Below, one piece after another: positions 1 to 64,000 of a stretch of 64,000 nt of DNA (the first letter of the stretch is position 1; each line of letters begins with the position of its first letter). Made by a program: the position numbers and the translations under genes. Below the pieces are notes generated by a model, which saw nothing but the letters and a program-made list of their open reading frames with translations, had not been told where the DNA came from and did no database searches. Source of the stretch: Elusimicrobiota bacterium. GTDB lineage: Bacteria > Elusimicrobiota > Elusimicrobia > UBA1565. The DNA lies in NCBI GenBank assembly GCA_016196755.1, contig JACPXC010000007.1, positions 124,001 through 188,000 of the forward strand. The letters run 5' to 3'.

Positions 1-3000
1 GCCATCGCCGTGCTGGGCGTCAACGCCGTCGGCGACGGCCCGCTCTCGGGCTCGGCCACCGTCTATTCCCTGGCCCTGCCCCCCACGGGCCTCGCCGTGA
101 CGGGAGTGAGCTCGGGCTCCGCCTCGGTGTCGTGGGATGACAACGGGAATCCCGCCGGCACGGTCTACGAAGTCCAGAAGGCGACCGACGGGACGGCCTT
201 CACGACGCTGACGACGACCACGGCCTTGGGCGCCTCGGCCTCCGGCCTTACCACCGGCACGAGCCAATACTTCAAGGTACGCGCGGCCAACGGCGACGCC
301 GTCGACACCGCGTTCTCGGCCACGGTCTCGACATTGACCCACCCGCCCCTGCCCGGAACCCCGGGCACGCCGGTCGGCGTGGCGCTTTCGACCGGCGACG
401 TCTCCTGGTCGTGGACGGCCGCGTCGGACGCCCAGGGCTACCAGGTCTATCGCGCCTCCAAAACCGCCGAGCTGCTGGCGTCACCGCCGACGAACTCCTT
501 CACGCTCGCGGGGCTCGACCCCAACGGCCTCTCCGGCATCGTCGTGCGCGCCTTCAACCCCACCGGCGCCGGCCCGCTGTCGGCCGCGGCCACCGCCTAC
601 TCGCTGGCCCTTCCCCCGGCGGCCCTGGTCACCGTCTCGGTCACCGCCACCTCCGCCGACATCGCTTGGGGCGCCAACGGAAACGCCGCCGAAACCGTCT
701 ACGAGATCGAGAAGGCGACCGACGGCGTCTCGTTTGACCCCGTGGGCAACACCACCTCCCTGGGCGCCAGCGTCTCGGCGCTGTCCTCCTCGACCGCCTA
801 CGACTTCCGAGTCCGCGCCCGCAACGGCGACGACGTCGCCAGCGCCTTCTCGAACACGGCCTCCACCCAGACCAACGGCGTGGGCGGCAGCCCGCTGCCG
901 GGCATGCCCGGCACCCCGGCCCTGACCGCGGTCTCCACCGGCTCGCTCGTCTGGACCTGGAGCGCGGCCTCCGACGCGACGAGCTACAAGGTCTTCCCGG
1001 CCTCGAGCCCGACCACGGTCCTGGCGGCGCCGGCCACCGAGCGCTTCAGCCTTGCGGGCCTGGGACCCAACACGCCCTCCGGCCTCGTCGTCTCGGGCCT
1101 CAACGCCGTCGGCGACGGCCCACTGTCGGGCCCGGCCACGGCCTACTCGTTGGCCGCGGCTCCCTCGGGGCTGGCGGTCGTCTCCGTGACCTCGGCCTCC
1201 GCCGCGCTGGCCTGGAGCGCGAACGGCAACCCCGCGGGGACCATCTTCGAGCTCCAGCGCTCCGACGACGACGTCCTCTTCACGACCTACTCGACCTACA
1301 CCGCCGCCAACGCCGCCGTGGGCGGCCTGAGCGCGGGGACCACCCAGTACTTCCGGGTCCGGGCCCGCAACGGCGACGCCGTCGCGACGGCCTTCGACCT
1401 CACCGCATCGACGATGACGCACCCGGCGCTGCCCGGCGTCCCCGGCACCCCGGCCGGCGTCGCGCAGTCGACCGCCGACGTCTCCTGGTCTTGGGCCTCC
1501 GCCGCCGACGCCCAGGGCTATGAGGTCTATCGGGCCTCGAAGACCTCCGAGCTCCTGGCCGCGCCGCTGACCAACGCCGTCGTGCTCTCCGGCCTCGGAC
1601 CCAACGGCCTCTCGGGCATCGTCGTGCGCGCCTTCAACCAGACCGGAGCCGGGTCGCTCTCGGCCGCGGCCACGACCTACTCGCTGGCCCTGCCTCCGTC
1701 CGCCCTGGCCTTCACGTCGGTCAGCTCCGGAACGGCCTCGCTAGCCTGGAGCGCGGCCGGCAACCCCGCCGGCACGGTCTTCGAGCTCCAGAAGTCCACC
1801 GACAACGTCCTCTTCGCCGCGCACTCGACCTTCACCGCCGCCGCCGCGGCTCTGAGCGGCCTGGCGCCGACGACGACCTACTACGCGCGGGTCCGCGCCT
1901 TCAACGCCGACGCGTTCGCCACGGCTTTCTCGGCCACGGCCGCCACCATCACGCTGCCCGGGCCGCCGCTAACACCCGGCACCCCCATCGGCACCGCGCT
2001 GTCGTCCGGGGACGTCTCCTGGTCATGGACTCCCGCCGGCGGCGCGGCGAGCTACGAGGTCTTCCTCGCTTCCAAGGCCTCCGAGCTCATCGCCTCCCCC
2101 GCGGCGGCCTCGTTTACGCGCTCGGGCCTGCTCCCCAACGGGCTCTCGGGCCTCGTCGTTCGCGGCGTCAACGTCACCGGCCCCGGACCGCTCTCGGCCT
2201 CCGCCACGGCCTACACCCTGGCCCTGGCCCCGGCCTCGCTCGTCACCGTCGCGGTGACGGCCACCTCGGCGGACCTGTCCTGGTCAGGCTCCGGCAACTC
2301 GGCCGGAACCGTCTACCAGATCCAGAAGGCCACGAGCGGCGGAGCCTTCGCCCATGTCTCGAACACGACGGCCCTGGAGGCGACCGTCCTCGCGCTCTCG
2401 TCCTCGACGGCATACGACTTCCGCGTGCTCGCCCTCAACGGCGACGCCCTGGCCACGGGCTTCTCGAACCTCAGCTCGACGGCGACTAACGGCGACGGAG
2501 GCCTGCCGCTGCCCGGCGTCCCGGGCGCTCCCGCCCTGACCGAGCTCTCGACCGGCTCGATCGTCTGGACCTGGAGCGCGGCCTCCGACGCCGCGAGCTA
2601 CCGGGTCTTCCCGGCCTCGAGCCCCACGACCGTCCTGGCCTCCCCCGCCACCGAGCGCTTCAGCCTCTCCGGCCTCGGGCCCAACACCCCCTCGGGGATC
2701 GTCGTCCTGGGCGCCAACGGCGTCGGCTACGGACCGCTGTCGGGCTCGGCCACCGCCTACTCGCTGGCCGCCGCCCCGGCCGTGCTGGCCGTGGTCTCGG
2801 TCGACACCACCTCGGCCGCGCTGTCCTGGAGCGCCAACGCCAACCCGGACGGCACGGTCTTCGAGCTCGAGAAAGCCACCGACGGCGTCTCCTTCGCGGC
2901 CGTGGCGACGACCACGGCGCTGTCGCTGAGCGCCCCCGGCCTCTCGACCTCCACGGCCTACGGCTTCCGCGTCCGCGCCCGCAACGGCGACGACGTCGCC

Positions 3001-6000
3001 AGCGCGTTCTCGAACACGGCGGCGACGACGACCCTGACCTCCCTGCCCGGCGTCCCCGGGACGCCGGCGCCGAGCGTGCTCTCCACCGGCGCCGTCTCTT
3101 GGACCTGGACCGCCGGCTCTCTGAGCGCTAGCTACCAGGTCTTCCTGGCCTCCGATACCGCCGAGCTCCTGGCCGCGCCGGCCGCCAACTCGGTGACGCT
3201 CAACGGCTTCTCGCCCAACGCCCTCTCGGGCATCGTCGTGCGCGGGGTCAACCCCGACGGCGTCGGGCCGCTCTCTCCCTCGGCCACCGCCTACACCTTC
3301 GCCATGCCTCCCGCGGCCCTGTCCTTCGTGACGGTCAGCTCCGACGCGGCCGTGCTGTCGTGGGCCGCGGCCGGAAACCCGGCCGGGACGGTCTTCGAGC
3401 TCCAGCAGTCCACCGACGGCGGCACGTTCAACGCCCACTCCACGACCACCGCCGTCGGGGCGACGTTCGGGGGGCTTCTGCCCACCACGAGCTACTACGC
3501 GCAAGTCCGAGCGCTCAACGGGGATTCCGTCGCCAGCGCTTTCTCGGCCTCGGCCTCGACCTTTACGCGGCCGGGGCCTCCGACCCTGCCCGGCCAGCCC
3601 TCGGCCGTGGTCTTGTCGACCGGCGACATCGCCTGGACTTGGACCGGGGCGACGGCCGCGGCGAGCTACCAGGTCTTTTTGGCGTCGAAGACCTCCGAAC
3701 TCATCGCCTCCCCCTCGACCAACACGGTCACGCTCTCGGGATTGACCCCCAACGGGCTCTCGGCCATCGTGGTGCGCGGCGTCAACGTCACCGGCAACGG
3801 CCCGCTCTCGGCCTCGGCCACCGCCTACACCTTCGCCGCCGCGCCGGCGGCGCTGGCGTTCACGGCCGTCAGCTCGGGCTCGGCGTCCTTGTCGTGGAAC
3901 GCGTCGGGCAACCCGGCCGGGACGGTCTTCGAGCTGCAGAAGTCCACCGATAACTCCGTCTTCACGACGCATTCCACCTACACGGCCGTCAGCGCCGCGC
4001 TGTCGGACCTCGTGCCGACCACGACCTACTACACGCGGGTCCGGGCCGCCAACGCCGCCGCCGTCGACACCGCCTTCTCGAACACCGCCTCGACGATCAC
4101 CCTGCCCGGGCCGCCGACGACCCCCGGCGTGCCCGCCGCCGTGCCGCAATCGACCGGGGACGTCTCCTGGTCCTGGACCCCGGCCGGCAGCGCGACGAGC
4201 TACGAGGTCTTCCTGGGGTCGAAGACCTCCGAGCTGTTGGCCGCGCCCACGGCGGCCTCGGTGACGCTCTCGGGCTACGCCCCCAACGGCCTCTCGGGGA
4301 TCGTCGTACGCGGAGTCAACGTCACGGGCGCGGGCGCGCTCTCGGCCTCCGCCACCGCCTACACCCTGGCCGCCGTCCCGGCGTCGCTGGTGACGGTATC
4401 GGTCACCGCCACCTCAATCGACCTCTCCTGGGGCTCCGACGGCAACTCGGCGGGGACGGTCTATCAGCTCCAGAAGGCCACCGACGGCGTGAGCTTCGCG
4501 CCGATCTCGAACACGGTGTCCCTCAACGCCAGCGTCTCGGCCCTGTCCTCGTCTACCGCCTACGACTTCCGGGTCCGAGCCCAGAACGGCGGCCTGCTGT
4601 TCTCGGCGTTCTCTAACGTCAGCTCCACGCAGACCAACGGCGTGGGCGGCACGCCCTTGCCCGGCGCCGCGGGAACGCCCAGCCCGAGCGTCGTCTCCTC
4701 GACGACGGTCGACTGGTCCTGGTCGGCCGCCCCCGACGCCGCGTCATATAAGGTGTACCTGACCACGAGCCCGACGACCGTCATCGCCGCGCCGGCCGGG
4801 ACCTCGATAAGCCTGTCCGGCTACGGGCCGAACACGCCCTCGAGCATCTTCGTGGCCGGCACCAACGCCGTGGGCGACGGCCCGCTCTCGGCGGCCGCCA
4901 CCGCCTACACCTTCGCCCAGGCTCCGACGGCGCTAGTCGACACGGCGATCGACTCGGGCTCGGTGTCGATGGCCTGGAGCATCGACGCCAACGACCCCTC
5001 GACCCTCTACGCCATCGACTACTCCCCCGGCGACACCATCCTCTTTAGCGCGTTGAGCACCACGACCGGGAGCGCCTTCGCGGCCGGCGGCCTCTCCAGC
5101 GCCGCCGCCTACGGCTTTCGCGTCTACGCGCTCAACGGCAACTTGGTCGCCACCGCCTACTCGAACACGCTCTCGACGCGGACCCTGGGCTCGCTGCCCC
5201 CGGCTCCTAACGCGCCGTCGGCCGTCGTCCTCTCCACCGCCGACGTCCGCTGGTCCTGGAACACCGTCCCGCTGGCGACCAGCTACAAGGTCTCCCCGGC
5301 CTCGAACCCGGCTATCATCCTCGCCATCGTCTCGACGACGAACGTCACCCTGACCGGCAACACCCCCAACGCCATATCCGCCATCGCGGTCCGCGGCTCC
5401 AACGGCCTGGGCGACGGGCCGCTGTCGCAGGCCGCCACGGCCTACACGCTCGCGATGGCTCCGAGCGCCCTGAGCCTCATGAGCGTGACCTCCTCGGTCA
5501 TCTACGCGACCTGGAGCGCCAACGGCAGCCCGGTCGGCACGGTCTTCGAACTGCAGAAGGCGACCGACGGCGTCTCCTTCGCCGCCCATTCGACGTTCAC
5601 CGTCACGTCGGCCAGCGCCTCCGGCCTGAGCCCTTCGACCGCCTACGACTTCCGCGTCCGCGCGAGAAACGCCGACGGCGCCGTCACGGCGTTTGCCAAC
5701 ACCATCTCGACGACGACGCGTCCGCCGGTCCCCGGCGTCCCGGGGACCCCGCTGGCCGTGGTGCTCTCGACGGCCGACCTCACCTGGTCCTGGACCCCCG
5801 CCGGCGACGCCACCTCCTACGAGGTCTACCTCGCCACCAAGACCTCCGAGCTCTTGCGCGCGCTGGCTACCGACAACTTCACGCTTTCGGGCCTGGGAGT
5901 CAACGAGCCTTCGGCCATCGTCGTGCGCGGCGTCAATCCGACCGCCGCCGGCGCCCTCTCCCCCCCGGCCACCGCCTACACCTTCGCCATGCCTCCGCTC

Positions 6001-9000
6001 ACCCTGGCGCTGGTCAGCGTCTCCTCGTCCGACGTCTCGCTGAGCTGGAGCGCGAACGGGAACCCGCCCGGAACGGTCTTCGAGCTCCAGAAGGCCACCG
6101 ACGGCGTCCTCTTCACGGCGCATGCCGCCACTACCGCGGCCGCCGCCATAGCCTCAGGCCTCATCCCTTCCACCACGTACGACTTCCGCATCCGCGCGCT
6201 CAACGGCGACGCCGTCGCCACCGGCTTCGCCAACACGGTCTCCACCGCGACCCGGCCGCCGCCGACGGGCGTCCCCGGAACGCCGGCCGCCGTCGTCCTC
6301 TCCACGGCCGACGTCTCCTGGTCCTGGGCCGCCGCGCCCAGCGCCACGGCCTACGAGGTCTATCTCGCCACCAAGACCTCCGAGTTGCTGCGCGCGCTCG
6401 CTACGAACTTCTTCACTCTGTCGGGCCTGGGGATCAACGAGCCCTCGGCGATCGTCGTGCGCGGCGTCAATCCGACGGGAGCCGGAGCGCTCTCGCCGGC
6501 GGCCACCGCCTACACCTTCGCGATGCCTCCGGCGACCCTGGCGCTGGTGAGCGTCTCCTCCTCCGACATCTCGCTGAGCTGGAACGCGAGCGGGAACCCC
6601 TCCGGCACGGTCTTCGAGCTCCAGAAAGCCACCGACGGCGTCCTCTTCGCGGCCCACTCGACCTTCACCGCCGCGGCCGCCGCGGTAGCCGAGCTGTTCG
6701 CCTCCGCCTCCTACGACTTCCGCGTCCGCGCCCGCAACGAGGACGGCGTCGTCACGGCCTTCACCAGCGTCGTCTCGACGACGACCCGGCCGCCGGCTCC
6801 CGGGGTCCCGGGGACTCCGGCCGCCGTCGTCCTTTCGACGGCCGAGGTCTCATGGTCGTGGACGGCCGCCGCCAGCGCCACCGGCTACGAGGTCTATCTC
6901 GCCACCGCTACCTCCGAGCTCCTGATCGTCCTCGACACCAATACCTTCACCCACGCGGGGCTGGTACCCAACGAGCGCTCGGCCATCGTCGTGCGCGGGG
7001 TCAACCCCACCGGCGCGGGCTCGCTCTCCCCGTCGGCCACGGCCTACACCTTCGCCATGCCTCCGGCGGCCCTGGCCCTCATCAGCGTCTCCTCCTCGGC
7101 CGTCGGCCTCTCGTGGAGCGCCAACGGCAGCCCGGCCGGCACCGTCTTCGAGCTCCAGAAGGCCACCGACGGCGTGCTCTTCACGACCCACTCCACCTAT
7201 ACCCTGACCGTAGCCACCGTCTCGGGGCTCGGCGCGTCCTCGGCCTACGACTTCCGGGTCAGGGCCGCCAACGGCGACGCACTGGTCACCGCCTTCGCCA
7301 ACGTCGTCTCGACGACGACCCGGCCGCCGGCCGCGGGGACCCCGGGGACGCCGGCCGCCGTCGTCCTCTCCACCTCCGACGTCTCCTGGTCGTGGACCGC
7401 CGCCTTGAGCGCCACCGGCTACGAGGTCTACCTGGCCACGAAGACCTCCGAGCTGCTCCTCGTCCTCGGCACCAACACCTTCATCCATGCGGGCCTGGGG
7501 CCCAACGAGCCCTCGGCCATCGTCGTGCGCGGGGTCAACCCCACCGGCGCGGGCTCGCTCTCCCCGTCGGCCACCGCCTACACCTTCGCCATGCCCCCGG
7601 CGACCCTGACCCTCATCAGCGTCTCCTCCGCCGCCGTCGGCCTCTCGTGGAGCGCCAACGGCAGTCCCGCCGGCACGGTCTTCGAGCTCCAGAAGGCCAC
7701 CGACGGCGTGCTCTTCACGACGCACTCGACCTATACCCTAACCGTAGCCACCGCCTCGGATCTGGCCGCCGCCTCGGCCTACGACTTCCGCGTCCGGGCC
7801 CTCAACGGCGACGCCGTCGCCACAACCTTCGCCAACGTCGTCTCGACCACGACCCGCCCCCCCGCACCCGGCGCCCCCGCCGCGCCGTCGGGCTTCGCCC
7901 TGGGCGTCTCATCGGTGCAATGGACCCTGAGCGCGGCCGTCGACGCTACGTCCTACGAGGTCTATCCGGCCTCGGCCCCGGGGACCGTCATCGCCCTCAC
8001 CGCCGTCCTTTCGTTCACCCAGACCGGCCTGTCGCCCAACACGACGGCCAGCATCCTGACCGCCGGGGTCAATCCCACCGGCGCGGGCGCCCAGTCGAGC
8101 TCGGCGACGCCGGTCTACACCCTGGCCCAAGTCCCGACCGGCACCGCGGTCGCGGCCGTCTACGCCACGAGCGCCACGCTGAGCTGGGGCCTCAACGGGA
8201 ACCCGGCCGGGACGCAGGCCGAGCTCCAGAAGTCCTCCGACACCGTGCTCTTCAGCCAGGTCGCCCTGACGACCGGCGTCAGCCGCACGGCCACCGGGCT
8301 CCTCGTCTGCAGCAGCTACACCTTCCGAGTCCGGAACTTCAACGGCGACGGCTTCGCCACCGGCTTCGACGCCGACATCGACCTCCTGACTTTGGCCTCC
8401 ACCCCCTCGGCGCCCGGCAGCCTGCGCGCCGAGCCGCTGGCCGGCAACCGCATCGCCCTGTCCTGGGACCCCTCGCCCTCGGAGAGCGTCACCGCGTACC
8501 GCCTGTACTGGGACGCGGGCTCCAGCTCGACGTCCTACGCGGCCCCCTTGGCGGTCGTCCCGGCCAGCGTGACGGCTTTCACGACGGGCGTGCTGGCCTC
8601 GAGCGCCGCCTACCGCTTCGCCCTGCGCGCCTTCAACCGCTGCGGCATCGAGGAGGCCAACACCGGCGTCGCGGCCTCGGCCCCCTCGCTGGCCAGCCTG
8701 ACCGGGGTCCGGGCCGCCGTCGCCGTCCCGCAGGCCGGCAAGCGGATCAAGGGCAACCGCGTCACCATCGTCGCCGAGCTGACCCTCGGGGACGCGGCCC
8801 AGACCCGCAGCGTGCTCTTCCAATACAGGCCCTCGAGCGCCGCGGCCTGGCTCGACCTCCCCGCGGCCAACCCCGAGAACCCGAACCCGGACCTGAGCGC
8901 CCCGTTCTTCGTGCATTGGGACGTCGACGCCCTCGGGCTGGCCGCCGACCAAGCCTTCGACCTGCGCGCGGTGGCCAGCGACCTCCAGTCGAGCAGCGAC

Positions 9001-9855
9001 GCGGCCCCCAGCGCGTCGGGCATCACCGTCGTCCCCGCGGGCTCCCTGGCCTACGACATCGCCGAGGGCTTAGTCGGCGGGAAGGTGCAGAAGGCCCAGA
9101 CCGTCGACAACGCGGTGACCAACACCCTCGAGACCGGCGGCGGGGCCACCGGTCTCGTCACACGCGTCCAGCTCCCGGCGGGGGCGCTGTCCGACGACAA
9201 CGCCACGCTCACCGTCGTCAGCGACCCCGCGGGCGCCCCGGCGCCCCCGGCCGGCGCCGAGGGCATCGGCGTGGTCAGCGAGGTGACGCTCTCCAATGCG
9301 CAGACCCTGCTCTCCAACGGCCGTACCGCCGCCCTGACCCTGGGCTACGCGGACGCAGACGGCAACGGGATCATCGACGGCACGACGATCCGCGCTGACC
9401 GCCTGGTCATGTACTCCGCCCAGACCGGGGCCGGCCCCTGGGTCCGCGACTTCGCCTCCAGCGTCGACACCGTCAACCGCACCGTCACCGGCAACACCCC
9501 GCACTTCAGCTTCTTCGCGCTCTTTGCGGCGGCCACCTCGAACCTCGACACCGTCCGCGTCTACCCCGTGCCGTACATGCCCAACGGCGGCAACCCGGAC
9601 GAGGGCGCGCCCTACTCGCCGGCCAACCCCAACTCGGGGATCATCTTCGACAACCTCCCGGTCTCGGTGACGATCAAGATCTACACGGTCACCGGCCAGC
9701 GCGTCGCCCAGTTCGGCACCGACGCCGGGACCGGCAAGATCCAGTGGGACGTCAAGAACGACCGGGGCCAGGACGTGGCCTCCGGAGGCTACGTCGCCGT
9801 CATCACGAGCCCGACGGGCAATCCCGTGGTCAAGAGGATCCTCATCATCCGATGA
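1..9855 (+). CDS. Giant fibronectin type III repeat surface protein with T9SS-like C-terminal sorting domain (5' truncated)
   Basis: The frame is open from base 1, so the N-terminus lies outside the window; about 3284 residues are visible. Residues 1 to about 2800 are paired FN3-like modules with a period near 537 bases (about 179 residues). Each pair carries a Trp-rich SWSW strand, an ELQKATDG segment and a YDFRVRA strand. I count 15 pairs, then one divergent FN3 domain (about 2800-2895), an Ig-like domain and an unassigned beta-rich region. The last 100 residues have the layout of a type IX secretion/FlgD-like C-terminal domain: VYPVPYMP, then VTIKIYTVTGQRV, WDVKNDRGQDVASGGYV and a basic end, KRILIIR. 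It is probably an exported adhesin. The PorV-like gene that follows overlaps its stop codon, which supports type-9-like export. Export by this route is inferred, because no other T9SS core gene is in the window. Confidence 0.85.
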   Translation, partial: AIAVLGVNAVGDGPLSGSATVYSLALPPTGLAVTGVSSGSASVSWDDNGNPAGTVYEVQKATDGTAFTTLTTTTALGASASGLTTGTSQYFKVRAANGDAVDTAFSATVSTLTHPPLPGTPGTPVGVALSTGDVSWSWTAASDAQGYQVYRASKTAELLASPPTNSFTLAGLDPNGLSGIVVRAFNPTGAGPLSAAATAYSLALPPAALVTVSVTATSADIAWGANGNAAETVYEIEKATDGVSFDPVGNTTSLGASVSALSSSTAYDFRVRARNGDDVASAFSNTASTQTNGVGGSPLPGMPGTPALTAVSTGSLVWTWSAASDATSYKVFPASSPTTVLAAPATERFSLAGLGPNTPSGLVVSGLNAVGDGPLSGPATAYSLAAAPSGLAVVSVTSASAALAWSANGNPAGTIFELQRSDDDVLFTTYSTYTAANAAVGGLSAGTTQYFRVRARNGDAVATAFDLTASTMTHPALPGVPGTPAGVAQSTADVSWSWASAADAQGYEVYRASKTSELLAAPLTNAVVLSGLGPNGLSGIVVRAFNQTGAGSLSAAATTYSLALPPSALAFTSVSSGTASLAWSAAGNPAGTVFELQKSTDNVLFAAHSTFTAAAAALSGLAPTTTYYARVRAFNADAFATAFSATAATITLPGPPLTPGTPIGTALSSGDVSWSWTPAGGAASYEVFLASKASELIASPAAASFTRSGLLPNGLSGLVVRGVNVTGPGPLSASATAYTLALAPASLVTVAVTATSADLSWSGSGNSAGTVYQIQKATSGGAFAHVSNTTALEATVLALSSSTAYDFRVLALNGDALATGFSNLSSTATNGDGGLPLPGVPGAPALTELSTGSIVWTWSAASDAASYRVFPASSPTTVLASPATERFSLSGLGPNTPSGIVVLGANGVGYGPLSGSATAYSLAAAPAVLAVVSVDTTSAALSWSANANPDGTVFELEKATDGVSFAAVATTTALSLSAPGLSTSTAYGFRVRARNGDDVASAFSNTAATTTLTSLPGVPGTPAPSVLSTGAVSWTWTAGSLSASYQVFLASDTAELLAAPAANSVTLNGFSPNALSGIVVRGVNPDGVGPLSPSATAYTFAMPPAALSFVTVSSDAAVLSWAAAGNPAGTVFELQQSTDGGTFNAHSTTTAVGATFGGLLPTTSYYAQVRALNGDSVASAFSASASTFTRPGPPTLPGQPSAVVLSTGDIAWTWTGATAAASYQVFLASKTSELIASPSTNTVTLSGLTPNGLSAIVVRGVNVTGNGPLSASATAYTFAAAPAALAFTAVSSGSASLSWNASGNPAGTVFELQKSTDNSVFTTHSTYTAVSAALSDLVPTTTYYTRVRAANAAAVDTAFSNTASTITLPGPPTTPGVPAAVPQSTGDVSWSWTPAGSATSYEVFLGSKTSELLAAPTAASVTLSGYAPNGLSGIVVRGVNVTGAGALSASATAYTLAAVPASLVTVSVTATSIDLSWGSDGNSAGTVYQLQKATDGVSFAPISNTVSLNASVSALSSSTAYDFRVRAQNGGLLFSAFSNVSSTQTNGVGGTPLPGAAGTPSPSVVSSTTVDWSWSAAPDAASYKVYLTTSPTTVIAAPAGTSISLSGYGPNTPSSIFVAGTNAVGDGPLSAAATAYTFAQAPTALVDTAIDSGSVSMAWSIDANDPSTLYAIDYSPGDTILFSALSTTTGSAFAAGGLSSAAAYGFRVYALNGNLVATAYSNTLSTRTLGSLPPAPNAPSAVVLSTADVRWSWNTVPLATSYKVSPASNPAIILAIVSTTNVTLTGNTPNAISAIAVRGSNGLGDGPLSQAATAYTLAMAPSALSLMSVTSSVIYATWSANGSPVGTVFELQKATDGVSFAAHSTFTVTSASASGLSPSTAYDFRVRARNADGAVTAFANTISTTTRPPVPGVPGTPLAVVLSTADLTWSWTPAGDATSYEVYLATKTSELLRALATDNFTLSGLGVNEPSAIVVRGVNPTAAGALSPPATAYTFAMPPLTLALVSVSSSDVSLSWSANGNPPGTVFELQKATDGVLFTAHAATTAAAAIASGLIPSTTYDFRIRALNGDAVATGFANTVSTATRPPPTGVPGTPAAVVLSTADVSWSWAAAPSATAYEVYLATKTSELLRALATNFFTLSGLGINEPSAIVVRGVNPTGAGALSPAATAYTFAMPPATLALVSVSSSDISLSWNASGNPSGTVFELQKATDGVLFAAHSTFTAAAAAVAELFASASYDFRVRARNEDGVVTAFTSVVSTTTRPPAPGVPGTPAAVVLSTAEVSWSWTAAASATGYEVYLATATSELLIVLDTNTFTHAGLVPNERSAIVVRGVNPTGAGSLSPSATAYTFAMPPAALALISVSSSAVGLSWSANGSPAGTVFELQKATDGVLFTTHSTYTLTVATVSGLGASSAYDFRVRAANGDALVTAFANVVSTTTRPPAAGTPGTPAAVVLSTSDVSWSWTAALSATGYEVYLATKTSELLLVLGTNTFIHAGLGPNEPSAIVVRGVNPTGAGSLSPSATAYTFAMPPATLTLISVSSAAVGLSWSANGSPAGTVFELQKATDGVLFTTHSTYTLTVATASDLAAASAYDFRVRALNGDAVATTFANVVSTTTRPPAPGAPAAPSGFALGVSSVQWTLSAAVDATSYEVYPASAPGTVIALTAVLSFTQTGLSPNTTASILTAGVNPTGAGAQSSSATPVYTLAQVPTGTAVAAVYATSATLSWGLNGNPAGTQAELQKSSDTVLFSQVALTTGVSRTATGLLVCSSYTFRVRNFNGDGFATGFDADIDLLTLASTPSAPGSLRAEPLAGNRIALSWDPSPSESVTAYRLYWDAGSSSTSYAAPLAVVPASVTAFTTGVLASSAAYRFALRAFNRCGIEEANTGVAASAPSLASLTGVRAAVAVPQAGKRIKGNRVTIVAELTLGDAAQTRSVLFQYRPSSAAAWLDLPAANPENPNPDLSAPFFVHWDVDALGLAADQAFDLRAVASDLQSSSDAAPSASGITVVPAGSLAYDIAEGLVGGKVQKAQTVDNAVTNTLETGGGATGLVTRVQLPAGALSDDNATLTVVSDPAGAPAPPAGAEGIGVVSEVTLSNAQTLLSNGRTAALTLGYADADGNGIIDGTTIRADRLVMYSAQTGAGPWVRDFASSVDTVNRTVTGNTPHFSFFALFAAATSNLDTVRVYPVPYMPNGGNPDEGAPYSPANPNSGIIFDNLPVSVTIKIYTVTGQRVAQFGTDAGTGKIQWDVKNDRGQDVASGGYVAVITSPTGNPVVKRILIIR

Positions 9856-11213
9856 AGACCTTGGCCCTGGCCCTCTCGCTCCTCCTGACCCTGGCGCCCG
9901 CGGCGCGCGCCGCGGGGGCCGGGGCCGACCCGTTCAACTTCCTCTTCCTCGACGCAAACGCCCGCCCCGTGGCCCTGGGCGGGGCCTACACCGCGCTGGC
10001 CGACGACGCCAACTCCCTCCTTTATAACCCGGCCGGCCTCGGCGCCCTGCGCGGCCACGAGGCCACCTTCATGCACGACCAGCACTTCCTCGGCATCACC
10101 CAGGAGTACGCCGCCTACGCCTCGCCGAAGGGCTGGAGCGTCAACGTGAACTCGCTGGACTTCGGCGAGACGACCAAGACGACCTACGCCAACCCGTCCG
10201 GGGCCGGGTTCGGCGCCGTGGGCCTGACCGACCTGGCGGCCGGCGCCGGCTACGGGCGCCAGTTCTTCGAACGCCTCCGCCTGGGAGCCGGGTTCAAGTA
10301 CATCCGCGAGTCCATCGCCGACCTCACGGCCACCGGCTACGCGTTCGACCTGGGCGTCCAGCACGACCCCGCCCTCCTGCGCGGCCTGACCCTGGGCGCG
10401 GCCATCCAAAACCTCGGGCCGTCGGTGCGCTTCCAGCGCGCCTCGGAGCGCCTGCCGCTCAACATGCGCCTCGGCGCCGCCTACCGCTTCGAGGCGCTCG
10501 GCCAGCGCAGCGCCGTCGCCCTCGACGTGACCAAGGCCCGCTCCGAGACTCCACTCGTGGGCTTCGGCGTGGAGAGCGTCGTCGGCGGCGTCCTGCCGCT
10601 GCGGCTGGGATTTACCACGCGCAACCAGGCCGGCCTCGGCATCACCTTCGGCCTGGGCTGGCTGCACCCGCGCTTCGGCGTCGACTACGCCTTCGTCCCT
10701 TACGGCGAGCTGGGCTCGTCGCACCGCATGAGCGTCACCGTGCGCTGGGGCGGGGAGCGCGCGAAGGACGCCCGCGCCGAGGAGCGCGCCCAGGACAGCG
10801 TGCGCAGCCGGCTCAACCCCAACGCACGCTTCGCGGCCGCCGACCAGGCCGTCGCCCGCGGGGACACCGACGCCGCGCGCCGCGAGCTCGCCACCGCCCG
10901 GCGCATGCTGGCGATCGACGACCGGCGCATCGTCCTCTACTACACCAAAGCCGGCGAGCTGGCCTACGACGAGGGCGACACCGAGGAGGCCCGCGAGCTC
11001 TTCAGCGAGGGGATCAAGGCCGCCCACCGCATCGGCACCACCGGACCGGCGGTGTCCGGGAGCTACCTGGGGCTGGCGCGCTGCCTGGCCGACTCCCGCG
11101 ACATGGGCGGCGCGCGCCTGGCCCTGCGCCGGGCGCTTGAGGCCGACCCGAGCGAGCGCCAGCGCGCCGAGATCGACGCCCTGCTCAAGAAGCTGCCGCG
11201 GGCGCCGCGCTGA
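9852..11213 (+). CDS. PorV/PorQ-family outer-membrane barrel with C-terminal TPR-like extension
   Basis: 453 residues. I chose the ATG at 9852 because it overlaps the upstream TGA (ATGA) and starts a clear signal peptide, residues 1-20 (MKTLALALSLLLTLAPAARA). The segment PVALGGAYTALADDANSLLYNPAGL near residues 38-62 is the hallmark of PorV/PorQ and FadL-like barrels. Glycine-rich amphipathic strands then run to about residue 300. From about 310 the protein is helical and Ala/Arg/Glu-rich, with a TPR-like pattern. In Bacteroidota, PorV carries cargo with C-terminal sorting domains to the attachment complex. Coupling to a cargo-like gene suggests the same job here. The TPR tail is not part of canonical PorV. 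Confidence 0.75.
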   Translation: MKTLALALSLLLTLAPAARAAGAGADPFNFLFLDANARPVALGGAYTALADDANSLLYNPAGLGALRGHEATFMHDQHFLGITQEYAAYASPKGWSVNVNSLDFGETTKTTYANPSGAGFGAVGLTDLAAGAGYGRQFFERLRLGAGFKYIRESIADLTATGYAFDLGVQHDPALLRGLTLGAAIQNLGPSVRFQRASERLPLNMRLGAAYRFEALGQRSAVALDVTKARSETPLVGFGVESVVGGVLPLRLGFTTRNQAGLGITFGLGWLHPRFGVDYAFVPYGELGSSHRMSVTVRWGGERAKDARAEERAQDSVRSRLNPNARFAAADQAVARGDTDAARRELATARRMLAIDDRRIVLYYTKAGELAYDEGDTEEARELFSEGIKAAHRIGTTGPAVSGSYLGLARCLADSRDMGGARLALRRALEADPSERQRAEIDALLKKLPRAPR

Positions 11214-11221
11214 GAAATCCT

Positions 11222-11292
11222 AGCCCCTACCCGGAATCGAACCGAGGTCGGCGGTTTACAAAACCGCTGCTTTACCACTAAGCTATGGGGGC
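11222..11292 (-). tRNA. tRNA-Thr (anticodon UGT)
   Basis: On the minus strand a 71-nt cloverleaf folds: acceptor GCCCCCA/TAGGGGC with one C-A mismatch, D stem GCTT/AAGC, anticodon stem GCGGT/ACCGC with loop TTTGTAA (anticodon TGT), a 4-nt variable loop, and a T arm with loop TTCGATT. CCA is not encoded. It stands alone between two plus-strand genes. An AT-rich stretch (GATAAA) about 12 bases upstream may be its -10 box. Confidence 0.95.
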
Positions 11293-11363
11293 GTACGGGT
11301 GAGTTTATCAGACTTCATCGGACCTTGACCCGGCCGCCATGGCGCCGGCCCCCGCCGCGGGTC

Positions 11364-11369
11364 TATCAT
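11364..11369 (+). promoter_or_regulatory. -10 hexamer TATCAT, 7 nt before the 11377 start (leaderless)
   Basis: TATCAT lies 7 bases before the ATG and no Shine-Dalgarno fits between them. The transcript is predicted to begin at or next to the start codon. Confidence 0.6.
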
Positions 11370-11376
11370 CCCCGGC

Positions 11377-12444
11377 ATGGCACGAAAGACCCTCTACGCC
11401 GCGCTGGCCGCCCTCATCCTGCTCCGCCTCGCCCTTCCCCAGATCGTCAAGGCCCAGATCAATCGCAAGCTCTCCAGCCTCTCCGGCGGCTACGAAGGCG
11501 AGGTGCAAGGCGTCCATCTCGGCCTGCTCCGGGGCATCGTGAAGCTCAAAGGCCTGCATCTGCGCGGGAAGGGCGAGTACCTCAAGCTCGACATGCGCGA
11601 GCTGGCCGTCGACCTCGACTGGGGTCCGCTGCTGTCGCGCCGCATGCTGGTCGCCGCCCTCGAGCTCGACAGGCCGTCCTTGCGCATGAAGCTCAAGCCC
11701 GCCAAGAAGGCGGTCAAGGCGGGAGAGAAGGCCGTGGCCGAGAAGGCCAAGGAGCTCAAGGCCGACCAGGGTGAGCGGCAAGACGGACGCCCCCTGCCGG
11801 CCATGCTCGAGGAGCTCCTGCCGTTCCGAGTCGACCGGCTGACCATCTCGGAGGGCGAGGTCTTCTTCCGCGAGGCCGGCGACCTCGCCGAGGCGCGCGT
11901 CGGCGGGATAAACGCCACCGTCGAGAACCTGACCAACGCCCCCAAGCAGGCGCCGCGCCCAAAGGCCAGCGGCCACGCGCATATGAAGGTGCTCGGCAGC
12001 GGCACGGTCGATATCGGCCTCGTGCTCGACCCCATGGCGCGCCAGCCGGACTTCCGCCTGACCCTCCGCGTCGACAAGCTGGCGCTCAAGGACGTGAACC
12101 CCCTCCTGCGCTCCGAGTTCGGCGTCGACGTCGAGAAGGGCGCCTTCGACCTCGTGGCGGAAGCCGAGGCCAAGGACGGGGGCTTCAAAGGCTACGTGAA
12201 GCCCTTCGTGACCGGCCTCGAGCTCCACGGCCCGGAGGACAAGAAGCCCCTCAAGCGCCTCAAGGAGGCCGTCGCGGGGGCCGCGGCGAAGCTGCTCAAG
12301 AACGAGGACAGCCGGGCCGTGGCCGCCAAGGCCCCGATCGAAGGCCGCTTCGAAGACCCCGAGGTCGGCGTCTGGGAGGCCGTCGTCTCGGTGCTGCGCA
12401 ACGCCTTCGTCAAAGCGCTGGGACCTTCCTTCGATAAGCTCTAA
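11377..12444 (+). CDS. AsmA-like/DUF748-type membrane-anchored envelope protein
   Basis: 355 residues. An N-terminal membrane anchor (about 4-22) follows Met-Ala-Arg-Lys. Alternating beta strands then resemble AsmA/DUF748 proteins (for example LDLDWGPLLSRRMLVAALEL and LPFRVDRLTISEGEVFF), which form long periplasmic lipid-transfer grooves. A Lys/Ala-rich helical insert lies at about 107-130. Family members are thought to act at the inner membrane/periplasm in envelope lipid handling; that role is transferred by family resemblance only. The stop overlaps the convergent YihY gene by 4 bases, leaving no room for a separate terminator. Confidence 0.55.
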   Translation: MARKTLYAALAALILLRLALPQIVKAQINRKLSSLSGGYEGEVQGVHLGLLRGIVKLKGLHLRGKGEYLKLDMRELAVDLDWGPLLSRRMLVAALELDRPSLRMKLKPAKKAVKAGEKAVAEKAKELKADQGERQDGRPLPAMLEELLPFRVDRLTISEGEVFFREAGDLAEARVGGINATVENLTNAPKQAPRPKASGHAHMKVLGSGTVDIGLVLDPMARQPDFRLTLRVDKLALKDVNPLLRSEFGVDVEKGAFDLVAEAEAKDGGFKGYVKPFVTGLELHGPEDKKPLKRLKEAVAGAAAKLLKNEDSRAVAAKAPIEGRFEDPEVGVWEAVVSVLRNAFVKALGPSFDKL

Positions 12445-13283
12445 GACGCGGCGGCGCGCCGCGCGCGCGCGTAGGCCGCGGTGAACTCCGCGCCGAAGTA
12501 GAGGATCTGGGCGCAATAGTAGGTCCACACCACAAAGGCCACGAGCGCTCCCGCCGCCCCGTAGGCGCTGGCGGGACCGGCCTTCCCGAGGTAGAGCCCC
12601 AGCGCCAGACTGCCGAGCGTGAACATGACACTCGTGAAGGCCCCGCCCGCGGCCGCCTCCCGCCACGCGACCCGCGCGTCTGGCAGAAGACGGAACATCG
12701 CCGTAAACAGCAGAGCGTTGACGAGCATGGCTGCGCCCTCGTTGAAGGCGTGCAGGGGAGCCTCGCCCAGCCCCAGCGCCCCCCCGAAGAACTTCCCCGC
12801 CGCGGCGGCGCCCGCGCCGAGGACCAGCGAGACCAGCAGGACGAAGCCCAGGCTCAGCACGAAGGCCATCGAGATCAGGCGGCCGCGGAGCGCGGGCACG
12901 AGCCCCGAGGCGGGCGGAGGCGCGTCGAAGACGCGGTTGAGCGAGGCCTTGAGCTCCCCCGCGATGGCCGAGGCCCCCCACAGCACGCTCAAGAAGCCGA
13001 TAGGCCCCGCGTAGCGTCCGGCCTCCGGCCGCGAGGCGGACTCGGCCAACTGCTCGATGAGTCCGGCCCGCTCGGGCCCCACGAAGTCCCCGAGGCGCTC
13101 CCCGATCAGGCCCCGCGCCGCCTCCTCGCCGAACAAGGTCGAGAGGACCGCCAGCGTCAGCAGGACCAGCGGGGTCAGCGAGAAGACCGTATAGAAGGAG
13201 AGCGCGGCGGCCAGGCGCGCGGCCTCGTCGCGCCTCCACTTGCGCGCGGCGGCGGCCAACACGGTTCCCCACCCCTGCTCCAT
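12441..13283 (-). CDS. YihY/BrkB family inner-membrane protein
   Basis: 280 residues, a normal length for the YihY (formerly RNase BN) family. The N-terminal ARLAAALSFYTVFSLTPLVLL is the diagnostic first helix. The conserved GxxxxLWGAS stretch (PIGFLSVLWGASA) and about six transmembrane helices follow, ending with VVWTYYCAQILYFGAEFT. Members are polytopic inner-membrane proteins of unclear biochemical role. The ATG at 13283 sits 6 bases after a TAAGCT hexamer. Confidence 0.9.
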   Translation of the reverse strand: MEQGWGTVLAAAARKWRRDEAARLAAALSFYTVFSLTPLVLLTLAVLSTLFGEEAARGLIGERLGDFVGPERAGLIEQLAESASRPEAGRYAGPIGFLSVLWGASAIAGELKASLNRVFDAPPPASGLVPALRGRLISMAFVLSLGFVLLVSLVLGAGAAAAGKFFGGALGLGEAPLHAFNEGAAMLVNALLFTAMFRLLPDARVAWREAAAGGAFTSVMFTLGSLALGLYLGKAGPASAYGAAGALVAFVVWTYYCAQILYFGAEFTAAYARARRAAAS

Positions 13284-13289
13284 GATGCC

Positions 13290-13295
13290 AGCTTA
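13290..13295 (-). promoter_or_regulatory. -10 hexamer TAAGCT, 6 nt before the 13283 start
   Basis: Read on the minus strand it is TAAGCT-GGCATC-ATG. The spacing matches the other leaderless starts in the window. Confidence 0.45.
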
Positions 13296-13352
13296 GCGCA
13301 CCGCGCCTTGCGCCCGGGCGACGCCGGCGCAACGCTTTCCCGACGGTCACAA

Positions 13353-13385
13353 CCGGTCAACGCACCTAGACAATGTGTTGACCGG
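13353..13385. repeat. Inverted repeat CCGGTCAAC-N15-GTTGACCGG
   Basis: Two perfect 9-base arms (13353-13361 and 13377-13385) lie in the divergent gap between the YihY gene and the lipoprotein gene, upstream of the TATACT box at 13406. The layout suggests an operator, but a weak hairpin is possible. Confidence 0.4.
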
Positions 13386-13405
13386 GCCCGCCTCCCGGCC
13401 GGGCC

Positions 13406-13411
13406 TATACT
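13406..13411 (+). promoter_or_regulatory. -10 hexamer TATACT, 6 nt before the 13418 start
   Basis: TATACT-GTGGCT-ATG. The preceding GTG at 13412 is in frame, but the ATG keeps the standard 6-nt leaderless spacing and opens the lipoprotein signal. Confidence 0.6.
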
Positions 13412-13417
13412 GTGGCT

Positions 13418-13837
13418 ATGAGAACCCGGGCGCTCCTAGCCGTCCTGCTGGCCGCCGCGGCCGCCTGCTCCGGTCCGGACACGAGGATCAAGCGTCGCCA
13501 GGCCGCGTTCGACGCCTATCCGCCCGCCGTCCAGGAGACGATCCGCGCCGGCAAGGTGGAGATAGGCTTCACCCGCGAGCAGGCCGAACTGGCGCTCGGC
13601 AAGCCGGACCGCAGGTACACCCGCAAGACCGCCGCCGGCGAGCAGGACGTCTGGGCGTACGGCGGCGGGGGCTCGGCCAGGCCGCGGCTCGGCCTGGGGA
13701 TCGGCGTGGGTTCCTACGGGGGCGGGGGCGCCTACTCGGGCGGCGTCGGGATCGGACGGGGCGAGAGCGGCGAGGACCGTCTGCGCGTCGTCTTCCAAGG
13801 CGACGCCGTGACCGGCATCGAGGAGCGCTCGAGATGA
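13418..13837 (+). CDS. Small glycine-rich lipoprotein
   Basis: 139 residues from the ATG at 13418. The signal MRTRALLAVLLAAAAAC ends in a lipobox (AAAC), so the protein should be lipid-anchored in the periplasm. Residues 25-70 resemble small outer-membrane-assembly lipoproteins (IGFTREQAELALGKPDRRY, an SmpA/BamE-like GxTxxQVxxxLGxP strand). A Gly-rich segment (about 77-110) and a final strand, RVVFQGDAVTGIEE, follow. BamE-like function is only a suggestion. It precedes the BON-domain gene by 25 bases and may be co-transcribed with it. Confidence 0.6.
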   Translation: MRTRALLAVLLAAAAACSGPDTRIKRRQAAFDAYPPAVQETIRAGKVEIGFTREQAELALGKPDRRYTRKTAAGEQDVWAYGGGGSARPRLGLGIGVGSYGGGGAYSGGVGIGRGESGEDRLRVVFQGDAVTGIEERSR

Positions 13838-13862
13838 GATCCGGATCAAAGGAGAAACACTT

Positions 13863-14432
13863 ATGAATATGAACATAGCCTCGCTGACGCGCACTATGGC
13901 GATCGGCGCCTGCCTGTCGGCCGCGGCCTTCGCGGCGGCCGAGAACTATCCGGCCATCCCCGAGGAGTATCCCGGCGTCCCCGCCGACTCGACCACCTCG
14001 ACCGGGACGGCCGTCGGCCGAGAGCCGCGGAGGACTCCCGCCGCGGCGCCCTACGAGCCTCCTACGCTCTCCACCGCCGCGCTCGACGAGCAGCCCGCCC
14101 CGTCGGGCTGGCAGCCGCTCAAGGGCGATGAACTCCTCGAGCGGGACGCCGTCAACGAGCCCCGGCCGCAGGGCCGGGTCACCATGGAGCAGGCCGCCTC
14201 TCAGGACGTCTCGGACCGCGAGCTGACCCGCCGGGTCCGGCGCGCCCTCGTGACGGACAAGTCGCTGTCCACCTCGGCCCACAACGTCAAGGTCACGGCC
14301 AAGGGCGGGAAGGTCACCCTCAAGGGCCGGGTCGTCAGCGAGGATGAGAAGGCCGTGGTCGAGGCCAGAGCGGCCGAGATCGCCGGCGCCGAATGGGTCG
14401 AAAACGGATTGACGGTCAAGGACGCTAGATAG
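13863..14432 (+). CDS. Exported BON-domain protein
   Basis: 189 residues. A signal peptide (about 1-25, ending AFAAA) is followed by a Pro/Thr-rich linker. A BON domain occupies about 115-185: SDRELTRRVRRALVTDKSLS, then NVKVTAKGGKVTLKGRVVSE and ENGLTVKD. BON domains bind phospholipid surfaces in the periplasm and are linked to osmotic or envelope stress (OsmY type). The start is fixed by a clear AAAGGAG ten bases upstream. It shares a probable operon with the genes on either side. Confidence 0.8.
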   Translation: MNMNIASLTRTMAIGACLSAAAFAAAENYPAIPEEYPGVPADSTTSTGTAVGREPRRTPAAAPYEPPTLSTAALDEQPAPSGWQPLKGDELLERDAVNEPRPQGRVTMEQAASQDVSDRELTRRVRRALVTDKSLSTSAHNVKVTAKGGKVTLKGRVVSEDEKAVVEARAAEIAGAEWVENGLTVKDAR

Positions 14433-14452
14433 CTCCCGAGCGAGGCAACGCC

Positions 14453-15016
14453 ATGAAAACCAAGAACATGTCCGCATTCGGCATATACACGACGAGGACT
14501 CTGGTCGAAGGCGCGATCGAGCGCCTGCGCTCCGACGGCTTCGACAACGCGTCGATCTCGGTGCTCTTCCCCGAGAACCTGGGCACCCGGGACCTGGCGC
14601 TCGAAAAGCATACCAAGGCCCCGGAGGGGACGGCGGCGGGAGCCGGGTCGGGCGCCATCATCGGCGGGACCCTGGGCTGGCTGGCCGGGATCGGCGTGCT
14701 GTCGCTGCCGGGCTTCGGGCCGCTGATCGCGGCCGGCCCCATCATGGCCGCCCTGGCCGGCCTCGGCGTCGGCGGGGGAGTCGGCGGCGTCCTAGGAGCC
14801 TTGGCAGGGATGGGCATCCCGGAGTACGAGGCCAAGCGCTTCACGGGCCGCATCCGAGAGGGCGGCATCCTGCTCTCGGTGCACTGCGGGGACTCGCACG
14901 ACGTCGCGCGCGCCAAGGACATGCTCCGCCTGACCGGCGCGCAGGACATCGCGGTCTCGCGCGAGGCGACGGCTCGCCACGAGCGCCCTGAGGCCGAGAG
15001 GACCGTCCTGCGCTAA
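14453..15016 (+). CDS. Glycine-zipper membrane protein with general-stress (YflT-like) N-terminus
   Basis: 187 residues. The N-terminal FGIYTTRTLVEGAIERLRSDGFDNASISVLF resembles the YflT/GspM 'flip' domain of stress proteins. A long Gly/Ala zipper (about 62-125, such as GLGVGGGVGGVLGALAGMG) could form one or two membrane hairpins. A C-terminal ferredoxin-like strand pair follows: GGILLSVHCGDSHDVARAKDML. Proteins of this shape often sit beside BON-domain stress genes, as here. Biochemical function is unknown. Confidence 0.6.
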   Translation: MKTKNMSAFGIYTTRTLVEGAIERLRSDGFDNASISVLFPENLGTRDLALEKHTKAPEGTAAGAGSGAIIGGTLGWLAGIGVLSLPGFGPLIAAGPIMAALAGLGVGGGVGGVLGALAGMGIPEYEAKRFTGRIREGGILLSVHCGDSHDVARAKDMLRLTGAQDIAVSREATARHERPEAERTVLR

Positions 15017-15022
15017 TAGAGC

Positions 15023-15028
15023 TAGGAT
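15023..15028 (+). promoter_or_regulatory. -10 hexamer TAGGAT, 5 nt before the 15034 start
   Basis: TAGGAT-GCCGC-ATG, immediately after the previous stop. AGGA could also be read as a weak Shine-Dalgarno. Confidence 0.45.
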
Positions 15029-15033
15029 GCCGC

Positions 15034-16125
15034 ATGCCTCCGGGCATCGCGCCGCCCCTGCTGCTCTCCCAGGTCGAGAACACGGCCCCCTTCCTCTTCG
15101 CCGAGGAGGGCGGGCCGCCGTACGCCCGCGTCCTCCGGGCCTGGAAGGCCGCCGCACCGGACCCCGAGCCGGCGCTGTTGCCCTACTTCGAGCTCTGCAT
15201 GGCGGCGCATTGGGCCACGGCCGGCGCCTACGTGCCGACCAACGTCGACAGCGCGATCCGCCTCAAGCTCTGGAACGAAGCCTGCCCCGAGGGCACCCTC
15301 GAGGCCATGGCCGACGTCGTCCTCGACTCGGCCTCCTGGGACTACGTCCCGTTCACGGCCCGCCGCGCCGCCCTGCCCGACGGCTCGGTCCTGGCCACCC
15401 ACGAGGGGACCTGGTTCTCGGTGGCCGCCGGCGCCTACGCGGCGATGCGCTCCCGCGACCCCGAGCGCGCCGGACGCCTGTCGGACGCCGTCGCCGCCGA
15501 GGTCCGGCGCGAAGCGCGGGGCCTCGCAGCCCTGCTCGAGGCCGGCGACGGCCTGGGGTTTCTCAAGGCCGCCGCGCTGGTCTGCCATAACCTCGGCGAC
15601 CTCGACCGCGTCGTCGACATGTGGGAGCTTCCCGAGGACGACCCCCTGCGGCGGCGCGTCTACGCCGCGGGCCTCCCCGGCTCCGCCGAGCACCATCCGC
15701 TCTTCGCGCGCGCGGCGGAGGTCAACAGCGCGCGCCTGGCCCCCGAGAACCACCGCCACCTCGCCCTGCGCGCCGCGCGCTGCCTGAGGCGGCGCCGCGA
15801 GTTCCTGCTGCCCGTGGGTCCGTTCTTCGACGACTGGGGCGCCTTCCTGGGCGACCGGCCGCGCAGCGGCTTGAGCGGGCCCGAACTCGGGGAGGTGGTC
15901 TGCGCCCTGCTCGACGGGATGAGCCGCGGGGTCTCCGGCGAGGGCTACCCTCGCGCGCTGGCCGGCATCCTCGACACCGTCCCCGGCGGCTTCGGAGACC
16001 TGTCCAAGTGCATGCCTTCGAGCGCGGCGCGGGCGCTCATGAGCGGGGCCCTGCGCCAGGCGATCTCCCTGCCGCGCGCGCGCTTCGAGGCGCGCTGGGC
16101 GAAGCTGGCCCGCGGCGTTTTGTAG
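15034..16125 (+). CDS. Uncharacterised cytoplasmic protein
   Basis: 363 residues, no signal peptide or membrane segment, alpha-helical by pattern and rich in Ala, Arg and Leu. I do not recognise the family. Visible marks are many Trp and Cys residues (FELCMAAHWATAGAY, CHNLGDLDRVVDMWELPEDD) and a Gly-rich stretch near the C-terminus (GFGDLSKCMPSSAARALMSG). Codon use matches the neighbours. It is followed after 9 bases by a secreted-protein gene with its own promoter-like hexamer. Confidence 0.6.
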   Translation: MPPGIAPPLLLSQVENTAPFLFAEEGGPPYARVLRAWKAAAPDPEPALLPYFELCMAAHWATAGAYVPTNVDSAIRLKLWNEACPEGTLEAMADVVLDSASWDYVPFTARRAALPDGSVLATHEGTWFSVAAGAYAAMRSRDPERAGRLSDAVAAEVRREARGLAALLEAGDGLGFLKAAALVCHNLGDLDRVVDMWELPEDDPLRRRVYAAGLPGSAEHHPLFARAAEVNSARLAPENHRHLALRAARCLRRRREFLLPVGPFFDDWGAFLGDRPRSGLSGPELGEVVCALLDGMSRGVSGEGYPRALAGILDTVPGGFGDLSKCMPSSAARALMSGALRQAISLPRARFEARWAKLARGVL

Positions 16126-16128
16126 CAT
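16123..16128 (+). promoter_or_regulatory. Extended -10 TGTAGCAT, 6 nt before the 16135 start
   Basis: TAGCAT-GTCGGC-ATG. The hexamer includes the TAG stop codon of the upstream gene and is preceded by TG, as in extended -10 promoters. Confidence 0.5.
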
Positions 16129-16134
16129 GTCGGC

Positions 16135-16815
16135 ATGGGCGCTCTCCTAGCCTTCCTCCTCCTCGCCTCGCGGCCCGCCGCCGCCCAGGTCGAGCCGACC
16201 ACGAGCGTGCGCGTCGAGGTCTCCACCGCGCAGATCCTGGGCCTCGACTGCAGCCGCCGCCCCTTCGCCTGGGAGAACACCAAGGCCACCGGACGCTGGT
16301 ACCGCTACATCGCCGGCCAGGCGGTCACCGAGGGCCTCGACCCGCGGCCGATGCTCATGAGCGTGGTCTCCGCCGTCATCCTGACGCCCGTGTACATCGC
16401 CTCGATGCCGGCCGACCTGCTGGCGGCGCCGTTCCGCAAGGACTGCTCGTTTACCCTCAAGCTCGAGGGCAAGCTGGCGGAATGGGCCGGCATGTCGGCG
16501 GGGGCCCTGCCGCTCGAGGCCGAGGCCGTCACCCTCTTGAGCGCCGAGGTCCCCGGCGTCAAGAAGGCCGAATATGCGGTCTTCAAGTCCTCGACGACCT
16601 CCGCGGCCGACGGGCGCTACTCGATCGCTATCCCCGCCGCGTTCTCGCGGGTGCAGACGCTGGCGGTGAAGTGGCGCGTGAAAGGCATGCCGGGCGGCCA
16701 ACTGCAGCTCGACAAGAAGGGCCGGCGCTTCATCCTCAGCGAGCCCGACCCGGGCTTCGGCGTCGGGGGCTCCGAGATGGAGCCCCTCGTCATCGAGCCA
16801 AGCGAGAACAAATAA
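16135..16815 (+). CDS. Secreted protein of unknown function
   Basis: 226 residues with a signal peptide ending RPAAAQ (about residue 18). A possible membrane or buried helix follows at about 73-97 (PMLMSVVSAVILTPVYIASMPADLLAAPF). The C-terminal half is beta-rich and resembles a transthyretin/carboxypeptidase-regulatory-like sandwich (FKSSTTSAADGRYSIAIPAAF, then LAVKWRVKGMPGG). That fold assignment is weak. Two Cys near the start of the mature chain may form a disulphide with CSF later. It ends just before the large inverted-repeat element. Confidence 0.55.
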   Translation: MGALLAFLLLASRPAAAQVEPTTSVRVEVSTAQILGLDCSRRPFAWENTKATGRWYRYIAGQAVTEGLDPRPMLMSVVSAVILTPVYIASMPADLLAAPFRKDCSFTLKLEGKLAEWAGMSAGALPLEAEAVTLLSAEVPGVKKAEYAVFKSSTTSAADGRYSIAIPAAFSRVQTLAVKWRVKGMPGGQLQLDKKGRRFILSEPDPGFGVGGSEMEPLVIEPSENK

Positions 16816-16830
16816 ACGGCTACGGATGAA

Positions 16831-17138
16831 TTTACGCGCCTCGGGCGCGTGGATCGAAGAATCGCGAACGGCCGCGATTCTTCGATCTCGAACGGAGAAC
16901 GGCGGGAAGAAAGGGCACGTCTGCGTGCACGCTTCGCGCACGGTCCAAACAATCGTCCGCCAATTGCGTTTCCAGCAATTCAACTATCCACGTGGATAGT
17001 CCTGGGGATAGAATTTCTCGCGCCGTGCGCGAAGCGTGCACGCAGCCGGGCCAATCCTACTTTGGCCGTTCATTGCTCCAGATCGAAGGATTGCGGCCGT
17101 ATCGCAATCCTTCGATCCACGCGCCCAAAGCGCGTAAA
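16831..17138. repeat. 308-bp nested inverted-repeat element (MITE-like or structured RNA)
   Basis: This fills the only gene-free stretch above 300 bases. Outer arms 16831-16866 and 17103-17138 match as inverted repeats at 32 of 36 positions. Each end contains a perfect 15-bp hairpin starting GATCGAAG: 16852-16887 (6-nt loop) and 17081-17117 (7-nt loop). Internal arms 16921-16943 and 17023-17045 are a perfect 23-bp inverted repeat. The centre holds the perfect palindrome ACTATCCACGTGGATAGT (16983-17000). No coding frame or clear target-site duplication is visible. It lies between convergent gene ends. A short hairpin (17140-17156) overlapping the adenine deaminase stop abuts it. Confidence 0.85.
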
Positions 17139-17147
17139 CAGCTCCGT

Positions 17148-18140
17148 TCAGGAGCTCTTAAGCACCGCGTCGACCTCGGCCAGCCACCGCCGCTTCTCCG
17201 CCTCGGGCAGGAAGCTGGCCTCGAAGGAGTTGCGCGCCAGCGTCGCCAACTCGCCCTGAGTCAGCTCCAGCGCTTCCGCCGTCGCCGCGTAATTCTCGCC
17301 GACGTAGCCGCCGAAGTACGCCGGGTCGTCGGAGTTGATCGTGACGAGCAGCCCCGCGGCCATGAGGCGCTTGAGGTTATGGTCGGCCAAGCGCGCAAAG
17401 ACCTTGAGCTTGACGTTGGAGAGCGGACATACCGTCAATGGCACGCGCTCGGCGGCCAGGCGGGCGGTCACCGCCGCGTCCTCCAGGCAGCGCACCCCGT
17501 GGTCGATCCGCCGTACCTTGAGGAGATCCAGCGCTTCGCTGATGTAGGCGGGAGGTCCTTCCTCGCCGGCGTGGGCCACGGTCAGGAACCCCTCTTTTCG
17601 CGCTCGGTCGAAGACGGCCCGAAACTTGGACGGCGGATGGCCGGCCTCCGACGAGTCCAGGCCGACGGCGGCGATGCGGTCCCTGAACGCCAGCGCCTGC
17701 TCCAAGGTCTTCATCCCGTCGTCGGCGGAGAGGTGGCGGAGAAAGCACAGGATGAGACGGAAGGAGAGCCCTGACTCGGAAAATCCGGCCCAGAGGCCGC
17801 CTAGCGCGGTCGCCAACGCCACCCCTCGCGCGGCATGCGTCTGCGGGTCGAAGAACACCTCGGCGTGGCGCACCCCGTCGGCCGCCGCGCGCGCGGCGTA
17901 GGCCCGGGCGAGGTCCGCGAAGTCGCGCTCCTTAAGAAGGACCCGCGCCCCCTCGTAATAGATGTCGAGGAAGGACTGCAGGTCGCCGAACTCATAGGCC
18001 GCGCGCACCTCCGCCACGGTCTTAAATCGCAGCACGACGCCGTTGCGCCGAGCCAGCTCGAACATCAGCTCGGGCTCGAGGGTCCCCTCGATGTGGAGGT
18101 GGAGCTCCGCCTTGGGCAGACGGCGGGCGAACTCCCTCAC
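17148..18140 (-). CDS. Adenine deaminase (adenosine-deaminase superfamily)
   Basis: 330 residues. The GTG start at 18140 overlaps the permease stop (GTGA). Zn-binding His14 and His16 lie in the segment LPKAELHLHIEGTLEPEL. Later motifs are VGLDSSEAGHPPSKF, TVAHAGEEGPPAYI, RIDHGVRCLED, and NSDDPAYFGGYVGENY. These are the subgroup signatures of microbial adenine deaminases (adenine + H2O to hypoxanthine + NH3) rather than of classical adenosine deaminase. The purine permease in the same operon supports a role in purine-base salvage. The name is by family motif; substrate was not tested. Confidence 0.85.
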   Translation of the reverse strand: MREFARRLPKAELHLHIEGTLEPELMFELARRNGVVLRFKTVAEVRAAYEFGDLQSFLDIYYEGARVLLKERDFADLARAYAARAAADGVRHAEVFFDPQTHAARGVALATALGGLWAGFSESGLSFRLILCFLRHLSADDGMKTLEQALAFRDRIAAVGLDSSEAGHPPSKFRAVFDRARKEGFLTVAHAGEEGPPAYISEALDLLKVRRIDHGVRCLEDAAVTARLAAERVPLTVCPLSNVKLKVFARLADHNLKRLMAAGLLVTINSDDPAYFGGYVGENYAATAEALELTQGELATLARNSFEASFLPEAEKRRWLAEVDAVLKSS

Positions 18141-19417
18141 CCGAGCTTTCCGTGCTCGAGGACGACCAGGCCGGCCGAAAGGGCAGCCAGGCCCCATAGC
18201 GCGGGCTTCACCTCGCGCCCCCGGCCGGCCAGCGCGTAGAGGACGGCCTGGGAGATGAACCCCCACAAGAGGCCCTGCGTGATCGAGAAGGTCAGCGGGA
18301 TGAGCACGACGGTCAAGAACGCCGGCAGGGCGTCCTCGATGGACCCGAGCTCGAGCTCGCGCACGCTCCGGAACATGAGCGCCCCGACGATGACGAGGAC
18401 CGGGGCCGTGGCCTGCGGCGGGACCATGCCGGCCAGCGGCGCCAGGAACAGGCAGGGCAAAAAGCACAGCGCGGTGACGACCGACGCGCGGCCGGTGCGC
18501 CCCCCGGCCTCGATGCCGGCCGCGCTCTCGATGTAGGCCGTCCCCGGCGAGGTCCCCAGGAGCCCTCCCCCGAGCGTCGCCAACGCGTCGACCAGGAGCC
18601 CCTCGCGCAGGCGCCGCGGGCGTCCCTGCTCGTCGAGCAGCCCGGCGGCCTGGGACACGCCGACGAAGGTCGAGATCGAGTCGAACAGGTCCGTGAACAG
18701 GATGGAGATGACCACTCCCCACAGGACCGGCTTGAGGGCCGGCCAGGGATCGAACGCGAGGAGGAGGCCGAAGTCAGGCGCCGCCAGCCACGTCTCCGGG
18801 GCGCGCACCCAGCCCGCGGCCCAGGAGAGTCCGGTCACCGCGGCGATCCCGGACAAGAAAGCGAACGGGCTGCGCCGGCGCATCAGCCAGACCGTCAAGC
18901 CCAAGCCGCCGAGCGAGGCCGCCGCCTTGGCGTCGAGCTCGCCGAAGCGCACGAACGTCGCCGGGTCGGCGACGACGAAGCCGCCGTTCTTGAGCCCGAT
19001 GAAGGCCAGAAAGACCCCGATCCCCGCGGCGGCCGCAAGGCGCAGATTGCGGGGAATAGCCTCGGCCACGCGCTCGCGCAGGGGCGTGAGCGAGACCGCC
19101 GTAAAGAGCACCCCGGCCCAGAACACCGCGCCCAGCGCCGCCGGCCACGGCACGCCGCGGCCGATCACCACCGAGAAGGCGAAGTAGGCGTTGAGCCCCA
19201 TGCCGGGCGCTACCGCGAAGGGCAGCTTCGCGTAGAGTCCCATGAGCAGGGTCATGAGGAAGCACAGGAGGACGGTGGCGGTCATGACGCCGGAGAACGG
19301 CATCCCGGTGCCCGGAGACGAGAGTATCGCCGGGTTGACCACGACGATGTAGGCCATCGTGAAGAAGGTCGTGAGTCCGCCCACGGCCTCGATGCGCCAG
19401 GAGGGACGCTCGCTCAT
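18137..19417 (-). CDS. AzgA-type (NCS2 superfamily) purine permease
   Basis: 426 residues with about 12-14 hydrophobic segments. The N-terminal TTFFTMAYIVVVNPAILS and APGMGLNAYFAF are family signatures of adenine/guanine/hypoxanthine proton symporters, as are FTDLFDSISTFVGV and GTSPGTAYIESAAGIEAGGRTG. It should import purine bases across the inner membrane. It lies between the M1 peptidase gene (3-base gap) and adenine deaminase (overlap), making a transport-plus-deamination unit. Confidence 0.92.
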   Translation of the reverse strand: MSERPSWRIEAVGGLTTFFTMAYIVVVNPAILSSPGTGMPFSGVMTATVLLCFLMTLLMGLYAKLPFAVAPGMGLNAYFAFSVVIGRGVPWPAALGAVFWAGVLFTAVSLTPLRERVAEAIPRNLRLAAAAGIGVFLAFIGLKNGGFVVADPATFVRFGELDAKAAASLGGLGLTVWLMRRRSPFAFLSGIAAVTGLSWAAGWVRAPETWLAAPDFGLLLAFDPWPALKPVLWGVVISILFTDLFDSISTFVGVSQAAGLLDEQGRPRRLREGLLVDALATLGGGLLGTSPGTAYIESAAGIEAGGRTGRASVVTALCFLPCLFLAPLAGMVPPQATAPVLVIVGALMFRSVRELELGSIEDALPAFLTVVLIPLTFSITQGLLWGFISQAVLYALAGRGREVKPALWGLAALSAGLVVLEHGKLG

Positions 19418-19420
19418 CGG

Positions 19421-22411
19421 CTACGGATAGCGGGCCCGGAGCCAGCGCGAGAAGGCCGCCCGGGCCCGGGTCTCGAACTCGGCGCCGGAGGCCATGAGCT
19501 CGAGGGACTGCGCCAGGGCGCGCTTGGCGGTGGGCTCCATGTTGGCGGGCTCCGCGAAGAACGCCTCGGCCTCGGCGCGGATCGCCGCGTCGTGGACCCC
19601 CCCCAGGCCCTCGATGATGGCCGCCGCGCCCCGCGGACCGGACTTGGCGCGCACCTCGCGCCAATGCTCCTTCAGGAAATCCCAGGCCGGCCGGCGCGAG
19701 GGCACCCCGCGCAGCAGGAAGAGCCAGGGCTTCCAGAGGTCCTGGGCGCGCACCGCGTCGCCCAAGGTAAGCGCCAGGGTCTCGCGCGCCAGGGCCGGGT
19801 CCGCGAACGAGGACAGCCCCTTGAGGTACTGGTCGCGCTGTTCCGGCGTGGCGGTCTCGGACAGCTTCGCCTTGAAGGCCTCGTGCAGTTCTCGGCCGCC
19901 GCGCCGGGCCGCCAGCGTCAAGAGCGGCGAGACCAAGGCGGCCTCGACCGCGGCGGGGTCGGCCATGACCGCGGCCGCCCGGTCGTCGATCTGGGCCTCG
20001 AGCTCCGCGTCCCCGGCGCCGCGGCCGTAGGCGGCCAGCACCGCCGCGCGGGCGAGCCTTGATTCGTCGTCGCCGGGCCCGTCCCAGCCCAGCCGGCGCC
20101 AGCGTCCGCCCAGGACCTCGCGCGAGAAGCGCGCGAAGGCCCCGGCGTCCTCGGGCGAGAGCAGGCCGTCCTGCAGCTCGATTACGGCCTCGGCGGTCCG
20201 CTCGCTCATCGGCCGGCCTTGGTCCTCCTTCCAACAGAGCAGGGCGTCGAGGAAGCGCTCCACCGGTGCCGTGCCGGCCCGGGCCTCGGCCCACAGGTGG
20301 GAGAGCAGGCCCGTCCGTTCCACGCCGGAGAAGGCCTCGAGCGGAGCGCGCTGGAGCGCGCCGAGCAGGCGCTCGTCGAGGCTGACCCGGAAAAAGCCCT
20401 TCTCGCCGTGGTTCGGATAGACCCAGTCGGCGGGACCGTCGAGCTCGACCTCGAGCTCCGGGCCGTCGAGCAGCAGCGCGCGCCGCTTGGACCCCCCGCC
20501 CGCGCCGTAGGCGAGGACGAGCGGCACCGCCCAGCGTCCGGCCGCGCCCACGGCCTCGCGCCGGCCGTCGGCCGTAAAACGCGTCTGGCTCAGGCGCAGG
20601 CGCCGGTTGTCGGACGAGAGCGACTCCACCATGACCAGCGGATAGCCCGGCTGGGTCAGCCAATCGCGCGCGATGCGCCCGACCGGCTCCCCCGAGGCCT
20701 CCTCGAGCGCGGCCCAGAGGTCGTCGGCCTCGGTGTTGCCGTAGGCGTGGCGGCGCATGTAGAGCCGTACGCCCTCGGTGAAGGCGTCCTCCCCTATGTG
20801 GGCCTCGATCATGCGCAAGATCGTGCCGCCCTTGGCGTAGGTCAGGCCGTCGAACATGGCGCGGATCTCCGCCGAGGAGACCGCCTCGGCGCGCACCGGG
20901 CGCGTCGAGGAGAGCGCGTCCACGGCCAAGGGCCCCTGGCGCCGGGCGTCGAAGGCCAGCCAGCTGTCCCACTCCGGCCGCCAGCCGTCGACGACCTTGT
21001 AGGCCAGCCAGGTGGCGAAGGCCTCGTTGAGCCAGAGGTCGTTCCACCAGCGCATCGTGACGAGGTTGCCGAACCATTGGTGGACGAGCTCGTGGGCCAC
21101 CACCTCGGCCACGCGGCGCTGGGCGCGGGTCGAGGAGAGCGCGGGGTCGATGAGCAGCGCCGAATCGCGGAAGAATACCACGCCCCAGTTCTCCATGGCC
21201 CCGGCCGCGAAATCGGGCACCGCCACGAGGTCGAGCTTGGGCAGCCCGTAGGGGAAAGCGAAGTAGGCGTTGAGGCGCCGGAGCGCGACCTCGGCCACGT
21301 CCAAGGCGAAGCCGGCCTGTCCGGCCTGCGCGGGACCGGTCCAGACCGTCACCGGGACGCCGTCCACGTCGCGGGAGCGCGCGAGGAGCCGCCCGGCCGC
21401 CATGGCCAGCAGGTAGGTCGACATCCGGGGCGTCTCGGCGAAGTCCGTCGTCTTGCGGCCGCCCTCGCGGCGCTCGGAGACGGCCGGCATATTGGAGAGG
21501 ACGGTGAGCCCCTCGGGTGCTGTCACCGTCAGCCGGAAGACCGCCTTGAACGCCGGCTCGTCGAAGCAGGGGAACATCCGGCGCGCGTCGGTGGGCTCGA
21601 AGTGGGTGAACGCGTAATGCTCCGTCCTGCCCTCGTGCTCGCCCGTGGAGAGATAGAGGCCCTTCATGTGCCGGCCCAGCTCGCCGGTCCAGGAGAGCTC
21701 GAGGACGTGGCCGCCGGGAGCCAGGGGCTCGTCCAAGGTCAGCGACACGGTCTCGGAGGCGGCGTCGAGTGCCAGAGCGCTCGGCGCGATGGAACGCCCG
21801 TCGAGGACGACGGTCTTGAACTCGAGGCCCAGCGCGTGCAGGCTGAGCGCGGGGAGCGCGGCGTCGGCCCTCAGCGCGATGCGGACCGTCCCCGAGAAGC
21901 GTCCGGCCTCGGGCTCCACGACGATCGCCAGGTCGTAGCGCTCCGGACGCGCCTCGGCGCCCAGACGGCCGGAGGCTTTCTCGGGACGGACGAACAACGG
22001 CATCGCCGCGGCGCCGATCCAGTGCCGATGGGTCCGATACCAGCGCACGGCGACCGGTCCCAGAAACGCCGCGCCGCCGACCGTCAGGAGGCCCGCGCCG
22101 AGCCAGAAGACCGCGCCCGCCGCCGACGAGGCCGCCAGCGCCAGGATCACGGCCAGCGGCCCGCGGGCGGGGACAGCGGGCTCCGGGACCGCCGCGCCGG
22201 CCTCCGGCTCCTGTCCCGCGCCGGCTGGACGCAGCAGGGTCTGGCGCGGCACGAACCGCGGCAGGGCGGATTCCGAGGAACCCCCGGCCGCCAGGGCCGC
22301 CCGACGCGGCGCGGCGTCGTAGAGCCGGTCCAGGTCGCGGGGGGTCTGGGTCGACGCCGAGACGACGCCCGTCAAAACGGCCGCCAAGACGGCGGCCAGC
22401 AGGACTCTCAT
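19421..22411 (-). CDS. M1 family zinc metallo-aminopeptidase, membrane anchored
   Basis: 996 residues. The start at 22411 is chosen because it opens a signal sequence and lies 6 bases after TATCAT; the frame stays open further upstream, but there it is antisense to the adenosine deaminase gene. Catalytic motifs are GAMEN near residue 404 and HELVHQWFGN near 440, with the third zinc ligand in WLNEAFATW. One or two hydrophobic segments precede the catalytic domain (about 85-125), so the enzyme is probably anchored and faces the periplasm. The C-terminal half is the helical ERAP1-like domain (LERFLDALLCWKEDQ onward). Expected role: removal of N-terminal residues from peptides. Confidence 0.9.
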   Translation of the reverse strand: MRVLLAAVLAAVLTGVVSASTQTPRDLDRLYDAAPRRAALAAGGSSESALPRFVPRQTLLRPAGAGQEPEAGAAVPEPAVPARGPLAVILALAASSAAGAVFWLGAGLLTVGGAAFLGPVAVRWYRTHRHWIGAAAMPLFVRPEKASGRLGAEARPERYDLAIVVEPEAGRFSGTVRIALRADAALPALSLHALGLEFKTVVLDGRSIAPSALALDAASETVSLTLDEPLAPGGHVLELSWTGELGRHMKGLYLSTGEHEGRTEHYAFTHFEPTDARRMFPCFDEPAFKAVFRLTVTAPEGLTVLSNMPAVSERREGGRKTTDFAETPRMSTYLLAMAAGRLLARSRDVDGVPVTVWTGPAQAGQAGFALDVAEVALRRLNAYFAFPYGLPKLDLVAVPDFAAGAMENWGVVFFRDSALLIDPALSSTRAQRRVAEVVAHELVHQWFGNLVTMRWWNDLWLNEAFATWLAYKVVDGWRPEWDSWLAFDARRQGPLAVDALSSTRPVRAEAVSSAEIRAMFDGLTYAKGGTILRMIEAHIGEDAFTEGVRLYMRRHAYGNTEADDLWAALEEASGEPVGRIARDWLTQPGYPLVMVESLSSDNRRLRLSQTRFTADGRREAVGAAGRWAVPLVLAYGAGGGSKRRALLLDGPELEVELDGPADWVYPNHGEKGFFRVSLDERLLGALQRAPLEAFSGVERTGLLSHLWAEARAGTAPVERFLDALLCWKEDQGRPMSERTAEAVIELQDGLLSPEDAGAFARFSREVLGGRWRRLGWDGPGDDESRLARAAVLAAYGRGAGDAELEAQIDDRAAAVMADPAAVEAALVSPLLTLAARRGGRELHEAFKAKLSETATPEQRDQYLKGLSSFADPALARETLALTLGDAVRAQDLWKPWLFLLRGVPSRRPAWDFLKEHWREVRAKSGPRGAAAIIEGLGGVHDAAIRAEAEAFFAEPANMEPTAKRALAQSLELMASGAEFETRARAAFSRWLRARYP

Positions 22412-22417
22412 CTCGCC

Positions 22418-22423
22418 ATGATA
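22418..22423 (-). promoter_or_regulatory. -10 hexamer TATCAT, 6 nt before the 22411 start
   Basis: TATCAT-GGCGAG-ATG on the minus strand. It is divergent from an equivalent TATCAT for the adenosine deaminase gene, 72 bases away. Confidence 0.6.
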
Positions 22424-22495
22424 CTTGCCAGTGAGGCCCCGGAGATGGGACAGCGGACCCCCACCGGCGGCGGCGAAAGGCCCAGGCCAATCGTG

Positions 22496-22501
22496 TATCA
22501 T
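22496..22501 (+). promoter_or_regulatory. -10 hexamer TATCAT, 6 nt before the 22508 start
   Basis: TATCAT-GGACCC-ATG, preceded by TG (extended -10). No Shine-Dalgarno is present. Confidence 0.65.
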
Positions 22502-22507
22502 GGACCC

Positions 22508-23734
22508 ATGCGCGAGAAGATAACGCCCGAATTCATAAGGAGAATCCCGAAATCGGACCTCCACCTCCATCTGGACGGCTCGCTGCGCCTGCCGACCCTC
22601 ATCGGTCTGGCCAAGAAGGAGGACGTCACCCTGCCGTCCCAGACCGAGGAAGGCCTGCGCAAGCTGATCTTCAAGCCTACCTACGCCAGCCTGGGCGAGT
22701 ACCTGCACGGCTTCGCCTACACCTGCGCCGTGCTCCAGAACGCCGAGAACCTCGAGCGGGTGGCCTGCGAGCTGGCCGAGGACAACATCGCCGAGGGGGT
22801 GCGCTACATCGAGGTGCGCTTCGCGCCCCAGCTCTCGACCTCGGCCGACCTGTCGACCGCGGAGGTCATCCGCGCGGTAAACCGCGGTCTCGATCGCGCC
22901 GCCCGGGCCCACAACCGCTCCTCCGAGGTGAAGGCCGGCAAGGACCTGCCGTTCCACTTCGGCCTCATCGTCTGCGCCATGCGGCGCTTCGCGAAGGGCT
23001 TCTCGCCCTACTACGCGGACCTCCTGCGCCTCATGGCCCACGCCCGCGCGGAGGAGGTCTACGCCACGGCCTCCCTGGAGCTGGCCCGCACCGCGGCCGA
23101 GCTCATCCGCGAGGAACGCCTGCCCATCGTCGGCTTCGACCTGGCCGGTGAGGAGGCGGGCTTCCCGGCCGAGATCCACCAGGCCGCCTACCAGTTCGCC
23201 CACGACCACTTCATCAAGAAGACCGTCCACGCCGGCGAGGCCTACGGCCCGGAGTCCATCTTCCAGGCCATCACGCGCTGCCACGCCAACCGCATCGGCC
23301 ACGGCACCTTCCTGTTCGCCGACGACATGATCCGCGATCCCGCCATCAAGGACCGCAAGCGCTACGTCACCGACCTGGCCAACTACATCGCCAGCCAGCG
23401 CATCGGCATCGAGGTCTGCCCCACGAGCAACCTGCAGACCACGCCCTCGATCAAGACCATCGCCGACCATCCCGTCAAGCAGATGATCGCCCACGGCCTC
23501 TCGGTGAGCATCTGTACCGACAACCGGCTCATGTCGAACACCACGGTCTCGCGCGAGCTCCAACTCGTCGTCGAGGAGGCCCGCCTGACGCGCCACGAGC
23601 TGCGCAACCTCGTCGTGGCCGGCTTCAAGGGCTCGTTCTTCCCGGGCTCGCACGTCGAGAAGCGCGCCTTCGTCGACACCGTCATCGCGCGCTACGAGGC
23701 GCTCGAGGCCGAGCTGCTCAAGCCGCTCAACTGA
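22508..23734 (+). CDS. add: Adenosine deaminase
   Basis: 408 residues. Zn ligands His19 and His21 lie in SDLHLHLDGS. Further motifs are TVHAGEAYGPESI (third His and catalytic Glu), RIGHGTFLF and CTDNRLMSNTTVSREL, which carries the metal-binding Asp. The TDNR variant is typical of one group of bacterial adenosine deaminases. It converts adenosine to inosine in the cytoplasm. It is divergent from the M1-permease-adenine deaminase operon. The downstream HEAT-like gene overlaps its stop by one base (TGATG). Confidence 0.92.
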   Translation: MREKITPEFIRRIPKSDLHLHLDGSLRLPTLIGLAKKEDVTLPSQTEEGLRKLIFKPTYASLGEYLHGFAYTCAVLQNAENLERVACELAEDNIAEGVRYIEVRFAPQLSTSADLSTAEVIRAVNRGLDRAARAHNRSSEVKAGKDLPFHFGLIVCAMRRFAKGFSPYYADLLRLMAHARAEEVYATASLELARTAAELIREERLPIVGFDLAGEEAGFPAEIHQAAYQFAHDHFIKKTVHAGEAYGPESIFQAITRCHANRIGHGTFLFADDMIRDPAIKDRKRYVTDLANYIASQRIGIEVCPTSNLQTTPSIKTIADHPVKQMIAHGLSVSICTDNRLMSNTTVSRELQLVVEEARLTRHELRNLVVAGFKGSFFPGSHVEKRAFVDTVIARYEALEAELLKPLN

Positions 23735-24168
23735 TGCTGGGCTGGCTCAAGTCCCTCTTCGGACCGGAGGCCCCTCCGCCCGAGCCGCCGCCCGCCCGCC
23801 CGATTTCCCCGCTCGAGCGCTTCCGCAGCGCCGGGCGGCCGGCCGAGCAGGTAACGGCCCTCGAGGCGCTGGCCAAGGCCGGCGGACCCGAAGCGCTGGG
23901 CGAGCTCGTCCGGGTCATCAAGGACCTTTCGTCGATTCATGCCCAGATCGCCGCCGCGCGCCTCTTGGGCGAGCTCGGCGGCCCCGAGGCCCGCGCCGCG
24001 CTCGAGAGGGTGGCCGGCGACGACTTCTGGCGCGAGAGCCGGGGGCGACGGCTGCAGGGCGGCGGCGGCATGGGCATGTCCGCCGCCGAAGGCCGGCGCT
24101 TCGCCGAGCAGGACGAGAAGATGGTGCGCCAGGCCTGCCGCAACGCCCTCGAGAAGCTTAAGCCCTAA
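23734..24168 (+). CDS. Small HEAT-repeat-like protein
   Basis: 144 residues, coupled to add through TGATG. After a Pro-rich linker (about 10-27), residues 35-90 form two or three HEAT-like helical pairs (ALEALAKAGGPEALGELVRVIKD, then AARLLGELGGPEARAALERVAGD). A Gly/Met patch (GGGGMGMS) and a basic helix follow. HEAT-like proteins of this size are usually binding scaffolds; no partner is evident beyond add. Confidence 0.6.
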   Translation: MLGWLKSLFGPEAPPPEPPPARPISPLERFRSAGRPAEQVTALEALAKAGGPEALGELVRVIKDLSSIHAQIAAARLLGELGGPEARAALERVAGDDFWRESRGRRLQGGGGMGMSAAEGRRFAEQDEKMVRQACRNALEKLKP

Positions 24169-24195
24169 AGTCTGGCGGCCTTCCCGGCCCGCCGC

Positions 24196-24201
24196 TACAC
24201 T
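24196..24201 (+). promoter_or_regulatory. -10 hexamer TACACT, 6 nt before the 24208 GTG start
   Basis: TACACT-ACGACG-GTG. The exact 6-nt spacing decides the GTG start of the pseudokinase gene. Confidence 0.55.
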
Positions 24202-24207
24202 ACGACG

Positions 24208-26664
24208 GTGGGGAAGGATCACCCTCATCTAAGCGGCGGGGCGCCGCGCGGCGAGACCTTGCGCCGCCACGTGGCCCGGCATGGCCCGCTCTCGCCGGCG
24301 GAGCTCTCGCGCCTCGGCGGCGAGCTGGCGCGGGCCCTTTCCTACCTGCACGCCGCGGGCAAGCGCCACGCCGCCCTGACGCCGGACGCCGTGGGTTTGC
24401 GCCCCGACAAAGGCGCCGTCCTCTTCCTTGACGCTCCCGAGCCGTCCAAGCAGCAGGGCTGGGTGCCCTTCGAGGCCGGGTCGGGCAAGACCGTCCCCGC
24501 CTCCGACCTCTACCAACTCGGCGCCACCTTGCTCTTTGCCGCCACGGGACGCGAGCCCTGCGACTCGGGCCTGCCGACGGCCTGGAACGGCAACGCCGGC
24601 CTCCGAGGCTCGCTCGGCCGCCTCATCGCCAGGCTGGTCGACCCGCGCTGGGACCGGCGCCCCGCCGCGGCGACCGAGGTCGCGCGCGAGCTCGAGGACC
24701 TGGCGGCCGGGCGCCTGCCGCCTTTCGAGCGCCGACGGCGGATGAAGCTCGGCGTTGGCCTGACGGCCGCCTTTCTCACAGGGCTGATGGTTTGGGCGCC
24801 GTGGAAGCAGCCGATGCCGCAGGCTGCTCGGCATATCGCCGGGCCCGTCGTTGCTCCGGTCCGCTCCCGGCCGGCGCCCGTCGCCTCCGGCTGGTCCGCC
24901 GTCCCCGGCATCCATGGCGACGTCATGGGACTCCAGCGCGGCCAAGACCAAGGCCTATGGGTCTTCACGAAATACGAGGCCGCCTTCATGCCCGACGGCG
25001 CGCCGTCTCAAGGCCGCAAGACGCTGCACGAAGGTCCGTCGAAGGCCGCGTATGCCGCGGGGGTCGGCGCGGGTGAGCAGGCCTTCACCGGCGGCTGGGA
25101 GGGCATGGTACTGCGCGGCAGCCTTTCCGGTGCGGCTCTCCCCCAGCCGCCGCCGCTCGGCGAGCGCGGCCGAGTGGATGCCATGGCTTGGTCGGACAGC
25201 ACGCTCTATGCCGCTTGGAACCGCAGGCTTTGGACCTGGCGCGAGGGTGACTCCGCTTGGACCCAGCCCGGCCGCCATCCTCCCACCGGAGTCAACAGCA
25301 TCCTGCTCACGCGGGAAGGCGCGTCTTACATCGGGGCCTCCACCGGACTGTGGCTGCGTGAGGGTGGGGGCTGGCGGCGCCTTTGGGAAAGCGCCGGCTC
25401 CGGCGACCTGGCGGGAGCGCTGGCCGAGGACGCCCAGGGGCGCGTGCTGGTCGGCACGCCGGACGGCCTCTTCACCGTGACGCGGGAAGGCCGGATCACG
25501 GAACGGGAACTTCGCGGACACAAGGTGACCGCCTTCGCCGAAGGAGGCGACGGCCGCCTGTGGGCCGGCACCTGGGACGCCGGACTTTTCGTGCGCGAGG
25601 GCGGAACCTGGCGCCCCTTCGGCTACGCCTATGGCCTGCCCTCCGACCAAGTGGCCGGCGTCGTCGTCGACCGCCACGGAATGCTCTGGGTCGGCCTCTA
25701 CGGCTCAGGCGTCCACATCCGCGACGAGGCCGGGGCCGCCGCGGCCGCCCGCGCGGCCAAGCCGCCGCAGCGTCTGGCCGGCGAGGCCTTCGACTCCCCG
25801 CAGGACGCGGCGCGACGCCACCTGGCGGAGGGCCGGACGAGCGGAGCCGTATCCCGCCTCGTCATAGGCGGGCGCGACTTCGTCTTCTTCGACGGCCGCC
25901 AGGTCGCGCCGACGGGACCCGGAAGCCTGTCCGCGGACGGCACTTCGGCGCGCTTGGAGGAAGGGCGCTGGATCCTGAGGCGTCCGGACGGCGGGGAGAC
26001 CGTCCTGCCCGCGGCCGGCTCCGGTCACGTCTCGCGCAGCCTCATCGACCGCAAAGGCCGGCTGCACCTGGGCTTCGGGGACGGCCTCCGGGTCTACGAC
26101 TCCGGCGTTTGGCGCACCGTCAGCCGGGAGGCCGGGCTCGACGGCAACCCAGTCCAGGACCTGGCCGAGGACGGCGCGGGCAACATATGGGCGGCGACCA
26201 GCCCGCCATTCGACCGCGTCCAAAGAAAATATCTGCGCAAGAACCTGCACCGCTTCGACGGGAGAGCGTGGACCTCTTGGTCGCCCGACGACGGCCTGGG
26301 CTATTGGTCCTCTTTCTCGGTCCGGGCATTGCCGGACGGGTCCGTGGCCGCTACGACCAACGGCGGCCTGTCCATCGTCCATGCCCAAGGCGTGCGCAAC
26401 TACGGCCGCGATGACGGCCTGGAAGACGCCGCCTGGTCGTGGCTCTCCGCCGATCCTTCCGGACGCATCCTCCTGGCGGGCTTCTCCAAAGGGCTGGCCG
26501 TCTGCGACGACTACAAGTTCAGCCGCATCACCACCCGCCAGGGGCTGTTCTCCGACGACTTGATCGCCGCAGCCTTCGACGGCGACGGCCGCGTCTGGCT
26601 GGTAGGCCGGGACGGGAAAGCCTTCATCGCATCCTACGCCTCGCTCCGCGCGGCGGCCCGATGA
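24208..26664 (+). CDS. Membrane sensor: degenerate kinase C-lobe + TM helix + extracytoplasmic beta-propeller
   Basis: 818 residues. Residues 18-170 match the C-lobe of a Ser/Thr kinase. LHAAGKRHAALTPDAVGL (48-65) stands where the catalytic HRDLKPxN loop should be, so the catalytic Asp and Asn are absent. DFG is replaced by LDA, and DLYQLGATLLFAATGREP (100-117) keeps subdomain IX. The ATP-binding N-lobe is missing, so it is a pseudokinase by sequence. A single TM helix lies at about 181-197. Residues 220-810 are two-component-regulator-type propeller blades (GRLWAGTWDAGLFV, GMLWVGLYGSGVHI, GRVWLVGRDGKAF). With the N-terminus inside, the propeller would be periplasmic. The stop overlaps the next gene (ATGA). 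Confidence 0.75.
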   Translation: MGKDHPHLSGGAPRGETLRRHVARHGPLSPAELSRLGGELARALSYLHAAGKRHAALTPDAVGLRPDKGAVLFLDAPEPSKQQGWVPFEAGSGKTVPASDLYQLGATLLFAATGREPCDSGLPTAWNGNAGLRGSLGRLIARLVDPRWDRRPAAATEVARELEDLAAGRLPPFERRRRMKLGVGLTAAFLTGLMVWAPWKQPMPQAARHIAGPVVAPVRSRPAPVASGWSAVPGIHGDVMGLQRGQDQGLWVFTKYEAAFMPDGAPSQGRKTLHEGPSKAAYAAGVGAGEQAFTGGWEGMVLRGSLSGAALPQPPPLGERGRVDAMAWSDSTLYAAWNRRLWTWREGDSAWTQPGRHPPTGVNSILLTREGASYIGASTGLWLREGGGWRRLWESAGSGDLAGALAEDAQGRVLVGTPDGLFTVTREGRITERELRGHKVTAFAEGGDGRLWAGTWDAGLFVREGGTWRPFGYAYGLPSDQVAGVVVDRHGMLWVGLYGSGVHIRDEAGAAAAARAAKPPQRLAGEAFDSPQDAARRHLAEGRTSGAVSRLVIGGRDFVFFDGRQVAPTGPGSLSADGTSARLEEGRWILRRPDGGETVLPAAGSGHVSRSLIDRKGRLHLGFGDGLRVYDSGVWRTVSREAGLDGNPVQDLAEDGAGNIWAATSPPFDRVQRKYLRKNLHRFDGRAWTSWSPDDGLGYWSSFSVRALPDGSVAATTNGGLSIVHAQGVRNYGRDDGLEDAAWSWLSADPSGRILLAGFSKGLAVCDDYKFSRITTRQGLFSDDLIAAAFDGDGRVWLVGRDGKAFIASYASLRAAAR

Positions 26665-27884
26665 GCGACGACGGCGCCGTCCTCAAGGGCTCCGGCTCCT
26701 TCCGGGTCGACCGCGAGCGGGCGCTCGAGAAGCTCGCGCTCTTCGCGATGGAGCGCGGCGAGTACTTCCTGCAAGCGCTGGGTCGCGTCGCCGTCGCTTC
26801 GGGCGCCAAGACCCTCCACGTGATGCGGCACAAAGGCCTTGAGGTGCGCTTCGACGGGGAGCCGTTCGGCGCCGAGGAGCTTAAGGACCCCTACGCGGCG
26901 CTTTTCGCCGAAAGGACCAAGCCCCGAAACCGCCATCTAGCCGTTGGCCTTTTGACCTGCCTGCGCACCAGACCCACGCTCATCAGCCTCGAGTCCGGGG
27001 AAGGCGGCGCGCGTCGGCGCCTCGAGCTGCGCTCGCTGAGCGCGGAGACCGTGGGACCGGCGACGACTCCGGGCGGCGACACCATTTTGCGCGTGAAATG
27101 GCCGTTCTGGAAATCGTGGTCCAACGGCTCGGCGGCCATCAAGGCGGCCGAGCCGGTGATGGCGCTCGTCCCGCCCGGCTTCTTCATCGAAGGTCGCGCG
27201 GCCCTGCCGCCCTTTCCCCAGGGCCCGGAGCGCCGCGAGTTCGCCGCCGACGGCCGCCGTGGACGGGTCACTCTTCCGGAGAACCCCACCGCCGGCAGCG
27301 TCGTCACCTTCTGCGTCGACGGCGTGGCGGTCCAGACCGTCGAGACCTGGCTGCCATGGGCGCAGGTGCGCGCCTGGGTCGACGACCCCGGCCTCTCGCT
27401 CAACGCCTCGCAGTCGGCCGTGGTCGAGGATGAGCGCCGGCGCGCCGCGCTCGACGCCGTGGCCGCCGCCGGGCGCGACCTGCTGGTCGGCGCGGCCCAG
27501 CTCCTCTCGATGCAGCGCCCCGACGGCTCCGTCGTGGGCAAGGACTGGGGCCTCTTCGCCCCGCTCCTGCCCTGGCTGCGCGAGGCCTGCCTGAGCCTGC
27601 TCAAGTTCCCCGACACCACCGGGGAAGCGCTGACCAGCGAGTTGCGCAAGACGCCGATCCTGCTCGACGTCTGCTACGGCGCGCTGTCCTTGGGGGCGCT
27701 CGAGGCCGCGCGCGCCGCCGACGGCCACGTCGCCTTCTCGCGCAGCCCCTGCCCGGGGGTCCATCCGCCCCAGCGCGTGGCCTGGGCGCCCGACCAGGAG
27801 ACCAAGGACGTCCTCAACCGCCGCTTCGGGGCCGACCTCAAGGACGTGACGCCCTTGATCGAGTCCCTGGCCCGCCTCCCATAA
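26661..27884 (+). CDS. Protein with HSP90-like (GHKL) N-terminal domain, partner of the pseudokinase
   Basis: 407 residues, start fixed by the ATGA overlap. Residues 10-100 (FRVDRERALEKLALFAM, then GAKTLHVMRHKGLEVRFDGEPF) follow the pattern of uncharacterised HSP90-like ATPase proteins, in which helices frame a nucleotide pocket. The usual Asn and DxGxG motifs are not clear, so ATP binding is uncertain. A central region repeats the fold (WLPWAQVRAWVDDPGLSLNASQSAVVEDERR). No membrane segment. Its coupling to the pseudokinase/propeller suggests a cytoplasmic effector of that sensor. Function inferred only from context. Confidence 0.5.
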   Translation: MSDDGAVLKGSGSFRVDRERALEKLALFAMERGEYFLQALGRVAVASGAKTLHVMRHKGLEVRFDGEPFGAEELKDPYAALFAERTKPRNRHLAVGLLTCLRTRPTLISLESGEGGARRRLELRSLSAETVGPATTPGGDTILRVKWPFWKSWSNGSAAIKAAEPVMALVPPGFFIEGRAALPPFPQGPERREFAADGRRGRVTLPENPTAGSVVTFCVDGVAVQTVETWLPWAQVRAWVDDPGLSLNASQSAVVEDERRRAALDAVAAAGRDLLVGAAQLLSMQRPDGSVVGKDWGLFAPLLPWLREACLSLLKFPDTTGEALTSELRKTPILLDVCYGALSLGALEAARAADGHVAFSRSPCPGVHPPQRVAWAPDQETKDVLNRRFGADLKDVTPLIESLARLP

Positions 27885-27886
27885 GA

Positions 27887-27961
27887 TGTTGCGTTCGGGG
27901 TCAGACCTTCATGTTGCGCTTCTGAGAAGCGCAACATGAAGGTCTGACCCCGAACGCAACA
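27887..27961. terminator. Perfect 37-bp inverted repeat between convergent genes
   Basis: Arms 27887-27923 and 27925-27961 are exact inverse complements separated by one base. They begin 2 bases after the plus-strand stop and end 1 base before the fumarase stop, so a long hairpin would form in both transcripts. No T-run follows. Each arm contains GGGGTCAGACC flanked by two copies of GTTGCG. The sequence resembles palindromic REP-type units more than a simple intrinsic terminator. Confidence 0.8.
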
Positions 27962-27962
27962 A

Positions 27963-29588
27963 TCAGCGCTTGAAGAAGTCGTTGCCCTTGTCGTCGACTA
28001 GGATGAAGGCCGGGAAGTCGACGACGTCGATCGCATAAACGGCCTCCATCCCGAGCTCGGGGAAGGCCACCACCGACACCTTCTTGATCGAGTTCTGAGC
28101 CAGGATGGCGGCGGGGCCGCCGATCGAGCCCAGGTAGAAGCCGCCGTGCTTCTTGCAGGCGTCGGTGACCTGCTGGGAGCGGTTGCCCTTGGCCAGCATG
28201 ACCAAGGAGCCCCCGGCGGCCTGGAACTGGTCGACATAGGAGTCCATGCGCCCCGCCGTGGTCGGGCCGAAGGAGCCCGAGGGCTTGTCCTTCGGGGTCT
28301 TGGCCGGGCCGGCGTAGTAGACCGGGTGCTTTTTGAGGTAGTCGGGCAGGCCTCGGCCGGCGTCGAGACCTTCCTTGAGCTTGGCGTGGGCGATGTCGCG
28401 CGCGACGATGAGCCGACCGGTCAGCGAGAGCTGGGTCGAGACCTTGTGCTTGGAGAGCTCAGCCAGGATCTCCTTCATCGGACGGTCGAGGTCGAGGGGC
28501 ACCGCGAAGCTGTGGCGCCTTCCTTTGTACTCCTTCGGGATCAAGCTCTCGGGATCCCGCTCCATCTGCTCGAGCCAAAGCCCCTCGGCCGTGATCTTGG
28601 CCAGGATGTTCCGATCGGCCGAGCAGGACACCCCCATACCGACCGGGCAGGAGGCGCCGTGGCGCGGCAGGCGCACGACCCGGACGTCGTGGGCGAAGTA
28701 CTTGCCGCCGAATTGGGCGCCGATGCCGCATTTCTGCGCCTCGGCCAGGAGCTCGGCCTCGAGGGCGGCGTCGCGGAAGGCCCGTCCGCCGGGGCTGCCG
28801 GTAGAGGGCAGGGTGTCGAGATAGCCGGTGGAGGCCAGCTTGACGGTCTTGAGAGTGGCCTCGGCCGAAGTCCCGCCGATGACGAAGACCAGGTGGTAAG
28901 GCGGGCAGGCCGCGGTGCCGAGCGTGCGCATCTTCTCGACTAAGTACTTCTTGAGCGAGGCGGGGTTGAGCAGGGCCTTGGTCTCCTGGAAGAGGTAGCT
29001 CTTGTTGGCCGAGCCGCCGCCCTTGGCGATGAAGAGGAACTTGTACTCCATCCCGGGCACGGCGTAGACCTCGACCTGGGCGGGGAGGTTGTTGCCGGAG
29101 TTCTTCTCCTCGTACATCGAAAGCGCGACGGTCTGGGAGTAGCGCAGGTTCTCCTCGACGTAGGTCTTCCAGACGCCGCGCGAGATCCACTCCCCATCGT
29201 CGGCCCCGGTCCAGACCTGCTGGCCCTTCTTCGCCATGACGGTGGCGGTGCCGGTGTCCTGGCAGAACGGCAGCTCGAACTTGGCCGAGACCGCGGCGTT
29301 CTCGAGCAAAGTCAGGGCCACGAACTTGTCGTTGTCGGAGGCCTCGGGATCGGAGAGGATGGCCGCCACCTGGCGCTGGTGCTTGGGGCGCAGGAGGAAG
29401 GAGACGTCGCGCATCGCCTCGTTGGAGAGCCGGGCCAGGGCCTCGGGCTCGACGACCAGGACCTTCTCGCCGCCGAAGTGCGACACGCGCACGCCCTCCT
29501 TGGAGACCAGGCGGTACTCGGTCTCGTCGGGGCCCAGCGGGAAGGGGTCCTCGTACTTGAACTCGGGCGCCGAGGCGGGTGCGGGCAT
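27963..29588 (-). CDS. Class I (iron-sulfur) fumarate hydratase
   Basis: 541 residues, the normal length of a single-chain class I fumarase (alpha domain then beta domain). Cys residues able to hold the [4Fe-4S] cluster occur in [23 protein letters not shown] and [13 protein letters not shown]. The C-terminal domain begins near [17 protein letters not shown] and contains [16 protein letters not shown]. It catalyses fumarate to malate in the TCA cycle; these enzymes are oxygen-sensitive. The start is fixed by a perfect TATAAT 6 bases upstream. Confidence 0.95.
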
Positions 29589-29594
29589 GCGGCT

Positions 29595-29600
29595 ATTATA
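29595..29600 (-). promoter_or_regulatory. Consensus -10 TATAAT, 6 nt before the fumarase ATG
   Basis: TATAAT-AGCCGC-ATG on the minus strand, with no Shine-Dalgarno. This is the clearest leaderless promoter in the window. Confidence 0.75.
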
Positions 29601-29622
29601 GGATAGCGCCCGGGCGGCCGAC

Positions 29623-29657
29623 CCGGGATCGCGCAGAGGCAGGAGGTGGCGCCGACG
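29623..29657. repeat. 35-bp duplicate of a segment inside the M50-like gene (copy A)
   Basis: It matches 30939-30973 at 34 of 35 positions in the same orientation. It lies just upstream of the fumarase promoter and looks like a leftover fragment of a second copy of that coding sequence. Confidence 0.75.
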
Positions 29658-29814
29658 TCCCGGCAATGCCGCCGTCCGACGCCTCTTCAGGCCGGGGCCT
29701 AGGATTGACGTAGGATAGACAACCCAGCCGGGTGCCGCCCGTTCGCCTCTATTTGTCGAGTGGCGTTCCCCGCTAGCATCGATTGGTAGGTGCCGCATCG
29801 GGAGGTGACGGTCC

Positions 29815-30711
29815 ATGTTGAATAACGTCAGGAGGGCATGCTGGGGCGGTCTGTTAGGGGTCCTTCTGACCCTTTTTCGAGCGACGGAAACCAAAGCGCA
29901 GAGCCCGGAGGCCGCGTTCGACAAGCTCAGGAGCGCAGATGCGGCCTCCGAGATTCTCACCGACTTGCGCCGCGCGCCTAGCGTTCCCCTGGAGAATCTG
30001 ACGCAACAGGTCCCGCAGACTCCGGCCTTCCAAGTGTCGCTTGACACGGCGACCGGCATGCGCTGGAGCTATTCGACTTTTAAGATGATCTGGCCGTCCG
30101 CCCAAACGTTCTGCCAAGCTCGAGGCGCGAGAGTCCCTGATCTCGCAGAGTTGGGGACGGCGCGCGTCAACAATCTTGTCCCCCAGCCGATGGTTCGCGA
30201 CTCCCATGTGTTCTGGACCCGGGAAGAGGTCATGGAAAATTTAACCCCTCCCTACACCCGGGCCAAAATTTTCAATACGCTGACCGCCGAAGGGAATTGG
30301 ACCTTCAAGAGAGACCAGGTGGGAGTAGCCTGCCTTCATCCCCAGGAAGGCTCGGGCCCCGAGGCCGATTTCGAGCCATCGCTTGACGCCCAGACCGGCA
30401 TGAGCTGGAGCTTCTCCACTTACCCCATGTTCTGGGCGTCCGCTCAGGTGTTCTGCCGGGCCAGGGGCGCGCGCTGGCCTAGCGTCGCCGAACTGGGGAC
30501 TGTGCGCATCCGAAATCTTGACCCCCGGCCGAGGGAGCTATATCGATTCCACACCTATTATTGGCACTGGACCCAGGAAGATGTCGATGACACTTCCGGC
30601 TCCGCCCGCTCCAAAGCCATAGCCGTCAGTGTCGACTCCGGCGCGCCGACGGAGTTACACAAGGGAACGAACCATTCGGCGGCGGCCTGCCTGCATCCCG
30701 GGACGAGATGA
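29815..30711 (+). CDS. Secreted protein with two tandem DUF1566-like modules
   Basis: 298 residues. Signal peptide about 1-28 (ending TKAQ). Two homologous modules of about 115 residues follow. Each runs from SLD(T/A)xTGMxWS(Y/F)ST through W-SAQ-FC-ARGAR-P--AELGT-R to AClHP, so each has a matched Cys pair. This resembles the Lcl C-terminal/DUF1566 and lectin-like fold of surface proteins (AxxYCxxxGxRLPTxxEL). Base composition is visibly less GC-rich than its neighbours, suggesting a later arrival. A GGAGG eight to nine bases upstream fixes the ATG. Confidence 0.6.
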
Positions 30712-30719
30712 ACAGTACG

Positions 30720-30732
30720 GGGGCTTCCCCCA
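30720..30732. terminator. Short hairpin GGGGG-CTT-CCCCC between convergent genes
   Basis: A 5-bp G/C stem 8 bases after the plus-strand stop and upstream of the minus-strand stop at 30772. No T-tract follows, so termination is uncertain. Confidence 0.3.
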
Positions 30733-30771
30733 CCTCGTCAACGGGCGGTCCTTCGTCGTCCTGACGGCCTG

Positions 30772-31455
30772 CTAATCCCGAGCCTCGAGGCGGCGCGCCG
30801 TCCGTACGGTCCACCACAGGACGGCCAGCGAGAGACCGATCCAGAGCCCTCCCCACATGAGGCGCGGCCCGAAGAACTCGTTGGCCAGCATCTTGGCGTC
30901 CGAGTTGCACGAGCGCGTCACCACGTCGGACCAGATGTCCGGGATCGCGTAGAGGCAGGAGGTGGCGCCGACGACCTTGAGGATGGCGTCGTTGGTCGCG
31001 TCGGAGAGTCGCTTCGAGGCCATATAGAGCCCGTAGGCCGCGGCCAGACCGAAGACGAAGCCGAAGGGACTGCGCACGTAGAAGAGGGTCATGCCGGCGA
31101 GGAACGCGCCCAAGAGCGCCGTGAGCTGGCGGTCGCGGTTGGTGCGGGCGGCGGCCAGCATGAGCGCCGAGCCCCAGAGGATGCTGCCCAGGTAGCCCGC
31201 GTTGAGGATGAGGAACCGGCTGCCGCCGGAGGATGAGGCCAGGCCGCCCTCGTTGGACTCGAGCAGGATGCGGCCCATCGTCCCGCCGGTGAGCAGGGCC
31301 GCCAGGTTGTGGCTGATCTCGTGGAAGAAGACGGTGAGGATCTTGAGCGGCCAGATGAGCCAGGTGTCCCACAGCAGCGTGGCGACCGCGGCCGCCAGCA
31401 GCAGGCCGGGGAGCGAGCCCGCGCGGCGCGGGAGGTCGAAGTCCTTGAGGCTCAC
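30772..31455 (-). CDS. M50-like integral membrane metalloprotease
   Basis: 227 residues with about 6 hydrophobic segments. FFHEISHNLAALLTGG contains the HEXXH zinc motif inside a membrane helix, as in M50/M50B peptidases. I chose the GTG start at 31455: it lies 6 bases after TATACT, and upstream in-frame codons overlap the promoter. A second conserved Asp near AIPDIWSDV could be the third ligand. M50 proteases cut membrane-embedded substrates, but no substrate is suggested by context. Confidence 0.7.
   Translation of the reverse strand: MSLKDFDLPRRAGSLPGLLLAAAVATLLWDTWLIWPLKILTVFFHEISHNLAALLTGGTMGRILLESNEGGLASSSGGSRFLILNAGYLGSILWGSALMLAAARTNRDRQLTALLGAFLAGMTLFYVRSPFGFVFGLAAAYGLYMASKRLSDATNDAILKVVGATSCLYAIPDIWSDVVTRSCNSDAKMLANEFFGPRLMWGGLWIGLSLAVLWWTVRTARRLEARD
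30939..30973. repeat. 35-bp duplicate inside the M50-like gene (copy B)
   Basis: This copy encodes part of VGATSCLYAIPD on the minus strand. It differs from copy A at 29623-29657 by one transition. Confidence 0.75.
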
Positions 31456-31461
31456 CCGCCC

Positions 31462-31467
31462 AGTATA
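31462..31467 (-). promoter_or_regulatory. -10 hexamer TATACT, 6 nt before the 31455 GTG start
   Basis: TATACT-GGGCGG-GTG on the minus strand. It decides the start of the M50-like gene. Confidence 0.6.
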
Positions 31468-31526
31468 GGCGGACTCCACCGGCACGGCAATGGCGCGCGC
31501 ATCAACCGCGCGTCCCCGGCCGCCGG

Positions 31527-31937
31527 CTATTGGTGGATCACCAGCGGGACGCCGGTAAGACCGAGATGCCGGTCGGTGGACCAGCAGCTCCGGATGCGGC
31601 GCTCCCGCATCAGATGAAGGCCGATCGCGTCGGCAAGCGTCATATCTTGGTCGGCGAAGCGCCGCAGGATCGCCGCGGCCGCCTGCTGCTCGCGCGCTCC
31701 GACCGCACTGACGGCCAGGGGCTCGAGCTCGTCTATCAGACCGAGGAACTGGAGGGCTCTTGAGGAGTCATAGCGCCGCAGGAACCAGCCGTGTCCCTCG
31801 GCGACCACTAGAGGCGTGGTGATCAACCTGGGAGGATCGGCGAACAAGCGCCGAAACAGCGGATGGAAGGTATCGGACTTATCGGTGAAGGCGATGAGCG
31901 CGGAAGTATCGACGTAGGCCTCAACCCTTGAAGCCAT
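31527..31937 (-). CDS. PIN-domain toxin, VapC family
   Basis: 136 residues, typical PIN length. Catalytic acids are visible: Asp10 in VEAYVDTSALIAF, Glu47 in VVAEGHGW, and Asp near 96-101 in DQDMTLADAIGLHLM. The last Asp is in CWSTDRHLGLTG. VapC toxins are Mg-dependent RNases. The gene overlaps the antitoxin gene upstream by 17 bases, as in standard vapBC operons. Confidence 0.9.
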   Translation of the reverse strand: MASRVEAYVDTSALIAFTDKSDTFHPLFRRLFADPPRLITTPLVVAEGHGWFLRRYDSSRALQFLGLIDELEPLAVSAVGAREQQAAAAILRRFADQDMTLADAIGLHLMRERRIRSCWSTDRHLGLTGVPLVIHQ

Positions 31938-32145
31938 AGACCACTTCGTCGAGGTGTTGGCTGGAGTCCGGCTTCCCGGTTTCGATCATTCCCGCGTAGC
32001 GCATCCAAGGCTTCGATGGGTCGGCCGGCAGGAGGCCGCGCAAGGAGCGCCGCAGCATCTCGGCCAGGGAGATGCCGAGCCTCCGCGCCTCACGCTTGGC
32101 CGCCGCGTATTCCTTCTCGGTCAAGCTGATCTGCGTCCTAAGCAT
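31921..32145 (-). CDS. VapB-like ribbon-helix-helix antitoxin
   Basis: 74 residues. The N-terminal MLRTQISLTEKEYAAAKREARRLG is a ribbon-helix-helix DNA-binding segment, followed by ISLAEMLRRSLRGLL. The acidic C-terminal tail (SSQHLDEVVYGFKG) would neutralise the PIN toxin. It probably represses its own promoter. Confidence 0.85.
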   Translation of the reverse strand: MLRTQISLTEKEYAAAKREARRLGISLAEMLRRSLRGLLPADPSKPWMRYAGMIETGKPDSSQHLDEVVYGFKG

Positions 32146-32151
32146 GATAAC

Positions 32152-32157
32152 AGTATA
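32152..32157 (-). promoter_or_regulatory. -10 hexamer TATACT, 6 nt before the antitoxin ATG
   Basis: TATACT-GTTATC-ATG on the minus strand. The toxin-antitoxin mRNA is predicted to be leaderless. Confidence 0.6.
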
Positions 32158-32194
32158 GTCGGAAATGTTATCAAATACAAGCCCTAGAACTTCC

Positions 32195-34156
32195 TTAGAA
32201 CTTCGCCGTCAGGCCGACCTGGCTTATGCTGACGCGGCCCGAGTTCGCGTTGTCGATCTTGTCCACCCAATCCTGGATGGAATAGCTGACGCGGGCCGTA
32301 AGGCTGTCGTAGGACAACGGCGTGTAGTCCACGGCCATCGTGCCCCGGGCGATGCGGATGTCATAGGGCGTGTAGTCGTCGATGGTATAGCCCAGCGCCG
32401 CGTTCCGGTAGGTCATCGGCGTGCTGACGTCCGACCAGGTATACGACCCGTTGCCCGAGACGACGAAGCCCTTGGGCAGGTTCGCCCGCGCATGCAGCCC
32501 CGCCGTGGTGTTCGTCTGGCGGTTGTTCATGCCCGCCTCCCGGTAGTTGTTGGTCGGGAACGCGGCGGCCGGGGAGGCGAAGCCGACGTCCGCGAAGTAG
32601 CGGACGTTGTCCCAGGCGCCGTCGGCCCCGAAGAACACCTTGTTGAAGAGCGCGCCGTCGAGCCCCGCCCGGTAGGTGTTGCGCAGCGAGCTGTAGTTGC
32701 GGTCGAAGCTGTGGGTCTTGTTGCGCTCCTGTATGTAGTTGGCGAGCAAGGACAGCGTCAGGTCGGCCGGCAGAGGCACCGTCAGCCCGGCGCTGGCGTC
32801 GTCTTGCTGGTTGGGCTGGTTGACGAACGCCGGCCGGTTCGCCTGCAGGCGCTTGAGCGTCGCCTCCGCCTCGATGCCCAGCGGCAGCGCCGCCTTCGCC
32901 TGCCCCGTCAGGACGTGCCGGGTCTCCTGCCCGGCCACCTCGCTGCGCCAGGCGTTCATCGGGAAGAAGGTCCCGTCGAAGAAGAAGCCGCTGCCGATGG
33001 TGTAGGTGCGCGGGTCGCGCCGGTTGATGAGTTCCAGCCGGTACGAGCCCTTGACCGTGACGCGCTGCGTCGCCCGATAGGTCGCCGACAGGTCGGTGCG
33101 CAGGTGGTTCTTGTCGATCTGGTGGCGGTTGGGCGGATTGGCTTCCGCCAGCGACCTCTTGATGCCCTGCGTCTCCCGCACCTGGTTGCCGCGGAAGTAG
33201 ACCTTACCGAGCACGCTCAGCTTCTTCGAAGGACGGTAGGCGGCGTTGACGGTCGCCACCGCGAAGTCGTTGGACATGTCGTTTTGGACCGCGTGGCGCC
33301 GGCGGCCCGTAAAGGCTCCGGAGACCGCCAGGTTGTCCCGGACGTCGGTCCTGAAGCGCAGTTCGGCCGCGGTCATCTCGGAGTCCGAGTAGTGCGGCTT
33401 GAGGAGCCCCCCCAGCGCGCTGGTCGCGGCCGTGCCGGTCTCCCGGGCTACGACCGCGGCGCGGTCGGTGAACTCGTTGCGCACGAGGTCGACGGTGACC
33501 TGAGAGTCCGCGCCCGCCCCGACGCCGACGCTGACCGTGACGTCCTCCGTGGTGTTGTCGATGTTGATCCGCCCGATCATGATGTTCGAGCCGCCCCGCG
33601 GCCCCGCGCTGAAGGCCGAGCTGCCGTACTTGTCGGCGCGCCAGTATTGAACGGCGAGCCGATGGCGCGGGTCGACCAGCGAGGTCTTCGAGACGTTGAG
33701 CTCCGACTCGGTGCGGCGCATCACCAGCTCGTCGGCCGGCGTGATGGTCGCCAGCGTGGACCCCGTCGGCCCGAAGTACTGGCCGTTGCTGATGACGCCC
33801 GCCTGGATGAGGTTGAGGCGGTGGTGCATGGTCTCCCACTTGCCCGATACCTTGAACCCGTTGCTGCGGTCAAAGCGGACGTTGACCGCCTCCTCGGTGC
33901 TGCCCAGGTCCTTGGCCGAGAAGTCGAAGAGCCCGAAGGACCCCGCGTTCCAGAACCCGAGGTCCCCGTGCACGCCCTTGTAGTATTTCCCGTCGTATTC
34001 CTGCACCTGGCCCCGAGTGCCCCGCACGTCCAGGTCGACGGCGCGGACGCCGGCCAGCCAGCCGTATTGGTACGCCTGGGCCGGCACGGCCCCGCCGAGG
34101 AGGACGGCGGCGGCAGCGAGCGCCGCCCCTTTGCGCATGGTCTCGATGAGTTTCAT
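32195..34156 (-). CDS. MtrB/PioB-family outer-membrane porin of a porin-cytochrome conduit
   Basis: 653 residues. Signal peptide to about residue 28 (VPAQA). The rest is a run of amphipathic beta strands with aromatic ends and a terminal Phe (VGLTAKF), the usual barrel-insertion signal. Characteristic family phrases are GSGFFFDGTFFPMNAW and ERNKTHSFDRNY. No cysteine is present at all, so the CXXC seen in Shewanella MtrB is absent. In this family the barrel surrounds a decahaem cytochrome and passes electrons across the outer membrane. The cytochrome gene lies 14 bases upstream. GAGAGG fixes the ATG at 34156. Confidence 0.85.
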   Translation of the reverse strand: MKLIETMRKGAALAAAAVLLGGAVPAQAYQYGWLAGVRAVDLDVRGTRGQVQEYDGKYYKGVHGDLGFWNAGSFGLFDFSAKDLGSTEEAVNVRFDRSNGFKVSGKWETMHHRLNLIQAGVISNGQYFGPTGSTLATITPADELVMRRTESELNVSKTSLVDPRHRLAVQYWRADKYGSSAFSAGPRGGSNIMIGRINIDNTTEDVTVSVGVGAGADSQVTVDLVRNEFTDRAAVVARETGTAATSALGGLLKPHYSDSEMTAAELRFRTDVRDNLAVSGAFTGRRRHAVQNDMSNDFAVATVNAAYRPSKKLSVLGKVYFRGNQVRETQGIKRSLAEANPPNRHQIDKNHLRTDLSATYRATQRVTVKGSYRLELINRRDPRTYTIGSGFFFDGTFFPMNAWRSEVAGQETRHVLTGQAKAALPLGIEAEATLKRLQANRPAFVNQPNQQDDASAGLTVPLPADLTLSLLANYIQERNKTHSFDRNYSSLRNTYRAGLDGALFNKVFFGADGAWDNVRYFADVGFASPAAAFPTNNYREAGMNNRQTNTTAGLHARANLPKGFVVSGNGSYTWSDVSTPMTYRNAALGYTIDDYTPYDIRIARGTMAVDYTPLSYDSLTARVSYSIQDWVDKIDNANSGRVSISQVGLTAKF

Positions 34157-34170
34157 GGTCCTCTCCCCCT

Positions 34171-35058
34171 CTATTTCCGGAACCGGCGCGCGCGGTCCGA
34201 GCCGTGGACCTCGCGGTGGCAGTCGGTGCAGCGGTCGCGCTGCACCCAGGTGGCCTGGGTCGTGGTGTTGGTGGTAAACGAGGCGTGCTCCTTGTTGTGG
34301 CAGCTCACGCAGAGGAACTGGATGGGCATCTTGAGCATGCGCTCGTTGGTGGAGCCGTGGGGCAGGTGGCAGTTCTGACAGCCGTCGGCCACCGGCGGGT
34401 GCTCGTGCATGAACGGGCCCATCTTGTCGGTGTGGCACTTGGCGCAGGTCTCCGCGAGGGAGTCGGCCTTGAGGTTCCCCTCGATGCCGCCGTGCGGGTT
34501 GTGGCAGGAAGCGCAGGTCATCTTGCCTTCGAGCACGGGGTGGTGGGAGGCCAGACGCATGTCCGCCTTCTGCTTCTTGTGGCACTTGAGGCAGGTGTCG
34601 GTGGCGCCGGCGGTCAGCGACTTGTTGCCCGAGCCCTTGTGGACGCTGTGGCAGGTCGTGCAGCTCACGTCCGAGTTGGCGTGGGAGCCGGTCTTCCACA
34701 GCATCAGGTTCTTGTCCTTATGGCAGCTCAGGCAGGTGTCCGTGACCGCTTGGGGGGACATCTTCTTCGGGTTGAGTATCTTCGTTATGTCCCCGCCGCC
34801 GTCGGCGTGCGCGGACCCGGGACCGTGGCAGGACTCGCACATGTTGGCGAGCTTGGGGTTCGACTGGGCCTTGCGGCCGTGGAACGTCTTGTCGAAGGTC
34901 TCGTGGACCTCCGCGTGACAACTTGCGCACGCCTCGCGCCCGACGAACTTGGGCGCCTCCGTGCCGGCCGCGTCCGCGCCCCGCGCCTGGGCCCCAAGGG
35001 ACGCCGACAGCGCCAAGGCCGCCGCCAGCATCCAGGCTCCTTTGAGAATCCGTTCCAT
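34171..35058 (-). CDS. Decahaem c-type cytochrome, MtrA/DmsE/PioA family
   Basis: 295 residues with a signal peptide (about 1-28). Ten CxxCH haem sites are visible: CASCH, CESCH, CLSCH, CTTCH, CLKCH, CASCH, CAKCH, CQNCH, CVSCH, CTDCH. Length and haem count match MtrA/DmsE. It should sit in the periplasm plugged into the MtrB barrel. I chose the ATG at 35058, which has GGAGGAG just upstream; an in-frame ATG at 35076 is possible. A sigma-54-like site lies 45 bases upstream. No outer-surface MtrC-type cytochrome is in the window. Confidence 0.93.
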   Translation of the reverse strand: MERILKGAWMLAAALALSASLGAQARGADAAGTEAPKFVGREACASCHAEVHETFDKTFHGRKAQSNPKLANMCESCHGPGSAHADGGGDITKILNPKKMSPQAVTDTCLSCHKDKNLMLWKTGSHANSDVSCTTCHSVHKGSGNKSLTAGATDTCLKCHKKQKADMRLASHHPVLEGKMTCASCHNPHGGIEGNLKADSLAETCAKCHTDKMGPFMHEHPPVADGCQNCHLPHGSTNERMLKMPIQFLCVSCHNKEHASFTTNTTTQATWVQRDRCTDCHREVHGSDRARRFRK

Positions 35059-35102
35059 CGCTCCTCCAGGCTTCATACTCCCCGCGTCCTGACCGACGTC
35101 AA

Positions 35103-35116
35103 GCAACAATCCGTCC
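35103..35116 (-). promoter_or_regulatory. Sigma-54-like promoter for the decahaem/MtrB operon
   Basis: Minus strand GGACGGATTGTTGC: GG-N10-GC with TTGC at -12. This is the weakest of the -24 boxes. The predicted start near 35091 gives a 33-nt leader containing the GGAGGAG. Confidence 0.5.
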
Positions 35117-35121
35117 TCCGC

Positions 35122-35580
35122 CTACTTCTTGTGGCACTTCATGCAGCCGGCCTTGGCGGCGAACACCTTCTTGCCGTCGACCTCCTTCTTGCCGTCGTGG
35201 CAGGCGCCGCAGGTCCCGCCCTTGTACATGTCGGCCATCTTGAGGGCCTCGCCGGTGACCTTCTTTTGGAACAGCGGCTTCTCGCCCTCGTGGCACTCCG
35301 CGCAGCTCTTGAGCCTGTCGGCGTGCGCCTTGTGCGCGAACTTGACCGGGGCCATCTTCGCGGTCTGCTTGAACACGATCGTCTCCGGAGCCTCGCCGGG
35401 CTCGGCCTTGGGCGCAGCGGCCGGGTCGTCCTTCCCCGTGCCCTTCGGCTCCGCCTTGACCTCGCCGGCCGCCTCGACCTTGGCCGGGGCCTTCTCGGCC
35501 TCGGCCTCCTCCGCCGAGCATACGAGCGCCAAGGCGCCGCCCAGCCCCGCCGCCAGCGCCAACGCCGTGAAGATCCTCAT
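35122..35580 (-). CDS. Periplasmic triheme (c7-type) cytochrome
   Basis: 152 residues. Signal peptide to about 22. A Lys/Ala/Glu/Pro-rich linker (23-68) is followed by a compact haem domain with three CxxCH motifs (CAECH, CGACH, CMKCH) plus extra His residues for bis-His ligation (VKFAHKAHAD). This resembles c7-type cytochromes that shuttle electrons between inner and outer membranes. The start overlaps the preceding gene's stop (ATGA). Confidence 0.88.
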   Translation of the reverse strand: MRIFTALALAAGLGGALALVCSAEEAEAEKAPAKVEAAGEVKAEPKGTGKDDPAAAPKAEPGEAPETIVFKQTAKMAPVKFAHKAHADRLKSCAECHEGEKPLFQKKVTGEALKMADMYKGGTCGACHDGKKEVDGKKVFAAKAGCMKCHKK

Positions 35581-36131
35581 CGTGTTCCCCCTCCGGGCTT
35601 GTCGCCCATGTAATCCGGCGCCTGACGGGCCGCCTGTCTGCCTTCCTCGAGCTGCAGGCGGGTCCGCTCCGCCTTGACCTCCTCGAGCAACGCGGCGAGC
35701 CGCGCCGTCTCGAGCGCGAACTCTTCCTTGCCTTCGAGCTTGCGGACCTTGGAGTCGTGGGCCAAGAAGTCGAGTATGAGGTCCGCGTCGTCTTTTCCGA
35801 ACCGGGTCCACCAGGTATTGACGAGCGTTTTGTCGTGCATCCGCCGGATGTGCATCGCCCATTCCTCGCGCGTCGCCTCCGGAGCCCAGAGGGCGCGCGC
35901 CGGGCTGTGGCACTGGGAGCAGACCTCGGTGAAGACGGCATAGCCGTCCTGGGCCTTGGCCGGGTAGGCCGAGACGTCGACGGTCTCCGCGCCGAGGTCG
36001 GCCGAAAAGCGCGCCGAGAGCTGCGGCAGCGAGAACTTGGGCTTGACCTCAGGCGGCGGCGCCGGCCTGCAGGCCGCGGCCGCGGCGGCCGCCAACGCCA
36101 ACACCGACGCGACGATGGTTCTTGCGCTCAT
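35577..36131 (-). CDS. Monohaem c-type cytochrome lipoprotein
   Basis: 184 residues. Signal with lipobox-like AAAAC near residue 21, so it is probably lipid-anchored. One haem site, CSQCH, in TEVCSQCHSPARALWAP. MHIRRMHDKTLVNTW offers Met/His axial-ligand candidates. The C-terminal part is a charged helix. It overlaps hemA upstream and the triheme gene downstream by ATGA, so the three are co-translated. Likely an electron carrier between the inner membrane and the multihaem proteins. Confidence 0.8.
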   Translation of the reverse strand: MSARTIVASVLALAAAAAAACRPAPPPEVKPKFSLPQLSARFSADLGAETVDVSAYPAKAQDGYAVFTEVCSQCHSPARALWAPEATREEWAMHIRRMHDKTLVNTWWTRFGKDDADLILDFLAHDSKVRKLEGKEEFALETARLAALLEEVKAERTRLQLEEGRQAARQAPDYMGDKPGGGTR

Positions 36132-37162
36132 GACACCCTCCCGGCCGGCGCCGGGCGCTCGATGCGGTCCCAGGCGTCGTCCGCCGCCTCTTCGGCCAGG
36201 GCGTCGGCGCGCGCGACGGCTTCGCGGCGCGACTCCTGGTCTCTCTGCACGATCCGCTTGAGGTCGTCGATGTCGTAGAGATAGACGTCGGAAACCTCGG
36301 ACGCCGCCGGATCGACGTTCCGCGGGACCCCCAGGTCGATCAAGAACAGGGGACGGCCGCGACGCCGTCCGGCCGCCTCTAGGACGCCGCCGCGGCCGAC
36401 CACGTAGTCGGACGACGCGGTAGAGAAGATGGCGATGTCCGCCTCGTGAAGGGAGGCCAGGGCCTCGTCGTAGCGCGCCGCCGTCCCGCCCAGGGCCTCG
36501 GCGAGCTCGACGGCCTTTTCGTAGGTGCGGTTGGCCACGGTCACGTCCTTGACGCCCTTGGCCCTCAGATGCTCGGCGGCCGTGCGGGCCATCTGTCCGG
36601 CCCCGACGATGAGGACCCGGCGCGCCCCGGAGTCGCCGAAGAGCTTGCGGGCGAGTATGGCCGCCGCCCCGCCCACCGAGCGGATGCCCTCGGCGATCTT
36701 GGTGGCGTTGCGCACGGTCTTGGCGCCGGCCAGGCCTTTCTGGAACAGGATGTTGAGGACCCGGCCCGCGGTCCCGGCGTCGCGCGCGCCCTGATAGGCG
36801 GCCTTGACCTGCCCGATGATCTCGGTCTCGCCGACGATCCAAGACTCCAAACCCGAGGCGACGCGCAGGAGGTGGCGCGCCGTGGCGGAGCCTTCGTGGA
36901 GGTATAGGTAGGCCCCGACGGGGACTCCGGCTCGGGCCTCGAGCCAGGCCTGTACCCGCTCGCCGGCCGCCGCGGGGTCCTCGGCGACGGCGTAGACCTC
37001 GAAGCGCGAGCAGGTCGAGAGGAGGACCGTCTCGCCGAGGCCGCAGGCCTGGCGCAGGGCCGCCGTGTCGGCCGCCAGCGCCCCGGGCCTTAGGCTCAGG
37101 CGCTCGCGCACGGCCACCGGCGCGGACAGATGGCTCATCCCCACGACGAAGAGTCCGCTCAT
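36128..37162 (-). CDS. hemA: Glutamyl-tRNA reductase
   Basis: 344 residues, shorter than the E. coli enzyme (418); the loss is mainly in the C-terminal dimerisation helices. The catalytic Cys51 lies in LLSTCSRFEVY. The motif SWIVGETEIIGQVKAAY and NADPH-domain signatures (VLIVGAGQMARTAAEHL, DLGVPRNVDP) are intact. It makes glutamate-1-semialdehyde, the first committed step of haem synthesis. Placement with cytochrome genes suggests that haem supply is coordinated with cytochrome production. Confidence 0.93.
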   Translation of the reverse strand: MSGLFVVGMSHLSAPVAVRERLSLRPGALAADTAALRQACGLGETVLLSTCSRFEVYAVAEDPAAAGERVQAWLEARAGVPVGAYLYLHEGSATARHLLRVASGLESWIVGETEIIGQVKAAYQGARDAGTAGRVLNILFQKGLAGAKTVRNATKIAEGIRSVGGAAAILARKLFGDSGARRVLIVGAGQMARTAAEHLRAKGVKDVTVANRTYEKAVELAEALGGTAARYDEALASLHEADIAIFSTASSDYVVGRGGVLEAAGRRRGRPLFLIDLGVPRNVDPAASEVSDVYLYDIDDLKRIVQRDQESRREAVARADALAEEAADDAWDRIERPAPAGRVS

Positions 37163-37638
37163 CACAGCCTCCCCAGCATGGCTTCGACCCGGCGCAGAGC
37201 GCCCAAGGCCGCGATCTGCGCGCCCCGGGCGGCGGTGGGCCGCCGGAAGCGGCCCTGCTCGTGGCTGAGATGCTCGCGCAGGGCCTTGGCGAGCATGAAA
37301 GCCAAAGCACCCACGTGCTCGGGCCGGTATCGGGCGCCGCCCGAGGCGAGCACGCGCATGTCCTTGACCAACGAGGAGATCTGATCGCGCTGCAGGTCGG
37401 CCGCGGCCTGGGCCTGGCGCCACTCCGGCGGACGCGCCGCGCGCTGGGACCAGACCGCCGCCTGGATGCAGCGCTGGGCGGCCAAGGCCGGCTCGACGAC
37501 GTCGAGGGCGGCCAGGACCTGGCGCCGCATGTCCGTCGACTCGCGCAGCCGTGAGCGGTCGAACTCGTCGGCGAGGCGCTCGAAGACCCGGCGGCTCTTC
37601 TCGAGGATGTCGACGACGGCGGTCTTTTGCGCGCTCAT
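37162..37638 (-). CDS. Uncharacterised helical protein upstream of hemA
   Basis: 158 residues from the ATG at 37638, which follows a sigma-54-like promoter by 12 bases of leader. Entirely helical, rich in Ala, Arg and Gln. EHLSHEQGRF near residue 125 recalls hemerythrin ligand spacing, but the full ligand set is not present. Its stop overlaps the hemA start. Family not recognised. Confidence 0.6.
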   Translation of the reverse strand: MSAQKTAVVDILEKSRRVFERLADEFDRSRLRESTDMRRQVLAALDVVEPALAAQRCIQAAVWSQRAARPPEWRQAQAAADLQRDQISSLVKDMRVLASGGARYRPEHVGALAFMLAKALREHLSHEQGRFRRPTAARGAQIAALGALRRVEAMLGRL

Positions 37639-37654
37639 GACACTGTCCAACCGG

Positions 37655-38788
37655 TTATTTAGCAACGCTCTTGCCAAAGCTCGCCGGCTCGTAGCCGCAG
37701 GCCGGGTCCGAGGCCAGCGGGTCGCCGGTCAAGGCGAAGGCGCGCGCCCGCGAGCCCGCGCAGACCGCGCGGTACTCGCAGGCGCCGCACTTGCCGCTTA
37801 AGAGCGCCGGCGCGCGCAGCGACTTAAGGAGAGGAGCCTCGCGATAGATCTCCCCCAGCGGGGTCTTGCGGACGTCGCCCACCGCCACGGGCAGGAAGCC
37901 CGAGGGATACACCTCGCCCTTGAAGTCGACGAAGAGGAAGCCCTTTCCGGCGTTGACCGCCGGGGCCGAGGCACCCATCGCCCGCGGGCGCTCATCCGGC
38001 GGGCGCTGGAGCAGATAGCGCCGGTAGTGCTGGGCCTCGGTGAGCTTGACGACAAATCCCGCCTCGCGCGAGAGCGCGTGCAGCTTGGCGAAGGCTTCCT
38101 CGAACTGCTCCGGGCGCACGCCGTCCATCGCCGAGCCTCGGCCGGTGGGGACGAGGAAGAAGACCTCCCAGAACACGATCCCCAGGCCGCGGACCAGTTC
38201 GATCATCGCGTCGAGGCGCGCGAAGTTCCAGGCCGCGAAGCAGGTGTTGATCTGCACCGGCAGCCCCAGCTCGCGCGCCCAGCCCAGGGCCGCCATGACC
38301 TTCTCGAAGGACCCGGCGACGCCGCGGAAGCCGTCATGCTCCTCGGCCGAGGGCGCGTCGAGGCTGAAGGCGACCTGGTCGACGCCCGCCCGCGCCAGCG
38401 CGGCCAGCCGCTCGCGCGTGAGCCGCTCGGTGGCGGCCGGGATCGTCCCCATGCGCAGGCCGCGGCTCTTCCCATGGGCGAGCAGGGCCTCGAGGTCGTC
38501 GCGCTGGAGCGGGTCGCCGCCCGACACGATGAAGATCGGCGTGCCCATGGCGGCCGTCTCGTCGAGGAGCTTGAAGCCCTCCGCGGTGCCCAGCTCGCGC
38601 GGGTCGCGCCCCATGATGGCCGAGGCGCGGCAGTGCTTGCAGACCAAAGCACAGGAGCGGGTCGACTCCCAGATCACCAGGAGCGGGGCTCGGTCGTAGT
38701 CGAGGCCCGCGAAGGCCGCGCCTTGAGAGCGCGAGCGGCGCGCCGCCTCATGAAAGCTCTCCGCCGCGCCGATGGGCCCTCCGCTCAC
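37655..38788 (-). CDS. Radical SAM/SPASM protein of the NirJ/AhbD-like group
   Basis: 377 residues. Cys46, Cys50 and Cys53 (CALVCKHC) bind the SAM [4Fe-4S] cluster, followed by IFIVSGGDPLQRDDL. The C-terminal SPASM region has CGACEYRAVCAGSRARAF and DPAC for auxiliary clusters. Close relatives act on haem precursors (AhbD, NirJ) or on peptides. The surrounding hemA, cytochrome and cytochrome-assembly genes favour a haem role, possibly coproporphyrin decarboxylation, but this is inference. It overlaps the hemerythrin gene (ATGA). Confidence 0.75.
   Translation of the reverse strand: MSGGPIGAAESFHEAARRSRSQGAAFAGLDYDRAPLLVIWESTRSCALVCKHCRASAIMGRDPRELGTAEGFKLLDETAAMGTPIFIVSGGDPLQRDDLEALLAHGKSRGLRMGTIPAATERLTRERLAALARAGVDQVAFSLDAPSAEEHDGFRGVAGSFEKVMAALGWARELGLPVQINTCFAAWNFARLDAMIELVRGLGIVFWEVFFLVPTGRGSAMDGVRPEQFEEAFAKLHALSREAGFVVKLTEAQHYRRYLLQRPPDERPRAMGASAPAVNAGKGFLFVDFKGEVYPSGFLPVAVGDVRKTPLGEIYREAPLLKSLRAPALLSGKCGACEYRAVCAGSRARAFALTGDPLASDPACGYEPASFGKSVAK
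37662..37675 (-). promoter_or_regulatory. Sigma-54 promoter (GGCAAGAGCGTTGC) for the hemA-cytochrome operon
   Basis: Minus strand GGCAAGAGCGTTGCT matches TGGCACG-N4-TTGCW at all but one of the fixed bases. It lies inside the last codons of the upstream radical SAM gene. Predicted transcription start near 37650. Confidence 0.75.
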
Positions 38789-39240
38789 GGCGCGGCCGCC
38801 AGCGCGGCCGCCAACCGGCCGAGCAGCAGCTTCTCCTCGCGCTGCTCGTGGTGCTCGAGCAAGGCCTTGAGGCGCGCCTCGCGCTCGATGAGGCTGACGA
38901 CCCCGGCCCGGGAGGTCGAGCCCACGCTCAGGCCGCGGGCGCTGGCGAGGAGCTCCTCGACGCGTTCCTGGATCTGGGCGTGCTCCTCGAGGAAGAAGCG
39001 CACGGCGCCGCCGCGCGGCGGCTGGCCCAGCTCCGCGTAGGCCGGCAGCAGGACGTCCTCCTCGAGGCGGATGTGGCGGCGCAGCCGCCGAGAGAACTCC
39101 TCGAGCTCGCCCAAGGCGCTGCCGAACTCGAAGCCGACCAGAGCCTCCTGGTGGCGGCGCAGCAGGTCCTCGAGGACCCGGTGCTCCTCGCGCACCAGCG
39201 CGAGGTCGGCGGCCGTCGCGGGGCGCCGCGGGGAGCTCAC
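38785..39240 (-). CDS. Hemerythrin-domain protein
   Basis: 151 residues, a four-helix pattern. Candidate di-iron ligands are EEHRVLEDLL, RRHIRLEEDVLLPAY, EEHAQIQERV and LEHHEQREEKLL. The HxxxE spacing in helices 2 and 4 fits hemerythrins, which bind O2 or sense iron, oxygen or NO. It lies between the ResB-CcsA fusion and the radical SAM gene, overlapping both, so it is part of a respiratory/haem operon. Confidence 0.85.
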   Translation of the reverse strand: MSSPRRPATAADLALVREEHRVLEDLLRRHQEALVGFEFGSALGELEEFSRRLRRHIRLEEDVLLPAYAELGQPPRGGAVRFFLEEHAQIQERVEELLASARGLSVGSTSRAGVVSLIEREARLKALLEHHEQREEKLLLGRLAAALAAAP

Positions 39241-42185
39241 GCCTCCTCCGGGACCGGGGCGCGCGCGCCGGCGGCCATCACCGCCAACTGCAGGACGATG
39301 AAGGCCGCCAGCCAGGCCGCCGCCTTATCCATGAAGCCGTAGGAGTGCAGGCCGACGCCCAGCATGTTCACGCCGAACCAGGCCAGGGCCGTCACGACGT
39401 TGCCGAAGACGGCCATCACCATGATGCCGCGCTCGCGCACGAAGCCCCCCCAGCGCGCGTGGAGGATGACCACCATCCAGAGCACGAGCAAGAGGGCGCC
39501 GTTCTCCTTGGGGTCCCAGCCCCAGAACCGGCCCCAGGACTGGTCGGCCCAGATGCCGCCCAGCACGGTGCCGACGAAGCTCAGCACCAGCGCGAAACAG
39601 ACGGTCCCGTAGGTCATCTGCGCCAGCGAGCGCGCCGTCTCGCGGCCGAGGCGGCCCGCGCTGGCGCCGACGATCCAGGCCGTGGCTAGGGTGCCGGCCA
39701 GAAACGCCGCGCTGTAGCCTAGCGTGATGGTGACCACGTGGGTGGCCAGCCAGAAGTTCGAGTCGAGGACCGCCTGCATCATCTCCAGGGTGTCGCCGCT
39801 CATGGCGAGGTGGTGGGCGACGAGCAAGGTGCAGAAGCCCACCGCCGCGCCCATCGCGGCGGCCAGTCCGCGCCGGTGAGCCCACTCCAGGCCCAGGGCG
39901 AGCAGGACGGCTCCCCAGCCGACGAAGACGGCCGAGGAGTAGAGGTTCGTCACCGGCGGACGGCCCTGGATGACCATCCGGCCGAGGACCCCGGCGCTGT
40001 GCAGCAGGAACGCCGTCCCCAAGCTCCAGACCGCCGCGCGCCGCAGGCGCTCCGAGCCGGTCAGCCAAGAGGCGCAGGCCAGCACGAAGGCGAGGATATA
40101 GAGCGCCATCCCCTTACCGAAGGGCGCCAGCCGGTTGAAGGCCAGCTCGCGCGCCGCCTGGGCCGACTCGCGCGGACGGCCGTCTCCGTAAAGGGACCTA
40201 AGGGCCGCCGCGCCGGAGGCGAAGCCGGCCTTGTCGCCGGCGCGCCAGGCGTCGAGGACCGCCGCGTAACCCTTGAGCTCGGCCGCCAAAGGGGCGCGCG
40301 AGAGCATCGGCTCGAGGATGCCCTCGCCCGGAGTCTTCCAGGCCTCCGGCGCCGCGCCGGGCGGCGGCGGCAGGGGACGGTAGTAGGCGGCGTCGGCCGC
40401 GCCGCGGAAGCGCTCTAGGATGGCCGCCAGCCGCGGCACCCCGGCCTTGCCCTCGGCCATGGCGGCCTCGAGGGCGGCGAGCTCGGCCGTCAGCCCCTGG
40501 GTATCCTCCGGGGCGAGGGTGTTCCGGAGCCGGAGGTAGAGCTCCGCCTTCTCGCGAAGCTCGAGCGCCGCGCGCTCAAAGCGCGTGCGCTGGCGGGGAT
40601 CGAGCGCCGCGGCGCGCTGGGCCTGGGCGTCGAGCTCGGCGAGCCTCGGGGTCAGGACCTCGAAGGCGTAGACGCGCCCGTCGCCGCCGCGCTGGCCCAA
40701 GAGGCCCAGCAGGTCGGGGTCGTCGATGCGGAACACCTTCATGCGGTCGGCCTCGCGCGGCCGGGCCGAGAGCTCGAGCAGCCACTCGGCGGCGCTCAGC
40801 CTGCGGCCCTCGTGGGAGAGGGTCTGCTTGCCGTGCAGGACCAAGAGGGAGCTGCGCGCGACGGAATCGAGCGGCTTGATCCGTCCGTTGTGGAGGACCG
40901 GAAGGCGCGCGAAGTCGGCCAAGCCCGCCGGGTCCTTGGCGCGGGCGGGCAGCGCGGCCAAGACCAGCAGCGCGACGGCGGCCGCGGCCGCGGCCGACCT
41001 AGCGCTATCGCGCGGGAGTGCGGCATCCCGGGCCTTGGGGGCGGCCGGCTTGAAGGCCAGCAGAGCGAGGATGAAGTGGAGCAGGAGCCCGGCGGCCATC
41101 ATGACGAAGGAGACGTAGGGCAGGAGCCAGCCGGGGTTCTCGACCACCTGGAGGATCGAGAGGGTGTCGGCCTGCCCGAAGCTGGCCTGATAGAAGGTGC
41201 GCCCGAGGTAGCGCAGCGGGTTGTTCATCCAGATGAGGACGTCGCGCTCCTCGCCCGTCTGCGCGTTGACGAGGCGCACGAGGCTCGAGAAGTTGCGCGG
41301 GATCTCGGTGCCGGGGTAGAGGTCGTGGCGGAAGTCGACGAGCGTCAGCGAGAACGGCAGCATGCGCCGCGCCGGCCGCAGCCCGAACGCGAAGTCCCGG
41401 CCGCCCGCGCTGAAGACCTGCTCGCGTCCCAGAGCCGAGGCCAGGAGCCAGGTGCCGAGCTCCCGGCCGCCCTCCCGGACGGCCACGAACGCCGCGGCCT
41501 GGTCGCGCCCTTCGTCGCCGGCGGGCGGGTCGGCGCGCAGCACGAGGTCTTTGCCGAGCCCCTGGTCGGCCAAGGACGGCGGCAGGCCGGAGGCCTCCGG
41601 CCGGGGGCCGAGCCGCGCGTTGCGGTGGGTCTCGCGGACCGCCAGCGTGAAGGGCCAGCCGGCGTGAGAGAGCTCGCGGCCCGGCCGCGCCATCGACAGC
41701 GGGACCGCGTAGACGGTCTCGACGTCCGGCTGCGAGAGCTCCACGACGTAGAGCTCATCGAGGCGCGGGCTCTCGGTGTAGTTGACGGTCTCGCCCTCGA
41801 AGATGGGCATCCGCGTCTCCACCGCCAGCATGCCGGTGACGAACTCGCCGAGGACCAAGGTGACCAAGCCCAGATGCGACAGCCAGAGCCCGGCCTTGCG
41901 CCAGGTCCACTGGAAGCGCGAGGCCATCGACGCGCCGAGGTTCACGAGCAAGGCCGCTCCCACCGCCCCGCCGGCCGGGAACCACGGCAGCGGCCAGCCC
42001 GCGACCTGCCGATATAGGAAAGCGCTGCGGAAATACTTGTCGACGGCGGGAAAGATGCCCAGCGAGCCCTGCTCCAGCGTGCAGGCCGTCGTGAGCAGCA
42101 TGAGAAGCACCAGGCAAGCCAGCGCGACCTGGAGGGAGCCCAAAGCCTGGAGGAGGCGGGTTAGACGGTCGTTTGCTCGTGGCAT
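39237..42185 (-). CDS. Fused cytochrome c biogenesis protein (ResB-CcsA, system II)
   Basis: 982 residues. The N-terminal ResB/CcsB part has TM helices near 10-40, 75-95 and 105-130 and a large periplasmic domain, then a TM near 375-400. A long soluble middle region (about 420-690) precedes the CcsA part, which ends with the haem-binding WWD motif WGRFWGWDPKENGAL and conserved His in VAHHLAMSGDT and ATHVVTITLGY. System II fusions export haem and attach it to CxxCH motifs, so this enzyme can mature the cytochromes nearby. The ATG at 42185 lies 6 bases after the predicted sigma-54 start. Confidence 0.92.
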   Translation of the reverse strand: MPRANDRLTRLLQALGSLQVALACLVLLMLLTTACTLEQGSLGIFPAVDKYFRSAFLYRQVAGWPLPWFPAGGAVGAALLVNLGASMASRFQWTWRKAGLWLSHLGLVTLVLGEFVTGMLAVETRMPIFEGETVNYTESPRLDELYVVELSQPDVETVYAVPLSMARPGRELSHAGWPFTLAVRETHRNARLGPRPEASGLPPSLADQGLGKDLVLRADPPAGDEGRDQAAAFVAVREGGRELGTWLLASALGREQVFSAGGRDFAFGLRPARRMLPFSLTLVDFRHDLYPGTEIPRNFSSLVRLVNAQTGEERDVLIWMNNPLRYLGRTFYQASFGQADTLSILQVVENPGWLLPYVSFVMMAAGLLLHFILALLAFKPAAPKARDAALPRDSARSAAAAAAVALLVLAALPARAKDPAGLADFARLPVLHNGRIKPLDSVARSSLLVLHGKQTLSHEGRRLSAAEWLLELSARPREADRMKVFRIDDPDLLGLLGQRGGDGRVYAFEVLTPRLAELDAQAQRAAALDPRQRTRFERAALELREKAELYLRLRNTLAPEDTQGLTAELAALEAAMAEGKAGVPRLAAILERFRGAADAAYYRPLPPPPGAAPEAWKTPGEGILEPMLSRAPLAAELKGYAAVLDAWRAGDKAGFASGAAALRSLYGDGRPRESAQAARELAFNRLAPFGKGMALYILAFVLACASWLTGSERLRRAAVWSLGTAFLLHSAGVLGRMVIQGRPPVTNLYSSAVFVGWGAVLLALGLEWAHRRGLAAAMGAAVGFCTLLVAHHLAMSGDTLEMMQAVLDSNFWLATHVVTITLGYSAAFLAGTLATAWIVGASAGRLGRETARSLAQMTYGTVCFALVLSFVGTVLGGIWADQSWGRFWGWDPKENGALLLVLWMVVILHARWGGFVRERGIMVMAVFGNVVTALAWFGVNMLGVGLHSYGFMDKAAAWLAAFIVLQLAVMAAGARAPVPEEA

Positions 42186-42202
42186 AGTTGCCCTAAGTAT
42201 TA

Positions 42203-42216
42203 GCAACAGAATTGCC
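42203..42216 (-). promoter_or_regulatory. Sigma-54 promoter (GGCAATTCTGTTGC) for the cytochrome-assembly operon
   Basis: Minus strand GGCAA-N5-TTGC-TA. Predicted start near 42191, leaving a leader of only about 6 bases. Confidence 0.7.
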
Positions 42217-42230
42217 AAACCGGCCAAGAT

Positions 42231-42244
42231 GGCCAGCCCGTTGC
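42231..42244 (+). promoter_or_regulatory. Divergent sigma-54-like promoter (GGCCAGCCCGTTGC) for the OsmC-like gene
   Basis: GG-N10-GC with TTGC at -12, 14 bases from the opposite-strand site. The predicted start (near 42256) falls at the ATG, which conflicts with the AGGAG upstream of that codon; one of the two signals may be unused. Confidence 0.45.
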
Positions 42245-42256
42245 CTTTCAGGAGTC

Positions 42257-42691
42257 ATGACCTCACCCTTCCCCCACCGCTACGGGACCGAGCTGCGCTG
42301 GGTCAGCGGCCGCCTGGCCGTGCTGAGCTCCCCGCAGGCTCCCCCCATCGACGGCGGGCCGCCGCCGGAGTTCGACGGCCCGGCGGGGCGCTGGAGCCCG
42401 GAGGCCCTGCTGCTCTCGGCGGCGGAGCTCTGCCTCATGACCACCTTCCTCGCCGTCGCCGAGCACGCCGGGCTGGCCGTGGCCGACTACCAGAGCCGCT
42501 CCGAGGGCGTGCTCGACCGCACCGTCGACGGCCCCGCGTTCACGCGGGTCGTCCTGCGCGTGCGGCTCTCGGTCTACGCCGACGACGCGGAGAAGGCCCG
42601 GACGCTGATGGAGAAGGCCAAGAAGCGCTGCATCGTCTCACGCACCCTGCGGATCCCCCCCGAGCTCGAGGTCGAGGTCGTCCCGGCTTGA
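42257..42691 (+). CDS. OsmC/Ohr-like peroxiredoxin-fold protein
   Basis: 144 residues. PFHRYGTELRW-type first strand (FPHRYGTELRWVSG), then the helix SPEALLLSAAELCLMTTFLAVAEHAG, in which the first conserved Cys of the OsmC family sits. KKRCIVSRTLRIPPELEVEV carries the second. OsmC/Ohr enzymes reduce organic hydroperoxides in the cytoplasm. The two Cys are at the expected distance. It is divergent from the cytochrome-assembly operon and convergent with coxA, one base apart. Confidence 0.8.
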   Translation: MTSPFPHRYGTELRWVSGRLAVLSSPQAPPIDGGPPPEFDGPAGRWSPEALLLSAAELCLMTTFLAVAEHAGLAVADYQSRSEGVLDRTVDGPAFTRVVLRVRLSVYADDAEKARTLMEKAKKRCIVSRTLRIPPELEVEVVPA

Positions 42692-42692
42692 G

Positions 42693-44441
42693 TCAGGCCT
42701 CGCCGTAGGAGTACGGCGTCTCGGAGACCTCCGGCTCGCGCGCGAAGTTCTCGGGCGGGGGCGGCGAGGAGACGGTCCATTCCAGCGTCTTGGCCTGCCA
42801 GGGGTCGGCCGCGGCGGCCGGGCCGGAGCGCGCCGAGCGCCAGATGTTGACGAAGAAGGCGAGGACCCCAAAGGCCGCCGCGAAGGCCCCCACCGAGGCG
42901 ACCAACTGCGGGACCGCGAACTCCGGCGGATAGTCCGCGGTATGGCGCGGGACGCCGCGAGCACCCACGTAGAAGAGCGGCAGGAAGACGGCGTTGAAGC
43001 CCAGCGCGAACAGCCAGAAGTGCGCCTTGGCCAGCCCCTCCCCCAGCATGCGGCCCGAGATCTTCGGGAACCAGTAGTAGAATCCCGCGAAGAAGGCGAA
43101 GATGGTCCCGCCGACGATCGTGAAGTGGAAATGGGCGGTCACGAACAGGGTGTTGTGGAGGTGGATGTCGGTCGGGACGTCGGCCAGGAAGATGCCCGTG
43201 AGCCCGCCGACCAGGAAATGCACGAGGAAGCCCAGCGTCCAGAGCATCGGCGCGCGCAGGCGGAGCTTGCCCGCCCACATCGTCCCCAGCGCGCAGAGAA
43301 ACACCACGCCGGTGGGGATCGAGATCAGCTCGGTCAGGATCATGAACGGGATCTTGAGGAAATCCCACATACCGCTCGTGAAGATGTGGTGGGCCCAGAC
43401 CAGGAAGCTCAGGACGACGATGCCGAGGAAGGACCCCGCGGCCAAGCCGTAGCCGAACAGCGGCTTGCGGGAGAACACCGGCAGGATCTCCAGGATCACG
43501 CCGAAGGCGGGGAGGATCATGATGTAGACCGCCGGATGCGAGTAGAACCAAAACAGGTGCTGGTAGAGCAGCGCCGTCCCGCCCCCCGCCGCGTCGAAGA
43601 ACGCCGTGCCCAGCGCGCGGTCGGAGACGGTCATGATCAGCGAGGCGGCGACCACCGACGTCGCCATGACCATGATGATCCCGGCCGCGAGCATCGACCA
43701 GGCGAAGATCGGCATGCGCCGGAGGGTCATGCCCTTGGCCCGCATGGTCCAGACCGTCGTCAGCGTGTTGACGCCGCCGAAGATCGACGAGAACCCCGCG
43801 GTGATGAAGGCCAATAGGAAGAGGAGCTTCCCCCAGTCGCCGCGCACCGCCAGCGGGGGATAGGCGCGCCAGCCGGTGTCCATGGAGCCGTTGGCCAAGG
43901 CGGCCAAGAGCAGGAGCACGGCCGGCGGCAGGATCCAGAAGCTCAAGGCGTTTAGCCGGGGGAAGGCCATGTCGCGGGCCCCGATCGTCAGGGGAACGAC
44001 ATAATTGCCCAAGCCGCCGACGATAGCGGTGAGCGCCACCACGATCATGCCGATCCCGTGCATGGTCATGACGGAGTTGTAGCGGTCGTGGCTGAGGAAC
44101 TGCAGGCCCGGCGCCGCCAGCTCGGCGCGCATGATGAGGGCCATCAGTCCCGCCACGACGAGGACGACCATGCTCACGGCGAGGTACTGGACCCCGATCA
44201 CCTTATGGTCGAGCGTGAAGCGGACGAAACGCGTCCAGTCGGCGGCGGCGTGCTCGGTATGCGCCCCGTCCACCCAGTCGAGCATGGCCCGGCCGCCGCC
44301 CGCCAGCCACAGGAAGGCCAAGAGGCCCGCGAGATAGGCCGAGGTGATGCCGGCCTCGAGCGGCACCAGGAACCCCAGCGCCCAGCCGCCGCCCGCGGTG
44401 AGGACGGCGAAGGCGGCCAACGCACGCAGCAAGTCGCTCAT
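42693..44441 (-). CDS. coxA: Haem-copper oxidase subunit I, A2-type
   Basis: 582 residues with 12 core TM helices and one or two extra N-terminal ones (about 5-45). TMHGIGMIVVALTAIVGGLGNY carries a haem a ligand. FWFYSHPAVYIMILP contains the Cu_B His and the cross-linked Tyr; the Glu of the A1 motif (HPEVY) is replaced by Ala and preceded by Tyr-Ser, the hallmark of A2 oxidases. WAHHIFTSGMW and HFHFTIVGG give the other Cu_B and haem ligands. Last gene of the operon. The ATG at 44441 has GGGAGA upstream. Confidence 0.95.
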   Translation of the reverse strand: MSDLLRALAAFAVLTAGGGWALGFLVPLEAGITSAYLAGLLAFLWLAGGGRAMLDWVDGAHTEHAAADWTRFVRFTLDHKVIGVQYLAVSMVVLVVAGLMALIMRAELAAPGLQFLSHDRYNSVMTMHGIGMIVVALTAIVGGLGNYVVPLTIGARDMAFPRLNALSFWILPPAVLLLLAALANGSMDTGWRAYPPLAVRGDWGKLLFLLAFITAGFSSIFGGVNTLTTVWTMRAKGMTLRRMPIFAWSMLAAGIIMVMATSVVAASLIMTVSDRALGTAFFDAAGGGTALLYQHLFWFYSHPAVYIMILPAFGVILEILPVFSRKPLFGYGLAAGSFLGIVVLSFLVWAHHIFTSGMWDFLKIPFMILTELISIPTGVVFLCALGTMWAGKLRLRAPMLWTLGFLVHFLVGGLTGIFLADVPTDIHLHNTLFVTAHFHFTIVGGTIFAFFAGFYYWFPKISGRMLGEGLAKAHFWLFALGFNAVFLPLFYVGARGVPRHTADYPPEFAVPQLVASVGAFAAAFGVLAFFVNIWRSARSGPAAAADPWQAKTLEWTVSSPPPPENFAREPEVSETPYSYGEA

Positions 44442-44452
44442 TGTCTCTCCCC

Positions 44453-45163
44453 CTACCAGGTATCGCCCTTGAGCCTGGCCTCGAACTCCTCGGGCTCGAC
44501 CACCTCCACCGTGGAGCTCATCGCGGTATGGTCGAGCCCGCAGAGCTCGGCGCAGACGATCTCGTAGCGGCCCACGAGCAGGGGCGTCACGTAGAGCGTG
44601 GTGACCCTGCCGGGCAGGGCGTCCTGCTTGAGGCGGAAGGCAGGGATCGACAGCGCGTGCAGGACGTCGTCGGAGCTCAGCGAGATGCGCGCGCGCTTGC
44701 CCCTGGGCAGGATCATGGTCGCCGGCGTCGCGCCGTAGGCCGGGTAGCTGAAGTCCCAGGACCACTGCACGGCCTTGACCTGGACGTCCACGTCGGCCCT
44801 GCGGTCTCCGCGCAGAGCCAGGAACTCCTCGGAGCCGTAGGCGGCCAGGCCGAAGGTCAGCACGCAGCTGAAGGCCAGCCAGACCGTCTCGACGAGCCGG
44901 CCTGGGCTGTGCGTAAAGCGCGCGCCCTCCCCGGAGTCCGCTCGGAAGAACGCCACGATGTAGACCAGCGCGGCGATGACCACCGAGAAGACGAGGACGT
45001 CGATGCGCAGGACGGCCGCGAAGGCGGAGTCGACGATGGCGGCCTCGCGCGAAGCCACGGCCAGCGGCATCAGATGGACCGCCTCCAGGAGGCGGTTGAG
45101 GAGGAAGGTCAAGACCGCGGCCAGAGCCCCGATCGTCGGCACGGCGCGCTTCCAGTCAGACAT
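44453..45163 (-). CDS. coxB: Cytochrome c oxidase subunit II (CuA)
   Basis: 236 residues: two TM helices (about 8-30 and 50-72, 90-110 candidates) and a periplasmic cupredoxin domain. The CuA site is complete: His in SDDVLHALSIPAF, then CAELCGLDHTAM (two Cys, Glu, His, Met). VKAVQWSWDFSYP is the conserved aromatic electron-entry patch. It has no fused cytochrome c domain, so a separate c-type carrier must donate electrons. It overlaps the SCO gene by 8 bases. Confidence 0.95.
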   Translation of the reverse strand: MSDWKRAVPTIGALAAVLTFLLNRLLEAVHLMPLAVASREAAIVDSAFAAVLRIDVLVFSVVIAALVYIVAFFRADSGEGARFTHSPGRLVETVWLAFSCVLTFGLAAYGSEEFLALRGDRRADVDVQVKAVQWSWDFSYPAYGATPATMILPRGKRARISLSSDDVLHALSIPAFRLKQDALPGRVTTLYVTPLLVGRYEIVCAELCGLDHTAMSSTVEVVEPEEFEARLKGDTW

Positions 45164-45749
45164 CGGGCCTCCTTGCGCCCGTCGGAGACAGGAGCGCGCG
45201 CGCGTCGCGCTCGAGCGCCCGCAGGCCGGCCTCGGTGAGACCGTCGTAGTAGCCGCGCACCGTGCCGAGCCCGTCGAGCAGGACGAGCTTCGTCGTGTGA
45301 ATGACCCGGCTGCCGCGCGGGGCTTTCGGGTCGACGTAGATCGGCAGCCGGAAGCCGGCGTTGACGAGCTCGAAGAGGGGCCCCGCCTCGAGGCGGGCGA
45401 AGAACCAGCGCCCCGGCTCCGCGCCGAAGCGCAAGGCGTAGTCCGCCAGGGCCTGGGCGTCGTCGTGGTCCGGGTCGACCGTAAAGCTCACCAGGCGCAC
45501 CTCGGCCGGGAGGCGCTTCTGCAGCCGCGCCATGTTGGCGCTCAGCATGGGGCAGGGGCCCGTGCAGCTCGTGAACACGAAGTCCGCCACCCAGGGCCGC
45601 CCGCGCAGCGCCGCGGAGCCCACCTGCGGGGAGGAGAAGTCGACGGGTCCGGCCAGGCGCGGCGGCGGACGGCGCGACGAGTACGCCGCCAGCGCCGCGA
45701 AGAGGACGGCGCCCGCGGCGACGAGCTTGGCCCGAGTCCCCGTCATCAT
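45156..45749 (-). CDS. SCO1/SenC-type copper chaperone
   Basis: 197 residues with an N-terminal anchor (about 6-24) and a thioredoxin fold. The copper ligands are the CxxxC in FTSCTGPCPMLSANM and His in VIHTTKLVLLD. SCO proteins deliver copper to CuA of subunit II, the next gene. The start overlaps the stop of the subunit IV gene (ATGATG, either Met possible). Confidence 0.93.
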   Translation of the reverse strand: MMTGTRAKLVAAGAVLFAALAAYSSRRPPPRLAGPVDFSSPQVGSAALRGRPWVADFVFTSCTGPCPMLSANMARLQKRLPAEVRLVSFTVDPDHDDAQALADYALRFGAEPGRWFFARLEAGPLFELVNAGFRLPIYVDPKAPRGSRVIHTTKLVLLDGLGTVRGYYDGLTEAGLRALERDARALLSPTGARRPDV

Positions 45750-46030
45750 AGGCGGAGGGCGATGTCCGGCAGGATGCCGAGGGCCAGGGCGAGGACGGCG
45801 AGCACCCCGGCGGCCGCGATGCCCACGATCAGCGAGCGCTCCTCACCTAGGTGCATGAAGTAGTAGCCGATCAGGCCGGCCTTCATCCCGGCCACCGAGA
45901 GGGCGGCGGTCACGCCGAGGATGGGCGCGAAGCCCGCCGCCGAGCAGGCCACCGTAAGGACGGTCAGGCCCACCAGGGCCAGGTAGACGCTTAAGTAGAG
46001 GTTCTCGCGCGGCTCGGTCTTAGGGTTCAT
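45746..46030 (-). CDS. Cytochrome c oxidase subunit IV family protein
   Basis: 94 residues, three TM helices: YLSVYLALVGLTVLTVACSAAG, ILGVTAALSVAGMKAGLIGYYFMHL and IVGIAAAGVLAVLALALGIL. The VAGMKAGLIGYYFMHL segment is the family mark (AxxKAxLVxxFFMHL). It is a small accessory subunit. The start overlaps coxC (ATGA). Confidence 0.9.
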   Translation of the reverse strand: MNPKTEPRENLYLSVYLALVGLTVLTVACSAAGFAPILGVTAALSVAGMKAGLIGYYFMHLGEERSLIVGIAAAGVLAVLALALGILPDIALRL

Positions 46031-46656
46031 ATGAGATAGAAGAGCGGGAACAGGAACACCCAGACGACGTCGACGAAATGCCAATAGAGCGCCGCGTACT
46101 CCACCTTCCGGGCGAAGCGTTCGGGGGAGGCGTCGCGCGAGCCCAGCAGGAGCGCGTTCCAAGCCAGCCCGACCGCCACATGGAGGCCGTGCAGACCGGT
46201 CATGAGGAAATAGAACGAGAAGAAGACCCTGAAACCCGGATTGGCCAGCGCGAACTCGCCGCCGGGCGTCAAGCCGTGATGGAACTTCAAGGCGTACTCG
46301 AAACCCTTGACCGCCAAGAAGCAGACGCCCAGCGCGACGGTGACGCCCATCTCGCGACGGAACCCGGCCCGGTCGCCGCGCTGGGCGGCGCAGAGCGCGC
46401 GCACCACCGTATAGGAGCTCGTGATGAGCACGAGCGTGTTGAGAAGGGCCGGATAAAGGGCGGACCGCGCGGCGCCCTCCGGCCAGGCCGGGGCTCCCAG
46501 CGCGCAGACCGGGCTCCCCCAGCGGGTCATGACGTAGGCCGCGAAGAAACCGCCGAAGAGCAGGACCTCGGAGAGCAGGAAGAGCCAGATCCCAAGCTTG
46601 CCGGGGTCCTCGCGCTCCTCGGGGAGACCCAGCGCGGCCGCGGTGACGACGCTCAC
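46027..46656 (-). CDS. coxC: Cytochrome c oxidase subunit III
   Basis: 209 residues, five TM helices. GKLGIWLFLLSEVLLFGGFFAAYV, FFSFYFLMTGLHGLHVAVGL and YWHFVDVVWVFLFPLFYL are the usual signatures. The five-helix form is typical of short subunit III. Overlaps the hemerythrin-like gene upstream and subunit IV downstream. Confidence 0.95.
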   Translation of the reverse strand: MSVVTAAALGLPEEREDPGKLGIWLFLLSEVLLFGGFFAAYVMTRWGSPVCALGAPAWPEGAARSALYPALLNTLVLITSSYTVVRALCAAQRGDRAGFRREMGVTVALGVCFLAVKGFEYALKFHHGLTPGGEFALANPGFRVFFSFYFLMTGLHGLHVAVGLAWNALLLGSRDASPERFARKVEYAALYWHFVDVVWVFLFPLFYLI

Positions 46657-47051
46657 GCCGGACGCCCGTACACGTGCTTTTCCTCCAACTCGAGGTGCGC
46701 TTGCAGGACCACGCGAAAACGCCCCGCGAGCCCGGAGAGGTGATCGAGCGAATAGAGCTCGGGGTGTCCCATGACGATCTGGATGTCCTTGACGAGCGCG
46801 AGCAAGGACACGTGCTCGTTCTCCATCGCCTGGAGCGTGCGCTCGCCGGCCTTGGAGCCCTTGAGGCGGGCGCGCAGGAAAGCGCTCTCGGCCTCCTCAT
46901 GTTGGAACAGCACCGCTATCAGGCCCGCCAGGGCCTCGGCCACCGGCCCGCGCTCGAGCGGCGACCGGGCCAGCGCCTTCCCGAGACGGTCCGAGAGGCC
47001 GCGCAGGTCCTCGTGCTGGCGTTCGAGCGCCGCGCGCTCCTCATCGGGCAT
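46653..47051 (-). CDS. Hemerythrin-like protein in the oxidase operon
   Basis: 132 residues from the ATG at 47051 (an in-frame TTG at 47057 is possible). A four-helix pattern with ligand-like clusters: RQHEDLRGL, LFQHEEAESAF, NEHVSLLALV and LQAHLELEEKHVYG. Helices 2 and 4 keep HxxxE. It may buffer or sense O2 or NO for the oxidase. It lies 21 bases after the lipoprotein gene and may also use its own TAGGAT hexamer. Confidence 0.75.
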   Translation of the reverse strand: MPDEERAALERQHEDLRGLSDRLGKALARSPLERGPVAEALAGLIAVLFQHEEAESAFLRARLKGSKAGERTLQAMENEHVSLLALVKDIQIVMGHPELYSLDHLSGLAGRFRVVLQAHLELEEKHVYGRPA

Positions 47052-47056
47052 GCGCA

Positions 47057-47062
47057 ATCCTA
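47057..47062 (-). promoter_or_regulatory. -10 hexamer TAGGAT, 5 nt before the 47051 start
   Basis: TAGGAT-TGCGC-ATG on the minus strand, the same arrangement as at 15023. AGGA may instead serve as a Shine-Dalgarno within the operon. Confidence 0.35.
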
Positions 47063-47072
47063 ATGCAACGCT

Positions 47073-47702
47073 TCAGCCAGCGGCGCGGACCCCGGCCAGG
47101 AACGTCTTGAAGGCCGGCCGCGCCGCGCCCACCGTCTGGTCGGGCCCCACCAGCTTGAAGAACCAGGTCTCACCGCCGCGCGTCGTCATCGCCGCCAGCA
47201 TGCGCTGAGCGGGCCCGGCGAGGTCGACCACGATGAAACGGCCGGCCGGCGAGGCCACGGTCTCGGCCGCCTTTTTGAACGCGGCCTCGTCCCAGGGACC
47301 TAGACCCACCTGCGCGCGCCAGCGATTGACGTTGGCCAGTTCCCCGCCGGCGTCGCCGGGAAGGGAGATGATGGAGAGATCGGCCGCGCCGGCCCCCCCG
47401 GGGACGGCGAAGGTGGCCCGGCGCATCCCCGCGGCCGCTTTCTCGGTCCAGCCTGCCGGCGCCTTCCAGGCCAGCGCGGCGGGGCCCTCCGTGGCCGGCG
47501 CGACCAGCTCCGGCGGCAGAGCGCCCATCCCGGCTCCGATCGGCGGGTGCCCGTCGGGCAGTGCCGCGGCGGTTGGAGCGGCGCCGGGCGCCGCGGGGGG
47601 CGCCGGCACGGGTCGGGTCGGTCGGGCCAGCGAATAGACCTGCACCTCCTCTTTCTTGCAGGCGGCCAGGGCGAACAAACAAGCGGCTAGGGCGATTCTC
47701 AT
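47073..47702 (-). CDS. Lipoprotein at the head of the oxidase operon
   Basis: 209 residues. The lipobox is LAAC at about residue 12-15 (MRIALAACLFALAAC). A Pro/Ala-rich linker leads to a domain of about 115 residues (LAWKAPAGWTEKAAAGMRRATFAVP, then ANVNRWRAQVGLGPW). That domain resembles secreted PsbP-like or stress lipoproteins that carry W-KxPxGW and NxWRxQVGL motifs. Such proteins occur beside oxidase genes in other bacteria. Role unknown. It has a sigma-54-like promoter and a GAGGAG before the ATG. Confidence 0.7.
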   Translation of the reverse strand: MRIALAACLFALAACKKEEVQVYSLARPTRPVPAPPAAPGAAPTAAALPDGHPPIGAGMGALPPELVAPATEGPAALAWKAPAGWTEKAAAGMRRATFAVPGGAGAADLSIISLPGDAGGELANVNRWRAQVGLGPWDEAAFKKAAETVASPAGRFIVVDLAGPAQRMLAAMTTRGGETWFFKLVGPDQTVGAARPAFKTFLAGVRAAG

Positions 47703-47742
47703 GCGCTCTCCTCGAGTCGCGGCATACTCGTATTCTACTTAA

Positions 47743-47756
47743 GCAACAGGATTGCC
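47743..47756 (-). promoter_or_regulatory. Sigma-54 promoter (GGCAATCCTGTTGC) for the oxidase operon
   Basis: Minus strand GGCAA-N5-TTGC-TT. The predicted start near 47731 gives a 29-nt leader with a Shine-Dalgarno. Confidence 0.75.
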
Positions 47757-47761
47757 AGGTT

Positions 47762-47775
47762 GGCGACCCCGTTGC
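47762..47775 (+). promoter_or_regulatory. Divergent sigma-54-like promoter (GGCGACCCCGTTGC) for the 47804 gene
   Basis: TTGGCGACCCCGTTGCAT fits TGGCACG-N4-TTGCA. It begins 5 bases after the opposite-strand site. Predicted start near 47787, leaving a 17-nt leader with AAGGAGG. Confidence 0.6.
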
Positions 47776-47803
47776 ATGCTGATGGGCGCCCCAAGGAGGC
47801 CCC

Positions 47804-48145
47804 ATGGCCCGACATACGAAGGAAGCCCCAGCCAAGTCCCGCCGCGCGCTCAGCGTCCGCTCGGTCCGCATCGAGTTCCCGCACGAGAACGAGGTGCTCT
47901 CCGGACGCCACTATACGCTGTCGATCGCCGCCCCCGCCGCCTGCCTCGACGTCTCGGTCTGCATCGACCAGGGCGAGTGGCGCGCCTGCCGGGAGTCGCT
48001 CGGCCTGTGGTGGTTCGACTGGGAGGGCTTCGACGCCGGCGAGCACTCGGCCGTCGCTCGAGTCCGGATGGCGGAAGGCACGGTCCTGCTCTCCGAGACC
48101 CGGATCTTCTTCGCCTCTACAGGTGATAGCCGCGCAGGGTCTTGA
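47804..48145 (+). CDS. Small cytoplasmic protein with Ig/CBM-like beta fold
   Basis: 113 residues, no signal peptide. After a basic N-terminus (about 1-18) the chain is a series of beta strands: VRSVRIEFPHENEVLSGRHYTLSIAAP, VSVCIDQGEWRACRESLGLWWFDWEGF, AVARVRMAEGTVLLSETRIFF. This pattern fits an Ig-like or carbohydrate-binding-type sandwich. Family not recognised. AAGGAGG four bases upstream fixes the start. Its 3' end overlaps the convergent dehydrogenase-like gene by 29 bases. Confidence 0.65.
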   Translation: MARHTKEAPAKSRRALSVRSVRIEFPHENEVLSGRHYTLSIAAPAACLDVSVCIDQGEWRACRESLGLWWFDWEGFDAGEHSAVARVRMAEGTVLLSETRIFFASTGDSRAGS

Positions 48146-49112
48146 CGTAGTTCGCGCGCTCGAAGGCTGACGGGTCGGCGCCGAAGAGCTGGCTCATCGA
48201 GCCTTTCATCTGGGCGAGCGACTCGTACTCGTGCTCGCTCATCCAGCGCCGCATCCCGTCGAGCACCGCGCTCAGATGTCCCGGGCCGCGGCGCAGCAGC
48301 TCGGCCGCCATCATGACGGCGTCGGCGCCCACCATGACCATCTTAAGGGCGTCCTCGGCGGTCTGGACCCCTCCGGTGGCGGCCAGGCTGGCCGAGCCGA
48401 GACGCCCATGGAGCAGGGCCACCCAGGTCATAGGCAGGCGCTGGGCCTGGGGCCCGCTCAAGAGCAGCTTGGGGCGCGTCTCCAGCGCCTCGAGGTCGAC
48501 GTCGGGCTGCAGGAAGCGGTTGAAGAGCACCAGCCCGTCGGCGCCGGCCCCCACGAGCCGCGAGGCCATGTTCCCCAGGGCGCTGTAGTAGGGCCCGAGC
48601 TTGACCGCCAGGGGGAGCGACACCCGCCCGCGGACGTCGCGCACGACCGCCAGAGCTTCCTCCTCGACCACGGCGCCCGAGACCGCGATGTCGGCGGCCA
48701 CGCGGTAGATGTTCAGCTCGAGGGCGTCGGCTCCGGCAGCCTCCAGCCGCTCGGCGTAGGCCGTCCAGCCGCCCGGCGTGGAGCCGTTGAGGCTGGCGAT
48801 GACCGGGATGCGCAGCGCCTCCTTGGCGCGCCGCACCCGCTCCAAGTGCTCCTCGGGGACCAGGCCGTAGTCCGCGGGCTCGGGAAGGTAGGAGAGCGAC
48901 TCCGCGTAGGACTCGGCACCCCGGCGCAGGAAGTGCTCGAGCGTGCGCTCCTCGGAGCGGATCTGCTCTTCGAAGAGCGAGGGCAGGACCACCGCGCCCG
49001 CCCCCGCGTCCTCGAGGCGCTTGAGCGAGTCGAGGCTCTCGGTGGCCGGCGAGGCCGACGGCACGAGGGGACTTGCCAAGCTCAACCCGAGGTAGCGCGC
49101 GCTAAGATCCAT
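48117..49112 (-). CDS. Dihydroorotate dehydrogenase-like flavoprotein, NifJ-associated
   Basis: 331 residues, a TIM barrel with FMN-binding features. PLVPSASPATESLDSLKRLEDAGAGAVVLPSLFEEQI, SLNGSTPGGW, ALELNIY, PLAVKLGPYYSALG and AATGGVQTAEDALKMVMVGADAVMMAAELLRRG are all visible. The usual catalytic Cys/Ser loop of true PyrD is not clear. Proteins of this group commonly follow pyruvate:ferredoxin oxidoreductase genes, as here (11-base overlap). They probably reduce an unknown substrate rather than make orotate. Confidence 0.85.
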   Translation of the reverse strand: MDLSARYLGLSLASPLVPSASPATESLDSLKRLEDAGAGAVVLPSLFEEQIRSEERTLEHFLRRGAESYAESLSYLPEPADYGLVPEEHLERVRRAKEALRIPVIASLNGSTPGGWTAYAERLEAAGADALELNIYRVAADIAVSGAVVEEEALAVVRDVRGRVSLPLAVKLGPYYSALGNMASRLVGAGADGLVLFNRFLQPDVDLEALETRPKLLLSGPQAQRLPMTWVALLHGRLGSASLAATGGVQTAEDALKMVMVGADAVMMAAELLRRGPGHLSAVLDGMRRWMSEHEYESLAQMKGSMSQLFGADPSAFERANYVKTLRGYHL

Positions 49113-52100
49113 GACCCTCTCCCTCGGCCGCTTCCTTGAGGCGGCGCCAGCGGCGCGACACGTCGTCCTGGGCGAGCTTGAGCAGGCTCTCGGCGCCCCG
49201 CGGATCGGCCGCGGCGAGCATGCGGTAGCGTGTCTCGCGGTAGGCGTAGTCCTTGAAGGGGAGCTTGGGCTCGCGGCTGTCGAGCTGCAGCGGGTTCTGG
49301 CCGCGCGCCTCGCGGCGCGGGTCGTAGCGCATCAGCGGCCAATAGCCGCAGTCGACCGCTCCCTTCTGCTGGGCCAGGCCCTGGCGCATGTCGAAGCCGT
49401 GGGCGATGCAGGGCGAGTAGGCGATGACGAGCGCCGGCCCCGGATAGGACTCCGCCTCGAGCAAGGCCTTGACGGTCTGGGTGTCGTCGGCGCCGAAGGC
49501 GACGCGCGCGACGTAGACCGAGCCGTAGGTCATGGCCAGGGCGGCCAGGTCCTTGCGCGCGGTGGCTTTGCCCGAGGCGGCGAACTTGGCCACCGCGGCG
49601 CGCGGCGTGGCCTTGGAAGCCTGGCCGCCGGTGTTCGAGTAGACCTCGGTGTCGAGGACCAGGACATTGACCTTGCGTCCCGCCGCGAGCACGTGGTCGA
49701 GGCCGCCGTAGCCGATGTCGTAGGCCCAGCCGTCCCCGCCGACCACCCAGACGCTCTTTTCGACCAGCCTGTCGGCCAGGGCCAGCAGGTCCCGGAGCTC
49801 GGGGTCCGCGGACTCCCCGAGGGCGGCGCGCAGCCGCGCCACGCCGGCGCGCTGAGCCTCGGGGTCCGCGGCGGCCAAGAGCGCCGTCGCCGCCACCCCG
49901 AGCTCGCCGGCGCGGCGCCCGAGGATGGCGCGCGCGTAGGCGCGCTGCTTGTCGTAGGAGAGGCGGTAGCCGAGGCCGAACTCGGCGGCGTCCTCGAAGA
50001 GCGAGTTCGACCAGGCCGGCCCGCGGCCGTCGGGCCGGACCGTCCACGGCGTGGTCGGGAGGTTGCCGCCATAGATCGACGAGCAGCCCGTGGCGTTGGC
50101 CACCGCCAGGCGGTCGCCGAAGAGGTGGGTGAGGAGCTTGAGGTAGGGCGTCTCCCCGCAGCCCGCGCAGGCGCCCGAGAACTCGAAGAGCGGCGTGCGC
50201 AGCTGCGAGCCTTTGACGCTCGATGCGGGCACCCCCTCCAGAGGGGCGTCGGCCAGGGCCTCGAAGAAGGCGAAGTTGGCGCGCGCGCTCTCGCGCAGCG
50301 GCGCGGCGTCGGCCATGTTGAGGGCCTTGAACCGCGTCTCCTCCTTGTTCTTGGCGGGACAGACCTCGACGCAGAGGCCGCAGCCGGTGCAGTCCTCGGG
50401 CGCCACCTGGACGGAGTAGCGCGTCCCCTCGGGCAGGTCGCGGCCCTTCCAGGGCACGGCCTTGAAGGCGGCCGGCGCGCCGGAGAGCCCCGCCGCGGGG
50501 AAGGCCTTCACGCGCACCGCCGCATGGGGGCAGACGAACGCGCACTTGTTGCACTGGATGCACCAGCGCTCGTCCCAGACCGGGAGCTCGGCGGCGATGG
50601 CGCGCTTCTCCCAGCGCGCGGTGGCCGTCGGGAAGGTGCCGTCGGGGCTCAGCGCGCTGACCGGCAGTTCGTCGCCCCGGCCCGCCATGACCGCCGCGAC
50701 GACCGTGCGGACATAGCCCGGCGCCCCGTCCGGCACCGCCGGCGGGCGGCCCGCGCCGCCGCCCGCCTCGGCCGGGACGGCTACCTCGTGGAGCCGGGAC
50801 AGCGCCGCGTCTACCGCGGCGAAGTTGCGGCGCACCACCTCCTCGGACTTGCGTCCGTAGCTCTTCTGGATGTGGCGCTTGATCGCCGCGACCGGCTCGG
50901 CGACCACGCCGGTCAGCGCGAAGAAGGCCGCCTGCATCGGCGTGTTGATGCGCCCGTCCAGACCCGCCTCGCGGGCCACGGCGGCCGCGTCGATGACGAA
51001 GAAGCGCAGGCGCAGGCGCACGATGTCCTCGCGGACCTCGCGCGGCAGGCGCGCCCAGGCCTCGCCGGGTCCGGCCGGGGTGTTGAGGAGGAAGGTGCCG
51101 CCTTCGGCGGCGCGCGCCAGCACGTCCATCCTGCGCAGGAGCGTCTCCTGGTGGCAGGCGGTGAACTGGGCGCGCTCGACCAGGTAGGAGGAGCGGATCG
51201 GCTCGGGCCCGAAGCGCAGATGGGAGACCGTCGTCGAGCCGGACTTCTTGGAGTCGTAGACGAAATAGGCCTGGACGCGGAGGCCGGTCTCCTCCGCGAT
51301 GATCTTGACCGAGTTCTTGTTGGCCCCCACGGTCCCGTCCGAGCCCAGGCCGTAGAACACCGCGCGCGTGGTCCGCGGGTCCTCGGGCCAGGCGGGGCCG
51401 GGCTCGAGCGAGAGGCGCGTGAGGTCGTCCTTGATCCCGACCGTGAAGCGCCGGGGCGGCGCGGGCTTGTCGAGCGCGGCGAGGACGGCGGCCGCCATGG
51501 CCGGCGTGAATTCCTTGGAGGAGAGCCCGTAGCGCCCGCCGATGAGAAGCGGCCGGCTCGGGCGCTCCTCGAGCGCCGCGCAGACGTCGAGAAAGAGCGG
51601 CTCACCGACCGACCCCGGCTCCTTGGTGCGGTCGAGGACGGCGACCCGCCGGACGCTCTCCGGAAGGGCGCGCAGGAAGGCGCCGACGTCGAAGGGGCGA
51701 TAGAGCCGGACCGTGACGAGGCCCACCCGCTCCCCTCGGGCGGCCAGCGCCTCCACCGCCTCGGCCGCCGCGCCCGCCCCCGAGCCCATCAGGACGAGGA
51801 CGCGCTCGGCTTCGGGATGCCCGGTATAGTCGAAGAGCCCGTAGCGCCGCCCGGTCCTGCGCTCGAGCCGCTCGAAGGCCTCGCGGACCGCCTCGGGGCA
51901 GCGGTCATAGAACGGGTTGACGGCCTCGCGGGCCTGGAAGAAGGTGTCCGGGTTCATCGCCGTACCGCGCAGGACGGGGTGCTCCGGGTCGAGCCCGCGC
52001 GCCCGGTGCGCGCGCGCGTCGGGCCCGTCGAGCATGGCGCGCAGGTCGTCGTCGGAGAGCAGGCTCACCCTCTGGATCTCGTGCGAGGTGCGGAAGCCGT

Positions 52101-52620
52101 CGAAGAAATGTAGGAAGGGGATCCGCGAGCGCAGCGTGGCGGCGTGGGCGACGGCGGCGAAGTCGTGCGCCTGCTGGACGTCGGCGGCGGCCAGCATGGC
52201 CCAGCCGGTCTGCCGGGCGGCCATGACGTCCGAATGGTCCCCGAAGATCGACAGCGCCGAGGTGGCCAGCGACCGGGCGGCCACGTGGAACACCGCCGGC
52301 GTCAGCTCCCCGGCGATCTTGTACATGTTGGGGATCATCAGGAGCAGGCCCTGGCTGGCGGTGAAGGTCGTCGTCAGGGCACCCGTGGTCAGCGCGCCAT
52401 GGGCCGAGCCGGCGGCCCCGGCCTCGCTCTGCATCTCGACGACGTCGGGGACCTCGCCCCAGAGGTTCTTCCTGCCGGCGGCCGCCCAGGCGTCGCAGGA
52501 CTCCCCCATCGCCGAGGACGGCGTTATGGGATAAAGGACGACGACCTCGCTGGCGGCGTACGCCACGCGCGCCGCCGCCTCGTTGCCGTCAAGCGCCTCG
52601 CTGCGGACTCCGGTCATCAT
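49102..52620 (-). CDS. nifJ: Pyruvate:ferredoxin (flavodoxin) oxidoreductase
   Basis: 1172 residues, full length. Domain I begins VVLYPITPSSAMGESCDAWA. Domain III is the gamma part around residues 420-620. Two [4Fe-4S] motifs are at about 695-760 (CIQCNKCAFVCPHA and CTGCGLCVEVCP). A further cluster involves CAGCGETPYLKLL and the Cys in ATGCSSIYGG. The thiamine site is GDGWAYDIGYGGLDHV with YSNTGGQASKATP. It interconverts pyruvate + CoA and acetyl-CoA + CO2 with low-potential ferredoxin. Such enzymes are oxygen-sensitive, yet the organism also has an oxygen-reducing terminal oxidase. Confidence 0.96.
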   Translation of the reverse strand: MMTGVRSEALDGNEAAARVAYAASEVVVLYPITPSSAMGESCDAWAAAGRKNLWGEVPDVVEMQSEAGAAGSAHGALTTGALTTTFTASQGLLLMIPNMYKIAGELTPAVFHVAARSLATSALSIFGDHSDVMAARQTGWAMLAAADVQQAHDFAAVAHAATLRSRIPFLHFFDGFRTSHEIQRVSLLSDDDLRAMLDGPDARAHRARGLDPEHPVLRGTAMNPDTFFQAREAVNPFYDRCPEAVREAFERLERRTGRRYGLFDYTGHPEAERVLVLMGSGAGAAAEAVEALAARGERVGLVTVRLYRPFDVGAFLRALPESVRRVAVLDRTKEPGSVGEPLFLDVCAALEERPSRPLLIGGRYGLSSKEFTPAMAAAVLAALDKPAPPRRFTVGIKDDLTRLSLEPGPAWPEDPRTTRAVFYGLGSDGTVGANKNSVKIIAEETGLRVQAYFVYDSKKSGSTTVSHLRFGPEPIRSSYLVERAQFTACHQETLLRRMDVLARAAEGGTFLLNTPAGPGEAWARLPREVREDIVRLRLRFFVIDAAAVAREAGLDGRINTPMQAAFFALTGVVAEPVAAIKRHIQKSYGRKSEEVVRRNFAAVDAALSRLHEVAVPAEAGGGAGRPPAVPDGAPGYVRTVVAAVMAGRGDELPVSALSPDGTFPTATARWEKRAIAAELPVWDERWCIQCNKCAFVCPHAAVRVKAFPAAGLSGAPAAFKAVPWKGRDLPEGTRYSVQVAPEDCTGCGLCVEVCPAKNKEETRFKALNMADAAPLRESARANFAFFEALADAPLEGVPASSVKGSQLRTPLFEFSGACAGCGETPYLKLLTHLFGDRLAVANATGCSSIYGGNLPTTPWTVRPDGRGPAWSNSLFEDAAEFGLGYRLSYDKQRAYARAILGRRAGELGVAATALLAAADPEAQRAGVARLRAALGESADPELRDLLALADRLVEKSVWVVGGDGWAYDIGYGGLDHVLAAGRKVNVLVLDTEVYSNTGGQASKATPRAAVAKFAASGKATARKDLAALAMTYGSVYVARVAFGADDTQTVKALLEAESYPGPALVIAYSPCIAHGFDMRQGLAQQKGAVDCGYWPLMRYDPRREARGQNPLQLDSREPKLPFKDYAYRETRYRMLAAADPRGAESLLKLAQDDVSRRWRRLKEAAEGEGHGS

Positions 52621-52630
52621 CCACTGTACA

Positions 52631-52644
52631 GCAACGATCTTGCC
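52631..52644 (-). promoter_or_regulatory. Sigma-54 promoter (GGCAAGATCGTTGC) for nifJ
   Basis: Minus strand GGCAA-N5-TTGC-TG. The predicted transcription start (52619-52620) coincides with the first ATG, so the sigma-54 transcript would itself be leaderless. Confidence 0.75.
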
Positions 52645-52658
52645 GGAGGGTCGGGCGC

Positions 52659-54116
52659 CTACATCGTGGTCGGCACGGCGTCGACGGCCGAGCGGGCGGC
52701 GCTAGCCTCCGACACCGCGGGCCCGGCGTCGGTCACCGAGGCCTGGACCGGGGCTACGGGCTTTGCCGCGGCCGCCTTGATAGCCTTGTTCTGAGTCTCC
52801 GCGGCCTTGCAGCCCTTGTTGGGATCGCCGGTGGCGCCGGTACCGACCGGCGCCGGCGCGGCGTCCTGGGCGTACAGCGTCGCGGCGGCCTGCAGCGGCG
52901 TCTTCGTGGCGTCGATCTCCTGCTTGGCGGCCTCGGTGGCCGTGGCGGCCAGCTTCGCCGAGACGTCCGCTTTCCTGGCCGCGACCAGGGCCTTCTCGAC
53001 GGCGACGCGGGCGCGCTCGAGCTCGCCATGGCGGGCGTCGGAGTTCGCCGACCCGTCGGAGACGTCCTTGGCGGTCTTGGCCACCACGTTCGCGAGGCCG
53101 GGGTCGACGTCGCCGAGCTTCTCCTGCGCGGCGTTGAGGCCGGCGATCAGCGCCGTCGCCTGCGGGCCCATGCGCGCCGACACGCCGCGCGCGTAGTCAT
53201 TGGAGCGTCCCGCGGTCTCCAGCCGGGAGCCGGCCTCCGTGAGCCCTGCCTGCGCCTGCTCGGGAAGAGTCAGGGTACGCTGGGCCTCGCCGGTCACCGG
53301 GCTGACCGGGCGCGGCGGCTCGCGGTCCTCGCTGCACTTCTTGGCCTCCTCGTCGGAGATCTTCTTCTCGGACTCGGCCGTCTTCTTGACCTTCTCCACC
53401 GCCTCCTTGTTCTCCTTGGCGAAGCGCTCGAGGGCGCTGGCGGCCTCGTCGAGCGCCTTGCGCGCGGCCGCCATGTCGTCCTTGGCGGAGCGCAGCGCGG
53501 CCAGCGCGGCGGCGCGCTCGCCGTCAAAGGAACCGACCTGGCGTCCCAGCGCCTCCAGCTTCTCGTCGCCCGAGGCCTGCATCTGGCGCGCGGCCTGGGC
53601 CAAGGTGTCGCCGTCGCTCTTGATGAGGGCGCAGGATTTGGTGCAGGACCCGCCCGGACAGCCCCCCCCGCCGCCGCTGCCCGAGCCGCCGCCGCCCGAG
53701 CTCTGGGGCTTGGCACCCTGGGCCGCCTGCTGGGCGGCGCTGGCCAGCTGCGACGGGTCGAGCTTGTTCTCCGCCCCGCTGGGCGACTCCGAGCCGCGGC
53801 CGGCGCTGGGGACCGGAGACGCGGTGCGCGGGGCCGCCGGAGACGAGAACCCGCCGGGCCGGGACGTCGCCACGCTGCCGCCGGAACCGCCCGCCCCGCC
53901 GTCGCCGCTCGAGCCGATGCCGCCGGAGGTCTCCACGGAGGCCCCGCGCGCGCTGATCTCCATGCGCTGCTGCGAAGGGCTGAGGGTCAGGCGATTCTCG
54001 CCGCTGAACTCGGGCGGCTGTCCGTAGACGGCGTTTCCCGCCCGGGCGGCCGTGGCGCAGGCGGCGAGGAAGGCGGCGGAGAGGGCGACGGCGGAAAGGG
54101 CGGCGTATCGGTTCAT
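52659..54116 (-). CDS. Low-complexity coiled-coil lipoprotein
   Basis: 485 residues. The lipobox is LAAC at about 17-20. Residues 60-170 are Gly/Ser/Pro-rich, including a run ending GGGGGCPGGSCTKSC. Residues 180-270 and 300-420 are Ala/Glu/Lys heptad-like coiled coils (LRSAKDDMAAARKALDEAAS, VEKVKKTAESEKKISDEEAKK). Probably a periplasmic structural protein tethered to a membrane. No family recognised. The ATG has GGAGG five bases upstream. Confidence 0.65.
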   Translation of the reverse strand: MNRYAALSAVALSAAFLAACATAARAGNAVYGQPPEFSGENRLTLSPSQQRMEISARGASVETSGGIGSSGDGGAGGSGGSVATSRPGGFSSPAAPRTASPVPSAGRGSESPSGAENKLDPSQLASAAQQAAQGAKPQSSGGGGSGSGGGGGCPGGSCTKSCALIKSDGDTLAQAARQMQASGDEKLEALGRQVGSFDGERAAALAALRSAKDDMAAARKALDEAASALERFAKENKEAVEKVKKTAESEKKISDEEAKKCSEDREPPRPVSPVTGEAQRTLTLPEQAQAGLTEAGSRLETAGRSNDYARGVSARMGPQATALIAGLNAAQEKLGDVDPGLANVVAKTAKDVSDGSANSDARHGELERARVAVEKALVAARKADVSAKLAATATEAAKQEIDATKTPLQAAATLYAQDAAPAPVGTGATGDPNKGCKAAETQNKAIKAAAAKPVAPVQASVTDAGPAVSEASAARSAVDAVPTTM

Positions 54117-54224
54117 GGCGGCCTCCGAGGCTATTTTCAGCTTAGACCGGGGCTCCCGGACCGTCAAAGGCGCCGTCAGGCCGCGGCATGACCGATGTCA
54201 TGGCGCCCGAGGCGGCGGCCCGGC

Positions 54225-54230
54225 TACAGT
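54225..54230 (+). promoter_or_regulatory. -10 hexamer TACAGT, 6 nt before the 54237 GTG start
   Basis: TACAGT-CCCCGC-GTG. It decides the start of bioY over upstream in-frame codons. Confidence 0.55.
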
Positions 54231-54236
54231 CCCCGC

Positions 54237-54818
54237 GTGCAGGCCCTGGCCGCCCCGCTTCCCACGCTGCGCGACGCCGCCCTTCCCGCCTCCGGCGTCC
54301 CCGGCCGGGCCGTCGAGGCGCTGGCCTTCAGCGCGCTGATCTCCTTGGGCGCCCAGCTCGAGCTGCGCCTGCCCTTCACGCCGGTCCCCATCACCGGCCA
54401 GACCTTCGGCGTGCTGCTGGCCGGCCTGCTGCTCGGGCCGCGCTGGGGGACGCTCTCGGCCGCGCTCTACGTCATGGAGGGCGCCTCGGGCCTGCCGGTC
54501 TTCGCCGGCGGCGCGGCCGGGGCCGCGCACCTCGTCGGCCCCAGCGGGGGGTATCTGGCGGCCTTCGCCCCGGCGGCCTGGCTGACCGGCCGGCTGGCCG
54601 GCCGAGGCTGGGACCGCTCGGCGCCCGCGGCCGCCGCGGCGCTTCTCTGCGGCAGCGCCGTGATCCTCGCCGGAGGACTCCTCAACCTGGCCCGCTTCGT
54701 CCCGCTCTCGCAGCTTTTGGCCGCCGGCCTGTGGCCGTTTCTGCCCGGCGACGCGGTGAAGGCCGCGCTGGGCGCCGCCGTCCTGCCCTGGGCCTGGCGC
54801 CGGCTCGGCCGGCGCTGA
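54237..54818 (+). CDS. bioY: BioY biotin transporter substrate-binding protein
   Basis: 193 residues with about six TM helices. LPFTPVPITGQTFGVLLAGLLLGPRWGTLSAALYVMEGASGLPVFAGG is the BioY core, and GPSGGYLAAFAPAAWLTG follows. BioY is the S component of an ECF-type transporter that captures biotin. No EcfAT genes are in the window, so it may act alone or with a shared energising module. No biotin riboregulator or BirA site is obvious. Confidence 0.93.
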   Translation: MQALAAPLPTLRDAALPASGVPGRAVEALAFSALISLGAQLELRLPFTPVPITGQTFGVLLAGLLLGPRWGTLSAALYVMEGASGLPVFAGGAAGAAHLVGPSGGYLAAFAPAAWLTGRLAGRGWDRSAPAAAAALLCGSAVILAGGLLNLARFVPLSQLLAAGLWPFLPGDAVKAALGAAVLPWAWRRLGRR

Positions 54819-54895
54819 AAAGCCGCCGCTCATCGGTCATTGGGCCCCCTGACGTCCGACATTGCGCGTCTTTGAGCACTGGCCCATAGTATCTA

Positions 54896-56092
54896 GTGAA
54901 GGTCCGAGGTGCCGCCATGCGATTCCACTCCCGAGTCCGATTCCTGATCGTCAGCGAGGAGGCCGCGCTCGACCTCGCCCTGCGCCGCGAGTTCTCGCCT
55001 TGCTCAGCCGCCCGCACCTGCGAGTTGCGCACGCTCGACCTCGCCCGCGCGCGGGCCGGCGGTCTGCCGCCCGGGTCCTGGGATGTGATCCTGCTCGCCG
55101 CCGGCGAACGCGCCACGCCCGCCGACGCTCAGCGCCTGCTCGCGCTGGCTCCCGGCGCGCGCCTCGTGGTGTTCCACGAAGGCGCTCTCGACGAGGAGCG
55201 GCGCCAGGCCTTCCTCGCCGCGGGCGCCTCGGCCGTCATGCGGGGGGCGGCGGCTCTGCGCTGCGCCTTCCACGGCATGCGCCCGTGCACCGTGTGGCGC
55301 GGCCGGCAGGTCGAGTCGCTCTTGTTCCTGCGCTCGCGCATCAGCGAGCTGCGCGGCCTGGAGGCCCGGCGGAGCGAGTTCCTCGAGGACCTCTTCCACG
55401 AGCTGCGCTCGCCCCTGACGGTCGTCAATGCCTCGATCCGCCTGCTCGTCGAGGACGCCGAGGAGCAGAAGGATCCCAAGCGGCTGGAGGTGGCGCGCAT
55501 GGCGGCGCGCAACTGCGAGCACCTTCTGCGCCGCGTGCTCAACCTCCTCGAGCGCTCCAAGCTCGAGGCCGCCCCCCGCCCGCCCGAGCGCTCGGCGTTC
55601 GACCTCGAGGCCCTGGCGCGCGAGACCGCCGAGACCTGCCGAGCCGCGGCCAACCGTCCGCTGCGCGTGAGCGTGCGCGCCCACCGGCCGCTGCCGCCGG
55701 CCTACGCGGACCGCGAGATGGCCGAGCAGGTGCTCGAGAACCTGCTCGACAACGCCGCGCGCTTCGCGCGCTCCCGGGTCCTCGTGGCGCTGCGCGCCCG
55801 CTCGGACGCGGGTGAGGTGGAGGCGATGGTCCTCGACGACGGCCCGGGCCTCGACTCCACAAAGGCCGTGCACCTCTTCGAGCGCTTCCAGCAGGGCGCG
55901 AGAGCTCCCGGGACCGGCTACAAAGGGACCGGCCTCGGCCTGCCGATCTGCCGGGACCTGGTCGCCCTCAACGGCGGCCGCATCTGGGCCGAGCCCCGGC
56001 GCCACCCGGGGGCGCGCATCCATTTCACGCTTCCGGCCGCGGTCCCGGCGGCCAAGGAGAGCGGCCGTGGAAGCCCCCCCTTGGTCCGTTGA
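54896..56092 (+). CDS. Sensor histidine kinase with degenerate N-terminal receiver-like domain
   Basis: 398 residues, no TM helix. Residues 10-125 resemble a receiver fold (FRFLIVSEEAAL-type opening, WDVILLAAGE, ARLVVFHEG) but lack the phospho-accepting Asp. HisKA follows, with His at about residue 168 in DLFHELRSPLTVV. The ATPase domain shows EQVLENLLDNAARFA, DDGPGLD and GTGLGLPICRDLV. So phosphotransfer is intact while the input domain is a pseudo-receiver. The start is GTG 54896; an ATG at 54917 is possible. It overlaps the response regulator by 26 bases. Confidence 0.85.
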   Translation: MKVRGAAMRFHSRVRFLIVSEEAALDLALRREFSPCSAARTCELRTLDLARARAGGLPPGSWDVILLAAGERATPADAQRLLALAPGARLVVFHEGALDEERRQAFLAAGASAVMRGAAALRCAFHGMRPCTVWRGRQVESLLFLRSRISELRGLEARRSEFLEDLFHELRSPLTVVNASIRLLVEDAEEQKDPKRLEVARMAARNCEHLLRRVLNLLERSKLEAAPRPPERSAFDLEALARETAETCRAAANRPLRVSVRAHRPLPPAYADREMAEQVLENLLDNAARFARSRVLVALRARSDAGEVEAMVLDDGPGLDSTKAVHLFERFQQGARAPGTGYKGTGLGLPICRDLVALNGGRIWAEPRRHPGARIHFTLPAAVPAAKESGRGSPPLVR

Positions 56093-56480
56093 CCCGCCGC
56101 AGACGCAGCCGCGGCGGCGCCGCGCGCGCATCCTCGCCGCAGACGACGACCCGGACATGCGCCGCGTCCTGCAGGCCTGGCTCTCGCCGCGCCACGAGTT
56201 CCTCGCTTTGCCCGACGGACAGGCCCTGCTCGACGCCGCCGTGGAGACGCGGCCCGACCTCGTCATCCTCGACGTGCGCATGCCCGGTCTCGACGGCTGG
56301 ACGGTCATCGGCCAATTGCGCCTACGTTTCGGGCCGCGCCGCCTGCCCGTGCTGGTCTTGAGCGGCTCGGTCAAGGACCTCGAGTTCCTCGCCCGCGACG
56401 GTTCCGGGGCGGACGCCTTCCTCGCCAAGCCCCTGGTACGCGAGACCCTGCTCGCCCACGTCAACGCGCTGCTCTGTTGA
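56067..56480 (+). CDS. Receiver-only response regulator
   Basis: 137 residues. The GTG at 56067 has AAGGAG seven bases upstream. A basic N-terminal stretch (about 12-21) precedes the receiver domain: acidic pocket ADDDPD near 25-30, phospho-accepting Asp69 in LVILDVRMPG, Ser in VLVLSGSVKD and Lys in FLAKPLVRE. No output domain, so it probably acts by protein contact or as a phosphorelay intermediate. Cognate to the overlapping kinase. Confidence 0.88.
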   Translation: MEAPPWSVDPPQTQPRRRRARILAADDDPDMRRVLQAWLSPRHEFLALPDGQALLDAAVETRPDLVILDVRMPGLDGWTVIGQLRLRFGPRRLPVLVLSGSVKDLEFLARDGSGADAFLAKPLVRETLLAHVNALLC

Positions 56481-56489
56481 GCCCCCCGC

Positions 56490-56996
56490 TCAAAGCACCC
56501 GCGCGCAGGCGCGTCCGAGCCAGGCCAGCGCCGCGCGCTGGCGCGGCGCGCCGCGCGCCGCGCAGGCGGAGCCCAGAACCCGCACCGCGAAGCCCTCCTG
56601 GAACGCGTCGACCGCGCTCACCAGCACGCAGAGGTCGGTCATGAAGCCCGCCAGGAGGACGCGGCGCACGCCCCGCCGGCGCAGGCGCGCGGCCAGGCCC
56701 GTGCCGCGGAACGCGCTGTAGCCGTCCTTGACCAAGCGCAGCTCCCCGGCCCGGGCGTCGAGCGGCGGCCAGGCCTGGGCCCAGCGGCTGCGCGCGGGCA
56801 GAGGCCGCCAGCGCCGGGCCATCGGCGAACCGGGGCGGGACGCAAAGCGCACGTGCGCGACCGGACGGCGCGCGCGGCGCGCCGCCGCCAGCGCCCGCGC
56901 CGCCGCCGCGGCCGCGCGGGCCGCGCCCGGCAGGACGGCGGGGCTCCCGGGGTCGAGGAACAGCCGCTGGCAGTCGACGAGGACGAGCGCCTCCAC
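56490..56996 (-). CDS. Isochorismatase-like cysteine hydrolase
   Basis: 168 residues. The triad Asp8 (ALVLVDCQ), Lys (RLVKDGYSAF) and Cys (AGFMTDLCVLVSAVDAF) is intact, with the cis-peptide-like VRRVLLAGF strand before it. Family members hydrolyse isochorismate, nicotinamide, ureas or similar amides; the substrate is not predictable. The start is a GTG at 56996, 5 bases after the upstream stop. Last gene of the radical SAM operon. Confidence 0.8.
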   Translation of the reverse strand: MEALVLVDCQRLFLDPGSPAVLPGAARAAAAAARALAAARRARRPVAHVRFASRPGSPMARRWRPLPARSRWAQAWPPLDARAGELRLVKDGYSAFRGTGLAARLRRRGVRRVLLAGFMTDLCVLVSAVDAFQEGFAVRVLGSACAARGAPRQRAALAWLGRACARVL

Positions 56997-57001
56997 GGCG
57001 C

Positions 57002-57940
57002 TCAGCCCGCCGAAACGGCGACTTCGGCGCTCGAGGCCACCTGGCCGCAGCTCACCCCGCCGGCGGTCTCCTCGGGCCAGGGCGCGTTGATGATGACCTT
57101 GAAGCCTTTCCGCTCGAGGGCCAGAGCCCGCGCGCGCACGGCCGCCGGCGGCTCGTTCCAATCGTCGACTAAGGCGTTGCGCGCCGCCCGCCGCGTGGGA
57201 TGGACGGGGGTGAGCTTGACGAGGCAGTGCGCGGGGTCGAAGGCCGCGGCGAGGACATCCGCGTCGAAAGGCAGGCCGGGAGCCGAGACGGCGTTGAGCG
57301 TGACCAGCCTGTCGTCGGGCCGCCGCCAGGCGCGGGCGAACTCCCCCATCCGCTCCAGGCTCCAGCTCCGGATCGGAATCAGCGCGCGGCGCGCCGCGGG
57401 GTCGGTGGTGTGGACCGAGAACTGCAGCTGGAAGCGTCCGCCGCCAAACCAGCGGTCCTTGACGGCGCGCAGACGCTGGAGGAACTCGGCGGAGGTCGGG
57501 CAGTCCGGCGCCACGGTCGACACGCTGGGCAAGAGCCCGGGAAGCGCCCCGCCGCGCGCCAGGGTCTCGAGCGCCTCGAGCACTCCCGCGTTGAACGTGG
57601 GCTCGCCCATGCGCGCGAAGTGCAGCTTGAGCTTCTTGACCGTGCGCGGGTCGAGCTCGGGATGGGCGGCGAGCACGCGGCGGACCTGCTCGAGGATGTC
57701 CGCGGCGGACACGTTTCCGCGGAAGCGCCGCTCGGCCGCGTCGCACATGGCGCAGCCGACGCAGCAGCCGTACTGGGTCGAGACCATGATGACCCACTTC
57801 TCCGCCCGGGGCACCCCGGGGTCGAGGGCGTCGATGAACTCGAGCCGCCGCGTGGGGTCGTCGAGCCGCTCGGCCGCGTAGAGCTCGGCCACGCCGGGGA
57901 CGCTGCGCACCCGCCAGGACTCCAGGCCCAGACCGCTCAT
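57002..57940 (-). CDS. RlmN/Cfr-like radical SAM protein
   Basis: 312 residues. VSTQYGCCVGCAMCDAAERRFRGN matches the RlmN core: cluster Cys59, Cys63 and Cys66, with an extra Cys60. RMGEPTFNAGVLEAL, SVSTVAPDCPTS and LQFSVHTTDPAARRALIPI follow in the RlmN order. VSCGQVA near the C-terminus supplies the second methylation Cys (ACGQL in RlmN). It lacks the N-terminal RNA-binding domain of RlmN. It may methylate RNA or another substrate by the RlmN mechanism. Overlaps the FAD gene (ATGA). Confidence 0.75.
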   Translation of the reverse strand: MSGLGLESWRVRSVPGVAELYAAERLDDPTRRLEFIDALDPGVPRAEKWVIMVSTQYGCCVGCAMCDAAERRFRGNVSAADILEQVRRVLAAHPELDPRTVKKLKLHFARMGEPTFNAGVLEALETLARGGALPGLLPSVSTVAPDCPTSAEFLQRLRAVKDRWFGGGRFQLQFSVHTTDPAARRALIPIRSWSLERMGEFARAWRRPDDRLVTLNAVSAPGLPFDADVLAAAFDPAHCLVKLTPVHPTRRAARNALVDDWNEPPAAVRARALALERKGFKVIINAPWPEETAGGVSCGQVASSAEVAVSAG

Positions 57941-58785
57941 GAGGAAAGAAACGCCGCGGCCGCCATCGCCTGCTGGATGCCCGAGCCCGCCGCCACCGAG
58001 GTCTGGCGCGGCAGGCCGGCTGCGTCGCCGGCGATGAAGAGGCCGGGGGCGCGCTCCGGCAGGCCGGGCAGACGCGGCCGCTGGCCTACCAGGACGAACA
58101 GGGCGTCCACCTCCTCGCGCCGCCGCCGGCCCCCCTCCTCGAGTACGACCGCCCCAAGGCGCTCCCCGCCGAGGAGCTCGCGGACGCTGACCCCCGTCCG
58201 CACCGCCACCCGGCGGTTGCAGGACAGGGCCCGGCGCAGCGGGGCCACCGCGCGGAAGTCGGCGCCGCGGACCCAGAGCCGGACCGTGGCGCCGGCCTCG
58301 GCCAGCCGCAGGGCCTGGTGCGCGGCCGCCTCACCGCCTCCGACGACGGCCACCGAACGCCCCCGCCAGAGGTGGGCCGCGTCGAGCGGGGCATGCTCGA
58401 GGCCGCGGCCCCGGAAACGCTCCTCCTCCGGCAGCCCGAGCGGCAAAAACTCGGAGCCGGTAGCGACGATCACGCTGCGCGCCAGGAGCGCGCCGCCGTC
58501 GAGCGAGACGAGCAGGCCGCCGCCGCGCTCCTCCACGCTCCGCGCGCGGGCCGCCAGGAAGGAGGCTCCGTGGGCGCGCGCTTGGGCCGCATAGCGCCCG
58601 GCCAACTCGCGCCCGATGATCCCCTCCGGGAAAGCCGGATGGTTGCTCACCAAGCCCAGGGCGGCGCAGCGTCCGCCCAGCACGCCCGCCTCGACTACCG
58701 TGGTCCGCAAGCCCGTGCGCGCCAGGTAGAACGCCGCCGAGAGGCCCGCCGGGCCGCCGCCCAGGACGGCGCAGTCGAGCCTCAT
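57937..58785 (-). CDS. FAD-dependent thioredoxin-reductase-like oxidoreductase lacking the redox CxxC
   Basis: 282 residues. FAD motif GGGPAGLSAAFYLARTG (9-25), second nucleotide motif VAVVGGGEAAAHQALRLAEAG, and GLFIAGDAAGLPRQTSVAAGSGIQQAMAAA at the end. The fold is that of thioredoxin reductase, but the CxxC disulphide of the NADPH domain is missing. It may therefore reduce a ferredoxin or flavin rather than thioredoxin, like ferredoxin-NADP reductases of this class. An electron-supply role for the surrounding radical SAM enzymes is plausible. Start overlaps the upstream stop (ATGA). Confidence 0.8.
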   Translation of the reverse strand: MRLDCAVLGGGPAGLSAAFYLARTGLRTTVVEAGVLGGRCAALGLVSNHPAFPEGIIGRELAGRYAAQARAHGASFLAARARSVEERGGGLLVSLDGGALLARSVIVATGSEFLPLGLPEEERFRGRGLEHAPLDAAHLWRGRSVAVVGGGEAAAHQALRLAEAGATVRLWVRGADFRAVAPLRRALSCNRRVAVRTGVSVRELLGGERLGAVVLEEGGRRRREEVDALFVLVGQRPRLPGLPERAPGLFIAGDAAGLPRQTSVAAGSGIQQAMAAAAFLSS

Positions 58786-59741
58786 GGCGGCGCGGCGACC
58801 TGGCGCCGGCGCCGCCGCAGACCGCGGCGGGAGATGTCCTCCTGGGTGCGGCAGGAGCAGTAGTAGGCCGAGAGCCGCTCGGCGCGGCGCTGGGCGAAGA
58901 GCAGGAGGCCCAGGGCGGCCTCCTCGGCTCCCGCCACGGGCTCCCACAACAGGGCCTCGGCGCGCTCGCCCGTCGAGCCGTACCCGCGCGACTCGACCGC
59001 GGCGGCATTCTCGCGGCAGGCGAAGAGCTCGTGGATGTTGAGGAAGGGGACGCCCAGCCGGTCGAGCGCGAGGACCATGTCCTCGAGCTCCGCCCGGCGC
59101 TCCGGCACCGCCGGCACCTCGACGGCGGTCTCGGGGAAGAAGGCCAGGGCGCGCGCCACCGGCTCCAGGTCGAACTCCCGCGCGACCACGTTGAAACGCA
59201 AGGCGTCCAGGCCCGCGTCCCGGAGCTCGGCCAGCAGGTCGTCGCTCAAGCAGTCGCCATTGGTGTAAAGGTCGATGCGGACGCGGGAGGACAGCGTCCC
59301 CAGCGCGCGCACCAGGCGCAGCAGGCGCTCGGGCCGGAGAGTAGGCTCGCCGCCGCTGACGCCGACGCTGCTCAAGCCGTAGCGCGCGACCACCGCGGGC
59401 GCCTCCTCGGGGCTGGAGAGCTTGATCCCATGCACCACGAGTTCGTCGACGCGCGGTTTCGCGTTGAAGCAGAAGAAGCAGTCCCGCGTGCACAGCCCCG
59501 TGACGAAGGCGTTGGTCCCTCTGCCGGCCAGGCAGCCCCGGCAGCCGGGCGGCAGGCGGCGCGTGTAGAGCGTGCGCCGCGCGATCGAGCCCTTGATCCC
59601 CCCGCGGACCAGTTCGGCCAACAGCGCGTCGACCCGCGGGACCGCGCCGGGGCCCGGGGCGGCCTCGGCCAAGCCGACGTCGCGCCGCAGGCCGTCGGCC
59701 TTGCGGGCGTACCAGGACAGGTCGTCGTCGGCTCTGAGCAC
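58782..59741 (-). CDS. Radical SAM protein with extra N-terminal cysteine pair
   Basis: 319 residues from a GTG at 59741. Cys84, Cys88 and Cys91 (CTRDCFFC) bind the SAM cluster, and Cys67/Cys70 (PPGCRGCLAGRG) lie just before. GVSGGEPTLRPERLL is the GGE motif. A C-terminal pair, YYCSCRTQED, may hold a second cluster. Close to archaeal and bacterial radical SAM proteins of unknown substrate. It has its own sigma-54 promoter and starts the FAD/RlmN-like/hydrolase set. Confidence 0.8.
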   Translation of the reverse strand: MLRADDDLSWYARKADGLRRDVGLAEAAPGPGAVPRVDALLAELVRGGIKGSIARRTLYTRRLPPGCRGCLAGRGTNAFVTGLCTRDCFFCFNAKPRVDELVVHGIKLSSPEEAPAVVARYGLSSVGVSGGEPTLRPERLLRLVRALGTLSSRVRIDLYTNGDCLSDDLLAELRDAGLDALRFNVVAREFDLEPVARALAFFPETAVEVPAVPERRAELEDMVLALDRLGVPFLNIHELFACRENAAAVESRGYGSTGERAEALLWEPVAGAEEAALGLLLFAQRRAERLSAYYCSCRTQEDISRRGLRRRRRQVAAPP

Positions 59742-59751
59742 GGGTTTTCCT

Positions 59752-60609
59752 CTAAAGCAACGCTCTTGCCGGGAACTCCGCCGTCCCGACCGCCCGGGCG
59801 TAGCTCTTGTGGATGCCGACGCAGCCGGCGCGGAGCCGGCAGCCGCCGCAGGCCGGCCTGAAGACGACCTTGACCGGGTCGAGCGTGGCGCGGGCGCGGC
59901 CGCGCAGCGCGGGGCTCAGCGCGCAGGACGGGAAATGGTAGAGCGACACCGGCGCCGCGCGCTCCAGGCGCGCGAGCAGGCCGCCCAAGACCCGCGCCGC
60001 CCCGGTCATCCGCAGCCCGTGGACCGCCGGCTCGCGCGCGGCCCGTCCCTCGAGCTCCGGGAACAGGATGGCCCAGCCGTCGAGGCCGCGCAAGCGGAGC
60101 GCGAGCAGGTCCGCCAACGCGCCGAGGTTCTCCAGGGCGGGGACCGTGAGGACCGTGCGAATGACAACGCTCTGCCGCCGGCCGCGCAGGCGCAGGAGGT
60201 TCGCCGTCCCGTCCAGGCCGCGCTCGAGCCCTCGTCCCGGACCGGAGAGGTTGACCGCGACTTCGAATGGCTCGCCGGCCGCCCTCAACACGCGGTCGGC
60301 GAAGAGCGCGCCCGAGAGGGTCCGGCCGTGGGTGAGCAGGCGGATGAGGGCGGCCGGGAACTGGCGGCGCAGCGCGGCCAACAGCTCGACGAAGCGCGGA
60401 TGCAGGGTGGGCTCCCCCCCGGTGAGGGTCAAGGCGTCGCGGGCGTCGTTGAATTTGACGAAGCGCTCGAGTCCGGCCTTATAGCCGCCCAGACGGCGGA
60501 TCAGCGCCTCGAGCGAGTGCTCGGACTTGGGCGGCCGGGCCCCCGGCTCCGGGTTCGAGCAGAACAGGCAGGCCTCGTCGCAGGCCGGCCAGACCGGGAC
60601 ATCAGGCAT
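59752..60609 (-). CDS. Radical SAM protein
   Basis: 285 residues. Cys10, Cys14 and Cys17 (CDEACLFC) lie right at the N-terminus. ALTLTGGEPTLHPRFVELL is the GGE motif. At the C-terminus, FPSCALSP and ACGGCRLRAGCVGIHKSY offer four or more Cys for an auxiliary cluster (SPASM/twitch-like). Product unknown. Its start overlaps the upstream gene by 8 bases. Confidence 0.8.
   Translation of the reverse strand: MPDVPVWPACDEACLFCSNPEPGARPPKSEHSLEALIRRLGGYKAGLERFVKFNDARDALTLTGGEPTLHPRFVELLAALRRQFPAALIRLLTHGRTLSGALFADRVLRAAGEPFEVAVNLSGPGRGLERGLDGTANLLRLRGRRQSVVIRTVLTVPALENLGALADLLALRLRGLDGWAILFPELEGRAAREPAVHGLRMTGAARVLGGLLARLERAAPVSLYHFPSCALSPALRGRARATLDPVKVVFRPACGGCRLRAGCVGIHKSYARAVGTAEFPARALL
59757..59770 (-). 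promoter_or_regulatory. Sigma-54 promoter (GGCAAGAGCGTTGC) inside the radical SAM array
   Basis: Identical over 15 bases to the site at 37662-37675, but located in the last codons of a different gene in another reading frame. Predicted start near 59745, 4 bases before the GTG. Confidence 0.75.
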
Positions 60610-61516
60610 TGACCGGCTCCAGCTCCGCGTCGCCCCAGAGCTCGACGTAGGCCCGCCACAGCCCTTCGCAGTCGTCGGCCAAGGCGCAGCCGCGGCAGCG
60701 CGGGGTCCGGACCCGCGCGGACTCCCTGCGCGAGGCCGTCACGTCCGGGTTGTAGAAATCAGGGGCCAGGTGCCTGACCTCGGAGAAGGCCTGCCTCTCC
60801 CGGAGCTCGCTGACCTGGTCGAGCCAATCGCGGAACAAACAGAGCGGCACGTAGCGCACGCGCCACCCTCGGGTGCCGGCCTCGCGTCCGAGGCCGAGCA
60901 GGCGCCGCAGCGCCGGCGCGGCCTCAAAGAGGCGGGGCATCCAGGCCGCGGGGTCGCGCGCCGCGCCGCCCGAGCTCGGGTCGACGAAGATGAACTCCGC
61001 CTGCATAAGGCCCAGGCGCAGGAGCAAGCGGCCGATGCCCTGCAGGGCCCCGACGTTGGCGCGCACGACCGTCGTGTTGGCCGAGAGCCTCGGCACCCCC
61101 GCCGCGTGCAGCCGGCCGGCGCCCTCGAGCAGCTCCTCCAGGCTGCCGGGAGCCCCGGTCAGCGCGTCGTGCAGGGCGGGCTCCGCGCCGTGGATCGAGA
61201 GCATGACGTCGGTGAGCCCCGCGTCCACCGCCGCCCGCGCGAAGCCGGGCCGCGCGAACATGCGGCCGTTGGTGGCCATCGCCACGCGCGCGTAGCCCAG
61301 GCGCCGGGCCGCGGCCACCAGCGTCAGGACGTCGGGCCGGACGGTGGCCTCGCCGCCGATGAGCTCGGCCCAGTCGCAGCCGTCGGCCCGCGCCGCGGCC
61401 AGCGCCGCGACGACGGCGCGGGTGGAGAGCGGCGGCACGCCGCGCCGGTAAAGGTGGACGCAGAAGCCGCAGCGGTTGTTGCAGGCGTAGCCTGCGAAGG
61501 CGACGAACTTCTTCAT
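60602..61516 (-). CDS. Radical SAM protein, paralogue of the 61513 gene (candidate peptide maturase)
   Basis: 304 residues. Cys12, Cys16 and Cys19 (CNNRCGFC), ELIGGEATVRPDVL, MLSIHGAEPALHDALTGAPGS. The C-terminal CRGCALADDCEGLWRAY matches the CPACRHFAACEGPWKEY end of the neighbour, so the two are ancient duplicates. Paired radical SAM paralogues next to a His-Xaa-Ser peptide are typical of Hxs-type systems. The start overlaps the upstream stop (ATGA). Confidence 0.8.
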   Translation of the reverse strand: MKKFVAFAGYACNNRCGFCVHLYRRGVPPLSTRAVVAALAAARADGCDWAELIGGEATVRPDVLTLVAAARRLGYARVAMATNGRMFARPGFARAAVDAGLTDVMLSIHGAEPALHDALTGAPGSLEELLEGAGRLHAAGVPRLSANTTVVRANVGALQGIGRLLLRLGLMQAEFIFVDPSSGGAARDPAAWMPRLFEAAPALRRLLGLGREAGTRGWRVRYVPLCLFRDWLDQVSELRERQAFSEVRHLAPDFYNPDVTASRRESARVRTPRCRGCALADDCEGLWRAYVELWGDAELEPVNA

Positions 61517-62436
61517 CCGACCACCGGCGCGAACTCGTCGAAGCCGAAGAGGGCGGGATACTCCTTCCACGGCCCCTCGCAGGCCGCGAAGTGGCGGCAG
61601 GCGGGGCAGCGCGGGCCCTTGACCTTCTGCACCTCGCGGCGCTCGCGCGCGTAATCCGGCGTCCGGCTGCGATCGGCGTGGTAGATGTCCATCTGCGGCA
61701 TGGCGGACTCCGCCACGCAGTCCTCGCGGCCCGGCAGCCAGCAGGGCGGCACGCCCTCGGTGACGGCGCGCGCCCCGCCGGCGCGCGCAGCGTCGATGGC
61801 CCGCAGCACGTAAGGCATCGCCTCGTCCCGGCGCGGCACGAGGGCGGCGGGGTCCTCGGCCGCCGCCCCGACGATGTGGACCCAGGCCAGCTGGACGTGC
61901 CGCACGCCTGCCGCGGCCAGTCCCGCGGCCAGCGCGGGCAGGTCGGCGGCGTTGGCGCGCGTGATGACCGTGTTGGCGAGGACCGGGAGGCCGAGCGCCA
62001 GGAGGTTCACGATCCCGGCCCACACGGCCGCGAAGCTGCCCGGGGCGCGGGTCAGGGCGTCGTGGACCTCGGGGGTCGAGCCGTGGATCGAGAGCGCGAA
62101 CTCGTCGGCCCCGGCCGCGGCGATGAGGCGGCAGTAGGCGGGGTCGGAGAAGCGCCGGCCGTTGGACTGGACCTGCACGCGCCGGTAGCCTAAGAACCGA
62201 GCCAGGCGGATGAGCTCGGGCAGATAGGGGTACAGCGTCGGCTCGCCCCCGGTCAGCACGACGGAATCGGCGCGCCGCCGTCCCGCGCGCAGCGCTCGGC
62301 CCAACTCGACCGGGGTCACGGGAGCGGGGAAGCGCCGCCGCAGGTCTCCCTGCACGCAGAACCGGCACTGGCGCTCGCAAGCGTAGCCCAGCTTGAGGTC
62401 GACCTTCGTCGGCGGGCGGCTAGGTGCCGCTGCCAT
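61513..62436 (-). CDS. Radical SAM protein overlapping the His-Xaa-Ser peptide gene (candidate maturase)
   Basis: 307 residues. Cys20, Cys24 and Cys27 (CERQCRFC), VVLTGGEPTLYPYLPELI, ALSIHGSTPEVHDALTRAPGS. The C-terminal CPACRHFAACEGPWKEY offers three Cys. Its ATG at 62436 lies within the last HGS codon set of the peptide gene (17-base overlap), so translation of enzyme and peptide should be coupled. Probably modifies that peptide; this is inference from gene arrangement. Confidence 0.82.
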   Translation of the reverse strand: MAAAPSRPPTKVDLKLGYACERQCRFCVQGDLRRRFPAPVTPVELGRALRAGRRRADSVVLTGGEPTLYPYLPELIRLARFLGYRRVQVQSNGRRFSDPAYCRLIAAAGADEFALSIHGSTPEVHDALTRAPGSFAAVWAGIVNLLALGLPVLANTVITRANAADLPALAAGLAAAGVRHVQLAWVHIVGAAAEDPAALVPRRDEAMPYVLRAIDAARAGGARAVTEGVPPCWLPGREDCVAESAMPQMDIYHADRSRTPDYARERREVQKVKGPRCPACRHFAACEGPWKEYPALFGFDEFAPVVG

Positions 62437-62743
62437 GCGAGCCGTGGGAGCCGTGCGAGCCGTGGGAGCCGTGCGAGCCGTGCGAGCCGTGCGAGCCGTG
62501 GCTCGTGTGCCAACCCTTGCCTCCTGAGTTGTGGAAATAGTTGTTGTGCTGGGCCGGCGCCGGCTCCGCGATGGCCAGCGCGGCGCCCAGCAAGCCCAAT
62601 CCCGCCGCCGTCTTCACCACGTCGATCGGCACCATGCTGCCCTGCTCGCTGGAAAGGAACACAGCCGCGTCGCGCGCGGCGCGGCGCGCCACCTCGACGA
62701 AGGCTCCGCGTATCCCGGGACGGCGCGGCGGCTTGCGGGCCAT
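62420..62743 (-). CDS. His-Xaa-Ser repeat peptide, candidate radical-SAM-modified precursor (HxsA-like)
   Basis: 107 residues from the ATG at 62743, 8 bases after the upstream stop. Residues 1-30 form a basic amphipathic helix. PIDVVKTAAGLGLLGAALAIAE (39-60) is a possible membrane or leader segment. QHNNYFHNSGGKGW (65-78) follows. The tail is HTS plus eight HGS repeats (79-105) and Gly-Thr. Hxs systems combine a protein with C-terminal His-Xaa-Ser repeats and two radical SAM maturases, which matches the layout here. Whether the N-terminal part is homologous to HxsA cannot be judged by eye. No Cys is present. Confidence 0.7.
   Translation of the reverse strand: MARKPPRRPGIRGAFVEVARRAARDAAVFLSSEQGSMVPIDVVKTAAGLGLLGAALAIAEPAPAQHNNYFHNSGGKGWHTSHGSHGSHGSHGSHGSHGSHGSHGSGT
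62429..62500 (-). repeat. Eight 9-bp tandem repeats encoding His-Gly-Ser
   Basis: Units CACGGCTCG/CACGGCTCC, with the last diverged (CATGGCAGC) where it also encodes the start of the next gene. Repeat number could vary by slippage without a frameshift. Confidence 0.9.
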
Positions 62744-62750
62744 GGACTCT

Positions 62751-64000
62751 CTAGGATAGGCGCGCTGGAGCGCCCGCGCCACCGCCGCGGTCACCCTCGT
62801 CACTGACGGCCGTCAGGACGAACCAGGCTCCCAGGGCGCGCGGCGCGCGCGGCATACGCCAGCCGGCGGCGCGCAGCTCGGCAGCGAGCCGCGCCGGCTC
62901 GAACCGCACGGCGCCGCCCGAGTCGAAGAGCGTGAGCCGCGACCCGTGCCGCGCGCCGCGCCGCAGGTCGGCGAAGAGCTCCCGCCGCTGGCCCTCCGCG
63001 AGGCTCCGGCAGACCTGCGATAAGACGACCCCGCCGTGGCCGCGGGCCCGGAACTCCGCCGCGTCGAGGTCTTGGGCGCCGAAGTGGCGGGCGCCGCGGC
63101 AGGGCTCGTCGGGCTCGGGCCCCGGCGGAAGCCAGTGCCAGCGCCGCGCCTCGGGCCAGAACGGCGCCTCGGCGGCCGCGGCGCGCTCGCTGCCGATCCA
63201 GAGGCCGTCGGCGGCGCCGGCGCCGGCCAGCGTGCCGACGAGGCGGTGGAAGCCCGCGCTGGCCGTCAGTTCCCGCCAGAGCACGTCGCGGCGCTCCGCC
63301 TCCAGGTCGGCCGCGAAGGACGGCCAGAGCTCCGAAGCCGCGGCCTCCTCGAGGCGGCGGCGTACGTAGTCCGCGAGCAGGCGCAAAAGCGCCGCGTCGC
63401 GCGCGCCGGCCGGCATGCCGCCCCACGGCTCTTCCTCGAAGGTCAGAAACCCCAGCAGGTCCCGCCTCGCGCGCTCATGGATGGGCCCGAGCTCGAAGGG
63501 CGTCCCCGCCAGAAAGCGCGCGAACCCGGTGAAGGCGCCCAGGCGCGCGCCCGGCCCGCGCCCGGCAAGGGCCGCGCCCAGCCGCCGCAGGACCCGGTAG
63601 CAGGGGCCGTGGCGCTGGAACGTGAAGAGCTGGAACGCCAGTTGGTCGGCCTCGGCCAGCGCCGCGGCCGTGAAGCCGGGGGTCTCCAGCACGCGGTACG
63701 GCGGCTCCGGCGAGACGCTCAGGCCGAACGCGGACGGGTCGCGGCCCATCTCCGAGCCCGGCAGGGCCAGGGCCGGGAACAGCATCAACGTGTCGGGCTC
63801 GAGCGAGAGCGCGTACTCGAGCGAGCCGGCGAAGCCTTCCGGGTCGTCGCCCGGGAGGCCGTAGATGAGCTGGAGGTTGAGCCGCGCCCGCGGCGCCAGA
63901 CGCCGGAACGCCGCGGCCCGCTCGCTGATGCTCTCTCCGTCGAAGAAGCGCGAGACGGCGGCCAGGGCCTTGGGGTTCGACGACTGCAGGCCGACGCAGA
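62751..64000 (-). CDS. C-terminal part of a radical SAM (B12-binding/Elp3-type) protein, 5' truncated by the window
   Basis: 415 residues are visible; the frame is open to base 64000 and no start is needed. It begins CVGLQSSNPKALAAVSRFFDG, then RLNLQLIYGLPGDDPEGF and LALPGSEMGRDPSAFGL. These correspond to the C-terminal half of the radical SAM barrel in B12-binding or Elp3-like Fe-S oxidoreductases, so the CxxxCxxC lies outside the window. The last 250 residues are unusual, ending with a segment (LTLFDSGGAVRFEPARLAAELRAAGW) that looks like a degenerate methyltransferase fold. It starts the visible part of the radical SAM operon. Confidence 0.75.
   Translation of the reverse strand, partial: CVGLQSSNPKALAAVSRFFDGESISERAAAFRRLAPRARLNLQLIYGLPGDDPEGFAGSLEYALSLEPDTLMLFPALALPGSEMGRDPSAFGLSVSPEPPYRVLETPGFTAAALAEADQLAFQLFTFQRHGPCYRVLRRLGAALAGRGPGARLGAFTGFARFLAGTPFELGPIHERARRDLLGFLTFEEEPWGGMPAGARDAALLRLLADYVRRRLEEAAASELWPSFAADLEAERRDVLWRELTASAGFHRLVGTLAGAGAADGLWIGSERAAAAEAPFWPEARRWHWLPPGPEPDEPCRGARHFGAQDLDAAEFRARGHGGVVLSQVCRSLAEGQRRELFADLRRGARHGSRLTLFDSGGAVRFEPARLAAELRAAGWRMPRAPRALGAWFVLTAVSDEGDRGGGAGAPARLS

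Follow-up and report, generated by a model that had tools for sequence, protein, structure and literature searches.

Location and anatomy of the element

The window analysed here is a stretch of 64,000 nucleotides from an Elusimicrobiota bacterium (assembly GCA_016196755.1, contig JACPXC010000007.1, positions 124,001 to 188,000 of the forward strand). Within this window, an inverted-repeat element extends from position 16822 to 17147 and fills the space between two convergent genes. The gene on its left side (16135–16815, plus strand) encodes a protein of 226 amino acids without an NCBIfam match, and its stop codon ends 6 nt ahead of the element. The gene on its right side (17148–18137, minus strand, start approximate) is an adenosine deaminase according to NCBIfam, and its TGA stop (17150–17148) touches the right tip of the element. 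The original prediction, made from the sequence of the window, had put the element behind an 'adenine deaminase' gene on the minus strand. Its position agrees with our analysis; the NCBIfam name is adenosine deaminase, and the plus-strand gene at 16135–16815 is followed by the element just as well. The span of 16831–17138 that had been proposed is at the right place but falls short of the real extent (16822–17147), which includes a 9-nt tip conserved among the copies. The deaminase locus offered no exact empty site: in a congener (G002) the deaminase gene is followed directly by another gene and the element is absent.

The left tip of the element is ACGGATGAA (16822–16830, plus strand). The boundary of the tip is defined by the information content of 126 ends from 63 elements, which drops to background beyond −9/−10 from TTTACGCGC, and the family consensus of these 9 nt is ACGGMGNNR, often with an A before it. 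The tip is followed by TTT and a first hairpin, hairpin A (ACGCGC-CTCGG-GCGCGT; 16831–16850 including TTT, plus strand), and then by a second, hairpin B (16852–16887, plus strand), in which 16852–16866 pairs with 16873–16887 around the loop AACGGC. The left inner arm (16914–16943, plus strand) includes CTGCGTGCACGCTTCGCGCACGG and recurs in copies of the same genome. The centre is occupied by the 18-bp palindrome ACTATCCACGTGGATAGT (16983–17000, no strand), in place of which other copies carry different palindromes of the type AACT...AGTT. The right half is read on the minus strand and consists of the inner arm (17023–17052), which is the inverted-repeat partner of 16914–16943 with a match of 93%, hairpin B (17081–17117; stem 17081–17095 with 17103–17117, 7-nt loop), hairpin A with AAA (ACGCGC-CCAAA-GCGCGT; 17119–17138), assigned from its sequence and the alignment of distinct ends, and the right tip (17139–17147), delimited by the same information content and read on the minus strand as ACGGAGCTG. 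The outer arms of this copy comprise 16822–16867 and 17102–17147, and both of its hairpin B stems are perfect over 15 bp.

The inverted repeats and the central 18-bp palindrome of the original prediction are present where it had placed them. Folding of both strands, which it had suggested, yields z-scores of −16.9 (minus strand) and −15.2 (plus strand) against dinucleotide shuffles. The observation is real and far beyond chance.

Conservation of pairing in the terminal hairpins

Comparison of the copies reveals that the two hairpins of an end are kept differently. Hairpin A has six pairs, four of which never vary, and 99.7% of its cells are paired among 56 distinct ends, with a nearly invariant sequence. 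Hairpin B has 15 pairs and a highly variable sequence, with double changes at 14 of the 15. In the window copy, the two 15-bp stems differ at exactly two positions and each change is compensated, from which it had been argued that pairing is preserved through mutation. Among the copies at large this is massively so. Over the 56 distinct ends, 95.7% of the cells are paired against 80.3% in shuffles, double-change cells number 180 against 58.5 (0 of 500 shuffles being as high), and the covariation score is 0.404 against 0.138 in shuffles, sliding of the structure giving no more than 0.14; since the ends share descent, the shuffles overstate the significance of this covariation. However, a single ancestral change does not account for such a number of different paired stems spread over more than one genus. 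An independent count gives 60 distinct pairs of hairpin B arms. In a set of 40 truncated unique stems, 97% of the positions are Watson-Crick compared with 52% after column shuffling, and three or four Watson-Crick types occur at 12 of the 13 stem positions.

Preservation does not extend to the long fold as a whole, which had also been thought to matter, because within an element the left stem matches the right one at an average of only 66% of positions. The two diverge freely and are identical in 2 of 57 elements, whereas the local stems are 99% paired and hairpin B is perfect at both ends in 50 of the 57. Constraint, or correction, acts on each local hairpin by itself.

The word correction refers to an explanation in which the fold is unselected and covariation arises from the mutation process: during replication, template switching or intrastrand correction would repeatedly copy one palindrome arm onto the other. 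The stems are indeed almost perfectly Watson-Crick with hardly any half-way pairs, and the central palindromes behave likewise: they vary yet stay palindromic, over at least 14 bp in 20 of 63 centres where 1.1% would be expected. As the source of the covariation itself, template switching is a serious alternative. It leaves unexplained, however, the constant sequence of hairpin A, the motif ACGG that both the loop and the tip keep among the copies, and the spread of the copies. As a full account of the element we regard it as very unlikely.

Size, spread and variants of the family

The window copy is one member of a dispersed family, without a protein of its own, in uncultured Elusimicrobiota. 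The search for further copies that had been proposed returned many in the same genome and more in its relatives; together with the compensated stems, this excludes the outcomes that had been named as refuting the prediction, namely one copy alone, or arms whose changes are uncompensated. The end motif TTTACGCGCNTCGGGCGCGTG occurs 65 times in the genome of the window with up to two mismatches and 0 times in the reversed control. By a first pattern, the ends number 64 in this genome, 126 and 4 in the congeners G001 and G002, and 16 in G003, which belongs to a sister genus; a stricter pattern gives 62, 126, 3 and 15, respectively. These numbers come from genomes that are mostly many-contig metagenome-assembled genomes (MAGs), in which identical copies have been merged at contig ends and the assembly lacks the bodies of carriers. 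By the stricter pattern, 9 of 341 Elusimicrobiota genomes match, every one of them in the order of the window. The MAGs with the end motif include FW305_bin.15, CG_4_9_14_3_um_filter_62_55, NC_groundwater_1680_Pr3_B-0.1um_70_15 and MJ-2014_bin-0981. One match in an Oscillospiraceae MAG (L118) has neither hairpin B nor the tip and was taken as chance, and viral contigs gave no match to the end motif.

Elements range from 200 to 700 bp in length. A copy of 718 bp (L055 2696–3413; G000:C16:31695–32412) contains a minus-strand open reading frame of 144 amino acids that matches DUF6998 (PF22522, E 1.2e-43), which shows that a gene can lie inside the element. Shortened versions also occur. At loci L145, L159, L153, L117, L167, L149, L178 and L165 the element is single-ended, one hairpin end being followed by a central palindrome such as AACTATCCCTAGGGATAGTT, often then by GTGGATAA or similar, and the second end is absent. 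Solo palindromes, in which two tips enclose one hairpin A and hairpin B is missing, were found in G000 at C45:38992, C61:38437, C51:5236, C24:15693 and C21:40371. Most of them lie directly behind stop codons, and they are probably deletion remnants. An unrelated long perfect inverted repeat, GTGCCGTGTCCGGGGTGTTGCCCCGTCG...CGACGGGGCAACACCCCGGACACGGCAC, is present beside a copy of the inner arm at about 34530–34620 of G000:C57 (L065).

Target sites, carriers and RAYT loci

Among the 63 elements, direct repeats flanking the tips of lone copies are not longer than in randomly paired or shuffled flanks at any offset, and therefore lone copies show no target duplication. Neither this duplication nor a partner transposase with matching ends, both of which had been suggested for checking, was found for lone copies in the loci read. 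Partnerless ends of the congener, read by eye for a long autonomous copy, gave only truncated or single-ended versions, with the bodies of multi-copy elements missing from the assembly. No exact empty site was found that would show an insertion directly.

Some copies of the element are located inside other repeats. A first carrier of about 444 bp has the ends CTCCATG and CTTGGAG, and contigs break at its copies; when its left-end and right-end contigs are matched, exact 8-bp duplications (GAGGGCGG and TGCGGGGC) are obtained, while other pairings give 6 or 7 bp. A second carrier has the ends GGCTCATGGCAC, and 4 of its 6 copies are flanked by exact 8-bp duplications. A carrier with the ends GTAACTGC might be IS66-like. 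An element starting with GTAACTGCTCAGGTCGCC, which carries one end of the hairpin element, is present in seven copies at the ends of contigs C6, C13, C19, C33, C35, C41 and C58 of G000 (L241–L247); its body is missing from the assembly, and in C6 it includes the apparent 3' end of a reading frame. Some of the copies in the genome of the window are thus due to passive carriage inside such elements.

The composites bear on the possibility that the element is a classical miniature inverted-repeat transposable element (MITE), in which a DDE transposase recognises the terminal inverted repeats and makes a target duplication. Terminal inverted repeats, many copies and the lack of coding capacity would agree with such a MITE, as would the exact 8-bp duplications around composites of two carrier families. 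These duplications belong to the carriers, however, because the composite ends that bound them are unrelated to the tip of the lone element. The lone copies contradict a pure DDE MITE, since they lack a duplication at every offset, and for the family this reading seems unlikely.

One copy sits in the loop of the palindrome CGGTGCCAGTTGTTGACTTGTTGACTT. The same palindrome occurs about a dozen times empty, as doublets of 54–82 bp with differing and often self-complementary loops (L303–L313), and it flanks a RAYT (Y1_Tnp) gene at C26:5745 (L315, G000:C26:4300–6900). CGGTGCCAGTTGTTGACTTGTTGACTT and this RAYT apparently form a RAYT-REPIN system in Elusimicrobiota. A second RAYT gene, at C31:5202 (L314, G000:C31:4300–5757), is flanked by palindromes of the type GGGACAGTCCCTGAAGTTCTGATT, which also surround several copies of the hairpin element. 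Linkage of the hairpin element to a RAYT in cis was rejected, as the fetched flanks of 30 RAYT loci from five genomes contain it in 0 of 30 cases, with neither the end motif nor a BLAST match. No mobiliser was found in what was searched, these loci included.

Placement behind genes and the question of an RNA

Between convergent genes, we found 21 of 32 elements compared with 4 of 68 control gaps of at least 20 bp drawn from the same loci (Fisher P 4e-10). Divergent genes enclose 2 of the 32 elements against 28 of the 68 gaps. Neighbouring stops lie at a median distance of 11 nt from the element; of 51 stops, 8 overlap with the tip. The sample consists of contig loci mostly from FW305_bin.15, with codon-trained gene calls by our own gene caller; the effect is too large to depend on single gene calls.

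Such a placement, with copies directly after stop codons and mostly between convergent genes, would suit an RNA element that is transcribed behind genes and whose hairpins act as terminators on both strands or protect the end of the mRNA, RNA selection keeping the pairing. The very stable predicted fold on either strand and the strong covariation of the hairpins point in the same direction. However, insertion that is merely tolerated would give the same placement. On the outward strand there is no T-tract after the terminal hairpins (TTTT occurs within 20 nt at 6 of 126 ends), so that the GC-rich hairpin plus T-tract of an intrinsic terminator is not found at the element ends, and a terminator scan returned one terminator-like site against 0.5 expected. 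An Rfam scan of the window region gave no match. A role in transcription is possible but has no T-tract signature behind it.

The base pairs themselves also bear on this reading. The original prediction had interpreted the four mismatches between the outer arms as G-U pairs of a minus-strand transcript, which holds at 16840, 16842, 16860 and 16863 but not past the 5' arm of the hairpin. When the 3' arms (16873–16887 and 17081–17095) are compared straight from the sequence letters, both compensated changes appear as G-T on the plus strand and A-C on the minus strand. The strand argument cancels because any compensated change gives the opposite sense in the other arm; apart from two changes in the loop of hairpin A, it favours neither strand. 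Moreover, G-U pairs make up about 1% of hairpin B cells, the loop-closing pair excluded, and a hand count in the stem table gives 6 G-T and 5 A-C cells. The rarity of G-T and the cancelled strand argument favour a hairpin acting at the DNA level over one acting as RNA. Of the two readings offered originally, a structured RNA or a MITE, the multi-copy, mobile-looking MITE type is supported, and a minus-strand RNA is not, with G-T about as rare as A-C. A 3'-end RNA element appears improbable to us.

A model for movement

We consider it fairly probable that the family is a non-autonomous mobile element which moves in a REPIN-like manner, by an enzyme acting in trans that reads a folded single strand and makes no target duplication. 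Each end is composed of the short tip ACGG..., hairpin A with its fixed sequence and hairpin B with its kept shape. In this model, the trans-acting enzyme would read both ends as folded single strands, identifying hairpin A by its sequence and hairpin B by its shape, and would insert the element without duplicating the target. Copies would then persist mainly where they are least harmful, immediately after stop codons and especially between convergent genes, the placement reflecting tolerance rather than benefit. A narrower version is more tentative, and we hold it to be possible rather than probable: two-tier ends, with one hairpin read by sequence and the second by shape alone, would be used by a non-RAYT enzyme on folded single-stranded DNA, without target duplication, at gene 3' ends of one Elusimicrobiota lineage.

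In this family, one hairpin exists in dozens of natural variants that keep the pairing while nearly every base has changed, and the two ends of one element vary independently. The family is a ready test of what reads the shape of DNA, and also of whether palindrome correction alone imitates structural selection.

Comparison with known systems

Integron attC sites are recognised by their folded shape, with variable sequence. The element described here resembles them in having a shape with variable sequence, and one copy holds the DUF6998 gene. In contrast to attC, it is two-ended and inverted; no cassette arrays were noticed around the copies read. The double-hairpin elements of mitochondria, for example in fungi, are mobile-looking hairpin units in intergenic DNA. 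They belong to eukaryote organelles, and their likeness to the Elusimicrobiota element is by description only. MITEs of DDE insertion sequences share with it the non-autonomous nature, terminal inverted repeats and high copy number, and some copies travel inside such elements. They differ in that lone copies of the Elusimicrobiota element lack a target duplication, in place of a fixed terminal sequence it ends in hairpins whose sequence varies, and a partner transposase was not found in the loci read.

REPINs and REP dimers, which are mobilised by RAYT transposases (PMC3116915, PMC3733652), are similar in several respects. Like them, the element is a non-coding inverted doublet of palindromic units with a variable spacer and many copies (PMC3116915, PMC3733652); it shows compensatory changes in the stems and has solo units as remnants. 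Published REP dimers are likewise placed behind genes, and between convergent genes both stops are often no more than 20 bp away (PMC3733652). However, the element has no GTAG or CGTC tag at the hairpin base: in the alignment of 56 distinct ends, TTT precedes hairpin A, G or GG lies between hairpins A and B, and the tag is absent from the consensus. It also has no linked RAYT in the fetched flanks of the 30 loci. Each end contains two hairpins, one fixed in sequence and one in shape, compensation takes place within each end and not between left and right, and the length is 200–700 bp. Finally, G-T pairs are rare in the element, whereas they are often observed in GTAG REPs (PMC3733652).

The element is proven neither as a REPIN nor as an RNA. 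Its layout and placement fit a REPIN, but we do not file it as one because the GTAG/CGTC tag, the RAYT linkage and the left-right compensation are lacking. It provides an example of a REPIN-like element carried inside other transposons, and it brings an understudied phylum into the range of REPIN-like elements, here with neither the usual tag nor a RAYT link, so that either RAYTs act in trans on untagged repeats or another mobiliser exists.
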